Source: Labia minor
Lineage: Eukaryota > Arthropoda > Insecta > Dermaptera > Spongiphoridae
NCBI GenBank assembly: GCA_963082975.1
Contig: OY720350.1
Span: 7,273,488 to 7,337,487 of the forward strand
DNA length: 64,000 nt
Direction of reading: 5' to 3'
Part shown: positions 1 to 64,000 of the stretch, in pieces
How the letters are laid out: each line of letters begins with the position of its first letter
Numbering within the stretch: the stretch's first letter is position 1
Notes under the pieces: generated by a model
Database searches by the model: none
Told to the model about the DNA's origin: nothing
The model's input: only the letters and a program-made list of their open reading frames with translations
Program-made: the position numbers and the translations under genes

Positions 1-1426
1 CGTGATTCTCGATTGACCCGCGCTCCTAGACATCAACAGATGTTGATTTGTATATAGCTGACATCCCTCCGGAACGGTAACGATGCCTTGTTGATGTAGT
101 TGGATATCATCGAATCTAGGTTTGCTATTGGTACGGCAACTTTGCCGGGCCACTTGAGGTCGTGATATACTATAATACCAATGGGAACCAGAATATGATG
201 GTTCCCAAAAAATCAGTAATCGCCCCTAATAACACTTCCCATGAGCAGTAACTGTCTAGATGCTCCGCGTGTTTGAAGAAGAGGGCGCTGACACAACTGA
301 GTTGGGATCGGGCTACGAGTGGGATAGGCTGTTGACACACCATCGGCTCCCGTCCCCGGCAGCTGTCCACATATCTATGTTCTAGCGTGGTATATTTTTG
401 GTGGTCATGCGTTACGAGGATCCACGGGGAAATTTTCACTAGCTTGGTCCTCACTCCCCCCCGAGCTGTCGGCACAACATGAACGAAATATATTGTTCCT
501 GACTGGGATACTGTCTTCAACGGAAGTGAGATCACGAAACGGATAGCGTTCTTGACACTATACACTTTCACTAATGATGTATCATAGTACTTATAAACAA
601 ATCGTAATTCTAGCGGGGTCAGCCATTCCTGTCCTTCGGGGAGTTTCTTATTTATATCTATCATTAATTCTAATAACATTTTTGGGTTGATCAATCGCGC
701 ATCGAGGCGTCCCGCTGCCGCCGATTGAACAATCCCGAGGACATCCTCTAACCAGTTTCGAACTGACGTCACTGCTTGCCCCAGGCGTCGTGTCTTAGTC
801 ATTAATTCTAACGCTTCTTGAAAAAATTTTTCGGCTGCGTTTTGCCGTCCAAGTGTCCAATTAAAATTTCGGTCTATCAAAGTGGCTAATTCCAATAATG
901 TTCTAGCATGCTGTTTAATCAAGTCGAAATTTTGATTAGTTTTATGGTCGAGTTGGTCTAATGCTGTGATTTGATCATCGAAGTAATGACTCATTTGTTC
1001 ATTAACTTCATTTAAATTTTGTAATCTGGTATTCAATTCCACCAGATCTTCATTATCTAAAGTTCCGAAAATGAATTTTAAAACGTGCCCCCCCGCGTCC
1101 ACCAGACCACGTCGACTTCGCGCCGGGGGTAGCATTTCACTCAAATGTGAAATAATCCCCTCCGTCATCTCGAAACTGGTCTTAATATAGGACATATCCT
1201 CCTTAAAATCTATTGCCTTCAAAGGTTCTCCTTCTAAGAGAGCGTATCGGTCATCCTGTAATTTCTCCAGAGAATTCCTGATGACCGATACCTTCCCTTG
1301 AATCTCTTTCACGTCGACTTCCGTTACAATCCGCCACTCATCTCCCGTAATTACCACATCGTCGACTGGTTCAAAATAGACTCCCAGTGGCATTATCTCC
1401 TCCCTCTCCCCCGCCTGCTTCCCCAT
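1..1426 (-). pseudogene. env: env: baculovirus F-like envelope glycoprotein, frameshifted and cut by the window edge
   Basis: The open frame runs from the ATG at 1426 to a TAG at 170 (418 codons). A furin-type site RSRR at residues 103-106 is followed by a glycine-rich hydrophobic stretch and the FGTLD motif, the F-protein fusion-peptide region. Coiled-coil-like heptads follow (about 125-200), then a Cys-containing ectodomain. Near 205-230 the reading shifts by one base, probably at the six-T run around 213-220: the F-type motif ending in a PEGC core continues in another frame down to position 1. The family mediates membrane fusion of enveloped insect viruses and errantiviruses. The N-terminus has no obvious signal peptide, so one may be supplied by an upstream spliced leader. 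The C-terminal membrane anchor lies outside the window. A sequencing error in the homopolymer is an alternative to true decay. Confidence 0.85.
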
Positions 1427-1443
1427 CGCATCGTTAGTTTGGC

Positions 1444-1468
1444 CTGTGAGAGAAGAAACAAAGAAACA
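1444..1468 (-). promoter_or_regulatory. Candidate 3' splice acceptor for env mRNA
   Basis: Between the pol stop (1469-1471) and the env ATG (1424-1426) the minus strand reads a pyrimidine tract of about 20 bases ending in CACAG, with the AG at 1445-1444. This is a textbook acceptor placed exactly in the pol-env gap. Env of gypsy-type elements is known to be made from a spliced subgenomic RNA, and this site fits that role. The matching donor was not located. Confidence 0.7.
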
Positions 1469-4400
1469 TTACTCCTTTTTTTTATGGAAATTCCAAATGG
1501 TTCTCTTTTTAGGACGCCCTACCCCTCTCTTTTTTGGTGGGACTCCAACGGGTGGTTTACTCGTATTAGGGTTCTTTGTCGCCCCGGCTGTTGTGGGAGG
1601 TCTTGTCCCCGGGCTACTGGTACTGGGTTGGGCCTCCACGCTACCCCTAACCGGGACATCTCTATTGGGTGGTGTGTGAGGAGGGTGTGCATTCTGGTCC
1701 CGAGTGTTGGGTGATTTCTCCGGGCTAGCCGGGGAATCTATATCCTCCCACCCCTCCTCCCTTTGATTTTCTTCATCCTGCGAAGTTTGTCCTGTTTCCC
1801 CTTGAGTAACGTGCTCACCGGTCTCTGTCTCCTGTCGCCCAGACTCTGGATCTCTTCTGTCAATTCTGAGGGATTCCTCTTCCCTTAGTGCTTCTGCGAT
1901 GTCTATTTCATCTTGGCTTTCTAAATTAATTACAGGAGGTGTTTCCTTCTCCCCTTCGGGCTCGATCTCCTCTATCTCGCTGGGTCTTGCGGAATAATCT
2001 AGTTGTCCTACTCCATTCCAATTGGGCTGGGAGTCATTCTGTTCTCGCCACGGACTCAATGAAATGTCCTCTTCCCCTGACCACACATCGTCTTCCGAAT
2101 CGCTCTCCCAAATTCGGTTTTTCTCCTCTTCATCATCAGTTGGCGTTGGGGTTCCAATGGCCGCTGGTGTGTATATGTGTACTCTCACCGGGTAGTCGGG
2201 GGTTAGCTCTTTTAGCCACTTCTTGACTTGTACCCATTTGAGGCCGTCCATTCCGCATCCTAAGCGCGGAACCGCCAATGCTGGGATTCCTACCTCGGTC
2301 GCCTTCAGTAGAAGGTTCTTGATTGTCATTTTCACGTTTTCAGGGCGCGGCTTGTCACTCGCTTTTGTTTTCGTGACACAGTGAAGTATTACTCTATCTG
2401 GGTGGTATTGTACTAGGATCTCTCCGATGGTTGGTTCTGGGATCTTTTCGCAAGGGTGCCTCGGATAGGTGTCTCGTATAGTTTTTGCAACACCTTGGGA
2501 CATGCGTAAGTCGGCCGATACGCAATGAGCTAAGGCGTAATTTTTGGGTGCCATCAACATATCTCCCGTGTGTTCATATACACGGTTCACTCCGCGGCGT
2601 TCTATATTGGCTGGTTTCAAACGATTCACATGTATGTTGACAATCTTAGTGGGGCTCCACCACACTCCATATACCACTTCGGAATTTTTTGTCGCTATCG
2701 TGTAGGGGCCCTTCCAAGGCTTATAAAATTTCCGAGCTTCTGACTCTTTCAGAACGGGGTTGTATACATATACTTCATCCCCTACCTCTAACCTTCGGAA
2801 TTTTCGATGTTTATTAGCCTGTTTCCTGCTCGCCTGTAACCTGGCTTCCGACTGATTTATCGACCGTTGTTGTAGATGTTCTATCCGGTCGCACAAGTCG
2901 TTTAGATATGCCCATCTATCTGGCCCTTCTTGATGATGTTGATTTTTTACGGTGATATTAATGTCTGTTTCCCGGCCGAATGCTAACACATTCGGCGAAA
3001 ACCCAGTGCTGGAATGGGGTCCGCTCCGATAAGCCATTAACGCGTATGGCAACCAAACATCCCAGTCTTTACCGTCTGTTCTCACCCACGGTCGAAGCAT
3101 CTCATTTATTGTTTTGTGTACCCTTTCCACTCGTCCGTTCGATTCTGGATGATAGGCTGTTGTTTGTACCTTCTTTATTCCTAAACGTTGACATAGTCCC
3201 AGGAATAGTTTAGAGGTGAAATTTCTTCCTTGATCGGTTAAGATGATTTCTGGGATCCCATGCCGGCTTATTACTTCTTCCGTGAGCGCACGGATCACTC
3301 TGGCCGCTGTTTGGTTCGGCATGGGTATCGCTTCCAAGTACCGGGAGTAGTGATCTAGTACCGTCAAAAGGTATCTATTACCTCGGGTGGACTTCGGGAA
3401 TTCCACGACATCTAGTGCTATCATTTGGAAGGGCCTTCTGGGGATCTCATGTGGTTGAACGGGAGCTCGAAGTCCAGTTGGCGACTTCATCTGGGTACAT
3501 ATACTACACTGTTTCACCCAGGACTCTACGTCCCGTTCCATTCCCTCCCAAAAATATTGTCGCTGGATTCGTGATAAGGTTCCCTGTACCCCTCTATGCC
3601 CCGCCGTGGGTCTATCATGATTCTCTTCCAGTATCATGGGCACCTTTTCTCGGGGTACCATTAGACGGGTTTGGTGATCATCTACTACGTACAAACACCC
3701 ATCGGATCTTGCTTGGGCTTTGCCGCTCCGTGCCCACCGCTGACAGTCCTCATCTTGATCTTGTGATTCGCGCCATTCTTTTTCGGTCGCTGTGGTTCTC
3801 AATAAAGTTCGAATCGTATGCACCTTCGACTCAGGGCCTTCCTCACTAACTTTCACCCTGCTGAGAGCATCCGCATTCCGATGTAACTTCCCCGGTCGAT
3901 GTTCTACTGTATAGTCATATTCCGCCAGTCGTAGCGCCCATCGTGTCAACCGCTGTGACGGATCATGCAGACTTAACATCCATTTCAAGGCCGCGTGGTC
4001 AGTTATCAGTTGGAATTTCCTCCCATATAGGTAACACCGAAATTGTTGCGTCGCCCACACTACAGCAAGTAGTTCTTTCTCCGTTACTGTGTAGTTACTT
4101 TCGGCCTTGTTCAACGTTCGACTGGCGTACGCAATCGGCCTTTCATATCCGTCTCGACGCTGTGATAACACTGCGCCTAAAGCCTCGTTCGAGGCGTCTG
4201 TGGCCAAGATAAACGGCAGTGTGAAATCTGGATAAACGAGTACGGTGTCACTACACAGGAATTTTGTGAGAGAAAGAAACGCTTGTTCCTGGTCCTTCCC
4301 CCATTGGAACTTCTGGTCTTTCTTCGTGAGGACCGTCAATGGCTTCGCAATATTAGCATACTCAGGGATAAACCTCCTGTACCACCCTGAGAGTCCCAGA

Positions 4401-6436
4401 AACTGTTGTATCTCTTTTACGTTTTTCGGTTGTGGGTAGTTATTAATCGCTTCCACTGTTTTTGGATCGGGTCGAACTCCATCTTTCCCCACCCGATGCC
4501 CCAGGTACCCCACTTCTCCCACCGCGAAATGACATTTCTCTAGTTGTATTTGCAGTCTTGCCTGTCGGAGGCATTCGAATACGTTTCGCAACCTTCTTTG
4601 ATGTTCTGTAAATGTTGTACCAAATACTACCACATCATCTAGATATACGAAACATTCGCTTCCCTTAATTCCAGCCAACACCCGATCCATCAAGCGTTGG
4701 AAAGTAGCTGGAGCCCCGGCTAAACCGAACGGCATTCTTGCGTACTCAAAATGCCCCATAAAAGTAGTGAATGCGGTTTTCTCTCTATCTTCTGGAGCTA
4801 CCTGAATTTGGTGGTACCCACTTGCCAGGTCTAGGGTAGTGAAATATTGTGCATTTCCTAAGGATTCTAGCGTCTCCGTGATATTAGGTATCGGATACAC
4901 CGGAATCTTCGTTACACTGTTCAGAGCTCGGTAGTCAGTACAAAATCGATATTTAACCCTCCCGTCTGTACTCTTTTTGGGTACTAGTACTACGGGTGCT
5001 GACCATGGCGAATCTGATTCTACAATCACTCCTTCTTCTAGCATCTTCCCGATCTGTTTTTCTACTTCGGGTCTCATCGCATGCGGCACTCTATAGGGTC
5101 GTTTAAAGATGGGAGCCGATCCTTCAGTGACAATTTTATGCTTCACACCTAGTGCACAACCCAATCCCGTTGTTCCCTCTTCATACATCAATGAAGCATA
5201 TTCGTTCAATAGCTCGAACATCTGATGTTGGTGATTTTTAGGCAGGTGGGTCAACTTTTCCTTGAACTTAGATACCCATTGATGTTTGGTTTCTTGTTCA
5301 ACCACCTGCACTCGGCAAATACAACTTTGGTCTAATATTGGTATCGTGCTGGCTTTGGCAAGTTGTTGGCGACGATCTATCACTGCCTCCCTACTAGATA
5401 AGTTTATTACTCTGACCGGTACACTTCCTTTCTCGACTCTCACACAAGTCCGCCCTACTCGTAACACTGGTTGCGCCAATATAACCGGTTCCACTACCAT
5501 TTCTGAGCCATCTTGTGCATTATCTACCTCAGCCCAGACCACTACCTCGGACCACGCCGGAATTACTTTCCTCTGTTTTGCTCTCACGACCTCCTCTGGC
5601 AATCCTTCTACCCCTGTGACAGGCGGAATGCCACTAATGGCTTCAAATTCCGTGTCCTCTTTCCCAGTGCTAATTACCCTTGCCCTCACGTCCTCTTCTG
5701 GCCCTCCTTCTATCCCGGTGACAGGCGGAATGCCACTAATGGCTTCAAATTCCGTGTCATCCTTTCTAGTGCCAATTACTCGCGCTCTCACGACCTCCTC
5801 TTGCACTTCTATCCCGGTGACAGGCGGAATGCCACTAATGGCTCCAAATTCCGTGTCATCAGTTTCAGTGCTAACTACTCCTCTAGGTCGTTCCAGGGGA
5901 ATAATCTCCAAATTACTCCCATCCCCAACGCCCCTTTTCCCTTTCCCGTTACCTCGTGCTGTGCCGTTCCAACGGCACTCCCTTTTCTGCACATCAATCA
6001 CCGCTCCCAAAGCGGTCAACACATCCATTCCCAGGAGCCCATCTCCCGCTATTCGTACATCGCAAATAATGAATGGATGCATGATTCTTTTCTTCGTCAC
6101 CAGTATCGGAAGCATTTGTTGACCACTAATGGGCAACAGATCTCCCGTAACTCCACACGCATTTCGCGGATATCCCATTACAGGGATATCTGGAATAGGA
6201 GCTTTTAAGATCGACACTTCCGACCCCGTGTCCACTAGCATCTCCAATTCCCGTCCCCCTATACTCAGTCTCACTCTAGTAGCCTTATCCGCATTGGTGT
6301 TGATTGCGGTTACCAGGAGAGATCCGAATCTCTTCGGACTCACTCTTGGGGCGGAGGGAGTCCGAACTCTTTTGGGGCCACTTGCGTATGGATGTTTTCT
6401 TCGGCCACACACTTCACCTGGGGAGGTCGGGGACAC
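1469..6436 (-). CDS. pol: pol: protease-RT-RNase H-integrase polyprotein with a C-terminal macro domain
   Basis: A 1655-codon frame with no internal stop. Domains in order: aspartic protease DTG at 69-71; three 33-34-residue repeats starting with DTEF at 194, 227 and 261; reverse transcriptase with YLDD at 598-601; RNase H with acidic residues near D747, E788, D813 and D856; integrase zinc finger H940, H947, C977, C980; integrase core D1009, D1068, E1104 (exact D-35-E spacing); a GPY/F-like module near 1230-1260; macro domain about 1286-1426; acidic low-complexity tail ending in a GRPKKR AT-hook-like basic patch. It is read as Gag-Pol through the -1 shift at 6370-6376, so the ATG at 6436 is probably not used. 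All catalytic residues seen are intact, which suggests recent activity. It overlaps gag by about 97 bases and lies in the same frame as env. Confidence 0.96.
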   Translation of the reverse strand: MSPTSPGEVCGRRKHPYASGPKRVRTPSAPRVSPKRFGSLLVTAINTNADKATRVRLSIGGRELEMLVDTGSEVSILKAPIPDIPVMGYPRNACGVTGDLLPISGQQMLPILVTKKRIMHPFIICDVRIAGDGLLGMDVLTALGAVIDVQKRECRWNGTARGNGKGKRGVGDGSNLEIIPLERPRGVVSTETDDTEFGAISGIPPVTGIEVQEEVVRARVIGTRKDDTEFEAISGIPPVTGIEGGPEEDVRARVISTGKEDTEFEAISGIPPVTGVEGLPEEVVRAKQRKVIPAWSEVVVWAEVDNAQDGSEMVVEPVILAQPVLRVGRTCVRVEKGSVPVRVINLSSREAVIDRRQQLAKASTIPILDQSCICRVQVVEQETKHQWVSKFKEKLTHLPKNHQHQMFELLNEYASLMYEEGTTGLGCALGVKHKIVTEGSAPIFKRPYRVPHAMRPEVEKQIGKMLEEGVIVESDSPWSAPVVLVPKKSTDGRVKYRFCTDYRALNSVTKIPVYPIPNITETLESLGNAQYFTTLDLASGYHQIQVAPEDREKTAFTTFMGHFEYARMPFGLAGAPATFQRLMDRVLAGIKGSECFVYLDDVVVFGTTFTEHQRRLRNVFECLRQARLQIQLEKCHFAVGEVGYLGHRVGKDGVRPDPKTVEAINNYPQPKNVKEIQQFLGLSGWYRRFIPEYANIAKPLTVLTKKDQKFQWGKDQEQAFLSLTKFLCSDTVLVYPDFTLPFILATDASNEALGAVLSQRRDGYERPIAYASRTLNKAESNYTVTEKELLAVVWATQQFRCYLYGRKFQLITDHAALKWMLSLHDPSQRLTRWALRLAEYDYTVEHRPGKLHRNADALSRVKVSEEGPESKVHTIRTLLRTTATEKEWRESQDQDEDCQRWARSGKAQARSDGCLYVVDDHQTRLMVPREKVPMILEENHDRPTAGHRGVQGTLSRIQRQYFWEGMERDVESWVKQCSICTQMKSPTGLRAPVQPHEIPRRPFQMIALDVVEFPKSTRGNRYLLTVLDHYSRYLEAIPMPNQTAARVIRALTEEVISRHGIPEIILTDQGRNFTSKLFLGLCQRLGIKKVQTTAYHPESNGRVERVHKTINEMLRPWVRTDGKDWDVWLPYALMAYRSGPHSSTGFSPNVLAFGRETDINITVKNQHHQEGPDRWAYLNDLCDRIEHLQQRSINQSEARLQASRKQANKHRKFRRLEVGDEVYVYNPVLKESEARKFYKPWKGPYTIATKNSEVVYGVWWSPTKIVNIHVNRLKPANIERRGVNRVYEHTGDMLMAPKNYALAHCVSADLRMSQGVAKTIRDTYPRHPCEKIPEPTIGEILVQYHPDRVILHCVTKTKASDKPRPENVKMTIKNLLLKATEVGIPALAVPRLGCGMDGLKWVQVKKWLKELTPDYPVRVHIYTPAAIGTPTPTDDEEEKNRIWESDSEDDVWSGEEDISLSPWREQNDSQPNWNGVGQLDYSARPSEIEEIEPEGEKETPPVINLESQDEIDIAEALREEESLRIDRRDPESGRQETETGEHVTQGETGQTSQDEENQREEGWEDIDSPASPEKSPNTRDQNAHPPHTPPNRDVPVRGSVEAQPSTSSPGTRPPTTAGATKNPNTSKPPVGVPPKKRGVGRPKKRTIWNFHKKKE
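2158..2580 (-). other. TARG1/OARD1-like macro domain within pol (about residues 1286-1426)
   Basis: This segment lies between the integrase C-terminus and the acidic tail. It reads LAHCVSADLRMSQGVA, then VTKTKASDKP, then PRLGCGMDGLKW, ending VHIYTPAA. These match, in order, the signature blocks of the human ADP-ribosyl-acceptor hydrolase TARG1 (OARD1). The catalytic pair known in TARG1 (Lys84, Asp125) corresponds to K1356 and D1397 here, with the same 41-residue spacing. The family binds ADP-ribose and removes ADP-ribose from glutamate or aspartate, and also deacetylates O-acetyl-ADP-ribose. Activity here is inferred, not shown. The domain has no homologue in standard gypsy pol and was probably captured from a host or virus. 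Confidence 0.88.
5590..5860 (-). repeat. Three in-frame tandem repeats of about 100 bp in pol
   Basis: The block DTEFxAISGIPPVTG recurs three times between protease and reverse transcriptase, 33 and 34 residues apart, each followed by a glutamate-rich VRA segment. Near-identical DNA (for example ATGCCACTAATGGCT on the plus strand) shows the duplications are recent. The frame is preserved through every unit. Confidence 0.9.
6333..6376 (-). promoter_or_regulatory. -1 ribosomal frameshift signal: CCCAAAA heptamer plus hairpin
   Basis: On the minus strand, C CCA AAA in the gag frame (6376-6370) becomes CCC AAA in the pol frame, the canonical X XXY YYZ slip. Three bases downstream is a perfect 9-bp stem, TTCGGACTC (6366-6358) pairing with GAGTCCGAA (6341-6333), around a 16-base loop. 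The gag stop TGA (6342-6340) lies inside the 3' arm. The frame arithmetic of gag and pol fits exactly a -1 shift. Confidence 0.88.
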
Positions 6437-7341
6437 TGCCTTATAAAGTGCTCCCTACTCCCGCACCTATAGCATCCTTCACGAGGTTTGATGTTCCCTC
6501 TTTTCTCTGTACCCCCAATGGTACTATTCGGTTCCCTCTTTATGGGGCACATCCGAGCCATGTGTCCCTCCCGATTACAATTGTAACACCTGCCCCTAAT
6601 CGCAGGGTTACTCGTGAACCGTGTGTTGTCTCTACGTCTCCATGGGTAGGTAAAGCGGGTTTCCGGGACATTCCTTCCCTCTTTTTCCCACCGTTGCGCA
6701 ATCTGTAAGGCTCCTTCCTCGGTCGTGGGGGCTGCTACTCGGGCTTGTCTACCCGGTTCGCCTCTGAGCCCTTCTAGAAACCGAGCCAATAGGGTAATTC
6801 CTGTACCCGCCCAATCTATCCCGGCCATTGCATCTCGTAATCTATCTAGATAATCCGCTGCACTCTCTTGCGGAGTTTGACCCATAGTCAGGACCATTCT
6901 CATCCTTTGGGTGGCCGTGTCTTCCGGCTTGAACCTCGCTCTCAGTTGTTCCTTCACCCCTTCCCAAGTGATATCTCCTGGTAAATTTCTGACGACTCTC
7001 AACGCCGTTCCCTCCAGCTTCCATTCCAAGACCTCCCTCCTCTGGTCCTCGGGTATGTTACCCATTTTGGCCAATTGCTCAAATTTATTGAGGAATAGGT
7101 CAATCTGTCCTGTCCCCGTCCAGGGCGACATCCCCTCCACTATTCCCCAATTAGGGTCTCGATTGACGCGTACCTCCACGGGACCAGCCGCCCCAGTCAG
7201 ATTTGATAACTGGGCCTGCAATTGTCCTAATTGTTGTTCCAAATTATGGATCTGTTCCTCCATGTTTCGTGGGGGTGCTTTCAACTTCGATGTTGAGCAA
7301 ACACCAGGTCTAGGGTTTAATTTTATCGTACTCTCCCTCAC
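6340..7341 (-). CDS. gag: gag: capsid/nucleocapsid with two CCHC zinc knuckles
   Basis: 333 codons. An N-terminal coiled-coil-like segment (about 27-48) precedes a retrotransposon capsid region (about 70-215) with a YLDRLRD-type block. Two CX2CX4HX4C knuckles follow at C252-C265 and C290-C303; these bind RNA during packaging. The longest frame starts at 7341, but the ATG at residue 27 (7263) opens directly on the coiled coil and is an equally good start. The 3' end overlaps pol and carries the frameshift signal. No internal stops. Confidence 0.94.
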   Translation of the reverse strand: MRESTIKLNPRPGVCSTSKLKAPPRNMEEQIHNLEQQLGQLQAQLSNLTGAAGPVEVRVNRDPNWGIVEGMSPWTGTGQIDLFLNKFEQLAKMGNIPEDQRREVLEWKLEGTALRVVRNLPGDITWEGVKEQLRARFKPEDTATQRMRMVLTMGQTPQESAADYLDRLRDAMAGIDWAGTGITLLARFLEGLRGEPGRQARVAAPTTEEGALQIAQRWEKEGRNVPETRFTYPWRRRDNTRFTSNPAIRGRCYNCNREGHMARMCPIKREPNSTIGGTEKRGNIKPREGCYRCGSREHFIRQCPRPPQVKCVAEENIHTQVAPKEFGLPPPQE

Positions 7342-7504
7342 TTAAATACTCCCAAATTTCCGTATCCCTGCTCTCAGAATTTTACTTTATCTTTGGTTTG
7401 AAAGGAATTAACTATTAACAAAATATTCCCATTTTAATTAAATGTTATCGATGCAATCCTCAAAATTTTGCTTAATTATTTTACTCTCTACCCCTAAACC
7501 CTCA
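7342..7504 (-). other. Retroelement leader between PBS and gag
   Basis: A stretch of about 160 bases, AT-rich, with no open frame of note; its position matches the untranslated, packaging-signal-bearing leader of LTR elements. No motif was recognised. Confidence 0.6.
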
Positions 7505-7522
7505 ACCCCACACCTGACACCA
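7505..7522 (-). other. Primer-binding site, tRNA-Leu-like
   Basis: Two bases after the LTR end the minus strand reads TGGTGTCAGGTGTGGGGT. TGG complements a tRNA CCA end, and TGGTGTCAGG fits a tRNA-Leu acceptor. Position and sequence identify the minus-strand DNA primer site; the exact tRNA is inferred. Confidence 0.8.
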
Positions 7523-7524
7523 GT

Positions 7525-8391
7525 TGTAATGGGCCGCGTACTTACTTGCACCAATGCTAGAAAGAAGGTACGAGATCATGCCACCTATATGCGACGAATG
7601 TGTTAATTGTTTATTAAAAACATCATTTAATTTATTTCAAGTATAATTTATTTAATTTGTTCATTTAATTAGGATACAATTATAAATCAAATTTAAATCA
7701 TTAATATATTCACATACAATTTATTTAATTTAACTTGTTTATTTAATTAATTTTACATTAATTCCTTCAATCATAATTTATATTATTTAATTTATTTATT
7801 CAATCAATTTTACATTAATTCTTTCAATTATAACTTATTTAATTCAACTTGCTTATTTAATTAATTTTATATTAATTCAGTTAATCATAATTCATATTAT
7901 TTACTTTATTTATTCAATCAATTTTACATTAACTTATTTAATATATCTTATCCAAATTAATTCATTTATTTAATCAATTTCATACGAATTTATTCAAATG
8001 CATTTAATGTAATTAAATTTGCTTTACTCACACTCCCCTGGCCAGGAACACAGATTCACTAAACAGATCAAAATTAACACACACATCTTATAATTATCGA
8101 TAATTCAATCACTTATTCTCTCGTGTACATTCTCCACTGCCTGCCACACTCTCGCTCGCTTTAGGTTCATCTCACCTTGAGCCTCCCCTCCTTCCCCTTT
8201 CGCCATCTCCTTCTCTCATCCTCTGTCTCCGTTGCACCCATTAGTAATCTTTCTTTTCTTACATAACGATCACCCTTGATTATATTTTTCCCACGGCTTA
8301 AAGAATGCCAACTCAACTTCCTTCTTATTATTCTAACACATTCTCACTATATAATAATGTATATTATATAATATATTTCCAATACATTACA
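7525..8391 (-). repeat. 5' LTR of the env-bearing retroelement (867 bp)
   Basis: The plus-strand ends are TGTAATG (7525) and CATTACA (8385-8391), a perfect 7-bp inverted terminal pair with TG...CA. The PBS lies 2 bases inside the element. The LTR is very AT-rich with TTTAATT-type repeats at 7600-8000 and a more GC-containing part at 8030-8270. It should hold the element promoter and polyadenylation signal, but I could not fix a TATA box or cap site. The second LTR is outside the window, so its age cannot be estimated. Confidence 0.85.
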
Positions 8392-8402
8392 ACAATAAGT
8401 GT

Positions 8403-9170
8403 TTGGTTATTCAGAATATCTATTTTGTCCACTTCAAAGTAGTCACCATAGATATAATGCGCTTATGCCAACGTTTTTTCCTATTTTAAAAAGTAATTGT
8501 TTGTGATCTTGTTCAGCTGCTCCTTTGATGCAGTTTTTATCTCCCCAATTGTAGCGTAGCGTAGTCCTTTCATGGGCCTCTTCAGTTTTGGGAACAAAAA
8601 AAGTCACAGGGGGCTAAGTCTGGGGAATACGGTGGCTGCGTCACCATTGCTGTGTTTTTGGACAAATATTCGCGCACATGCAACGAGCCGTGAGCCGACT
8701 CATACCTAAATCATTGGTTAAAATCGATATGTTTAGGCCCTCAGCAACTTCTCCTAAGGTGATTCAAAGATTGGACAATAATATTTTCGTCATTTTATTA
8801 ATGTTTTCAACTGTTGATGTGCTCGGGCGTCCTGCACACTCTTCATAGTTCGCATCTTCTCGCCCTTGTACCACCAATAAACGTTAGTTTTGTAGAAGGT
8901 AGCTTCACTATATGTCACAGTCAAAATTCGGAATGCATCCGTGCACTTAATTTTGTTTTCGTATAAAATTTGATACAGATTCTTTGATCCATTTTTTGGA
9001 ATAAGCAAAAATCGAAGACGATCCAAAATACGTCCAAGCAAAACAGCTGTCAAAAATTAACTAAACATTCAAAATGGCCGACCTTAAACCTTAACAGCAT
9101 AAGTAAGGGATATGAGTACCAACATAACGCAACAAAACGTTGTCCGTGAAAATTCACAATTCGCGATACT
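8403..9170 (-). pseudogene. Decayed mariner transposase copy
   Basis: The minus-strand frame at 9053-8790 resembles the N-terminal helix-turn-helix region of Mos1-type mariner transposases, with a VYWWYKGEK-type block. Downstream (8690-8410) other frames encode HVREYLSKNTAMV and YSPDLAPCDFFLFPKLK, the region of the last catalytic acidic residue. The two parts are closer than in a full ~345-residue protein, so the middle is deleted. The end near 9150 (TATCGCGAATTGTG with a TTCAAAAAG box on the minus strand) resembles a mariner terminus. The 5' LTR of the gypsy element lies only about 12 bases from the other end. Confidence 0.75.
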
Positions 9171-9950
9171 TTTTGAACACAATACATACTTACATACATA
9201 TAAATAATAATTATGACTGATAAATAAGTATTTAAAATTATGTGAAATTAATTGAATTTAATAAATCACAATTTTTTAGTTTAGATATCTGTCCATTTGC
9301 ATAATACAGACTTTGATTGTTTTACAAATCACTCTTTTAGTTTATTTCTGGAATATGCTTCATTATGTAAATGTGTTATATGTAACAGATTTCTATCTCT
9401 GTTCTCTCTCTCTCTTTATTTTATTACATATTATATATAATTTTATTTTATATATTTTTTCATTTTTTTTTAACATCATATATATGTCCATACATATATT
9501 CAATACATTAAGAAAATTAGATTACGAATTGATTAACATTAATTTTTAAATCAAAAACGAAATATATATCTATATATAGTTACATATAATATTTTGATAC
9601 AAATCTAATATGGAAATTAAGATAAAATACAAATTATTTGGATATATGTATATTATAAAATAATTTAATCTCTTTTTTGAAATCAATTTTTTTTCTTTAA
9701 TTTTAAATTATGATTTGCATGTCAAATGCTAATTTAATTTTTATATTGTATAAACTATTTATAAATAACCTTGAAACATTAGCGTTAGGCGTATACATGC
9801 ATTTAAAAATAAATGAATAAAGATTTTAAAAATTGTTATATTCATATTTCTAAATAATATTAAAAGAGAATTCATTTTTTTACTATCTTGCCAGAGACAC
9901 TCCAAATTTTTTTAAAATTATTTGAGAATTTTATAAAAAAAAAAACAACC
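9171..9950. other. AT-rich DNA without recognised content
   Basis: Short A/T runs, a CT-rich run near 9400 and a poly-A run near 9940 that belongs to the following SINE end. No coding signal or repeat family recognised. Confidence 0.6.
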
Positions 9951-10205
9951 ACTGACTTTCTACGTCCTATGCAAGCCGGTTCTATCAATGAGGTGTCCTA
10001 TGATCAGTAGAACGGGTCCTCTCAACCGTTACCTTGATTTTCTTGATCGGAGGCGCTATCAAGTTACTTTTCCCCAATGTTGTTCCCAAAGGCTGGGTTG
10101 ACTCCGTTCCATAGACCCCAGCTAGGGAAATTCCCTTGCCAAGCCCGGGACTTGAACCCAGGACCATGTGAATGTGATGCAGGTTCGCTACCCACACCCC
10201 CTTAG
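9951..10205 (-). mobile_element. tRNA-derived SINE, family A, copy 1
   Basis: On the minus strand a tRNA-like head carries a perfect B-box-like GGGTTCAAGTCCCGGG. An unrelated body contains the block TTGATCGGAGGCGCTA (plus sense), shared with three other copies at 24080, 42181 and 52551. The far end abuts a poly-A/T run. Expression would be by RNA polymerase III; mobility depends on a partner LINE. Confidence 0.8.
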
Positions 10206-10687
10206 ACATGTATCTATAAATTATATTTCAGTAACGTTTTTATTGAATCTGTGTTACTCTCATATAAATAATCAATAAAACATCAAAATTGAACTCATCT
10301 CCATTGGTATTCATAAATATTTAAAAGTTATTAATTCAATTTTCTAACGAAAGATTCATTTTTGAAATTTCAATTTCACTTATAATTTTTACTGTTATCG
10401 TTATTTAAATTGTAAATTCAATAATTAATAAATATAAATATGTATATTTTGTGTGTATAGGTACATTAAATAGTAATGTTATGTTTTTTAAGATATCTTG
10501 TTCTATCTATCTTCTAACGTAGTCAATTTTATTGTATTTTTATTTGCTATTCTAACTTTAAGGCCCCATCCAATGCACTCTGAGAGCAATCAGCATACCA
10601 TATGGTGAATTCCCATTGAAAATCTTCTCTTACATCTAGAAACTAGAAATCTCTCAATCTACATCGTAGATATATATCAAATAAGTC
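10206..10687. other. AT-rich DNA, nothing recognised
   Basis: No open frame, terminal repeat or family match was seen in this stretch. Confidence 0.55.
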
Positions 10688-10695
10688 TTTAGAAC

Positions 10696-11012
10696 ATAGG
10701 TTCCCAAACTTTTTTGTGTCATAGACTCCTTGCCATGTTTTTCGGTTTTGCGTAGACACCCTAAATTCATTTTTTGTAAAATAAATTTACATTTTTATTG
10801 AAAAATCAAATCAAATTAAGAACCATGTCGGAAAAACAATTTACCTTTTTTTTAGAGCCATATTGAATTGAATTATAAGATAGTATAATGTTAGTAAATA
10901 GGCTTGAGATCCACTATCGTAGACCCCGAAATTTTTTATTCGCCTCCGTAGACCCCTTGCAGGTTGTCATAGACCCCTGGGGGTCGATATAGATCACTTT
11001 GGGAACCTCTCC
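10696..11012. mobile_element. hAT-like MITE
   Basis: The termini contain AGGTTCCCAAA at the left and TTTGGGAACCT at the right. The copy is flanked by the 8-bp duplication TTTAGAAC (10688-10695 and 11013-11020). Internal GTAGACCCC-type repeats are present and there is no transposase. Target length and termini fit hAT. Confidence 0.78.
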
Positions 11013-11020
11013 TTTAGAAC

Positions 11021-11218
11021 AATGAAAATCCAAAAATATTTACACAATTCAGATTCACATAAGTTTTTAATAAATTCTTAAAAAGAAAAAAAAAATAATT
11101 GATACATATACAAGAAAATGTTAAAAAGATTAAAATTTTAATTCATTCGTAAATTGATTTCTATTTTTTAGAATTTGTTTATATCATTTTACATTATTCT
11201 ATGTAGCCTTATATCTAA

Positions 11219-11261
<43 letters not shown>

Positions 11262-11639
11262 TAAATTTATATGGAAACATTATTTACAATTTATTCATTG
11301 AAAAGTATATTTATATTTTTTTTTTATGAATTTAGTCCATTTTCGTAATATGTATTTTTCTTTGTCATGAAACAAACAAACATTATGTAATTGTTTATCC
11401 CACGGATCCGAATACCGATAAATTGTTTTTAATCAATTGACTATGGAAAGGTCAATTTATTTCAGATATGACAAAAAAGAAATTGGAAAAAGGATTCTGA
11501 GTTGTGGCATAAATGTAATGAAAAAGAAAAAAAATTTAGAAAAAAAAACACGATCAAATAATTGAATTGTGACATACATAAAAAAAACAAAAATGAAAAA
11601 AATGATTATATCAAGAAAATATTTATTTTGATTTTTTTT
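11021..11639. repeat. AT-rich DNA with an (ATA)n microsatellite
   Basis: An ATA/TAA repeat occupies about 11226-11259 and poly-T/poly-A runs are near 11310 and 11630. Nothing coding was seen. Confidence 0.7.
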
Positions 11640-12190
11640 TTTTTTTTTTTTATTTAATAAATAATATATTTTTGCCATTTTTCCTTCTACCATTCTAACC
11701 ACGTGTCCTGCCCACCGTAGCCTTCTCGATTTTATAATTCTAACTATAACTGGAGATGCATAGAGGTCATGCAATTCCTCGTTAGGCAATCTTCACCATT
11801 CCCCGGTGACCTCATCTTTCATTGGCCCATAAATGCTTCGCAGAATCCTATTTTTAAATACTCTAAATCTACTTTCGTCCCTTAAGGTCATAGACCATGC
11901 CTCACACCCATATAATACAACCGGTAAAATAATTGTATTATATATTTTAACTTTTATCCCCTTTGGTAATAATTTTGATCCGATAAGCCCCTTTATTGCT
12001 TATGATAACAGGCGTTTCCCGTTTGTAACCTTGCTTTAAACTCTTCTCGAATATTATTATTTTTCGTTATCACAGAACCTAAGTATTTAAATTTTTCTAC
12101 ATTTTCAAATTCTATATCTTTTATATTAAGATTTTGTGTGTTAATACTATTCCTCTTTGTTACTAAATACTTTGTCATAAATAAATAAAT
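11640..12190 (-). pseudogene. LINE reverse-transcriptase C-terminal tail, degenerate
   Basis: Minus-strand frames give LGSVITKNNNIREEFKARL and NACYHK, then after frame changes a GMVYDLK region, then PNEELHDLYASPVIV and SRRLRWAGHVVRM. This order is the conserved C-terminal tail of arthropod non-LTR retrotransposon polyproteins. Several stops and frameshifts make it dead. Other tails of the same family lie at 13228, 32440, 38165 and 49885. Confidence 0.8.
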
Positions 12191-13227
12191 TAATACATAA
12201 ATATATAAAAGAAAAATATTATTTTTTTCGTCTATTTTAAATTTCAATCCATGATATTTTTTAATAAAATAATTTTTGTCAAAGAAAGAAAAAATAATAC
12301 TTTCCCTTCCTATCGTCCGTCGGTAAAAATAGAGGAAGCAATATGACATTTACTTAATTAAATGGTATAAAAAAAATATCACAGAAATTAAATAAATTCA
12401 TTTTTTTTTCTCATATCTAATTCTATTATAAAGGTTTTTTAAAATTCAATGATCTTGTTTTTAAAATTGAATTTTGACTTGAAATTTAATTCAATTTTGA
12501 TTTTTATTAATACCAGTCGAATCGTTGAGCCAATAAATTTGGAATCGATTGACATTGGAAAAGAGGTGGTTGATGTAAAGTGAGGGAGAGGGGAGAGGAG
12601 GGGGGGGGGGTTTGGAGGCAAGAGCGTTGAGTCCTGTTGAAAGAATTTCAATTCACTTAGTGACATTGCGGATACATTTTTGGTTCTTTGACTTTTGCAC
12701 TCCCAGAACTGAGTTTAATGTGCTTGGCATATACTCTAAAGAATTTATTACCAATTGATTTTATTATGAAATTATCTACTCTACCTACCCCTTTTTTTCC
12801 CTTATTTTTTTCTAGAAAATGAATTATTTTATTCTTTTTCATTTTATGAAATACCATATTTTAAAATTATTATTTTTAATTTATTATATTTTAATTTAAT
12901 CTACAATCTCTTCTCAAATTACAGTTTTGTACATTTTTAACAGAGTAAATTATCTTATTTTTTTATTATATCTTTTAATTAATTTTTTCATAATTGAACA
13001 ATTTAGAATTCAGACTTAATAAATCGTATATGATGATTAATAATTATATCTTATATGATCTTCGTTGTTCATGATTAAATTATCTTGTACAAAAAATACA
13101 TTCTTTTTAATATGAGTGAAGACGTTATCTATGATAATATTAAATTATGTGGTATATTAGGAATACATATTTAGCATCTCTATTTTTCTTTTTTCCTAAA
13201 TATAAGCATGTTTTTTAGGGCTATAAA
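12191..13227. other. AT-rich DNA with a purine/G tract
   Basis: Mostly A/T. A purine stretch at 12581-12618 includes an 11-base G run and several G3-G4 blocks. No gene was supported; the short frames here are low-complexity. Confidence 0.6.
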
Positions 13228-13465
13228 ATTTAGAAGACTGTGATAGGCAGGCCACGTGGCTAGAATGAGAGAGGAAAGAATGGCGAAAAATATATTGGTG
13301 GGGAGACCGATTGGGAAACGTTCGCTTGGAAGACCAAGGACGCGGTGGATGGACAATGTAGGAGGGGACGTGAGAGAGGGTAGGGGTTGGATGGTTGTGG
13401 CTCAGGATAGGGATACTTGGAGAAGTGTGGTTGCTGCAGCCAATAACTTTCGAGTTCTGTAGAGC
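13228..13465 (+). pseudogene. LINE reverse-transcriptase tail fragment
   Basis: The plus frame reads ARMREERMAKNILVGRP, then GKRSLGRPRTRWMDNV, then AQDRDTWRSVV, the hallmark 3' end of LINE-encoded reverse transcriptases in arthropods. It is 5'-truncated, and a stop sits in the upstream RRL-AGHVAR block. The frame ends normally at about 13462. Confidence 0.85.
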
Positions 13466-13680
13466 CACAGAGAAAAATAGATAGACAGAACATTCATTAA
13501 ATTTTTTTAAATATAAATATAAATATATAAGTATATTGAGAAATAATAATATGTATTATTAGAAAACAAAAAGAAGAACAAACATACAAATTACAATTTT
13601 ATCTTTTTAATGACATGAATTCTGCAAATTCATTCATTCATTATAACTACTTAAAAGAGATCCAAATTAAATTAGAGATA

Positions 13681-15036
13681 GGGTGACCCAGCCAGTAGTT
13701 GAACCCCTTCCAGTAGTTGAACAAATTACCAAAAATCCGCCAAAATCTCTAGAGGAAACATGCTTGGAACGTGAAATTTTATTTTATTTTTAAGTTGTTA
13801 TGTTGTCACAACTGAAACACCTATCGTCTGCTGCACGTGACTTAAGTACTCAGAGATATTATTTTTTTCCTCAAATGAAATGCTTGTTTTTGCATTCACG
13901 ACTAGTCTACTGAAAATACGGTAGGTAAAAGTAATCCACGTGCATCCTAGTCATTTTTAGAGATATTTTTACCGAATTGGTCTTAAATTAAAACTATAGG
14001 ACTACATTTTGAAGCATGATATTAAGGTATAGATATTTTTTATTTTTTAGAGCTCTAAACTGACTGTTCAACTAATGGCACTGTTTAAATGCACAAATTC
14101 CAGTAATTGAACAGTGGTGAACGGTGCCCGCCATCAAAGATCACCAGACTGTGAATGTTCAATCCCTTTTATACCTTGAATCCCTCTTCCCCAAGGGTAG
14201 GCCTGAAGAATTTAGAAAAGTGCAGAGGAAGAGTGGGAGGGTAATATTGAGGCCCGTGAACTGTTTCAGTTTTGGAAAAGGCTTCGGAGCAAATGTCTTA
14301 ATGAAACTCAGACAAATGGCCTTTTGTCTGAGTGTATTGAAAAGGAGCCCGAAATTAATCATAATTTTGATGCCTCACCTTCAGCATTGAATGTTAGTGC
14401 AATCCAAGCAACACTTTCAAGACAAACGGACTCGCCTAAAGTAAAGTAAAGTAAAGTAAAACCAGGAATCTGTATGCAGTAACGGGACTCGACTCCCAAA
14501 ACAATTTCGTATCAAAAGTTTAAAAAATTTTAAAAATATTTTTAATTTTGTATCTTATATGTATATTGCCGATTGGTGTTTGTTTGAAATAAATAAATAA
14601 ATAAATATATGTATTATTATTATTATTATTATTATAATTTAAACATTGAGCAATGTTTGGAATGTGAATCAGCCTTGTATTGTGTTATGAGTGCTCAAGC
14701 TATAGGCCTAGATATTTGTTAAGTCGTTTTGGATGTGTACCTAAACTTAAAATAAAAAAAAACTATGAAATAACGGGTGTTCAATTACTGGAATATCGAG
14801 CGTTCAAAAACTGGACATGTCTGTTCAACCACTGGGATAAAATCATAAAAAATGTTGTGAATTTTTTTTTGCTTTTTATTTTTCAGTTAAGCACTGTTTA
14901 ATATTTTTTTTAATAACTACAATAATAAAGCTTTGTTAAAAATCCATTAGCTTAGTTTTACGGCTAATAGTATAGAACTTACAACAGGATCCGTGGTAAA
15001 CTGGCTTTATTTGTTCAACTACTGGCTGGGTCACCC
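13681..15036. mobile_element. 1.36-kb TA-flanked DNA transposon with GGGTGACCCAGCC termini
   Basis: Termini GGGTGACCCAGCCAGTAGTT and its inverted copy ending CTGGGTCACCC are each flanked by TA (13679-13680 and 15037-15038), as in Tc1/mariner/pogo elements. The motif CAGTAGTTGAAC and variants recur inside both ends (near 13710, 14065, 14100, 14780, 14825, 15012). The centre (14120-14420) is less AT-rich with an 88-codon frame that resembles no transposase I know. It is therefore probably a non-autonomous copy or a carrier of host sequence. A partial relative may lie at 60536-60611. Confidence 0.82.
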
Positions 15037-15408
15037 TATTATGTATATTGATAAGAATGAAAAAAGGGGGAAGAAAACTTTTTGCTGAAAATTGACGAAA
15101 AAGTGAAAAAATTAAACTTATTCAAATGTAAATGGAAGATCTCAGTGCATTTGTAAAGATTTGTGTTCATCTTTTTTTTTGTATAACAGAGCCGCGAAGT
15201 CTTGGTTAGGATTACTTTTTGTTCATTATCCGAATATGTGCCCGTTTTTGAACACAAAAATCTCTCATGAATGTCATCCAATTTGTTAGTTATCCGGTCA
15301 GTTCGTTAACTGATCACCCACTGTATTTCATTAATATTGACTATAATTGTAATCACATAAAATAAAAAAAATTCTAAAACTTTATTTCGACTCTCGATTT
15401 ATGCTATA
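15037..15408. other. Spacer, AT-rich
   Basis: No recognised feature; the short minus frame here is not supported by any family resemblance. Confidence 0.5.
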
Positions 15409-15410
15409 TA

Positions 15411-15766
15411 CGAGGGTGGGGTGATAAGTTTCCGGCCTGATCAAGAAAAACGAAGTTTTTAAATTTTTTTTTTTGCTTTATTTTTCAACATAATCTCCAT
15501 CAACACTGATATATTTCTCTGTTCTAATTTAGTTAATTAATTTAATTAATTAATTAAGCAGTTTTTGGTCTAACGTTAGCAAACGCGGCCCCCCAGTTGC
15601 ACACAGCTTTCCATGTTCAAATGGTTGTGCAAAATATTTCGCACACGTTCAGCTGACATCGTACAGATCTCAGCTATCTTGAATGTTGAAAAATAAAGCA
15701 AAAAAAAAAAAAAATTAAAAACATCGTTTTTCTTGATCAGGCCAGAAACTTTTCCCCCCACTCTCG
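15411..15766 (-). mobile_element. Mariner-derived MITE, copy 1
   Basis: TIRs begin CGAGGGTGGGG and end in the inverted form CCCCACTCTCG, with TA on both sides (15409-15410, 15767-15768). Inside, minus-strand remnants show MSAERVRNILHNHLNM (transposase interior) and, at the other end, the C-terminal GDYVEK region, joined by a TTAATTAA-rich deletion junction. It is an internal-deletion derivative of a mariner. Confidence 0.88.
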
Positions 15767-15768
15767 TA

Positions 15769-16227
15769 ATATAATATGCAATGAGTGAATTTAATATAAT
15801 TATTAAGCAAGAAAATTATATTAATTGAAAATATTATAGTTTTAACTTTAAACTCCAATTTAGTATAAATATAATTATAAAAATAAATAAATACATTGTA
15901 AATAAAAGAATAAATATTATAGGATAGCTTTGAGTTGATTGATGATCAAATAAAGTTGAGATGTATCAAGCATTGAATGAATCCATTGTCCTGTCCCATT
16001 CATTTTGTTTTCAACTCCTTTTTTAATCCCGAAAGAGTGGGGGGAGGAAATCAGAATCATACACAAATAATATAATAATGTCATCGTTTTAAAACCACTC
16101 ATTTTCTTTATAGATAAAGTATAAATGGAAGTGTTATATAGATTTAATTATTTTTTTTAACTTTTTTAATTTATAATTATTACATATTAAAAGAAAAGTT
16201 GAGAATTCAATTTTATTTATTTTTAAA

Positions 16228-16262
<35 letters not shown>

Positions 16263-16394
16263 CTTTATACAATGATTTTTCAAATATACGTAATTCTTTT
16301 ATTAAATTATAAATTTTACTTTATTTAAAAAGAAAACAAAAATCTTTTAATATCTAATTTTTACTCTTTATTAAGTATTACCTAATATACATAT
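15769..16394. repeat. AT-rich DNA with a (TTA)n microsatellite
   Basis: A TTA/ATT repeat runs at about 16230-16261. Nothing coding seen. Confidence 0.7.
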
Positions 16395-16395
16395 A

Positions 16396-16853
16396 CGAGG
16401 GTGGGGTGAAAAGATTCCGGCCTGACCAAGAAAAACGATGTTTTTAAATTTTTTTTTTTTTTTGCTTTATTTTTCAACATAATCTCCATCAAAACTGATA
16501 CATTTCTCATAACGCTGTTCTAATTTAGTTAATTAATTAATTACTTAATTTAAATTAATGTAAGTCTCATCAACAGTTATGAATCGACGCAAATATTCGT
16601 TTGGATTACGCCTTCAGCGCCAAATTGTCGGTAGAAATGGTTTTTCGATGTAGTTTTTGGTCTAACTTTAGCAAACGCGGCACCCACCTTGCTTGCACAC
16701 AGCTTTCCATCTTCAAATGGTTGTGCAAAATATTTCGCACACGTTCAGCTGACATCGTACAGGTCTCAGCTATCTTGAATGTTGTAAAATAAAACAAAAA
16801 ATTAAAAAAATCGTTTTTCTTGGTCAGAACGGAAACTTTTCCCCTCACCCTCG
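16396..16853 (-). mobile_element. Mariner-derived MITE, copy 2
   Basis: Same termini as the copy at 15411, but the right TA is mutated. It keeps more transposase: the minus frame has MSAERVRNILHNHLKM, then ARWVPRLLKLDQK, then the start of the next conserved block. Catalytic residues are missing. Confidence 0.86.
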
Positions 16854-16994
16854 AATAAGTTGTTCGTAAGATGTTGAAATGATTATTATTATTTTATTTT
16901 TATTTTTTTTTTATTTTTTTCAAAAATGGAAAATATTTATACCAGCCAGATATAAAATTTATAGATAAAAATTGTAAGTATGTTGATTGCTATT

Positions 16995-17240
16995 AAGACA
17001 GGTGGATGGACACCTCTTAGACAGGTGTGGCAAACCCTAACCCGTTAGCTAAGGGTGGGTATCCGACTAGAGGGGTTGCTTCAAGTCAGGGGGTGCGCGT
17101 TGAGTGCGCGCTCGGGGCGAGTTCGCCCCTATTTGACTGGTGGCCGAGACTCGAGTCGCGTGCCGACCGTCATCCGTTGCAGTCGACAGCTGTCAAATGA
17201 ACAAGTGTCACCGGCAAATGCCATTCTAATCCAAAGATAG
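16995..17240. other. GC-rich island upstream of the inferred first exon
   Basis: Base composition changes sharply, with several CpGs and the palindromic GGGGCGAGTTCGCCCC near 17114-17129. There is no stable long frame (61 codons at 17055) and no known repeat. Lying 160-400 bases upstream of the candidate start codon at 17399, it may be the promoter or 5' untranslated exon of the host gene. It could also be an unrecognised repeat. Confidence 0.45.
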
Positions 17241-17398
17241 AAAACAATTTTTTTTTTTTATTTTTTTCATTGGCTGTTTTCTTTCGATTCCATCCACCCA
17301 CTCGCATGTGATGTGATGTGATGTGATGTGTGTGCATTAAATCTGCGCCCATTTGGATCACGATGGTGTGATGATTGGTTGGTGCTCGTATGTGACGC

Positions 17399-17414
17399 AT
17401 GGCGTCCTCTCATC

Positions 17415-17445
<31 letters not shown>

Positions 17446-17482
17446 CGGCGAGGACGCGGCCAATCATGCCAAAATCCACGCG
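17399..17482 (+). CDS. Inferred coding exon 1 of an R7BP-like gene (His-rich N-terminus)
   Basis: The ATG at 17399 opens 28 codons: MASS, twelve histidines, then GEDAANHAKIHA. It stops exactly at a GT donor (17483-17484, GCG|GTAGGA), and the intron frame meets a TAG at once. The exon ends in phase 0 and the exon at 45274 begins in phase 0. Joined, the residues lead into the R7BP core where vertebrate proteins have a similar short helix start. CCAAT-type boxes (GATTGG near 17372, CCAAT near 17460) lie nearby. This is a model from phase and context; there is no direct homology in the 28 residues. The CAT/CAC repeat could also be a plain microsatellite. Confidence 0.5.
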
Positions 17483-17484
17483 GT

Positions 17485-18538
17485 AGGATAGAATAAACAT
17501 TCTCTCTATCTTTCTCTCTCTTTCTCACACACACACATACATTATTTATCATTCAGAATCATTAAATTAGATATAATTCATTTACTCTTTAATTTTCTCT
17601 TAAAAATCTTGAAGATTTTAACTGTATGAAAAAAAAAACTCAAAATTTAACCCTTTAACTATCAAGTATTTCTTTCTATCTAAAGGGGCTGACTTTAAAA
17701 ACTAACTCATTCAAAATTTAAGAATAAATTTCAAAAATGGTTTTCTAACTTCCAAAAAAAAAGACAAAATATATATCCAGTATAGAATTAAAGAAAATAA
17801 AAACAACACAATTTCATCCCCTCAACCATAGAAATTAAATTTATCTTTAAAATATCTCACATATCTCTTTAAATAGCATATTTTTTTTTTTTTATTAAAA
17901 TATTTCCTTAATCGATTCTGGTTATCCAAAATTTAGATAATTGGGGAAACAATTCTGTATAAATAAAGAGAACTAGAAAATTTCATTTTATAAATAAAAT
18001 TATTTCCAAATGTGATGATAATATCAAAATTCATATTAAAGTTTCCTTTTGAATGAGTAGATTAAACTAATCTTTGAAATTGAAATTGAAATTGATTTAT
18101 AATTTATATTATATTAATTTTATAATATTTAAAATAAATAATACTTTATTAATGTAATATTTAATTGTAATTTCTATTCTATGATATGAATATGTATAAA
18201 TGGGTCGGTTTTAAATAAAAGTCAAGCGTGTCTGAATAATTGATTTTATATCAAAAATTTTATTTTTCATCTTTATTTATTTTATTATTTCATAAAAAAT
18301 GTTTTGTTGGAACCAGATACTTTAAAAAAATAAAAAAACAAAAACAAAAAACAAATATACATGTATATATTATAAGTATATGACTGATGTTTATGAATTT
18401 GTTTAATTATTTTCCATTTTTTTACATTAGTAATGTAACATAATTGAATATTGACAACTTTTTTCGTTTCTTTGATATCTTCTCAATTTCCTAGAGTTTT
18501 TTTTTTTAATTTTAAAAATATATAGATATATAAAAATG
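17485..18538. other. AT-rich intronic DNA with CT and CA runs
   Basis: A CT/CA run lies at about 17500-17540 just inside the donor. The rest is A/T-rich with no recognised element. Confidence 0.55.
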
Positions 18539-20390
18539 AGGTGATTTTTACATATCTCCACGAATCATGCATTTTATTAACAGAAAAATATATTTTTAGC
18601 ATGATGTCTGTCCGTCTGTCCGTTGTGTGTCCGTAGAGACGTGTCATCAACGGATTTTGATAAAATTTGGTAAATTTACTTAATTCATCAGTAGGATGAA
18701 TTCATCATTCATTTTGGTGTATATCCGGAAACCGGAAGTATTAATTTTATATTCATTGTCAGAAATTTTTCACTTAAAATATAGTAGTTATTAATAACTG
18801 AGTAATTAAACTAAAAATAAAAACCAAGATAGATAATATAGTTTAGTCATTTTAATTCAAGTTATAAAAATATTTTTTTTTGATACTTTATAACTTTATA
18901 TAATATATGTAAAAGTTATATATATATATATAATGATGGTTGGAAATTAATTTATTTCAAATCGCCGGTCCGTTCTGTGCCTGACTTTTTTTTTAAATGT
19001 ATTATTAAAAATTTAAATTAAAAGAAAAAATAAAAAAAAAAATCAACAAAAAAAAGATCTAATTAAGAAGAAACTTTAAAGTTAAATTGCATCAATCCAT
19101 TCTTTGTCTGTCTCTAGGAATGTGAAGTAGGATAGATTAATCTCAGTCAAGTGATCCAAAACGTGAAGTTAACCACTTCATTTTAACATTTTGCCTTTAC
19201 TAATGAGATGAGCTGAGATGTAAACTTTCCCATTTAAACATCCTTATATGTTCACAACGCCTATTTGCATGATTCCTTTGGTCTTTTGAATCTTTAATAA
19301 TTGAATTAATATTAAGAAATATATAATAAACTGATTTATTTATACATTAAAACATCAAATGGTAAATTTTATTTTCTTTGTTGATAACAAAACGGATGTG
19401 TTTTTTTTTTCATTTTCTTACTCAAGTAATATTAATTAATTTTTAAATATTAATACCCTGATCCAGTGGTTGGTTGGAGTAACAAGATAGTGTGTCAAAG
19501 AAAAGTAAAAATTTTATCAATTAATTAATTTAAATTATTTATTCTATCTTTTTTTATATTTATTTTTTATTTTGAATAATAGATTTTAAAATTTAATTCT
19601 TTAAATATTAATATTTATTACTTAATAATTAAATAAATGGATATTTAAATACTTTATATAGTAATTAATATTTTTTTATATCTATTTGAAAATTTCCCAA
19701 TACAACATTAATATTAAAATTCAATTATATTATATTTGTTTTTTACCGACCGACGATAGTAAGGGAGGTATTGTTTTCACACCAAATTTCACATGTGGAG
19801 ATTTTTACATATCTCCACGAATCATGCATTTTCTAAACAGAAAAAAGTATTTTTAGCATGATGTCTGTCCGTCTGTCCGTCCGTCCGTCTGTCCGTCCGT
19901 ATAGATGTGTACAGCCTGAACGGCTCAACCGATTTTGATGAAATTTGGTATATTTACTTAATGCATCAGTGGGATGAATTGATCAACTTTTGGTGCAATT
20001 CCGGAAACCGGAAGTGGTAGTAATAGCGATCGACGATAGGAAGGAAAGGGTTATTTTCACACCAAAGGAGATTTTTTTATATATCACCACGAATCATGCA
20101 CTTTGTATTGGTTTTATCCTCGAGAAAAATCATATTTATTAGTTTTTTCTTGATTTAAAATTATATGACGTCATCCAGCCATGCATGACGTCACAGCCTG
20201 GTCTTGCATATATATTATAAATAAAATAAAATTAAAAATTTTTATATTTATTATTTATGTATCCATATCTGTTTTTTATTACATTAATAGATATATGAAA
20301 ATTATTTGAAATTGTTTCTGTAGCTGGAAATTAATTTATTTCAAACCGTCGGTCGGTTCGGACCTGGCCACAGGTCAACTTATTTTTTTA
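18539..20390 (+). repeat. Unclassified dispersed repeat with TGTCCGTC microsatellite, at least two copies
   Basis: A unit starting ACATATCTCCACGAATCATG and reaching CCGGAAACCGGAAGT occurs at about 18550-18745 and 19800-20015, and its start recurs at 20075. Each full copy has a TGTCTGTCCGTCTGTCCG run and a GATTTTGATGAAATTTGGTA block. Associated segments also recur: GGAAATTAATTTATTTCAAA at about 18940 and 20328, and a CGACGATAG block at about 19750 and 20030. The layout suggests a tandem or nested non-autonomous element; the class is unknown. Confidence 0.65.
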
Positions 20391-20752
20391 AGATTTTATT
20401 GTAAATTCTCCTTTTCCTTTTCTAAAATAGTAACATTATTTTGATTTAAAGAAGCATTTTGTAAATGATCACATACACATCACACACACATGGGAGTATC
20501 ATATAAACTAAAAATATTATTTATGAATATCCTATATCCGATATTGTAGAAAATATAGAAAATTACTTAAACTGATAAGGATTTAAGTTTTGAAAGCTTG
20601 CCAAAGAATATGTCAAGTTAATTTTAGCAAGTAAGTACGTATATAATATTTTTGATTTTCCACTAAAAAAAATCAAAAAATAACAGATAAGAACGTTTAA
20701 ATTTAAATAAATATATGATTTAACATAATTAATTATATTTAAATAAATTATG

Positions 20753-20754
<2 letters not shown>

Positions 20755-20794
<40 letters not shown>

Positions 20795-20815
20795 AAGAGA
20801 GAGAAATAAAACTTT
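20755..20815. repeat. (TA)n-(GA)n microsatellite
   Basis: Alternating TA followed directly by GA repeats at about 20754-20808. Confidence 0.85.
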
Positions 20816-20947
20816 CAAATTTTTTAAAAAATATTTATATGAATATATGTATTTTATTCTAAAGTGTAAAAAAATATAATATGTAATTGTTTCATTATCA
20901 AATAATTTGATTGTGATTTCGTTAAATTACAATGAAATAATAATAAA

Positions 20948-21520
20948 TAAGCTGGAGTGTCTTCACTCGACTATCTCGCAATTTGAATTGGATTAAATAA
21001 CATAATATATTATATTTAAATTAAATGTAATTAATTATAAATAAAAATTAATAAATAATATTTATTAAACAAGCGCATATTTGGCTCTTTTTTGATGGCA
21101 CCATGTCACGTGTTGGCGCGTGAGATTTGCAGTGTTATAAATTTAATTCTGGTACTTTCAGCGATTCAATCAAGTTGAAATTCTATATATAGCAGTTTTA
21201 TACAATTTTTAATCATGTGAAAAACTATCAAACATATATCTTTATTTTTACGGAGGAAAAAAAAAATCAAAACGTTGTAGGTAATGACCCTCTTCCGGCT
21301 GAGCTACATTTCTCAAAAGTTAATAATGCCCGTATACCAAATTTCATGATTCTAGCTCAAACCGTTTTTGTGTAATCTTGTACATACATACAAACATACA
21401 CAGACATTTTTCTCAACCTTAGTGAAAATGATTCAGGAACCTTCAAAACGTATAAAAACATCAAAATCTCGACATCGAAAAATTTCGTGATCTCAATACT
21501 ACCTCTGGCGAGATAGTAAA
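20948..21520 (+). mobile_element. Helentron-like (HINE-type) element, copy 1
   Basis: Starts GCTGGAGTGTCTTCACTCGA, with the subterminal motif ACTATCTCGC, and ends with its inverted form GCGAGATAGTAAA. The interior has a CGTTTTTGTGTAATCTTG block, a CATACATACA microsatellite and a CCTTCAAAACGTATAAAAAC block. Subterminal inverted repeats plus a microsatellite core and no protein match the DINE/HINE pattern of Helentron relatives. Confidence 0.72.
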
Positions 21521-24077
21521 AATTAAATTAATGTACTATATATACACAATTCGATATTTTATTATTATTGATTTTATAGAAATATTTTTAAATTTATTTG
21601 GAATCTATTCATATATTTATACATTTTTTGTTATTTTTTTTTATTTATGAAATTTTTTGTTTTTAGGGTTGTTGATGTATATTACTAGTTTTTAGATTTA
21701 TATATATACTTATAAATTCTTTAAATCCGAATTTTAATATGTAAGACTTAATATCTTCCCTTATCAATTTTCATACAAAACTAAGGTTCAAATTTGTTGA
21801 ATGTTGTTTTTGTGAAAAGAAACTACTTTTCAATTAGAGGATTACTCGGTATCCATTCAAAATGACAAGCACAACTCAACATTTTTATTTTAAAATAAAT
21901 ATACTATTACTATTAATATATATTTACTTTGAATTACATTCTGCAAAGAATATCTTTCTTGTTATTTGATAATTTCATTCATGTCAATTTTGGACAACTA
22001 TAATACAACATCAAGATTCAATATCGTTACTTTATTTTTTATCAGAATATAAATGAAACCAGTTAAAATAAACCTACAAATACAAATTATGAATTTTCAA
22101 CAATAATATTAATTCAATGTAACCAGAATTAAGACAGTTAGGACTGAAAATCCGATATTAATTATCGATATTGGCAAAGTATTGATATAATAAACAAAGT
22201 ATTTTTAAAATAAATATTTCGGGATTTCAATAATAACCCAAAACTAATTTCAAATCTGATTTAATGGTTATTTTTTTTCTAATTTTTTAATATTACGAAA
22301 CGAATGATCACATAGAATAGAACCACATTTTCTGTGTTTGATTCTTTTTAGGTGTAGGAAGGGTTAGGAAATCGAATTTAATTTTTTTTTGTCTTTCCTT
22401 TAATTTTGTAAATGTATATATAAATTATATACTTGTATATTGGTAAATCAAACATTTTTTTGTACTCCGGCAGGTATTCAAAATAATTTTGAGTTTATTC
22501 GAAACATTAATCTATAGTCTATACTATATTCTAAATATATTCAGAAATATATCCTTTTAAAGCACTAAATTTCTTGTTTTGATTTTATGTTGATGGAGAA
22601 ATTCTCATAGATACCTTATCTCATACTAGTTGATAGTATTCTACTGACTAAAAACTCCTCTTGGTCGTCCTCCAATATATACATATATATTTATTTATTT
22701 ATTTATTTATATATTGTAATATATATATATATATAAGCATAAAAATGCCTTTTAATAGAAGAACGTTATTAAGACACCATAAATAAACATTTAAAACAAA
22801 TATTGAAAACATCACGTACCTCCATTTCAGAACAATTACTTAAAAATCGGATAATGTAATTGAAATAGGATCGCTTGATGATATGGGACATTGTGTCATA
22901 GATTCGACCTTTACATGGCTCATAAATTTAATGACGTATGTTTCTTAAAATTACGGAGAACTGACTATTGATCACCTGAGACAGAGAAGGGGTGAATAGA
23001 AGAGTAGCCAACTTGGCTGCCAAGATATATATATATATATATATATATAACAATAGATATGCAAATGGTATTTATTATTTAAATAAAAATAAAAATATTT
23101 AAATTTTTTTTTTTAAAGTAAAAGACAATATAATTTATTCTTAATATTTACTCATGTAGATTTGCACTTTAATATTAATTATGCGATTACATTTTTTATT
23201 TTGTTTTATTTTTCAAACATTTTATTTTCAATTCTTTTATAGATTATCCAATTTTTTTTTTGCACTAGTAATACATTTTTTTCCTTTTACTATTTTGTCT
23301 TTTTTAATATTAAATTTTGATTTCTTTTCTCTTTCATATACTAGTATATATATACCACACATGAATATATTAAATTCTCTTCTTTTCTATCTGACTCTCA
23401 GTACGATATGGTGTATTCTGTTTAATTCTGTTTCCACTCTCAAAGATTTCTTCTCCAATGGTAGATATATATTATTTTCTTATACATATTTCATATAAAA
23501 AAAATTATGAACGGATTACATTACACAAACTTTCTTATTTTACTTTTTTAATTAAAAACATTAATAAATTATTTTTAATTAATAATTGAAATTCAACCTC
23601 TTATCTTATTATAAACTATAATAGCCAACTAAGTGTCATTTTTACCTACACCTACATAAATTATTAAAAAATTGTAATAGAATATAAAAATAATATATTT
23701 TATTTTTAATTTAGTTTATTCATTTAAAAAATAATATTTTTTTACTCTTTAACTCTATAACATTGTATCCGGTTTTATAAATGTTTAGAAATGGACAATA
23801 ACTATTATAATTATACAATATCTCACATATCGGAAATATAGAGTTAAAGAATATATTTTATATGTAGAGTCTTTTCTCAATCTATATTGTTAATGGTTTA
23901 GCAGATTTTAATTAATATTACAATATTACTAGCTACTCAGACTCCAATCAGCGTTAATTTGATGATATTAATATAATTGAATATGTTTGTTTATTTTGTA
24001 ACTATCCTGTAGTAGTGTTCTAATTTTAAATAAGATTAAACTTTATATAAAATAAAAAAAAAAAACAAAAAAAAAAA
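21521..24077. other. AT-rich intronic DNA, no recognised gene
   Basis: Contains (TA)n runs at about 22680-22735 and 23026-23050 and many poly-A/T tracts. The 105-codon frame near 23181 is Phe/Ile/Leu-rich low-complexity sequence with no family resemblance. Confidence 0.6.
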
Positions 24078-24326
24078 CTTACTTTTGTACAGACAGCGCC
24101 TATCAAATTGGTTATATTTATTAGGTGTCCTATGATCAGTAAAACGCGTCCTATCAACCTTTACCTTGATTTTCTTGATCGGAGGCGCTACTAATTTTTA
24201 TCCAGGATGCTAGGGTGACTCTGCCCCATAGAGCCCAGATAGAGAAATTCCCTTGCCAGGTCCGAGACTTGAACCAGGAACCACAAGAATGTGAGTCAAC
24301 GCTGTTGTCTCACACCCTGTGGCGCC
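24078..24326 (-). mobile_element. tRNA-derived SINE, family A, copy 2
   Basis: Shares the TTGATCGGAGGCGCTA block and a tRNA-like head ending GGCGCC at 24321-24326. The B box is mutated (GGTTCAAGTCTCGG on the minus strand), so it is an older copy. It is preceded by a poly-A run. Confidence 0.78.
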
Positions 24327-25721
24327 TTCAGTATATTATGTATATCAACAAAAGTAAAATAATTAATTAAAAATATTCTCATATACTATTCAATCAATAT
24401 TTAAACTATTTTTATATATTATTATTGTTATCTGTATATTTTATATAATATTCATAATTATAAATTTTACAAAGTGCAGACGAAAACTTTTTTATTTTTT
24501 ATTCCTCACTCTTTCTAACCAAAGAGCAACGTGAAGCTTAGTTGAACTTGATAAATATTTTCAAAAATTAATTTCTGTTTTTTTATTATTATTATTATAG
24601 AAATTAATAAAATTGATATGCTATGTTCAATTATTATTATATTATAATAATCTGGTAAAATTTCATTGTGTCTTTAACCTGGCAATTTCCTAGACAAACA
24701 GACATGAAAAATTATATTTGTCTATTATAATTGTGAGCATGTTATCTCATGTGTTAATGATACAGTTAACATTGTCACTCACCCGTTTATATATACTTTA
24801 CACCCATCCCATTATTAACCTAATCTGTGTCCAATTAGCCTTCTCTATTTTCTATCTCCGATGCTGTAGCTTAATCCATAAGATTCTACAATTGTCTACA
24901 TCTCTCGATTATTCCTATCTCATATTTGTAGAGTTAATATTAATAATTATATATACATATTTATATTTAAATATAAACTAACTTAAAATAATTGACTGAT
25001 TGAGTGAAACGTTTGACCTCTTCTAGATCAGAATTATAGTTGAAATTCTATGGGGAAAAATTTTAAAAATTACAAAAAAAAAAAAAAAAAAAAAAAGAAT
25101 CTTTTAAGGTTAGTCTAATAACAATAAACTTGATACTTTATTTTATTAAACATATTTTTTTATTAAATTTCTAATTTTTAAATTTAGTTTTAGTTTACAT
25201 AATTATTAAAATGTTTTACTAGAGTTTACGAATAAATCTATTAAATTCATTAAAACAAAAAATCATCTGGACATTTTCCGTATACCATTTATCTATAAAC
25301 ATGGATCGTTTATTTTTAAAGTAGTTTAAGCCCATTAAAAAAAAAAATAGATTTTATGCAGTTAGTATTTAATATCTTAAAAAATGGTTTGTTCAAAATT
25401 AAATTGATCACTAAAAGAGTGTATGTTCATAATAATAATAAAAATGGCGTAATGAAAAAATAATTTTATGTGAATTCCACAAGATTATTTTATTAACATT
25501 GTAGACAACATAATAATAATTTATTTTAGTGTATGTTGGATAAGGTTTTTCAATTTTGAACTGTATTCTTGCTAATTTTATATTAAATGTTCAATAGAGA
25601 AGAGGAAACAGATTGCAAAACTTTAATTTCGAGGAAGGTGACCAAAATTTGAAAAAAAAAAAAAAAATTATTATCTTAGCACCTTTGTGTGTATTGCAAT
25701 GCCAGGTCTATTCAATACGAA
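24327..25721. other. AT-rich intronic DNA
   Basis: A 22-base poly-A run near 25075-25096; no coding or repeat-family signal was recognised. Confidence 0.55.
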
Positions 25722-26320
25722 AATAAACTGGAGTGTCTCCACTCGACTATCTCGCAATTTGAATTGGATTAAATAACATAATATATTATATTTAAATTAA
25801 ATTTAATTCATTATAAATTAAAATTAATAAATAATATTTATTAAACAAGCGCGTGTTTGGCTCTTTGTTAATGGCACCACGTCAGTTGGCGCGTAAGATT
25901 TGCAGGGTTAAAAAATTAAATCCGGGAATTTCAGCTATTCACTCAAGATAAAATTCTATATAAAGCAGTTTTATACAATTTTTAATCAGGTGAAAAACTA
26001 TCAAACATCTATCTTTATTTTTATGGTCACTTTAGAGGAAAAAAAATCAAAACGTTGTAAGTAATTACCCTCTTCCGGTTGAACTACATTTTTCAAAAAT
26101 TGATAGAAAACTACGAATTTTGAATAATCCCTTGTACCAAATTTCATGATTCTAGCTCTAACCGTTTTTGTGTAATCTTGTACATACATACACACATACA
26201 CAGACATTTTTCTCAACCTTAGTGAAAATGATTCAGGAACCTTCAAAACGTATAAAAACATCAAAATCTTAACATCGAAAATTTTAGTGATCGCAATACT
26301 ATCTCTGGCGAGATAGTAAA
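25722..26320 (+). mobile_element. Helentron-like (HINE-type) element, copy 2
   Basis: One of the most complete copies. It opens with CTGGAGTGTCTCCACTCGAC, contains ACTATCTCGC at the left and the palindrome TACTATCTCTGGCGAGATAGTA split over the right end (26298-26319). The interior includes a GGCACCACGTCA block and a CATACATACACACATACACA microsatellite. It has no coding capacity. Confidence 0.76.
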
Positions 26321-26349
26321 TATAAAGAGCAGTATGGAGCAGTTATTAT

Positions 26350-26422
26350 CTAGTATAGTCTTATACTTCGGCGCTCTCTCTCTTCACTCCTAGAAGGGGG
26401 CTCTGCCCTTTGTACCCCCAAA
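26350..26422 (-). repeat. Degenerate Helitron-like 3' end (double hairpin)
   Basis: Related to the copies at 32751 and 63375: a GGGGGC...GCCC block, then GAGCGCC, then CTAG on the minus strand, with the second hairpin damaged. Confidence 0.55.
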
Positions 26423-26744
26423 GTAATATATATTATTTGGTTGAAAGTCTGTATGTAAAAGGTTTTCATTCACAACTTCTTTATATCATTGGTCTAAAAA
26501 ATCATATTTTAAATGTTATATAATCAATAAATCGTACTTTTAAAATAAATTAAATAATTGAAATTATATTTGAATATTAGAAATAAAAATATAAATATAT
26601 AAATATTATATTATAAAACATTATTAATTATATTCGCTATTAGAAATGAATCTATGAGGTGCTAAATGATAACATGAACATATAAAATTTTTAAAAATTA
26701 ATTTCTGACGTTAATGAATAGATATCTTATCTTCTTATACGAGT

Positions 26745-27055
26745 AAAAATTGTTTGTTTGTTTCATTGTTCTCAAAAACCGCTCTAACGATTTTTTTGAA
26801 ATTCACAACAGAGATAGTATTTATAAAGAAAAATTGAGTTTTATTGATCACATCTCACGAAACTTTATTAGTTCTTCTTAATTTAAATTTATAATATATT
26901 GATGACGTCACAACCACCGCCTGTGAGATATATATATCTATTCTTAAAATAAAATTAAAAATATTTATATTATATTCATATATTTGATTTTTTAATTTCA
27001 TTAATAGTTTTACATTTAAATTATTTGAAATTGTTTCACACAACGTTTAAAAGAA
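26745..27055. repeat. Dispersed AT-rich repeat, inverted relative at 48600-48790
   Basis: The blocks CCGCTCTAACGATTTTTTTG and GAAATTCACA..AGAGATAGTA, then TTGAGTTTTATTGATCACATC, recur in inverse orientation at 48640-48770 with differences. The element class was not determined. Confidence 0.55.
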
Positions 27056-27365
27056 GATTTATCTTTATATTCGATTCGATACATAGTAGGAGAATTAAAT
27101 GACATCATCAATTTATTATAGAACGAATCCGTAAATATATTTTTAATATTATATATTAGCTATTGATTATATTGTAATTCCACTCTTAATTATATACTTA
27201 CATGAAAAAGGAAATCCAATTATGAGATCAAAATTAAAATTAAAATATGATTTTTTAGACATCCTCTAGGCATTTATAATATTAGATTTATTGATTAAAA
27301 GAAAACAAAAACAAAATTAAATTATAAATATAAATAAAACATAAAAATTATAAATATTATATACA

Positions 27366-27675
27366 TGTGGCGATGATGACAACAATGAAAATAAACAAGA
27401 ATTTTTTCTAAAACATTCATGGCGCCTTGAGCTCACACTAACACACATATAAATTATAATTATTAATAATAAATATATAAATTTAACTATATTAATTTAA
27501 CCTGTGCACAGGAAATCATAACAACAAAAATAAGGTACATTAAATTAATTATATTTTATAAATATTGTAAAATTACACCACTTAATGATAAATATATTGT
27601 TTAATTATAGTTTCGTTTAATTTACTTTATTTATTATAAGACTCATAATTGGAGTTCCATAATTGGACTCCCATA
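27366..27675 (+). repeat. 5' LTR (310 bp)
   Basis: Begins TGTGGCGATGATGAC. By eye identical to the 3' LTR apart from one base near its last four bases (C at 27672 against T at 32286). The end contains repeated CATAATTGG units. AATAAA-like and TATAA-like strings are present but the promoter was not resolved. Confidence 0.92.
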
Positions 27676-27677
27676 AT

Positions 27678-27695
27678 TGGTGACCCCGTTTATGA
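27678..27695 (+). other. Primer-binding site
   Basis: TGGTGACCCCGTTTATGA begins 2 bases after the LTR. TGGTGACCCC is the usual PBS core of Mag-like gypsy elements; the tRNA is not assigned. Confidence 0.75.
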
Positions 27696-27971
27696 ACACA
27701 ATTATATTAAATTCAATAATTTAAAATCAGTATTATTATAATAAATTCACTAAGTTTAATTTAAATTTTTAATAACCTTATTTTTTTGTAAATTTTAATT
27801 TTTATTCATAATTCTTTATTAGTCATTTACCAATTGTTTCTTTTTATTTTATATTTATTGTTCTTATTGTGTATTATATTTAGTAGTATTTTCATTGTCT
27901 TTTTATTCATTTAGATAATTAAGTTTTTAATTTAAGATTAAGGGTAATTATCTTTAAATTGCAAATTCAAC

Positions 27972-28793
27972 ATGGACAATCAAATTGAAACAACTCCAAC
28001 TGCTACTACAATTCAGCGCGTCGCTATTAAAATTCCCCCACTTTGGCGCAAAAATATTAAAATATGGAGAATGCAGGTAGAAGCACAATTTTCTAATTAC
28101 TCCGTCACAACTGAGCTGACTAAATTTAATTATGTTTTGGCTTCGTTAGATTCAGATGTCGCCGAATTAGTTTCAGATTTTTTATCAAAAGAGCTCTCTA
28201 GTAAGCCATACACAGATCTAATGGACCGATTGCAAAGAGAATTTGAGGAATCCGAAGGTAGGAAAGTGACAAAATTATTAACAGAAATCGAGCTTGGCGA
28301 CAAGCGACCCAGCCAATTACTGCGCGAAATGCGTGCACTTGCTGGTACCCAGGTCAACGATGATTTTTTAAGAACTATATTTTTACAAAGATTACCTGTA
28401 AATTTACGTTCAATACTAGCCTCAAGCAGCGATTCTCTCGACAGTATGGCCGTTATGGCAGACAGAATCCTAGATTATTCTTACTCTTCTTACTCTTCAC
28501 CCCACATATCCTCTATTCCCAATAGTTCTGATATTAGCTCTACTACTCACCCAAGTCATCCAACAGACAGATTATCACGCCTAGAATCTCAGATAAACGA
28601 ACTATCTGCAGCTATTTCTCACTTAACAACCAGGCCTCGCTCAAAATCACGAACGCGTTCTTCTTCTAGAGGCAGGTACAATCCTAATGGTCCATTGTGC
28701 TGGTACCATCACACATTTCGAGAAAAGGCTAAGAAATGCAATAGTCCTTGCTCTTACGGTTCTAGATCGATACCGACGACGGAAAACTCATAG
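27972..28793 (+). CDS. gag: gag of the Mag-like element
   Basis: 273 codons from the ATG at 27972. The N-terminal block [20 protein letters not shown] and the following helical region are typical of Gag proteins of arthropod Ty3/gypsy elements with a DUF7041-type domain. Basic SR-rich sequence at about 220-236 precedes a variant knuckle C243-x2-H246-x9-C256-x3-C260, the usual end of Gag in this group. Stop at 28791. Pol lies one frame back (-1). Confidence 0.92.
28764..28793 (+). promoter_or_regulatory. Candidate gag-pol -1 frameshift window
   Basis: Only 28764-28793 is open in both frames. It contains G GAA AAC (28781-28787) two codons before the gag stop. This permits A-site re-pairing on AAA but is not a perfect X XXY YYZ heptamer. 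The window is certain, the slip site is inferred. Confidence 0.5.
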
Positions 28794-31700
28794 GCCACTC
28801 TCTTGAGGCGGCACAGGAAGTTGGCCATATTACCACTTGCCGCTTATACGTCAGAGATAACTCTACAAATGTTTCTTACCTAATAGATTCAGGCGCCGAT
28901 ATCTCCGTTATTCCACCCAACAATCAAGATAAAAAACATTTGGCAAAACGAACCTTATACGCAGCTAATGGCTCACCTATTCACACTTATGGCGAACGTC
29001 TTATTAATTTAGACATCGGTCTCAGGCGTTCTTTTTGTTGGCCATTTACAATTGCTGATGTCAAAGAACCAATTATTGGAGCCGATTTTCTGAATCGTTT
29101 TGGAATACTAGTTGACATTAAAAACAAATGTCTCATTGACAGAAATACTGCACTTTCAATTACAGCTATTGTAGCAAACGGTTCGTCTGAACCCAGTATT
29201 CTCTTATTAGACCCTTATGATAAATATTCTAAACTTCTTCAGCAATATCCCAACCTACTTCGCGATAACCCGGAGTTTTGTGCTACAGATATGGAATTCT
29301 TCCACACAATATCTACCACAGGACCTCCTGTAACTGCGAAGGCGAGACGACTTCCATCAAATAAATTAACTCAGGCTAAAACTGAATTCCAAAAGATGAT
29401 TGATTTAGGGATATGCCGGCCATCCAAAAGTCCTTGGTCAAGCCCACTCCACATGGTTTCCAAAAAAGATGGTTCCTGGCGACCGTGTGGCGATTATAGG
29501 GCACTTAATGCTATCACAACACCCGACCGCTATCCCATTCCTCACTTACACGACTTCAATAGTCGCCTTGCTGGCACTACTATTTTCTCTAAGGTGGACT
29601 TGGTCCGAGCCTTTCACCACATTCCAATCTTACCCGAACATATTCCCAAGACCGCAGTCATTACACCATTCGGTTTATATGAATTCATTAAGTTACCCTT
29701 TGGTCTGAGAAATGCCGCTCAGTCCTTTCAACGTTACATTGACTCTATATTAAGAGACTTAGATTTCGTCTTTTGTTACTTAGACGATATTCTTATAGCT
29801 TCGCAGAGTGAAGAACAACATATTCTTCATCTACATTCACTTTTTAATCGTCTTAATCAATGTAATATTAACATCAATTTATCAAAATGTCTCTTTGGTA
29901 TTAATCAGATTAATTTTCTAGGGTACTCTATTACCGCTGATGGCATTAAACCCTTACCAGACCGTGTCAACTCAATTGTATCCTTTAAACAACCTCAAAC
30001 TATAGCTGAACTGCGTCGTTTTCTTGGATTAATCAATTTCTATAGACGCTCACTCCCTTCTACCGCTAGCACCCAGCAGTTATTATTTAATCTATGCAAA
30101 GAAGTGCGTAAGAACGACAAACGTCATGTTGAATGGAATACTGAAGCATTGCGTGCCTTTGATTTACTCAAAAATCAAATCGCGAATGCTACTCTTTTAG
30201 CGCACCCTTCCAACGACTTACCTCTAGCACTCCTCGTTGATGCTTCCGATTTTGCTGTGGGATCTTCACTTAATCAAGTTCGTAATGGAAACTTTGAACC
30301 ACTTGGTTTCTTTTCTAAAACCTTGAACACCACACAAAAAAGATATAGTACTTACGACCGGGAACTATTAGCTGCATATTTGTCTATAAAACATTTCCGA
30401 TATCTTTTAGAAGGTCGTGAATTTACTCTATATACAGACCATAAGCCATTGACTTTTGCCTTTAAACAACGATTAGATAAAGCGTCGCCCAGGCAACTAC
30501 GTCAATTAGATTTTATCGGACAATTCACAACCAACCTCCAGTATATACCAGGTAAACATAACATCCCAGCTGATTTTTGCTCCCGTCTTTCCTCAATCTC
30601 CATGCCGTCTGTTATATCGTTCGATGCCGTAGCTAAATTACAACTCAAAGATGATGAACTTATGAGGCTCAAGGGAAACGATAAGACATCGCTTCAATTT
30701 CAAACTATCGTTTTACCTTCACAAGCAGAGCTGATCGTAGACACCTCAACAGGCCGATTAAGACCCTATCTACCTCAAGAGTTTAGTAAACCAGCTTTTG
30801 TATCTCTTCATGACATGGCTCATCCCGGCATCAAAGCATCAATCAAACTTGTGCAAGAAAGATACGTGTGGCCTTCTCTTAAAAGAGATGTAGAACTTTG
30901 GGCTAAGACCTGTATACCGTGTCAAAAGTCGAAAGTTACGAGACATATCTCTAGTGAAATAGGCTCTTATGAACAAGTGCAGAACAGATTTTCACACCTT
31001 AATATTGACATCGTTGGACCGCTGCCACCTTCTGAAGGATTCTCTTATTTATTGACCATCATTGATCGGTTTACTAGCTGGACTGAAGCCATACCAATTA
31101 AAGATATCTCAGCAGACACCGTTGCCCGATCCCTTTTGTTCTCATGGATTGCCAGATTTGGTGTGCCTTTGAAGATAACAACTGATCGGGGCAAACAATT
31201 CGACTGCGCACTATTCAACCATCTCACCGCCTTTCTCGGAATACGACATATTAAAACCACGGCATATCACCCATCTGCCAATGGAAAAATCGAAAGGTGG
31301 CACCGTCAACTAAAGTCTTCGCTACGGGCTCAATTGTCAAATGATTGGGTCAACAAATTGCCTACAATCCTTTTAGGCTTGCGTTCACTATTCGCACCTC
31401 ATCTCAACTCAACACCTGCAACCTTGGTCTATGGAGAACCATTACGATTACCTGCCGATTTCTTTGAGGACAGCACTCGATTGGTCGATTTACCTACATT
31501 AATCATTAAATTACAAGAACATGTTCGATCATTGAGACCAGTGACATCAGCTCATCACTCAGCCAAACAACCATTCGTTCACTCTGACATTCATCATACA
31601 TCTCATGTTTTTGTGAGACAAGATGCTATAAGAAAACCGTTGCAAGCCATCTACGAAGGTCCATACAAGGTAGTTTCAAGATCTCCTAAATTTTTTGAGA

Positions 31701-31990
31701 TTGATATGCCTAAGGGTAAACAAACCATATCAATTGACAGGCTTAAGCCAGCTTATCTCTTGTCCAGTGATTCAGAGAACTCGTTACCAACCACTGTACA
31801 ACCACATCAACAGCTTCCGGCCTCTCCAGAGTCAACCATCACACCTTCGACGCACAACCAACAGCAGCAGCAGCATCCAACAGCTTTACCAGCTCCTCCG
31901 CAACCTAAAGCGACTCGCTCAGGACGAACAGTTCATTTTCCATCTAAGTACCTTAGCGTTGTCACTGGGGAGGGAGTACTGTGGCGATGA
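28766..31990 (+). CDS. pol: pol of the Mag-like element: protease, RT, RNase H, integrase
   Basis: The frame is open from 28766 after a TAG at 28763, and no ATG precedes the protease, so it is expressed by a -1 shift from gag. Landmarks: protease DSG at 28886; RT YLDD at 29777-29788; RNase H with a VDASD block and TDHKPLTF; integrase zinc finger with HDMAHPG and CIPC; catalytic D at 31007, D at 31184, E at 31292 (35 residues between the last two). The tail has a Gln-rich run and ends [13 protein letters not shown], a conserved C-terminal motif of this group. The stop at 31988-31990 lies inside the 3' LTR. No disabling mutations seen. The first TTG at 28940 is not a true start. Confidence 0.95.
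31967..31976 (+). other. Polypurine tract
   Basis: GGGGAGGGAG lies three bases before the 3' LTR, the position required for plus-strand DNA priming. Confidence 0.85.
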
Positions 31991-32289
31991 TGACAACAAT
32001 GAAAATAAACAAGAATTTTTTCTAAAACATTCATGGCGCCTTGAGCTCACACTAACACACATATAAATTATAATTATTAATAATAAATATATAAATTTAA
32101 CTATATTAATTTAACCTGTGCACAGGAAATCATAACAACAAAAATAAGGTACATTAAATTAATTATATTTTATAAATATTGTAAAATTACACCACTTAAT
32201 GATAAATATATTGTTTAATTATAGTTTCGTTTAATTTACTTTATTTATTATAAGACTCATAATTGGAGTTCCATAATTGGACTCCTATA
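31980..32289 (+). repeat. 3' LTR (310 bp)
   Basis: Same length and start as the 5' LTR and no internal difference noticed on reading. Followed by TACA. Confidence 0.92.
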
Positions 32290-32439
32290 TACATATTCTT
32301 TGACCAATTATATGTTGCATGTTGTGAGTATGTGATTACACAAATTGGGAAAAAATCACTCAAGTTAGGCTAAGCAGACGTCTTAAATATTATAAGAGAT
32401 TCGGCAATTGCAATTACAGATAGCGAGGAAAAATTAATG

Positions 32440-32715
32440 GAGGTTTGAAATTAATAGTGATAAGAAAAAATATTTAGTGAGACAAAGAGGAACAGTATTA
32501 ACATACAAAATCTTAATATACAATTTAAATCGAGGTATCAATCGGGAAACGCCTGTTATCATGCAGTAAAGAGGCTTATCTCATCAAAATTATTATCAAA
32601 GGGAATCAAGACCATGGACGCATAGGAAGAGAGATAGGACAAGGGCTCAGGATAGGGACATTTGGAGAAATGTGGCCAAGAACTTTCGACTATCTTTGAG
32701 CTATATAAATAGAAG
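32440..32715 (+). pseudogene. LINE tail with internal deletion
   Basis: The plus strand carries GNACYHAVKRLISSKLLSKG and then jumps to the far 3' block (GSG-GHLEKCGQ-type), as if the middle of the LINE tail had been deleted. It is related to the copies at 11640 and 49885. Confidence 0.7.
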
Positions 32716-32750
32716 AATACTACTTTTAACCAAATACGATGTACCACTCG

Positions 32751-32814
32751 GGGGTACAGGGGGCGGAGCCCCCGTCCAGCTGTGAAGAGCGCCGAAGGCG
32801 CTCGGACCAGCTGG
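32751..32814 (+). repeat. Helitron-like 3' end with two GC hairpins and CTGG
   Basis: Hairpin GGGGGC-GGA-GCCCCC at 32759-32773, then GAGCGCC-GAA-GGCGCTC at 32787-32803, then seven bases and CTGG (32811-32814) followed by T. A hairpin closely followed by CTRR and T is the Helitron 3' signature. A near-identical unit lies inverted at 63375-63446. Confidence 0.68.
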
Positions 32815-33047
32815 TTGATATAATATGTGATATAATATATAGCTTATGTTCAAATAGAGCTACATATGTAAGAATATTGTGATGTAATTTTATAAAAATT
32901 GGTTCAGCCAACTTTTGAGTCTAAAAAGACAGACAGACATGAAAAATCACTTTTGGATCCTAAAGATGATGAAACGCGAAGATATGCAAAAAATTTTAAA
33001 TTCTGAGCAATTTGCGATCAAAAACCTTTTTTTATATATGTTTATAG

Positions 33048-33240
33048 CAGTGATTCTCAACCTTTTTTTTACCGTGGCACACTTTTAACGATTTAAAAAT
33101 TTGGCGACACACAAAGAAAAACATAAGTCTAAATGTTTACTATATTGAAAAAAGTGGTCCAAATTGAAAAAATTTAGAAAAAAAGTCGGAAATGTTTAAG
33201 AGCCTCTTTACATTTGTAATAATCTCGCGGCACAGTGGTT
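33048..33240. mobile_element. hAT-like MITE, right end truncated
   Basis: Starts CAGTGATTCTCAACC and reaches CGCGGCACAGTGGTT, where the expected inverted end breaks off. The core (GGCACACTTTTAACG, AGTCGGAAATGTTTAAGAGC) is shared with the copies at 35101 and 60628. Confidence 0.75.
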
Positions 33241-33840
33241 AGATATACCATCTGTATGCATTATGTCAAGTTTAACATTATATAATTTTATAATACACAT
33301 ATAAAATATAAAATACCAATTCCATCTTATTTCTATTTATTAATGTAAGTAATAAATAATAGTGGATTATTACTATGCAATACAATATTTTAAGTGAAAT
33401 TTGATCTTTCAATATTGTAATAAAATGATTTTTACTATGGATTAATTATGAAAATGGTGCAAGTACATTTGCATGCAAACCGTAAATATATAGAACATTT
33501 TTTGGGTTATATTCGTCTAAACGAAATTGATATAATCAAATTACATACTGATAAATTGCTAAAAATATAGCCAAACTTGAAATTCGTCAATCAATATTTT
33601 AAATTGAATTTTAAATATGCCAACCTTTAATTTTCTCGAAACATCAAAAAATGAACTTGTACTACTTTCAAAATAAACGATCGATACATCATTTTTTTAA
33701 TCATTTTAATTTTCTTCTTGAGATAAATTGGTTTTTATTTATTGATTTAATCTAATGTAGTTTAGAGTTGTTCCAATATGAAAATTTGTGATTTAGTATT
33801 TTATAAATTTTACTTATTCTAAAAAATATTAATAGATCTT
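33241..33840. other. AT-rich DNA, nothing recognised
   Basis: No repeat family or coding signal seen. Confidence 0.5.
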
Positions 33841-34446
33841 TACTATCTCACCAGATATAGTATTGCGAGCACGAAAATTTTCGATGTCGAGATTTTGATG
33901 TTTTTATACGTTTTGAAGGTTCCTGAATAATTTTCACTAAGGTTGAGAAAAATGTCTGTGTGTGTGTGTGTATGTATGTAGACAAGATTACGCAAAAACG
34001 TTTTGAGGTAGAACCATGAAATTTGGTATAAGGACATTATTCAAAATTCTTAGTTTTCTATCAACTTTTGAGAAATGTAGCTCAACCGGAAGAGGGTCAT
34101 TTTCTACAACGTTTTGATTTTTTTTCCTCTAAAGTGACCGTAAAAATAAAGATAGATGTTTGATAGTTTTTCACATGATTAAAAATTGTATAAAACTGCT
34201 ATATATAGAATTTCAGCTTTATTGAATCGCTGAAAATATCGGAATTAATTTTTTAACACTGCAAATCACGCGCAAACACGTGACGTGGTGCCATCACCAA
34301 AGAGCCAAACACGCGCTGTTTTAACAAATATTATCTATTAATTTTAATTTATAATTTATAATCAATTAAATTTAATTTAAATATAATATATGTTATTTAA
34401 TCCAATTTAAATTGCGGGACAGTCGAGTGGAGACACTCCAGCTTAT
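33841..34446 (-). mobile_element. Helentron-like (HINE-type) element, copy 3
   Basis: Inverted relative to the 25722 copy. It begins TACTATCTCACCAGATATAG, carries a TGTGTGTGTGTATGTATGTA microsatellite and the CGTTTTGAAGGTTCCTGAAT block, and ends GTCGAGTGGAGACACTCCAG. Near full length. Confidence 0.75.
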
Positions 34447-35092
34447 TTTTATGTTAAATTAATATTTTTATTTAAATTTATAAAATATGGAAGGATGAAT
34501 ATAGAAAAGAGAGAGAGAGAGAGAGAGAATAGAGAAGAAGAGAAATATTATAATTCTGACTGTGTGTGGATATTAAATTTCTTATAAAATTATACGATAA
34601 TTGACTTCTATCTTATTTTCCTATATAAATTTTATTGCTAGGTTTTAACTTTTCGGTTTTTCATTCATTGTATACCGTTTTAAACTTTGGACCTCATATC
34701 ATAAATTTTCAATTATATTATTCCCAAGTTCGTATAAATTATTTCTCTGTTGTAAGGTTATAGTGCCTCTGTTACTGTTTCATTCGTAATGGAATGGCAG
34801 CCCTGCTAAGGGCGGGAATTGGGTGGTATACGTGCGGAGGTTACCAGAAGGTTGAGAACCGGGTTCATAGTTTCAACAAGTTCAATGGAATTCCAACAAA
34901 TTGTGTTAATTCATTTGTCCCTTTAATTTTAAATTCTTTTTAACTTTTTTCTTTCATTTGATTTCATTAATTCATTAATTAATTTCAATTTTTTTAATCA
35001 TTTTTTTCGTTTATGTCTAATAAAATTTATTCAATTTTATTAATGAGAATATAATGTAGGGATTTTTAAAACTAATTTAACTTTTTTATATT
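34447..35092. other. AT-rich spacer with a (GA)n run
   Basis: GA repeat at about 34508-34530. The moderately GC-containing stretch at 34770-34870 has no frame or family match. Confidence 0.55.
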
Positions 35093-35100
35093 ACCTAGAG

Positions 35101-35310
35101 CAGTGATTCCCAACCTTTTTTTTACCGCGGCACAAGTGTAAAAGTTTACCATATTGAAAAAAGTGGTCCCAAAAAGTCGTAAATGTTTAAGAACCTAGTC
35201 CCAAAAACGTTTTACCTTTTTTTTAAGAACCAAATTGAAAAAAATTTGAAAAATAGTCGGAAATGTTTAAGAGCCTCGAAATCTCGCGGCGCAGTGGTTG
35301 AGAATCACTA
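35101..35310. mobile_element. hAT MITE with exact 8-bp target duplication
   Basis: TIRs CAGTGATTCCCAACC and GGTTGAGAATCACTA, flanked by ACCTAGAG at 35093-35100 and 35311-35318. Internal blocks resemble the copy at 33048. No transposase. Confidence 0.9.
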
Positions 35311-35318
35311 ACCTAGAG

Positions 35319-35926
35319 TGAATAAAGACATTCTTATCTTCATTTGATAACATCTCTTTTTCATCCTTTTTAATATGTATATATATATACACATATCTAT
35401 TTAAAAAAATTTTTAAAAACATATCTTATTAAATTATGTATCTAATAAATTTTCCTCATATGCAAGTGAATCTCTATATGTATAGACTCTCAGAGATAGT
35501 CAACGATATTCATCAAAGATTATTTTTTGTTAGTGAAAAATGTTTTGAAATTGCCAACACTTCATAAATTATATGAATAGAGTTTACACAAATCTACATT
35601 TTTAAAATTATGTAAATTTTTTATTAAATACTTTATATATACTTTATATATAGTCTTTATATTATTAGTATTATTTATTTATGTAGTTTATACGAGTATA
35701 TATTTGAGTATTGGCAAGAAAATTATTTATTTTTCTGTTATAAAATACCAAAATCCAAAACGAATTTTATATTAAGTAAAATATTATATAAATATTATTT
35801 TTCATCAGAGTAAAGATATCTCTTATTTATATGACACTATCTCTTCAATGAATGATCTTGAAATTTTTTAGTTTTAATAATAATATAATAATTAATTAAT
35901 TAAATGTTTACTGATGGTCACTGATA

Positions 35927-35975
<49 letters not shown>

Positions 35976-36303
35976 TTCTGACCTTATTTATATTTATGAT
36001 TGAAATTAACTTTATTACTCTTCAAATTTTCTCCATACCATTTTGGATGTGTGTTTGAAACAAAGTACCTTTTACACTCCGATTATGGTAACTCCATTAA
36101 CGTTAGATAGGTTTAATTAATAAATACATTAATTTGATATGTGAAAACATAAATATAAACTTTTATTATAAAAAATGTTAACAAGAAATTATAATTAACA
36201 TAGAGCAAATGCATTATCTAGCAAGTAATCTAGATATTTATTAAAATAAAAAAAAGTTTGCTCAGAATTATAAATATGCAAATCTTGTGTTGTGTGTTTC
36301 ATA
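35319..36303. repeat. AT-rich DNA with a (TTA)n microsatellite
   Basis: TTA repeat at about 35928-35973. Nothing else recognised. Confidence 0.6.
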
Positions 36304-36311
36304 ACCTAGAG

Positions 36312-36552
36312 CAGGGGGGTCGGCAACCTGGTGTCCGCGAAGCCATTTTCAAGTGGCCGCATTCAATTTAAAGTCATGACACACAAAAAAGGGAACATTT
36401 TCGATTTTTTTTTGGCTCTAAAAAAAAGGTAAAATGTTTTTGCGATCAGGCTCTTAAACATTTTCGAATTTTGAATATGGCTCTAAGTGTGGCTCTCCTG
36501 TTATATTATTTCAGAAATGTGCCGGAATATTGAAAAAGGTTGCCGACCCCTG
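36312..36552. mobile_element. hAT MITE, second TIR type, same 8-bp duplication
   Basis: Termini CAGGGGGGTCGGCAACC and GGTTGCCGACCCCTG, flanked by ACCTAGAG at 36304-36311 and 36553-36560. The target octamer is identical to that of the 35101 element although the termini differ. No coding capacity. Confidence 0.9.
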
Positions 36553-36690
36553 ACCTAGAGAATCTAAAAATATACAATTATATATTTATTTTATTTATTT
36601 CTGTAGTTTATATATAAAAATTTCATATACTTTAAATAAATGAATGTTTTTTAAAGTTATAAATTTATTTATTAAAATTATTTGAATTTT

Positions 36691-37136
36691 TACTATCTCG
36701 CCAGAGATTGCGAAAATTTTCGATGTTGAGATTTGATGTTTTTATACGTTTTGAAGGTTCCTGAATCATTTTCACTAAGGTTGAGAAAAATGTCTGTCTG
36801 TCTGTGTGTGTGTGTGTATATATGTAGACTTTTGAGAAATGTAGCTCAGATATATGTTTGATAATTTTTCACATGATTATAAAAATTGTATAAAACTGCT
36901 ATATATAGAATTTCAGCTTTGTTAAATCGATGAAAGTACCAGAATTAATTTTTTAACATTGCAAATCTCACGCGCCAACATGTGACATGCCATCAACAAA
37001 GGCCAAACATGCGCTGGTGTAATAAATATTATTTATTAATTTTAATTTAAAATTAATTAAATTTAATTTAAATATAATATATTTTATTTAATCCAATTGA
37101 AATTTCGAGATAGTTGAGTGGAGACACTCCAACTAA
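36691..37136 (-). mobile_element. Helentron-like (HINE-type) element, copy 4, internally deleted
   Basis: Starts TACTATCTCGCCAGAGATTG and ends GTTGAGTGGAGACACTCCAA. About 150 bases of the middle block between the microsatellite and AAATGTAGCTCA are missing relative to the 33841 copy. Confidence 0.7.
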
Positions 37137-37177
37137 TTTAATATAATATCATATCATATTGGTTTAAATTAATAATA

Positions 37178-37562
37178 GGCAATTCAATAAGTCCGTAGGA
37201 TTACACATATCACTATCAAATAAAGTCAATTTTCACATGATATATCTCAAAATTTGACAGCCATCAGTCGATTAGTTTGTGAGATATAATATCATTAGTG
37301 AAGTGACTTTTGATCTTTTCAAAACAATGAAATTACCTGAATTACATTCTATGGATTGGTTTACCGTTTACTGTAATCTCCAAACCTGACCCAAATGATT
37401 ATTTCTGAGATGCAGATCTCAAAGAAATGCTCGTTGGAAATGAATTTAGTTTCAATCAAGAAATCCCCCAATCTTAGGCCTATTTAAAGCAAAAGTATCG
37501 TACTATCTCGTACTATAAAAATAATATCGGAATGTCGGATGATACTGACTATAGTCGTTAAA
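37178..37562 (+). pseudogene. Mariner transposase C-terminal remnant
   Basis: The plus frame near 37384-37560 gives PDPNDYF, stop, DADLKEMLVGNEFSFNQEIP, stop, AYLKQKY and YYKNNIG. These match the order of the last catalytic block and C-terminus of mariner transposases. Two stops break it. The start AATTCAATAAGTCCGTAGG near 37180 could be a terminus. Confidence 0.6.
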
Positions 37563-38164
37563 ATCTTGAACACCAACACACTTTAAATAATTACTTAATT
37601 CCTTTATTAATAATTATAGGATACTAGATTTTGTGATTAATTGTAGTTATTATAAATATTTTAAAGAATTTTTTAATTGTAAATTTATTAAAATAATTAA
37701 ATGTAAAAATGTATACATGTCTACATAATTGACATAATTATACTTAATTTATTTCACATATGTTACTTAAAACTTTAATTATGAGTAACATGTAGTAAGC
37801 AGAGTATAAAAAAAGAGAAAAAAAATATGCTATTGTAGAATAGATACCTATATATTCAGCATTCAGATGAAATTTCTGCTCCTGGATGGATAGTCCACCC
37901 GCATTACAACTCCACGGCTCTGTTTATGTCCCCAGATTATCATAACAAATCATCATGACAAGAAAACCCATGCGAATATAGATTTTTTTAAAATAAATAT
38001 ATCATAGTAATTTTTCAAGGAGGAGCTAACGGTACTTTATTTCAAGTGGAAGGGAGCAGTTGGCAGGGACTTGGCAGCTCAGTGGGTGTCCAGCCGTCAC
38101 CTTAGAACCTCCTATTGATACAACCAAATCTCTACAACCCAAAAAGGTCATTAGATTGATAAAT
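37563..38164. other. Unassigned spacer
   Basis: AT-rich, with a mixed-composition stretch at 38020-38160 containing a tRNA A-box-like GGCAGCTCAGTGGGTG but no B box; too weak to call a SINE. Confidence 0.4.
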
Positions 38165-38405
38165 CTCTGTGGCTCAGAAGTTCTTGGCCACTGCAACCCT
38201 CAACTCTCCCATTCCTGAGCCATCCAATTCTTACCCTCTCCCATCTCTTTCACGTCCTTTCCTACATTGTCCGCCCACCGCGTTTTTGATCTTCCAAGTG
38301 GACGTTTCCCAATCGGTCTCCCTACCAATATATTTTTCTCTCCCATTCTAGCCACAATTTTTTATCCCGAACTGGAGATGCAAGGTCGTACAATTCCTCG
38401 ATTTA
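38165..38405 (-). pseudogene. LINE reverse-transcriptase tail fragment
   Basis: The minus strand encodes remnants of ARMGE-, then IGKRPLGRSKTRWADNVG-type and AQEWE-type blocks, matching the tail at 13228. The ARMRE region and a VRPCISS-like block mark its left side. Frameshifted. Confidence 0.65.
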
Positions 38406-38641
38406 ATTATTAATTAATAATTTATCAGAGATACAGTAACATTTATTTATTTATTTTTATTTATTGGCATCCTTATTACCGAATTATTGTATATATACTT
38501 TGTGAAAAAATTAATTTTAAATAAAAATAAATACTATACCTAATTAATACATAAATAAATATAAATACATATATAAAAAAAGAAAAAGTATATAGAGTAT
38601 TTTTTTTTATAAAAATGAATTTTATACTTTATATGTTAAGA

Positions 38642-38977
38642 CAGGGGTGTCAAACTCATAGGTACACTTGGGGCCAAACAAACAAGGTTTAACTTTAGGC
38701 GGACCGCAAAAAAACATTTTATCTTTTTTTTTTGAGGCAAATTGAAAATTTTTTAAAAAAAGTCGAAAGTGGTCGCGGGCCGCAAATTTTTTTTGGAAAG
38801 GTCGAAAGTCTGGTCACGAAAAACATTTTACCTTTTTTTTTAGAGACAATTTGAACATTTTTTAAAAAAGTCGGTCGAAAAGTCTGGTCGCCAAAGACAT
38901 TTTACCTTTTTTTTGACAAATTGAAAATTTTTTAAAAAAGTGGAAAATTGTCGCGGGCCGCTAGATTGACACCCCTG
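38642..38977. mobile_element. hAT MITE with internal direct repeats
   Basis: Termini CAGGGGTGTCAAACTC and GATTGACACCCCTG, flanked by TGTTAAGA at 38634-38641 and 38978-38985. Inside, the unit ACATTTTACCTTTTTTTT...AAATTGAAAA is repeated about three times with GCGGGCCGC blocks. Confidence 0.9.
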
Positions 38978-38985
38978 TGTTAAGA

Positions 38986-40062
38986 GTTTAACAAATTCAA
39001 AGCTATGAATTTATTTCTTAAAACAAAATATTATATTACAATATTATTAACATTTCCTTTAAATTGAAATTATAATTATTATTTTAACTACATTTTTAAT
39101 TTAATTTATTTCAATTATTGATTCAATATTTTGCTGGATATGTGACTGCAATAAATAAATAAATAAATAGATCAGGAAAAATTTATTTTTTTTTTAATTA
39201 TAATTTTAATAGCGATTTGTATTCACAAAGTAAATTTAAATAAAATTTTAAAATTTAATTCTCTTCATAAATATTTTTATATAAAATGATTTATTATTTG
39301 TTTTACTTTAAACTCTAAACTATAATACAATTTAAAAAAAAAATAAACTACTTACTTCTAAAAATAAATATATATTTGAGGAATTTTTAAAAAAATTTTA
39401 AATTAAATTTTGTCAATTTCCCTCAGAAAATAATTTTTAAAAATAAAAATAATCTCAAAACTCAATTTATTATAATATGAAAATAATTTACTATGTCAAT
39501 AAAATTTATTATTATATTGACATTCCATATTCTATAAGTATATCTATATGTATATCAAAACTCACTTATCTAGAAATATGATCAAAACCATTCGCACTCT
39601 ATGAAATTTAACGTTATCTCTTTGGAAGGAAGGTCGCTTCTCTACTCGTATTCTATCCTATCTGATTATATATATATAGGTATATAGGTATATATACACA
39701 AAACATTATATTTATAATCAATAAATTCAATTTTAGAAAAAAAGAGAGGTTTTCAAAGTAAAAATGTTTATTCTTCCATATATTGTATTTTTTATAGTAA
39801 TCTTTATTGAACATTTCTTTTTTTTTTATTTTTCGTGTTTTACTTTCTCTTTCAATAAAATTATGATTATTTCAATTTTTACATAATTTAGTATAACTAA
39901 ATAATTTATATATTGTTTTCAATTGATCAGATTATCTCAATTAATTTTATAACTTTTTAAAAATTATTTAAAATTAAGATTAAAAAAAAAATTATTAAAA
40001 AACTACATTTCTTTTTGTTATCCTTTTTTTGGAAAAAACTCTCTCAAGCTTACTAAAACATC
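38986..40062. other. AT-rich intronic DNA
   Basis: No element or gene recognised; many poly-A/T runs. Confidence 0.55.
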
Positions 40063-40073
40063 ATTATGCCATC

Positions 40074-40344
40074 TTCTTCTTCTTAAGGTGCCGTCTCCCT
40101 TTCAGAGGTAGGCTATCATCATGACTAGGATAGCCTTATAAGCTGCCCAGTCACGATGATTTTTCTTGGGAATGTTAATGCGGTGGTTTCCCGTTGCCTT
40201 CCGCATGTATATAACCAGGAACTGATAGTTTCTGGAACCAGACGCAGCTGAAGTTATTAGATAAACTTGTTCTTAGTTGGAATCGAACGCCGACTTCTTG
40301 TGTAGAAAATTGCTATGCTACACTCTCGGCTAAGCTGCCTCCTA
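40074..40344 (-). mobile_element. tRNA-derived SINE, family B, with target duplication
   Basis: On the minus strand the head has an A-box-like TTAGCCGAGAGTGTAGC and a B-box-like GGCGTTCGATTCCAAC. It is flanked by ATTATGCCATC (40063-40073) and ATTATGTCATC (40345-40355), an 11-bp duplication with one mismatch. Confidence 0.85.
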
Positions 40345-40355
40345 ATTATGTCATC

Positions 40356-40964
40356 AATGAATACAATCACACTTACAAACATCTCTTTTTCTATTATTCA
40401 ATCAATGAATTAAAATGATATTACAACAAAAAATATATTATTTAATTTTCACCTTATTTCTTTTAGTCAAGTTCCAATTATAAAGTTATTTTAATTTAAA
40501 AAGTATAACCCATTCGGTTACTTTTTTTTTACTTTCTATCTAATAATTTTCATTCTCCAATGATTTTCATAATCCTATTTTTTTATTTTTTATTTTTATC
40601 GAGTAAAAAAAATTTAATTTTAAACGTATATATACACCACATGATTAACAAAAAGAAAGAAAAAATAAACTAAAAAAAAATATTTAATTAAAGGGCAGAA
40701 ATAACATCAAAGTTGAAATTCAATTGCTCAATTAATAATCTTTTGCAATGTTTATTTAGTTATTTTCACCATTTAGTAGAAAATGTTGTATAATAGGCAT
40801 CATTACTAATATAATTGAAAAATTATAATAATTACTAGCTTCTCAAACCGGCTTCGGCTCTCTTCGTACCTATATAAGAGGTTCTTTTATTGTATGAAAA
40901 TTTATGTACAGATATTCCTCAGATAAATGTACAAAGTTAAATAAACCAATGTTTAAATTACATC
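40356..40964. other. AT-rich spacer
   Basis: Nothing recognised apart from a short CCGGCTTCGGCTCTC block near 40857. Confidence 0.5.
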
Positions 40965-40965
40965 A

Positions 40966-41100
40966 TCATGATAGTTCCTGGAACCAGAGGCAGCTGATGT
41001 TTAATTGAATTTATTAGAAAAATTTGTTCTTAGTTGGAATCGAACGCCAACTTCTTATGTAGAAAATTGCTACGCTACACTCTCGGCTAGCTGCCACCTA
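40966..41100 (-). mobile_element. tRNA-derived SINE, family B, truncated copy
   Basis: The tRNA-like head matches the 40074 copy (CGTTCGATTCCAACTAAGAA on the minus strand) with the adjacent CAGGAACTATC-type block. The rest is missing. Confidence 0.75.
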
Positions 41101-42180
41101 CTTTATCTTATAAATAGTATCAATAAAATATAAAACTACTTTTTAGTGATTTTTACAAAGAAACAAAATATATCAAGAAAAAAAAAAATAATTCTATAAA
41201 AATATGTGTATAAAGAAAATAGCAATTCAATATTGTCAACAAAAATTTACCGATTTATTGTAGTTGCAAACACAGTTTAACTTATACAATTTTTTTTTCT
41301 TTAGCCAATCGCCATTTAATCTCATTTAGATCTTCGTTTGCACTCATATTTTTGCAAACAAAACAAATATAATTTAATGAATATAAAAAATATTTCCAAT
41401 TTTGTTTTAAATAAGAAAATATTAATTAATTAATTGATTATTTTATAAAATATTTAAATGGACAATGAATGGATGAAAGAGCTATAAAGCAAATATATTG
41501 TAATCATATGCAAATTATTATTTTTTTAAAACCTTTTTAACGAATTTCTTGAAATTTTTATTTGATTAAAATAATAATAACTTATTTAAATTTTTATAAT
41601 TTCAAAATAAAAAACAAAAATGTTGATTTCTTGTTAATATGTCCAATCTGTAAAATCAAAATAAAAACAAATTTTTTAAGAGTTTTTAAAAAAGAGAGAG
41701 GGAGTTTATTAAGTCTTAATAATAATTCTTTTTATTTTATGCAAAATTCTTTCTTTTGTATTTTGATATCTTTTATTCTTGACAATCACTCATCTTTCAA
41801 AGAAATAAATATTAAAATAGAAAATTGAAATCATTTTAAAGTAAACATTTCATATAAAGAAACTTTTTTCTTTTTCTTTTGCTTGTTAGACATTCGATAT
41901 TCTATATACATAAGCCGTTAATAAAAAGACGTTCAGAATATCCAGGTGTTTGAATTTGATCTTGGATTTATTAAATTTAAAAAAAAATAAATTAAAAGAA
42001 TTATATTAAAATTCAAAGAACATTCAATGCGAAAAAGTGATTAGTTTCAAACGTTTTTGCAAAAAAGAAAAAAAAATCCAAAATGATTTGCTTATTGTAC
42101 AATAGATAGAGTATAATTTTTACTTATTCATAACTTTATGACTATATATTATTTTTATAGAAAAGAATAAAAAAATAATC
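41101..42180. other. AT-rich intronic DNA
   Basis: The 88-codon frame at 41562 is Lys/Asn/Phe/Ile-rich and has no recognisable domain; treated as non-coding. Confidence 0.55.
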
Positions 42181-42461
42181 CTCAGACTCTCTTTGTACGT
42201 CTTACGCAAGGACAACGTCTATCAAACCGGTTATATCAATGAGGTGTCCTATGATCAGTAGAACAGGTCCTCTCAACCTTTACCTTGATTTTCTTGATCG
42301 GAGGCGCTATCAAGTAGCTTTTCCCCAAGATTGTTCCCGGAGGCTGGGTTGACTCAGTCTCATAGACCCCAGCTAGAGAAATTCCCTTGCCAGACCAGGG
42401 ACTTGAACCCGGGACAATATGAATGTGAGGCAGATTCGCTACCCACACACCCAATGGCGCC
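42181..42461 (-). mobile_element. tRNA-derived SINE, family A, copy 3 (best head)
   Basis: The minus strand begins GGCGCCATTGGGTGTGTGGG, passes a B box GGGTTCAAGTCCCTGG, then the common body including the TTGATCGGAGGCGCTA block (plus sense). This copy has the clearest tRNA-like head. Confidence 0.84.
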
Positions 42462-43078
42462 TATAAAAAAGAATAATACCATTCAAACTATTAATTTACA
42501 ATATTGACCAAATAACTATAAGAAATGTTATAATTATATTTGATTTATAAACAATATTTGTTTACTGTATAACGTTTACTTTTGGATATTTTATTTCAAT
42601 TCTTATATTAAAACCTTAATATATATATAAATAATAATAACACAGTTTTCATTGCTTACAGACTATAAACAGAAAAATTCTATAAATACAATTTATTATT
42701 TAAATATATTTATCAAGTTCAAATAACAATATTCAAAATATTATTTAATATATTTTAAGTGATCAATAAATAAATTAAATATAACATAATCACTATTATT
42801 ATTAAATTATAAAATTATAAATTTTTTTTTTGTTATATTATAAATATTATATTTTACAATAATAAATAATTAAATATACAATACTTTTAAAATTTTCAAT
42901 AAATTAATATTTAAATAAAGGTATATTTTTATCATTTTTTCTATTTTATTATTATAGAGCTTATAAATACATAATATGAAACATAATATGGGCCCAAAAA
43001 GGCCACCTTTTTATAAATAGAAAATCAACACCAGTAGAAGAAAATATCAACACAATTCTCTATTTGGTGTTATTATTA

Positions 43079-43110
<32 letters not shown>

Positions 43111-44045
43111 CTAAGACGGTATTCTTGATAGGGTGATACCGACTAAGCCTGTATATAGTTTTAACATTTATTTTATTTAAAGGATTAGAGAAAAATAATA
43201 TTTTAATAAAGATACTTATTAATTTATATCAACTTTAATAGTAAAATAAAGATATTATTTATTTAATATAGATTTTCTCTTTAACATTGAAATATCAAAA
43301 TTCTCCGGAATACGCACCTGTTGCCTACCTTCCAGGCGTGTCTGCATAATCAATTTCCCTTTATTAATAATTATTATAAACTAATGCAACGATATTTACA
43401 TAAATTCAATTGAATATTAAATTAGAATTAATTATAATTTCAGTAACTATTAAAGTATATAATTATCATTCTTTATGATATAGTGGTAAATTAAAAATAT
43501 ACAATAACAAATAATTATAAAATAATAATAATAATAAAAAATATAAAACATTTTCTCATGGACTAAAAAGAATAAAATAATTCAAAAAATAAAAAAATAT
43601 TTGTATTTTTTGAATAAATTTACAATAACAAATATCAATATGTGGGTTTTATTTACAAAATTCCCTTATAAATAATAAAATAAATTTTTAGTATTCTTCT
43701 TCTAGTTTCTTTAGTATGTCCATTAGCATGTTTACTACGTTTAGCTAAATTGACTCTTTACTAACCTTTGGAAGGATATAAATAAATACAAAAATAATAA
43801 ACTATGTAAACCTGTAAATAAGTACTCGTATTACTTAATTAATGGGTTTTTATAATATTTTGGGATCACATATTAATATATTAATAATAATATCACCACA
43901 TACTTGATACCTCTCCTAATAAAACACATTACTTTATTTACTAATTACATTCAATTACAATAATTATAATTCAATATATTTATTTCATTGCTTCTAGAGA
44001 CCCATTTAAATATCTACAAAAATTTTCAGAAGTCTAGCTCAAATA
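42462..44045. repeat. AT-rich DNA with a (TTA)n microsatellite
   Basis: TTA/ATT repeat at about 43064-43112. No gene or element recognised. Confidence 0.6.
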
Positions 44046-44048
44046 AAA

Positions 44049-44920
44049 ATAAGCTGGAGTGTCTCCACTCGCAAATTGAATTGAATTAAATAACATAATA
44101 TATTATATTTAAATTAAATTTAATTAATTATAAATTATAAATTAAAATTAATAAATAATATTTATTAAACCAATGCATGTTTCGCTCTTTGTTGATGGCG
44201 CGTGATTTGCAGTGTTAAAAAATTAATTCTGGTACTTACTATATATAGCTATATAATTCTATATATAGCAGTTTTATAAAATTTTTAATCATGTGAAAAA
44301 CTATCAAACATATATCTTTATTTTACGGTCACTTTAGAAGAAAAAAAAATCAAAACGTTGTAGATAATGACCCTCTTCCGGCTGAGCTAGATTTCTTAAA
44401 AGTGGATAGAAAACTACGAATTTTGAATAATTCCCGTATACCAAATTTCATTATTCTAGCTCAAACCGTTTTTGCGTAATCTTGGTTCTCTTCGTTGTCG
44501 ATAACTTCCTAGCGGAAGTGTCGTGGCCCTAATAACTCCACAGGAGTCATAGGGTGTTCATGGGAAAATTTGACCGAAGTGGTTTCCCCTTGCCTTCTTC
44601 GGTGGGGCAGCCGATGTTAAATTGAATTAAATTTTTATATTTATTAATTAATTAATTAAATTAAATAAATATATAATCTTGAGTTCTATGCTGGGATTCG
44701 AACTCAGGCTTCCTGTGTAGAAATCTAGTACTCTACCCACTCAGCCATGCTGCCCCTAATCTTGGTTACATAAATACAAACATACACACATACACACACA
44801 AATATTTTTCTCAACCTTAGTGAAAATGATTCAGGAACCTTCAAAACGTATAAAAACATCAAAATCTCGACATCGAAAATTTTCATGATCGCAATACTAT
44901 CTCTGGCGAGATAGTAAAAA
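44049..44920 (+). mobile_element. Helentron-like (HINE-type) element, copy 5, split by a SINE
   Basis: Starts AAGCTGGAGTGTCTCCACTC and ends with the palindrome around TACTATCTCTGGCGAGATAG. The body is interrupted at TAATCTTGGTT by a SINE (44488-44756) with that sequence duplicated on both sides; without it the copy is about 590 bases. Confidence 0.78.
44488..44756 (-). mobile_element. tRNA-derived SINE nested in a HINE-like element
   Basis: The minus strand reads GGGGCAGCATGGCTGAGTGG (A box TGGCTGAGTGG) and then GAGTTCGAATCCCAGC (B box). It is flanked by an exact 11-bp duplication TAATCTTGGTT at 44477-44487 and 44757-44767. The head resembles family B at 40074. Confidence 0.9.
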
Positions 44921-45273
44921 TGATTAAAAATCGATTGCAATTTTTACATCTTGGCGAACAACAGACATGAAGTGAATTTGAGAAAAACGTTGTAAAAAAA
45001 AAAATAAATAAATAAATAAATATGTAATAATATTAATAATTTAAAATTAAAAAGAAAAATACTTTAATTGATTTCTGTTAAAATTTTTTATTTACACACA
45101 CACACACATATATAATTATACAAATTCATTCTTATTTTATAACAATCATAATTATTTATTTATTTATTTTTATAGTAATCAATATATTATATAATTGAAA
45201 ATTTGATTAAAAATAAAATTCTATCTATATTTATATCTTAATTCACTGACTTTGATTTTTTTTTTTTTTGTAG

Positions 45274-45440
45274 ATGGTGGTGGACGTCAACACTCAAGTG
45301 GCTGCCTTTCGCGATCTTCTTATTCATGTGGGCCAAGCCCGAGATTGTCCCGAATTACGGGAAAAAATTCGCAAAACACGTCGCAGTTGTGTGGAGGCTT
45401 GTCGACAAACCAGTCAACTGCTTCTACCTCAACTTCGGAG
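45274..45440 (+). CDS. Exon of an R7BP/RGS9BP-like protein (R7-RGS anchor)
   Basis: A pyrimidine-rich tract ending in TAG (45271-45273) precedes 167 open bases that stop at a GT donor (45441, CGGAG|GTACGT), phase 0 in and phase 2 out. The 55 residues include VDVNTQVAAFRDLLIHVG, CPELREKIRKTR and SCVEACRQTSQLLL. They align with the N-terminal helical core of RGS7-binding protein, which has the pattern NTQVALYREL...LR.E..KTR. This family binds R7-RGS/Gbeta5 complexes and tethers them at the membrane to speed G-protein deactivation in neurons. The codon composition stands out from the surrounding AT-rich DNA. The ATG at the first base could be a start or simply the first codon after splicing; I favour the latter. 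Downstream exons were not found. Confidence 0.88.
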
Positions 45441-46102
45441 GTACGTTGTACGTTACTTCCATCCTTTGCTGTATGCATGCATGCATGCATGATTCCAACC
45501 AAAATTCAAAGCGTTACCTTCAAGCAAGATGCTCCCTCCAGTAAGAGAGCTTCTATACTTTCTCTTTCTCTAGCCTAATTGAATTAACTTGGGAGCGCAA
45601 GCACAAAGGATTATAAATATATTATCCAATCGAGACGGGAATCTAATGGGAGTGAGTGGATGGTAGAATTATTTTCCATTCTGATATGAAGAGATTAATG
45701 TTATTATATGAAATATTATCGCTGAATGTTACATGCTATTAAATTTTATAATATTGTTGTAGATACGAGTGTATATCGTATAATTACATACATAATACAT
45801 ATTTTATTTTTGTTTTATCTTTTTTTCGATAAATAATAGAACAAAATATTAGGTATTATCATGGTTAAATGATAAGCAATCTTTTTTTTTGTAAATGATC
45901 TCTTTTATTAAAAGTTTAATATGAATAATAAATAAATATAAAAGATTACTTTTGTTCTTGTAGAAGGATGTGGTTTTGTATTTAATATATAATATATAAT
46001 ATTTCATTTGAAATACAAATTCTATTGTTTGATTAGCAAAGTATAAAAGTATGAACTTTTTCTGTTCCTGAATTCTTTATTAAAGTATTTTATGTAAAAC
46101 AT
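45441..46102. other. Start of the downstream intron
   Basis: A self-complementary (GCAT)n run lies at about 45473-45490 just after the donor. The rest is AT-rich with nothing recognised. Confidence 0.55.
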
Positions 46103-47100
46103 ATCTAATCAAAAACATACCTGTTAAAAAGGGGGCCAAGTTCATATCGGCTATTTGTTTGCCTAAAAAAGGGTTCAAATCCATCACAATGCCAAGTTTA
46201 GATGCACTTCAAAATCATTCATAATCATTTTTATCAACAGCCTGATCCACTGGTATACATTTGGCATTCCAAAGAATCGCCACCACACCCAGTCCTCCGC
46301 CTCCTGCATCCAGGCACGCCACTTTATTCACGTCAACGGTCCATCTGGCCGAAATTCACTTTACCATACACCCAACTTAAAATATGGTATAGTTGTTAAA
46401 ATACGTAGGTACATGGTTTAAAATATCTAAAATTATAATACTTAGAAATTTGAACTTGGCAGGTTTTCGTGCTGTACAAAACACTCAGTCCCACACCAAG
46501 TCCTCCGCCTCCTGCATCCAGGCACACTACACGCCACTTTATTCACGTCAACGGTTCATCTGGCCGAAATTCACTTTACCATATACCCAACTTAAAATAT
46601 GGTATAGTTGTTAAAATACGTAGGTACTTGGTTTAAAATATCTACAATTTTAATACTTAGAATTAGCAGGTTAATTTATATATTTAAATAATAAAAATAT
46701 AATTATACAATTAATCTAGTGTTACGTACAGTACGAAAACCTGCCAAGTTCAAATTTCTAAGAATTATAATTTTAGATATTTTAAACCATGTACCTACGT
46801 ATTTTAACAACTATACCATATTTTAAGTTGGGTGTATGGTAAAGTGAATTTCGGCCAGATGGACCGTTGACGTGAATAAAGTGGCGTGCCTGGATGCAGG
46901 AGGCGGAGGACTGGGTGTGGTGGCGATTCTTTGGAATGCCAAATGTATACCAGTGGATCAGGCTGTTGATAAAAATGATTATGAATGATTTTGAAGTGCA
47001 TCTAAACTTGGCATTGTGATGGATTTGAACCCTTTTTTAGGCAAACAAATAGCCGATATGAACTTGGCCCCCTTTTTAACAGGTATGTTTTTGATTAGAT
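46103..47100. mobile_element. 998-bp foldback element with 375-bp inverted arms
   Basis: Arms 46103-46477 and 46726-47100 are reverse complements with about two mismatches seen. The 248-bp middle holds a third, partial copy (46478-46680) in the orientation of the left arm. The mirrored 65-codon frames in the arms are products of the symmetry; I see no transposase. The outer ends read ATCTAATCAAAAACATACCT. A target duplication was not clear. Confidence 0.88.
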
Positions 47101-47430
47101 TTCAATACTTTTTTTTAAGAAAGCTTCCTTTTTTCCTTTTTGTGCCGCGCCCGCGTCCATTCTTAGCATTTGAAGTAATTTTGTATTTAAAAAAATTGCA
47201 AATTTTTTTAAATTAAAATTATATTTGTTTATATATTAAATATAATAATTTTATTTGTTCTTTTATTTTATAGTTCTGAATTTCCAACTTGTATTGAATA
47301 ATAAATAATTAGAACTATTAATATTAATTGAAAATTATATAGAAACTGTTAAGTTATAACAATAAAAATAAACAAACATTAATTTAAATTATAAAGTAAA
47401 ATGGTTTAACACTATTATATATATTTATAA
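47101..47430. other. AT-rich spacer
   Basis: Nothing recognised. Confidence 0.5.
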
Positions 47431-47439
47431 TTTACACCT

Positions 47440-47965
47440 AACGCTACTTGTATAGGTAAAATGTCACTTCCGGTAGTCAGATCATGATGAAATTTGGTAT
47501 CTTAATTTTTTTCATATTTTTAAATCTATATACAAAATATGAAGCAAATATCTCGAAGCAAACTGGTACTTTACTTGAAAGGTAAACGCAACCAGTGTAG
47601 GTAAAGTACCACTTCCGGTTAGCCGATTTTGACGAAATTTTAAAAGAAATCTACAAACTGTGAATAATATCGGTGTACCAAATTTCGAAGTCCTAGCTTG
47701 ATTATTTTCTGACAAAACCAATGAATTCGTTTGAATTCGTTAAAATCGCATTGATATTCGATTATAACAACTCAAGATTGACCGATTTCTTAAATTTCAT
47801 AATTTTTTGTTAACCTACTTATAACACACGACCTGTATGCCAAATTTCATAGCGCTAAGTCAATTGGAAATACCCTAAGAATTTTGTTGACCAATCAGTG
47901 AATCAGTTCCAAAATAAGCTATTTTCACAGGGTCATATTTCAGGATCTACTGAAGCTATAACTAT
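47440..47965. repeat. Unclassified repeat with CACTTCCGGT and CAAATTTC blocks
   Basis: The motif pair CACTTCCGGT, then a (G/C)CGATTTTGACGAAATTT-type block, occurs twice (47465-47500, 47610-47640), followed by two ATGCCAAATTTCATA-like blocks. Such strings resemble those at 19960-20015 and are typical of insect dispersed repeats. Confidence 0.45.
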
Positions 47966-48089
47966 GAAATTTGGCATTCTGCTTTAGTTCTAGTATATGA
48001 CTACGTAGATAAAATTTTATCTCTGTAGTTGCAATAGGCACTGAGATACAGGGGGGTCAAAAGTGACTCCAAACCATTCGTGTAAATAT

Positions 48090-48285
48090 ACTTACGGCAT
48101 GCGCGCGGCTTGCTGGAACTTGGCCGGCGCACTGCCGTGCGCATAGATTTATTAAAGTATGTATACCGTACCGGGACCCCGAGCCTCGGCTCGGGCATAA
48201 GTTAAAAAAAATAATTCATTATTATTGGGTTTGGCTGGTAATATTAATATCTGGGACACCGAGCCCTCGCTCGACCCTTTAAAAA
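48090..48285. repeat. GC-rich patch with CCGAGCC-TC-GGCTCGG hairpin
   Basis: The hairpin lies at about 48178-48194 and a degenerate second copy (ACACCGAGCCCTCGCTCG) at about 48254-48272. CpG-rich against AT-rich surroundings; no frame or family assigned. Confidence 0.5.
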
Positions 48286-48599
48286 ATATTGATATACAAT
48301 TCTTTAATTATTTATTACAATTATTAAATGTTGCATCATTGCATCAATCTGATTAAAATGAATGGAACTTGGGGTCCTCAATAATACATAAATATGTATT
48401 ATTATGTTTCTAAGTGCATGAATAATTTTGTTGGAAGAATGATAAATATATTTCGTAATTTATAATTATAAAATATTATTAAAATATATATTTTTAATTT
48501 TATTTCGAAATTAAATAAAAAATTTTAAAATATTTTAAATATAAAAAAATATTAATACAATATGCTTTAAAAAACGGGAGTCAAATTTCAATATGGATG

Positions 48600-48790
48600 A
48601 CATATGACATATATACATTTAAATTAAGAAAAAACTAATGAAGATGATTTTTTCCAGAGATGTGATCAATAAAACTCAATTTTTCTTATAATTACTATCT
48701 CTGGTGTGAATTTCAAAAAATCCTTAGAGCGGTTTCTGAGAACCCATTTACATATATACAAACAATTTTAGGTAGCATAATAAGATTAGA
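48600..48790. repeat. Dispersed repeat, inverted relative of 26745-27055
   Basis: Contains GATGTGATCAATAAAACTCA and CCTTAGAGCGGTTTCTGAGA, the reverse complement of blocks at 26750-26870. Confidence 0.55.
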
Positions 48791-49090
48791 TATTTGTGAT
48801 TGTATTTATGACATAGTATTTTTATAACTAAGTACACTATATATTTTTCTCTAATTATTTAGATATTTAATTATATAAGTAGAATATTTATTTATTTCAT
48901 TTTTTAGTTGTTTTTTTTTAATATTTAATAAAATTGAGACGATATAAAACTTATAAACTTAAACAAATAAAGAAAAATTTTATCAACTTTTTATGTTACT
49001 TTTATAATATTAATATTTTGTTTTTTTTTATTTTGTTTTGTTTTTCTGTTTTTCATGAAGCAAATAATTATTTCTATAATAGTTTTTACA

Positions 49091-49541
49091 AGGGTGTCCC
49101 AAAATGAAAGAGCAGATTTCAATTTCGTATTACAGACAAACTATGAAAGATAATAACACATTACGCATGTCATTGGATAGAGGAAGGTTCAAAGTTTTGA
49201 CACAATAGCGCTGTTGTTTGTTTATAGCAACATGGCGACTACAGCACAGGAAAAGTCATAAAAAGTCCAGGTCCCCAGATCTTACTCTATGTGATTTTTT
49301 TCTGTGGGGGTACATAAAAGAGACAGTGTTTGTCCTACCTATGACAACTACTCTTCAAGATCTGCGAAATCGAATTATTGAAGCTGTCAATTTAATAAAC
49401 AGGGACCAGTTGATGCGTGTATGGAATGAAATGGACTACCGTTTCGATGTTTCTCGAGTTCCTATATCCAATGACATGGTCAATGTGTTTCTATCTTTCA
49501 TAGTTTGTCTGAAATCTGCTCTTTTATTTTGGGACACCCTA
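49091..49541 (+). mobile_element. Tc1/mariner-type deletion derivative with long TIRs
   Basis: Both ends carry AGGGTGTCCCAAAATNAAAG, then AGCAGATTTCA, GACAAACTATGAAAGATA and CATGTCATTGGATA, an imperfect TIR of roughly 90 bases with about 14 extra bases on the left. Inside, the plus frame (49218 on) keeps RSPDLTLCDFFLWGYIKE and a following LQDLRNRIIEAV block, the last catalytic segment of an IS630/Tc1/mariner transposase. The N-terminal part is deleted. Confidence 0.82.
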
Positions 49542-49884
49542 TATTTTGATTCTCGAGTTTATAGTTACAATACGTATAGGCAATTATTCTATTTTTCAAT
49601 GCAAAACAATGCTTATTACTGCTGAATACTATTATTATATATATAATATATATGTATAATGATTCAATACATTTATATTGATAAATTGATTGTTTCGCTT
49701 ACTCGTTTATTCTCTAATTAATTGATATATGCAAATTATTATATTTTATATATTTTCATTGAATTCCATAAACGATTCTAATTTTATTTTATTTATTATT
49801 AATTATAAACAAGAAAGAATTTAGAACAGTTGACATTTGATAATAGAATAAATGAATAATATAATTTTTCTTAATTTTATAACC
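49542..49884. other. AT-rich spacer
   Basis: Nothing recognised. Confidence 0.5.
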
Positions 49885-50290
49885 CTAACTATGTCGAACT
49901 ATGTCTGGAGATGCATAGAGCTCATACAATTTCTCGTTTTTCGTCTTCATCATTCCCTGTTGATCTCCGCTAAATCTACTCTCGTCACCTAAGGTCATAG
50001 ACCATGCCTCACACCCATATAATACAACCGTCAATATAATTCTTTTAAATATTTTAATTTTGATTTCCTATTATAATAATTTTGACGAGATAAGCCCCTT
50101 TACTGCATGATAACAGGCGTTATTCGATTGCAACCTGAATTTAAATTCTTCTCTAATATTATCCTTCGTAATTACAGAACCTAAGTATTCAAATTTTTCT
50201 ATATTTTCAATTTCTACGTTTTGTATGTTAAAATTGTATATTAATTTAAAGCAAATATTTTTAAGATAGTTTGTCATACATTTCATAATT
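49885..50290 (-). pseudogene. LINE reverse-transcriptase tail, degenerate
   Basis: The minus frame 50286-50071 includes FEYLGSVITKDNIREEFKFR and NACYHAVKGLISSKLL, the same tail region as at 11640. Further 3' parts continue in broken frames. Confidence 0.8.
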
Positions 50291-51268
50291 ATTTAAATTT
50301 TAATATTTACCTATACACAAATTAGATAATACAGTTATATATATTCGATAATAATAGAAATAAAATATTATATATATTATTTATTCAGAGGACATGTATA
50401 AAATCCTATGAGAGAATAGTACTAATTGTATTATTTGTTTTTTAGTTGGAGAGAGTTAAAATAAAATAAACTAATTTAAAATTTTTTCCAACTTTTAATT
50501 TCCCTTAGGATTCGTTTTTGTTAGACAATTTTTAATTTCACATGGTTTATTTGTTTGTTTTATATATTTTCAATCCCATAGTAATTTTGTTATTTATCAA
50601 ATATATAATTTGTTTTATCAAAGCTATGTGATTGCTTATTTGTAGAATATAATAATAATAAATATTTTAGAAATATTGACAGGGCGCGTGGGGCCTTGGC
50701 GACACACACAATGGAATCAGAAAAAGGGAAATTTTGAAAAAACAACTGTGAATGAAAAGAACAATGAAATTCACTATTAAAAAAAAGTCCCCCGCACGTG
50801 GAATTGGGTGTAATGGGGAAAAATGTAAATTTTAATAATATTAAATTAATTAATAGGAATACATTTTGACCGTGTTGACACCAGCGATATTTTTTATAAA
50901 AATATGCAAAAAAATGAAATAATTATAATTGGATAAGGATATTGGACTTGTTTAAGAAAAATTGGAAGGGGGACTCGGCTAATAAATAATATAATAATAT
51001 TTATTAGCCAATGAAAGAAATGATAAAAAATTGTATATTGGATTAAAAAGAGTGTTGTTAAATAATTAAAACAATTGGGGTTTGATTTTATGATAAAATA
51101 AGGAATTTAATAAAAAATGAAAGAAAATAATATGAACAAAATTAATTATTATAATGGAAACAAAAATATATTTCTGGTGGCAAAAACCAAATAAAACCCC
51201 GTAAAAATTACTGAAAAATATAGAATGATGGAATCGAATCTGGATAATAAAAAGAAATGCAAAGAAAA
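50291..51268. other. AT-rich spacer
   Basis: Short GC patches near 50690 and 50790 without frame or repeat identity. Confidence 0.5.
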
Positions 51269-51388
51269 GTGATCTGCAGTGTTAAATAATTAATTCTGGT
51301 ACTTTCAGCGTAAAATGATTCAGGAACCTTCAAAACGTATAAAAACATTAAAATTTCGACATCGAAAATGTTCGTGAGATAGTAAAAA
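51269..51388 (+). mobile_element. Helentron-like (HINE-type) fragment, copy 6
   Basis: Only the GATCTGCAGTGTTAAATAAT block joined directly to GATTCAGGAACCTTCAAAAC and the end GTGAGATAGTAAAA remain; the middle is deleted. Confidence 0.65.
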
Positions 51389-52550
51389 TAAGAAGTGGGG
51401 GTTTGATTTGGAAATGCCAGCCCCGGAAAGTTCTATTGGCCCCTATTTTAGAAAATTTATATAATACATGAATATTTTACGATAATAAAATTACGCAAAC
51501 ACACACACACACTCATTAATTAAACTTATTAATTATGCTAATTAACTTATGTAAATTAATTTTTTAAATGAAAATAAAATGAATTAAAATCTAATATTAA
51601 AATATATTTGAAATTTAAAAAAAACTCATAACCCATGGCAAATAAATCAATATATATATAAATGTTTTTCATTAAATTTACATTTAAAATATTTAATATA
51701 TAATCCCGATTTAAAGAAATATTTTAGGTGTATTTAAAATTTTGTAGTTTCAATCCACTTTTTTATTTAAAAGTCTCTTAAATTATCAAAAAAAGTAATA
51801 ACATCCTTTCTTTTAATATGTCCCTTCCGTTTAAACTAATCTATGAATATTTCAGAGAATATTTATATATAATTCAATAAACTAAACTAAAATTGTCTTA
51901 ATTCACTTAAATTAGTTGATTGTTCGAAAATTATACTTTGAACTTCTTTCACATAATATAAACTCGGAATATTAAAGCTAGAAGGTTAATTGTTAAGGAT
52001 ATAATCACTTGAGTAGAGAGGGCCATAATACCTTAAACGGATTATTATCATGTCTTCAATTAATTCAATTCTAATTTTCCACTCAAAATGATGTACAATT
52101 TATTTAATTATTTTTAGGTTAATTTCACCCTTATTGGACTGATTTTAAAGTAAATTCATTTTTCTTTAGTTTCGCTATGAATAATTAATTTATTAACATT
52201 AAAAATTATTAAATGACAAAATTACAACTAAATATTTAATTTTTATGATTATGGAATCCTCCTATATTCTTCTAATATTAATAATAACATACAATATACA
52301 ATATATAAATAAAACAAAAAAAAAGGGTAAGATGATTTTGTAGGGAAACTTTTGTACATTTTCGATTTTTTTAAAAATTTTTTCAATTTGTCTCTAAACC
52401 GTTTGTCCCGGTTGGGTGTTTTCGAGATATGGTCACCCTAATTAAGGGAGCCGCGGAAAAATCCGATGTATTATGGAAGCCGTATACTGAAAAAGTTTGG
52501 GAACCTCTGATCTAACATATAAAAATATATTTAATTATTTAAAAAAAAAA
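51389..52550. other. AT-rich DNA with a hAT-like fragment at its end
   Basis: At about 52440-52515 a stretch ending TTTGGGAACCTCTGATCTA resembles the right end of the 10696 MITE. The left end was not identified. Confidence 0.45.
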
Positions 52551-52820
52551 TCTGACTTTTGTACGTCCTACATGAGGCCAACGCCTATTAAGTCGGTTAT
52601 ATGAATTAGGTGTCCTATGATCAGTAGAACAGGTCCTATCAACCTTTACCTTGATTTTCTTGATCGGAGGCGCTACTTTTTTTCAAGTAGCTTCCCAATT
52701 TTGATCCCGGAAGCTGGGTTGACTCCGTCCCAAAGACCCCAGCTAGAGAAATTCCCCGGTCTTGAACCCGGGACCACGAGAATGGGGGCCAGCTACGCTG
52801 ACCCGTACCCTGTGGTTCCT
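52551..52820 (-). mobile_element. tRNA-derived SINE, family A, copy 4
   Basis: Contains TTGATCGGAGGCGCTA and a B-box-like CGGGTTCAAGACCGGGG on the minus strand. Preceded by poly-A. A small deletion lies between body and head. Confidence 0.78.
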
Positions 52821-53528
52821 CTTTTAATTATAAAATGGTGATAATTTTTTCGTAATTTAGAAATTTTATTTAAAAGTTTTAAAGAGTTGAGTAGAAATAA
52901 GTGGATAAGAACCGATTATTATATAAGTATAATAAATTAAGCATTATACAATTAAACATAAACATTTGTACAATATAGTATATAATCACGGTTCATATCT
53001 AAACATTTGTCATATAGTGGTAGTAGCTTTTTAATCTACACTTAAATAAATAAATAAAAATAAAAAAATGCTTACATATTTTCTTCTATAGATTTTTTTA
53101 AAATTCTATAAATCCCCCTCAAATATTCTCCCTTCAACCTTAATTCGAATTATTTTATTCCTATATACTTATATATACTTAATAAGTATATAAGTACAAT
53201 TAACCGTATATAATAAATATAATAACTTTTTAATATTTAATATGCAAAGAAAATTTTTATATTTTTCAATTGGAAATTTTTTTTATACTTTACTATTGAA
53301 AAACTTTCGATTTTCGATAGTATAGTATAAAATACTAATTATACAAATACTCGTTATTATAATTTCAGGTATTTGTATTTCAAATCATTAATACCGCATT
53401 TTAAGGATGCACCGATTTATAAATAATTCGTAAAATTTATAAATAAATAATTAAAATACAATAAATATATAAATAAATACTGAGACTATTGAATTGTCTA
53501 TAAATTTGCTACAATATTTGGACTAAAA

Positions 53529-53564
<36 letters not shown>

Positions 53565-54106
53565 AACAATAATAATAATAAATGTCATTTTTGATATTCC
53601 TGTTAAATAGTTTGATTTTCTTTTTAAATTAATTAAATAAATTCCACTATTCATTTGTATTCTTTTATTTGCTAGATTCGCTAAGTGTTTTCTTTCATTT
53701 TTTTTTTTTGTTTTATACAAAATTCATATATTTTCGTTAAAATAGTAATACCTATTATTTATTTAGTCTTTATTTCTAATAATTAATTTTTCATAATTGC
53801 CTGTATATCCATATAATTTATTATTATTAATGATCTTATTAGTATAAATCGTATAGAGCTAAGTGGTACTTCAATCTTAAAACACTTGCTGTATTGTTTT
53901 AAAAAAATTTATTCTTGTTCTACATAATATATAAGTGGCAGTTCAAAATTTAAATAATACCTACCTATAATATATTATACAATTATATTTTTTTTAATAT
54001 TAAAATATTTCATTTTTAAAGAAAAACTTTGTTTCATAAATATTTCTATGAATATGCATACCAGTTTGTTATTGTAAAATTTTGTATGCGCGCAATTTAT
54101 ACATTC
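52821..54106. repeat. AT-rich DNA with an (AAAT)n microsatellite
   Basis: An AAAT repeat of about 40 bases lies at 53526-53563. No gene recognised. Confidence 0.65.
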
Positions 54107-54114
54107 ATCTACAA

Positions 54115-54347
54115 CAGGGGTGAGCAACCTTTTTAACCCACGGGCCAATTTAAATTTTAAAATTTTGTGGCGGGCCGCACTTAGTAATAATTTACAAAGC
54201 TTTATATATATACCAATAAACATTATAATATTGTTTATAAATAATCGAGACGAATAATAAAATTCTATTTTAGAAATGCTCGGCGGGCCGCAGAAAAATC
54301 TTTAAAGGGCCACATGCGGCCCGCGGGCCGCGGGTTGCTCATCCCTG
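54115..54347. mobile_element. hAT MITE with 8-bp duplication
   Basis: Termini CAGGGGTGAGCAACC and GGTTGCTCATCCCTG, flanked by ATCTACAA at 54107-54114 and 54348-54355. GCGGGCCGC blocks occur internally, as in the 38642 copy. Confidence 0.9.
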
Positions 54348-54359
54348 ATCTACAATATA

Positions 54360-54765
54360 CGAGGGTGGGGTGAAAAGTTTCCGGCCTGACCAAGAAAAAC
54401 GATGTTTTAAATTTTTTTTTTTTTTTTTGCTTTATTTTTCAACATTCAAGATAGCTGTACGATGTCAGCTGAACGTGTGCGAAATATTTTGCACAACCAT
54501 TTGAATATATGGAAAGCTGTGTGCAACGTGGGTGCCGCGTTTGCTAACGTTAGACTAAAGACTGCTTCGAAAAACCATTTTGGCGCTGTAGGCGTAATCC
54601 AAACGAATTTTTGCGTTGATTCATAACTGTTGATGAGATTTAAATGAAATGAAATTAAATTTAATCAATCGATTAATTAATTAATTAATTAAATTAATTA
54701 ACTAAATTAGAACACCGTTTTGAGAAGTGTCTTAGTGTTGATGGAGATTATGTTGGAAAATAAAT

Positions 54766-54801
<36 letters not shown>

Positions 54802-54850
54802 AAAAAATCGTTTTTCTTGGTTAGGCGGCAAACTTTTCACCCCACCCTCG
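54360..54850 (+). mobile_element. Mariner-derived MITE, copy 3
   Basis: Ends CGAGGGTGGGG and its complement CCCCACCCTCG, with TA at 54358-54359 and 54851-54852. The plus frame keeps MSAERVRNILHNHLNI and, at the far end, remnants of the C-terminal GDYVGK-like block. It starts 12 bases after the neighbouring hAT MITE. Confidence 0.88.
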
Positions 54851-54852
54851 TA

Positions 54853-57614
54853 TAGTATATATATAACTCAATTTTTTTTAATTAAAATTTTCATTTGAAT
54901 TCGGGTATACACCAAGTAAGTATAAATGATCAATATTCTCTATTATTTTAGTCACGTATTTTATTTTTTTTTTCGTCAAAACAATTAAAATAATTATTTT
55001 AACAATAATTTTATTGATGTATAAGTTAATAGCAAGATTTAGATCAATGGCAATTTAAAGAAAAGCAAAATATAAAAAAAAATATGAATCGTTCACAGTC
55101 TTTTTTTTATTTATTAACTTTGCTTCTTTTTAAATCTTTAAATAGAATAATAACATTTATAATAATAATAATAATATTAATAATAATAATAACATATAAT
55201 ATAAATTTATAGATGTGTATTGTGTGAGAATAGAGCAAGATTTTGCTTTTTATATCTTTAGTTATCGGGAAAATAAAAACTTTATTCCTGCTGGAAGCTC
55301 ATCTTAATAGCTACTACAGGCAGAGCTACTTTGCTTTACTGGTGTTTTTTTTTGTTTTTGTTTTCGTTTTGTTTTTTGTTTTTTTTTGTATGATTGGTAT
55401 ATATATCTGTGTGAGGGTAAATATATGTCAGCCATCGATCTTTTTACCAACCCTCAAGGGATTTTTACTTGCTGTCGGAATATATTTCTTCTTTAAGGGA
55501 AGATGGATTGTCAGCCTCGAGGAGAATTGTGGAGTGTCATTGTGATGATGACTTGAGTGTCAACAGTCGTGACATGACGCTAAGCACTTCTCTCGACTCA
55601 ACCAACCAAAGAATAGTTCTCCTTTTTTTTCAATTAGACGAGTAAACAAAAATAAAACAAACAACACAATAGATGATGAACATAACAAAAGAAGAAGTGC
55701 TTTTAAATATTATAAACAAAACAAAAACATTTAAATGACGAAACGAATAGAAAATTATCCTTCTTTTTTTTGTATCTTTTTTCATTTCCTTTATCATTCT
55801 TTCTATATGGTATATACATATATACTCGTATTGTAAAATTGTAATTATGAATAAATTGAGAGAATTAAAAATGAAAATCCACCTCATTTAATTAATTAGT
55901 ATTTATTTTAATATTTTTTCAAGATTATGAGAAATTGTATACTAGTATATACCGATATACTGTTGGTTTTATAATTAATTTCAGATGTTGAATAGGATAA
56001 TATTGTCAACCTGAGAAATAAAAACATGTATTTAAGTAAATAAAAATAAATACATGTAAAAAAGAGTAAATTAAAAATTTGTCTAAAAAATATTGTTAAC
56101 GCAAAGGGTAAAATATTACGTTAACAATTTTTAATTAATTCAAATATGGAAGATTAACGGTCGCCAGCTAATCTTTTATTTAAAAGTAGATTAGCTAAAC
56201 CTTTTAATTCAATAATAATTACCAAGTAGACCAGTTAGACTTAAATACTTCTTAAATTTAAAGAAATATATAAATCGTCCCTGGGTGATCCGAAAACTAC
56301 AGGCACGTGGCTTTTATTTCTTATCGAAAGAAATAAGAATAAAAAATAAAAACACTGGAAGCTCTCCAAACCACAATTAATTCAACTCACCTGCCTCTTA
56401 AAGGGATAAGCAAATAATTATTAAATAAAAACAGAACTCAATTTCTTTTTCTGATATATTTATAAAACTAATCTCTCTTTGCAAAAAAACAAAATATAAA
56501 AAACAATTTATAATTAACTGAAATATAAAAAGAATATAAAAACTAATCTTAAGCTTAAAACAAATAAACAAACTAAATTATAAACAAATTTGAGGTCATG
56601 CTATATATAAACAAAGAAATTGATCAGTGGACCTCAAATGCAAAATATTTCAAATTATAATATATTTTCAAAAAAAAACAACAAATTAATCAATATATAA
56701 ATTTCAATACAACCTGAGCAGCAATAATTAAAGAAGGGGAGAATTATGTAAACCTTAATGGTTTCCATTTCAAAATACAAACAGAGAGATCTTCAAATAT
56801 GACCCTCCTCCACGAGAGAGCGAGGCAAATAGAAGGAGTCCTTGTGAAAAGTACGCAAGGACAGAACACCAAAAAAGGTCTAAAAGCAAGATGGCACAAT
56901 TTTTGCTTAAACAAATATAAAATATTGAAAGTGATGGGAGGAGGTGAGGTGAAAGAAAGATATTTTTAAAAATTATACATACCTATATCTTATGATTAGT
57001 AAAGTTTTGATCCGTTGCTAATATGGAATATAGGAGGCGGGGTGGGGGGTTATTTAATACCCTTTCATCGTTGTTAGCAATTAAAAATTATTTTAATAAT
57101 AATAAATTCATTAAATAATTTAAAAAAAAATGTTATTTTGAATATCAACTATCTAAGAACATTTTTTTTACTTTTTTATTTTTTTATAACTATATTCATT
57201 AAATATTTTTAAACAATTATAAAAAAAAAATAAAAAATAAAATAAGAGGGAAAGAAAACCTCAGTTAATCAAAGAGATATGTACTTGAATTTTTAAAAAG
57301 GGTAACCATGTTATTAATTACATAAAACTTACATGTATGTACTATAAATTATATTTAATTTATTGTAAATAGACAAATAATAATAAATAATGTTTTTATA
57401 ATAAAATTTCTTATCAGCAAATTTCCAAAAGAAGTTGAAATAGAAATTTAGTACAAGTAAAAGCATAAATATGTATATTATATGCTCTGCAAATATAGGT
57501 AGATATTACTATCTATAATTTAAAAAGAAGCAAATGTTTATAATTTAATTTCATTTATCTAGCTATATAATTTGACATACATATCTACCTACAATATAAT
57601 GAATATAGAAATAA
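54853..57614. other. AT-rich DNA, no recognised gene
   Basis: Poly-T and (ATA)n runs. Mixed-composition stretches at 55400-55620 and 56740-56900 have no exon-like frame with splice sites that I can support. Confidence 0.5.
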
Positions 57615-57616
57615 TA

Positions 57617-58195
57617 TTGGGTTGTCACATAAGTTCGTTCAGTTTAGGTTAATTTGCTTGCCTACTTTACAGGAGAAATATTTTTTAGATTTATTTAAAC
57701 ATGCTACTTCTAAAAGTTATCAATTAAATACTCATTGTATTTTTAACAAAATTAATTGTGTTGTATCTCTTATAGTGTAAAGTGTGTATTTTCGTCAACC
57801 ACAGACTATATTGTTGCCCTGTCAATTGTTACTGGCCGTCTTTGAGGTTAAATTCTCCACTTCTGAATCTAATCAACTACTTTTGTACGACGCGATCGGT
57901 AATTGCAGATTCTCTGTAGACATTGCATATTTTTTTCAATATTTGGGTTGCATTTTTCCCTTTTCGAAAATAATACAACATAATATGGTGAAAATGCTCA
58001 TTTTGCTCTGCAATTGTACTAAACAGGAGGTCACAAACGAAGTAACAAAATTAAATAAATTTTACACTAAAATATCGCTAAAAATGTGCACTACAATTGA
58101 AGTTGCAAAAATATCCCCTCCACCTAAATATTTTTCGTCCAATAGGCATCAATATCCGCGCGCCAAAATACGAACAAACTTATGTGACAACCCAA
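57617..58195. mobile_element. 579-bp TA-flanked MITE
   Basis: TIRs TTGGGTTGTCACATAAGTTC and its complement GAACAAACTTATGTGACAAC (then CCAA), with TA at 57615-57616 and 58196-58197. The 139-codon internal frame has no transposase motif. Tc1/mariner-type by target and termini. Confidence 0.82.
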
Positions 58196-58646
58196 TACAT
58201 TAAAAAATTAAATGAAAATAAATATTTCAATAAATTTAAAATGTATTTTTCTAATTTCTTTATAATATGAATATAAATCTCAAAGTATCTCTACACTATA
58301 ATTTTTAATATAATAATATATTAAACAAAATGTATGAGTTTTAGATGAACGACCAAATTTATGTCTAAGAATTGTCATATTAATTGCTACATTTTTTTGT
58401 TTTCAATGAATAGAGAAATATTTATTTCTCTATTGATCATATACATTTGGTGATTCTATATATATTTTATTTTTTATTAATAATTTTTTTCTTTTGATTT
58501 TAAATTTTAATTTCTTATAAAACATTTATTTAGATGAATTTCTTTATACATTTAATTATCGTTTTGACATTGATAAAATGAGTATGATAGTTTATTTATT
58601 ATTATGAATATATCTATAGTGTTAGTAATAATAAAGATAGATTGAA

Positions 58647-58677
<31 letters not shown>

Positions 58678-58985
58678 AAGAGAGAAAGATATTTGTCTTA
58701 AACGCGGCTCTTCTACTGTCAATTCTTGTTAATCATATTATATGTCTGAATTATCCTTTCCTCTAAAGAGTAGACATTCACTCCTGAATAAAGCCCTCCA
58801 GGGGATCAAGATGTATTGGAACTGTATAAAGTTCATAATCCTTAATACAAAACAATGAAATTATTTTAGTACCTTTATACATAAGTTTCAATCTATTTTA
58901 TGAGTGTGAGTATGGATAAGCATCGATTCAAACAAATCCCGAATGAAAACTTGAAATGTGAATTAAATATTGGGATATTTCATAA
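58196..58985. repeat. AT-rich DNA with a (GA)n run
   Basis: GA repeat at about 58641-58690; otherwise nothing recognised. Confidence 0.6.
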
Positions 58986-58989
58986 GTTT

Positions 58990-59615
58990 TGGTTCTTCTC
59001 TAATAATCGATTTTCTCAATCTTCTCTTGATTCCAATTTCTTACTGCAATGCAAGAAAAAGGTGGTAAGAGGTTGGTGCCATGTCCGGACTATATGGTGG
59101 ATGCATTAAAATTTCCCAAACAGACTCTAAGATTTTCTGGCGAGTCACTACAGACGTGTGTGGCCTGGCGTTGTCCTGATGGAACACAACACTTCTTCTG
59201 TTGGCCAATTCTGGCTGTTTCTGGTCAATCGCTAACTTCAAACGATCCAGGTATTGACAGTTGAGATCTGAATTTAATGTTTGGCCATATAGAAGCGCAA
59301 CTCATAATAAATTATTTCTTTCCAGTCCCATCAAATACACAGTAGAAACTTTCTGGCCGTTAGTACTCGTTTGGAAACCGTTTGAGCGGCGTCACTGTGT
59401 ATTGACCACAAAATTGACTCATTTCTCATCCCAGTCATCATCGGTTTAAGAAATTTCATTCCATTTGGCCAAATTCGATCCAATATGTTTTTTGCTATCA
59501 ATTGTTGTGGCACCCAAACATCGAGCTCCTTTTTGAATTCAGCTTCGCGCAAATGCTTTAAAACTGTTTTATTGCCGATCTTTAGTTCCTTGGTACTTCT
59601 ACTACTAAAATGCCG
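58990..59615 (-). pseudogene. Decayed mariner transposase
   Basis: The minus frame 59552-59331 reads LDVWVPQQLIAKNILDRI and then PAQTV-like and TARKFLLCI blocks. Frame 59241-59041 reads LAIDQKQPELANRRSVVFHQ, DNARPHTS and MHPPYSPDMAPTSYHLFLAL, holding the second and third catalytic regions of mariner. At least one frameshift separates them, and the N-terminal DNA-binding domain is missing. Confidence 0.85.
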
Positions 59616-60535
59616 GTTAACTTTGATTATTTCGACATAAAACTGCGATATTCATTTAGAGACATCCCGTATTTTCATGAATTAATTTTTTTTGATTATT
59701 TATTATTACATAAATATAAAATATTTTTATATAATATTTACCTTTATAATAGAGTGAATAGTTATTATATAAGAATATGCATGACCAAAAAGTGAGTGTT
59801 AACTATAATAAAATTTAGAATGAATAAATAATATATATATATATATATTAATATAATGAAAATTCAATACCACTGATAATATTATATACCAATTTATAGT
59901 TTACATTACAATGTCGAGCATAGTAAGGAGAGAGAAAAGCAGATCACATCGTAGTAACAAAGGTGTATTGATATTATTGATTGGTCTTGTTAAATGCGTC
60001 AAGTTGATAATAACATTGAACTATTCTAAGAGAGATTCGAAACCAATTTAATAGATAAACAAACCAATTGAATTGAAAGGAAAATTATGTTGAAAACATA
60101 TGATGTTTGCATTTAATGTGGAATTTACAGGAGAATTATCATTATTATTATTATTATTATAAAAGTATTGAAAAGAGATAACATGTTTGAATACAAACAA
60201 TGGTTGTTGTCCACTCTCTCTATTATAACAATTCCCATTGGAAGAAATAAACTTTGTAATGAATTTCTAAACAATATACAAATAAATAAATAATAAAATA
60301 TTTAATCTTTTAAATTTCAAATGAACTAAATTATTCTATTGTTTTTTTTCGTAGTAGGTAGAAGCCATTTGATTAATTTGAATTTTATTGATTAACATAA
60401 ATAATTTTCTATTCCAACAATGTCAGGTTTTCTTCGATTTCATTAAACTCGATGTTTTTAAAAATAATCATCATTGACACATTTGTACATTTTAGGATTA
60501 TATTTGATAAAGTAAAGTAAATATTTTCTATTGAC
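59616..60535. other. AT-rich spacer
   Basis: A short (ATT)n run near 60140; nothing else recognised. Confidence 0.5.
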
Positions 60536-60627
60536 TAGGGTAAAATTCCGATTTCCACATGAAAATGGCTCAATATTTGGTACATTTGATCAACTACCGG
60601 CTGGATTACTTTATTATAATATTAATA

Positions 60628-60810
60628 CAGTGATTCTCAACCACTGTGCCACGGCACTTTTATGTGCTGCGGGATTATCAAAATGTGCCGCCAAATTATT
60701 GTAAATGTAAGGCTTTTAAACATTTCCTACTTATCTTTTTCTTTGAGTGCCACCAAATTTTTAAACCGTTAAAAGAGTGCCGCGGTAAAAAAAAAGGTTG
60801 AGAATCACTG
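60628..60810. mobile_element. hAT MITE related to the copies at 33048 and 35101
   Basis: Perfect termini CAGTGATTCTCAACC and GGTTGAGAATCACTG. The flanking octamers TATTAATA and TTATAATA are similar but not identical, so the duplication has decayed. Confidence 0.82.
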
Positions 60811-61564
60811 TTATAATACATAATGTGAATATTTTTATGGCATCAACCACCAAAGAAGGATCAGAGTCAACCACAAAAGGATAAAGAACATATAAATATA
60901 TATTTTAATAGAATTTTACAATTATAAGGAGATGAATTTATAGATTGAATTGAAGTTAACGAAAAGGAGGAAAAAATATTTTTTTTTGTTTTGGTCTTGT
61001 AAGGTTTATTTTATTAATTAATTGATTGAATCGTTTTGATATAGATTTAGTTAACAAAATAGAAAAAAATACAAAATGATTTTTTATAAAAAGAAAAAAA
61101 TATGACTCAAAAACAATTACTAATAAAAAAAATAAAAATTAAATAAAAAAAAATTGTTTTTAGTGAATATTAAAAAAATAAAATAAAGTTAAAAAAAAAT
61201 AAATAAAAGTCCTGTTTGAAAACAAATGGCTTCCCCAATTGATGGATAATTTTCTTGTTCTAACGAATCTCACTGGAGCTCCAATTCCCAGGAGAGTTCT
61301 GGATTGGAGGTTGATCTTGACAAATCTTAATTAATAAGATGATTGCTTATTTTTTAAGATTGAAGGTTGGCAACGGTATTTTTCTGAAACGGTTTAAGGC
61401 ACCTCCACCCCAATATTTCTTTGAGTGGACTAATTCTGACCGCTTCCAACTAATGGGAATTATTCAGTGCGACTGCGTATATTTTTGAGTCTCCATTTTT
61501 GAATTTTGAAAATTCATCATTCATTCACACACAATGGAAAGATTTTTACTTTTCTCCACTTTTT
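60811..61564. other. AT-rich spacer
   Basis: A mixed-composition stretch at 61210-61470 was not assigned. Confidence 0.45.
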
Positions 61565-61997
61565 TACTATCTCGCCAGAGATTTTGATGTTTTTATACGT
61601 TTTGAAGGTTCCTGAATCATTTTCACTAATGTTGATAGAAATGTCTCTCTCTCTGTGTGTGTATGTATGTATGTATGTATGTAGACAAGATTACGCAAAA
61701 ACAGTTTGAACTAGAATAATGAAATTTGGTATACGGGCATTATTCAAAATTAGTAGTTTTCTATCAACTTTTGAGAAATGTAGCTCAACCGAATCATTAC
61801 CTACAACGTTTTGATTTTTTTTTCGCTAAAGTGAGCGTAAAAATAAAGATATTTATATGTTTGATAGTTTTTCACATGATTAAAAATTGTATAAAACTGC
61901 TATATATAGAATTGTATCGCTGAAAGTACCGAAATTAATTTTTTAACAAGTTGACTGGCAATCACGCGCCAACACGTGACGTGGGGCCATCAACAAT
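61565..61997 (-). mobile_element. Helentron-like (HINE-type) element, copy 7, truncated
   Basis: Begins TACTATCTCGCCAGAGATTT, keeps the TATGTATGTATGTATGTATG microsatellite and the CGCCAACACGTGACGTGG block, then breaks off before the expected left terminus. Confidence 0.72.
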
Positions 61998-62945
61998 GCA
62001 ATGTGTGCAGCCTATAATTCTTATATGAATTATACATTGTAATTTACTATTTTTTTATCATCACTTATCTAATTAAATTTCTAAGATTTGACAAATGGAG
62101 ATAAATTCATTTCACTTTATATAAATAAAATTGGTATAATTATCAAACCATTTGTTTGGATTTAATTTATAATTAAAATTCATACATATCTATGACAAAA
62201 CTATTCTTTGGACAATATTTAATTCACTCTGAATTTAACAAAAAATAAAAAAAAAATATAGAGATGATAAATTAGTATATTATTTTTAAAGAGACAATAT
62301 TTTCTTATCACTTTTCAAAATTATGATTTAATTCCAAGTATTAATTTTAAGCACATCCGTTTCTCATTAGCAAATCAGGAAATTTACTTTAACATTTCAA
62401 TGAACTTTGATTTATCTTGAGATTTCCAACTCGATAATTTTACAATCTGTTTTCCGTCATCTCATTCATCCACTCGCTCACAAACAATAATTCTCTTTCA
62501 TTTCTTCCATTGTTTTTAGGTGTACATACGTATTATCTTATACATATTATTATTGATTACATTACAAAAGTATCTTTTATTATTACACAGTTATATTATT
62601 TTATATCTTTAAAATATCAGTTCTATATATATATATATATATATATATTTTAGTTATATTATTTATTTATTTATTTTATTTATAATTATTTAATTTGAAA
62701 TTCTATGAAAATTAAGAGTAAGAAAACGCTACTATAATTGAAACATTTTGATTAATGAATATCAATTTTTGAATTATACTATTTTTAATTTTTGCATTAT
62801 ACATTAGTTCAAATATTATAATGGTTTATAAAATAGAAAATTTGTAAAATGTCCTTTTCACACCACAAAAATTTATCCCGTTTCCTCAACTGTTTTAAAT
62901 GGAAACAAAATGAAACATAATATATATATATAAGTTTTTACATTT
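61998..62945. repeat. AT-rich DNA with a (TA)n run
   Basis: TA repeat at about 62625-62650. Nothing else recognised. Confidence 0.6.
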
Positions 62946-62946
62946 T

Positions 62947-63356
62947 ATTTTTTTGCTTTATTTTTCAACATTCAAGATAGCTGAGACCTGTACGATGTCA
63001 GCTGAACCTGTGCAAAATATTTTGCACAACCATTTGAATATGGAAAGCTGTGTGCAACGTGGGTGCCGCGTTTGCTATCGTTAAACTAAAAAAATGCTTC
63101 GTAAAACCATTTCTACCGACAATTTGGCGCTGTAAATGTAATCCAAACGAATTTTTGCGTCGATTCATAACTGTTGATGAGACTTAAAAATTAAAAATTA
63201 AATTAAATTAAATTAAATTACTTAACTGAATTAGAACACCGTTATGAAAAATGTTACAGTGTTGATGGAAATTATGTTGAAAAATAAAGTAAAAAAAAAA
63301 AAAATTAAAAACATCGTTTTTCTTGGTCAGGCCGGAAACTTTTTACCCCACCTTCG
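62947..63356 (+). mobile_element. Mariner-derived MITE, copy 4, left terminus lost
   Basis: The plus strand carries MSAEPVQNILHNHLNMESCV and the inner and C-terminal remnants as in the 54360 copy. The right TIR ends CCCCACCTTCG followed by TA (63357-63358). The left CGAGGGTGGGG end is absent. Confidence 0.82.
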
Positions 63357-63374
63357 TATATATATATATATATA

Positions 63375-63446
63375 CTAGCTGCTCCGAGCGCCTTCGGCGC
63401 TCTCCACACCTAGACGGGGGCTCCGCCCCCTGTACCCCCCCGAGTG
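63375..63446 (-). repeat. Helitron-like 3' end with two GC hairpins and CTAG
   Basis: On the minus strand a GGGGGC-GGA-GCCCCC hairpin is followed by GAGCGCC-GAA-GGCGCTC, then GGAGCAG and CTAG (63378-63375), then T. It matches the unit at 32751-32814. A LINE-tail fragment (GTCCCTATTCTGAGCCATCT) abuts it at 63446. Confidence 0.68.
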
Positions 63447-63666
63447 TCCCTATTCTGAGCCATCTAACTCCTACCCTGTCCCATCTCTATAGTTTTTTAT
63501 ATATGTTTATTTATGCAGAAAAAATTAATTGACATAATTATTAATTTAATAAAATACAATTTAATAATAAAATTTAATTTAATAAAATAAAATAATTTAA
63601 TAAAATATTAAAATAATAATAATAAAAATTAATAAATTTGTAAAAAAAATATATAATACTTAAAAA

Positions 63667-63741
63667 AAAATGTGCCTTTGCTAGTTTCGAACCGAAAGTA
63701 CAAAGTCATAAGTTAACGCCTTAGACCGTTCACCTACGAAC
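63667..63741 (-). other. tRNA-like sequence (SINE head or tRNA relic)
   Basis: The minus strand reads GTGGTTCGTAGGTGAACGGT, then AAGGCGTTAACTTATG, then CGGTTCGAAACTAGCAAAGG. This is tRNA-like in D-arm and T-loop strings, but the acceptor and T stems do not pair properly. A functional tRNA gene is unlikely. Confidence 0.4.
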
Positions 63742-63769
63742 CACTTATATTTGAAGGCTCCTATCAGGA

Positions 63770-64000
63770 TATATATATGATGTCAAATTTTCGCCACCAG
63801 CGCCTCTATGATCTAGTATGGTTACTAAACTATTTTTAATTAATTAGCACTTCCTGGACACACCTTACCAATTAGTGGTTTTATGAAGGAAGTCTGACAT
63901 GCCCTGAGACCTACTGAATATACATAAAAAATTTCATAAGAATCGGTCCAGCCGTTTCGGAGGAGTATGATTTCAAAGTTTTGTGACACGAGAATTTTAT
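63770..64000. repeat. Edge of an unclassified dispersed repeat
   Basis: Contains AATCGGTCCAGCCGTTTCGG followed by AGGAGTATG, a string I recognise from dispersed insect repeats; the element continues past the window. Confidence 0.4.

What the first reader, a model, noticed from the sequence alone, without database searches (positions are those of the whole stretch)
2158..2580. A TARG1-like ADP-ribosyl hydrolase (macro) domain fused to a gypsy Pol
Downstream of the integrase, Pol carries a macro domain of the TARG1/OARD1 type. Both known catalytic residues are kept (K1356 in VTKTKAS, D1397 in GCGMDGLKW), 41 residues apart as in the human enzyme. The reading frame is uninterrupted, so the domain is under the same constraint as the polyprotein. 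Macro domains in some RNA viruses reverse host ADP-ribosylation. A retroelement or errantivirus-like element that brings its own hydrolase could be doing the same against PARP-type defence or chromatin marks. I know of no standard gypsy element with this module.
Basis: partly seen in the sequence, partly recalled or inferred. Interest (0 to 1): 0.93.

Follow-up and report, generated by a model that had tools for sequence, protein, structure and literature searches.

The report
Retroelement Pol carrying TARG1-like hydrolase domain
A lineage of retrovirus-like mobile elements in an insect genome carries, just behind its integrase, an enzyme domain that looks able to strip ADP-ribose tags from DNA or proteins, suggesting that the cell's ADP-ribose tagging gets in the way of these elements.

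The parts
7525..8391 (-). 5' LTR, 867 bp, starts TG and ends CA; the other LTR lies outside the window at G000:C9:7272189-7273055
   Evidence: 867 of 867 bases identical between L069:790-1656 and window 7525-8391; ACAA on both sides, a 4-bp target duplication (flanks printed)
6340..7341 (-). gag frame with two CCHC zinc knuckles
   Evidence: overlaps the pol frame by 115 bp in a -1 relation (frame arithmetic)
1469..6454 (-). pol frame, 1661 codons, uninterrupted
5996..6280 (-). aspartic protease (PF00077)
   Evidence: E 1.9e-5
4490..4984 (-). reverse transcriptase (PF00078)
   Evidence: E 2.2e-33
3917..4303 (-). RNase H (PF17917/PF17919)
3146..3658 (-). integrase zinc-binding domain and catalytic core (PF17921, PF00665)
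2612..2710 (-). end of the integrase C-terminal domain (PF22938, 21.5 bits, below its cut-off of 27)
   Evidence: E 0.00026
2165..2587 (-). TARG1-type macro domain
2369..2371 (-). Lys codon, equivalent of TARG1 Lys84
   Evidence: alignment; invariant column K78
2246..2248 (-). Asp codon, equivalent of TARG1 Asp125
   Evidence: alignment; invariant column D119
1472..2143 (-). acidic tail of Pol, 224 residues, net charge -23, fast evolving
   Evidence: no Pfam match at E 0.01 (window:1472-2101)
1472..1534 (-). basic end of Pol, KKRGVGRPKKRTIWNFHKKKE, AT-hook-like (label recalled); similar peptides in C and D, not seen in B
1444..1445 (-). possible splice acceptor AG after a pyrimidine run, before the first ATG of the env frame
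   Evidence: sequence; inferred only
170..1468 (-). F-type env frame (PF12259), 432 codons; 42 of 60 family-A places have 612

Best explanation
The feature is a functional TARG1-type (ALC1-like class) ADP-ribosyl hydrolase domain that an ancestor of this Ty3/gypsy lineage captured and has kept as the part of Pol directly behind integrase. Shown: TARG1 fold and dyad, single frame with integrase, presence in all the close relatives scored in this genome, purifying selection in family A about as strong as on integrase. Inferred: it is active, and because it is made next to integrase it enters the particle and the pre-integration complex. There it removes ADP-ribose that host PARP-type enzymes put on blunt 5'-phosphate cDNA ends, on single-stranded DNA of reverse transcription and integration gaps, or on acidic residues of integrase and nearby chromatin proteins, so that integration and gap repair can finish.
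Against: No activity was tested. Family C has lost the Gly-Cys-Gly loop before the Asp (DLVTD where TARG1 has GCGLD), and B and C have lost the Asp of the GDLF motif near the start, so not every family need be a full TARG1-like enzyme. In both macro trees C falls apart from A, B, D and E. In less diverged A copies (L041-L044) macro is at 0.12-0.19 but integrase at 0.07-0.14, so macro may be the less constrained of the two; the copy L039 (1 silent, 2 replacing) is at 0.62. In PMC5725667 TARG1 was one of the weaker DNA-end hydrolases. Nothing shows cleavage between integrase and macro, packaging, or which substrate is used. Constraint was measured inside family A only.
Confidence: 0.55

Rival explanations
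1. Counter-defence in trans: the hydrolase strips ADP-ribose from host proteins or element RNA laid down by an antiviral PARP, as MacroD-type domains of some RNA viruses do.
For: Same chemistry; viral MacroD-type domains are linked to countering PARPs (PMC7050489 passages). The host has PARP-like matches. Kept under selection in family A.
Against: Its fixed place behind integrase points to a cis role. Only 7 matches to the PARP catalytic domain were found (genes split by introns may be missed), which does not suggest a large antiviral PARP set. The domain is kept where no F-type env was found.
Confidence: 0.2
2. One reading: the domain binds ADP-ribose marks on chromatin, or at breaks, and steers integration, much as chromodomains at the integrase end of chromoviruses do (recalled). 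Hydrolysis is secondary.
For: Position at the end of integrase; a basic AT-hook-like peptide closes Pol in A and D and lies in the tail of C; loops changed in C.
Against: Pure readers need no dyad, yet Lys and Asp are invariant across families. The peptide was not seen in B. Insertion-site preference was not tested.
Confidence: 0.17
3. A passive passenger or structural spacer captured by chance, not yet lost.
For: Macro diverges faster than integrase between families (A-B 36-41% against about 50%; A-C 24-26% against about 44%).
Against: pN/pS well under 1 and near that of integrase; dyad invariant; hardly any internal gaps between families; found downstream of all 113 close integrase matches.
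Confidence: 0.04

Closest known systems
Human TARG1 (OARD1, C6orf130), ALC1-like macrodomain hydrolase
   Different: 30% identity; fused inside a retroelement Pol with a 224-residue acidic tail, whereas ALC1-like macrodomains are described as minimal, without N- or C-terminal extensions (PMC7050489 section 17)
DarG antitoxin macrodomain
   Different: DarG keeps only the Lys of the dyad (PMC9411070 passages); the element keeps both
Errantiviruses / insect endogenous retroviruses (Ty3/gypsy with F-type env; description from passages of PMC12992720)
   Same: gag-pol-env order, F-type env, LTRs, insect host
   Different: Macro domain between integrase and env; families B and C of the same integrase clade show no F-type env
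Epsilon-like fish endogenous retroviruses with macro-domain or CNPase ORFs (Basta et al. 2009, not held; seen as one sentence in PMC4977317)
   Same: An LTR retroelement carrying a macro domain
   Different: Epsilon-like retroviral sequences of ray-finned fish; described there as additional open reading frames; macro class and position not stated in what I saw
P0001, a reverse-transcriptase protein with a TARG1-like domain from an unnamed ENA contig
   Same: TARG1-like stretch (E 8e-12 to TARG1) with Lys and Asp, in one protein with reverse transcriptase
   Different: The TARG1-like stretch lies before the reverse transcriptase; Pfam shows only the reverse transcriptase, no integrase, and no Macro match, at E 1; the retroelement type is unknown (DIRS-like is a recalled guess)
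Macro domains of phages (PHROG 335)
   Same: The family matches the element domain, E 1.3e-16; 77 IMG/VR loci hold relatives
   Different: 0 of the 77 loci had a match to the reverse-transcriptase and integrase queries

Membership tests
TARG1-type (ALC1-like) macrodomain hydrolases | Macro fold closest to TARG1 rather than to other macro classes | tested here: met
TARG1-type (ALC1-like) macrodomain hydrolases | Catalytic dyad Lys84/Asp125 | tested here: met
   the dyad sets TARG1 apart from DarG and SCO6735 (PMC9411070 passages)
TARG1-type (ALC1-like) macrodomain hydrolases | Hydrolysis of ester- or phosphate-linked ADP-ribose | not testable with these tools
   Needs an enzyme assay
Errantivirus-like endogenous retrovirus (Ty3/gypsy with F-type env) | gag, pol in the order protease-RT-RNase H-integrase, LTRs, target duplication | tested here: met
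Errantivirus-like endogenous retrovirus (Ty3/gypsy with F-type env) | F-type (Baculo_F) env downstream of pol | tested here: met
   PF12259 E 6.8e-25; found at 60 of 60 family-A places, 0 of 32 B and 0 of 23 C. The window copy has the shorter 432-codon frame
Errantivirus-like endogenous retrovirus (Ty3/gypsy with F-type env) | Place within the gypsy/errantivirus clade on an RT tree with named reference elements | not tested
   No collection of named retroelements was on hand; only own-genome outgroups were used
MacroD-type viral macrodomains (rubella, alphaviruses) | Closest relative by fold | tested here: not met
   Rubella 16.3 and alphavirus domains 15.0-15.9 in Z, against 22.4 for TARG1
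Chromovirus (chromodomain at the integrase end) | Chromodomain behind integrase | tested here: not met
   No chromodomain match at E 0.01 in window:2102-4102 or window:1472-2101

The most novel reading that the evidence does not exclude
Host ADP-ribosylation of retroelement cDNA or of the integration site is a real barrier to retroelements in animals, and this lineage carries its own TARG1-type eraser in Pol as a standing component of the integration machinery. Retroelements have taken up such erasers more than once.
Probability: 0.35. Interest if true: 0.9.

Novelty: new variant of a known kind. Interest (0 to 1): 0.74.

Why it matters
If the domain is active it would name ADP-ribosylation as a step that retroelements must overcome, and would give a direct handle: a small, expressible domain with a two-residue dyad, natural variants with altered loops, and a host with its own TARG1 and a few PARP-like genes. 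It would tie DNA ADP-ribosylation, studied so far at telomeres, at breaks and in bacterial toxin systems, to reverse transcription and integration.

Tried and rejected
Rejected: chance resemblance. Single-copy capture or artefact. Recent capture from this host: the host has its own intron-containing TARG1 gene on C2 (L057); its two exon matches are 49% and 58% identical to human TARG1 but 25% and 54% to the element domain, and the A, B, D and E macro domains form a 99/99 clade apart from it when P0001 is left out. A bystander domain under no constraint.

Against my reading: in both macro trees family C falls with the TARG1 genes rather than with A, B, D and E. One clade for all element domains is not rejected (AU p 0.077 with P0001, 0.41 without), so a second capture by the C lineage remains possible. 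The C domain has no Pfam match even at E 1 and the E relic (L053) is below the Macro cut-off, although C finds TARG1 in the PDB at E 3.8e-18. The tail is not free of constraint either: Fisher p 0.049 and 0.013 in L047 and L045, 0.49 in L040.

Led nowhere: scanning viral contigs with the single domain (none); protein searches gave one relative each and none, so this database cannot tell how widespread the fusion is in animals. The donor was not found. A structure for family C could not be queued. Foldseek 'pdb' and 'viral' were busy. Basta 2009 and Chary and Hayashi 2024 are not held. Literature: 'macrodomain' with 'errantivirus' gave 0 papers; 'macro domain', 'gypsy' and 'retrotransposon' together gave only the fish-retrovirus review; searches showed no other such element in their listings; some searches were too loose to tell.

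Full report
What is there. The window is G000:C9:7273488-7337487 of a 604-Mb genome in 71 contigs. The host is an insect: 83 matches to the odorant-receptor family PF02949, none in 14 control genomes (that the family is insect-specific is recalled). At the left end, on the minus strand, lies an LTR retroelement of 9690 bp. Its 5' LTR is window 7525-8391 and its 3' LTR lies outside the window at C9:7272189-7273055; the two are identical over 867 of 867 bases and are flanked by ACAA on both sides (flanks). So the insertion is very young. Gag (7341..6340) has zinc knuckles, pol (6454..1469) reads protease, reverse transcriptase, RNase H, integrase without a stop, and env (1468..170) matches the baculovirus F family.

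Not one odd copy. Searching the host genome with the domain gave 125 matches. Sorted by identity and place they are: family A, the window's own (63 rows at 60 places, 88-100% identical, some partial); family B (32 rows, 39-41%); family C (23 rows, 25-26%); and 7 rows of single relics (D, E), the host's own TARG1 gene and one partial domain. Searching with the integrase alone gave 125 scored of 1634 candidates: the first 113, at 43% identity or more, all have a macro match within 1.5 kb downstream, a few of them short pieces in broken copies; the last 12, at 34% or less, have none at E 0.01. Because only the best candidates are scored, more distant elements were not seen. Three loci from the macro-less group were read (L070-L072): their frames end soon after integrase. 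On an integrase tree A, B, C and the relic D (L055) are split from three outgroup elements at 100/100.

Is it under selection? In ten aligned domains (four A, two B, one each of C, D, E, and the free-standing P0002) seven columns are invariant, and two of the seven are the dyad. The C domain is 24% identical to the window's. Of 42 fetched A loci (one of them the window copy itself), 40 show both residues; L049 has lost the Asp through a deletion and L050 is frameshifted between the two. Of 9 B places 8 show both, and of 8 C loci 7; in L056 and L066 the match ends before the Asp. Inside family A, Nei-Gojobori proportions against the window copy for the four most diverged copies with an unbroken macro (L040, L045, L046, L047) give pN/pS 0.14-0.23 for macro, 0.17-0.21 for integrase and 0.54-0.81 for the tail behind macro. 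Less diverged L041-L044 give 0.12-0.19, 0.07-0.14 and 0.38-0.60; near-identical copies carry too few changes (L039: 1 silent and 2 replacing in macro, 0.62). Fisher tests for fewer replacements than silent changes in macro give p 4.6e-5 to 1.0e-3 for the four; these copies are related, so the tests are not independent. For the tail p is 0.013 to 0.49 in the three tested. Over the distinct sequences (15 for macro, 17 for the other two pieces; L048-L050 left out), variable codons split 20 silent-only to 18 replacing in macro, 50 to 31 in integrase, 29 to 74 in the tail; macro differs from the tail (p 0.009) and not from integrase (p 0.43). So macro is constrained as an enzyme domain would be, while the stretch next to it in the same frame is much less so.

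Shared architecture. In A, B, C and D a basic macro domain (net charge +6 to +11) is followed by an acidic tail of 200-256 residues (net -11 to -31). A basic peptide closes Pol in A (GRPKKRTIWNFHKKK) and D (RGRSRKRTYWNFMSRR) and has kin in the tail of C (RGRPPKRKIFNFHKRK), but was not seen in B. It resembles an AT-hook (recalled, not tested).

Env comes and goes, macro stays. F-type env (PF12259) lies within 5 kb of macro at 60 of 60 A places, 0 of 32 B places and 0 of 23 C places (coordinates). In B copy L051 a stretch shared with the start of the locus begins about 175 bp after pol, as expected if the LTR follows directly. An env of another type in C is not excluded, since the stretch behind C's pol could not be fetched. 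Within A, 42 places have an env frame of 612 codons and 9, the window's among them, 432; eight of these nine are the eight copies (the window's included) whose macro domain is 100% identical. So a subfamily with a shorter env frame seems to have spread lately with an intact macro domain. This speaks for a role inside the cell.

How it most likely works. TARG1 releases ADP-ribose from Glu/Asp esters and from phosphate at nucleic-acid ends (PMC7050489 passages) and from thymidine in single-stranded DNA (PMC8501950 abstract). PARP3 prefers 5'-phosphate at blunt DNA ends; TARG1 removes the mark, weakly, and its D125A form does not (PMC5725667 passages). PARP1 marks single-stranded DNA at unligated fragments of telomeres, and TARG1 clears it (PMC11102865 abstract). 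Linear retroelement cDNA has blunt 5'-phosphate ends or nearly so, and integration leaves single-stranded gaps (general knowledge of retroviral integration). An eraser made in one chain with integrase would sit exactly there. I hold this cis-eraser reading most likely (0.55 for the statement as given), ahead of a trans counter-defence role (0.2) and a chromatin tether (0.17). The steps from fold to substrate are inference.

Origin. The domains of A, B, D and E cluster (99/99) apart from host and human TARG1 when the divergent P0001 is left out; with P0001 in, that side of the tree has 93/89 and P0001 falls inside it. C's place is unsure. One ancient capture is the simplest reading, two are possible. 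The donor is unknown. P0001, a protein with reverse transcriptase and an N-terminal TARG1-like stretch, and the fish retroviruses mentioned in PMC4977317 (one sentence seen) suggest that retroelements have acquired macro domains more than once.

Verdict. Real, conserved and, as far as my searches of an open-licence library reach, not described for Ty3/gypsy elements. The element is of a known kind; the module and its place behind integrase make it a new variant.

Noticed in passing
window 27366-32289: A second gypsy-type element with LTRs 27366-27675 and 31980-32289 at 99.7% identity and a long pol frame (28766-31990); its integrase groups with the macro-less elements used as outgroup.
   Followed up: partly
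P0001 (868 aa, ENA contig of 7313 bases): A reverse-transcriptase protein with a TARG1-like stretch at its N-terminus: possibly another retroelement type with such a domain.
   Followed up: partly
L073-L149 (IMG/VR): 77 viral contig loci encode TARG1-like macro domains; none has a match to the reverse-transcriptase and integrase queries. PHROG 335 covers the family.
   Followed up: partly
G000:C60:75576, C4:73309129, C4:49206653: Three of 63 Baculo_F places, with frames of 550, 534 and 239 codons, have no family A, B or C macro place within 5 kb; lone env genes or truncated copies.
   Followed up: no
L058:2504-2713 (G000:C2:71977424-71977618): A partial TARG1-like domain keeping the Lys in another context, behind a frame I could not name.
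   Followed up: no
window 5578-5880: A tandem of three units of about 102 bp inside pol between protease and reverse transcriptase. Pol frames of 1628 and 1594 codons elsewhere differ from 1662 by 34 and 68 codons, as one or two units fewer would give (inference).
   Followed up: no
window 7699-8024: AT-rich tandem repeats with a period of about 57 bp inside the LTR.
   Followed up: no
window 170 and L069:1720-2301: The window copy's env frame stops at 432 codons while env-like coding continues in another frame; a 432-codon frame occurs at 8 other family-A places.
   Followed up: partly
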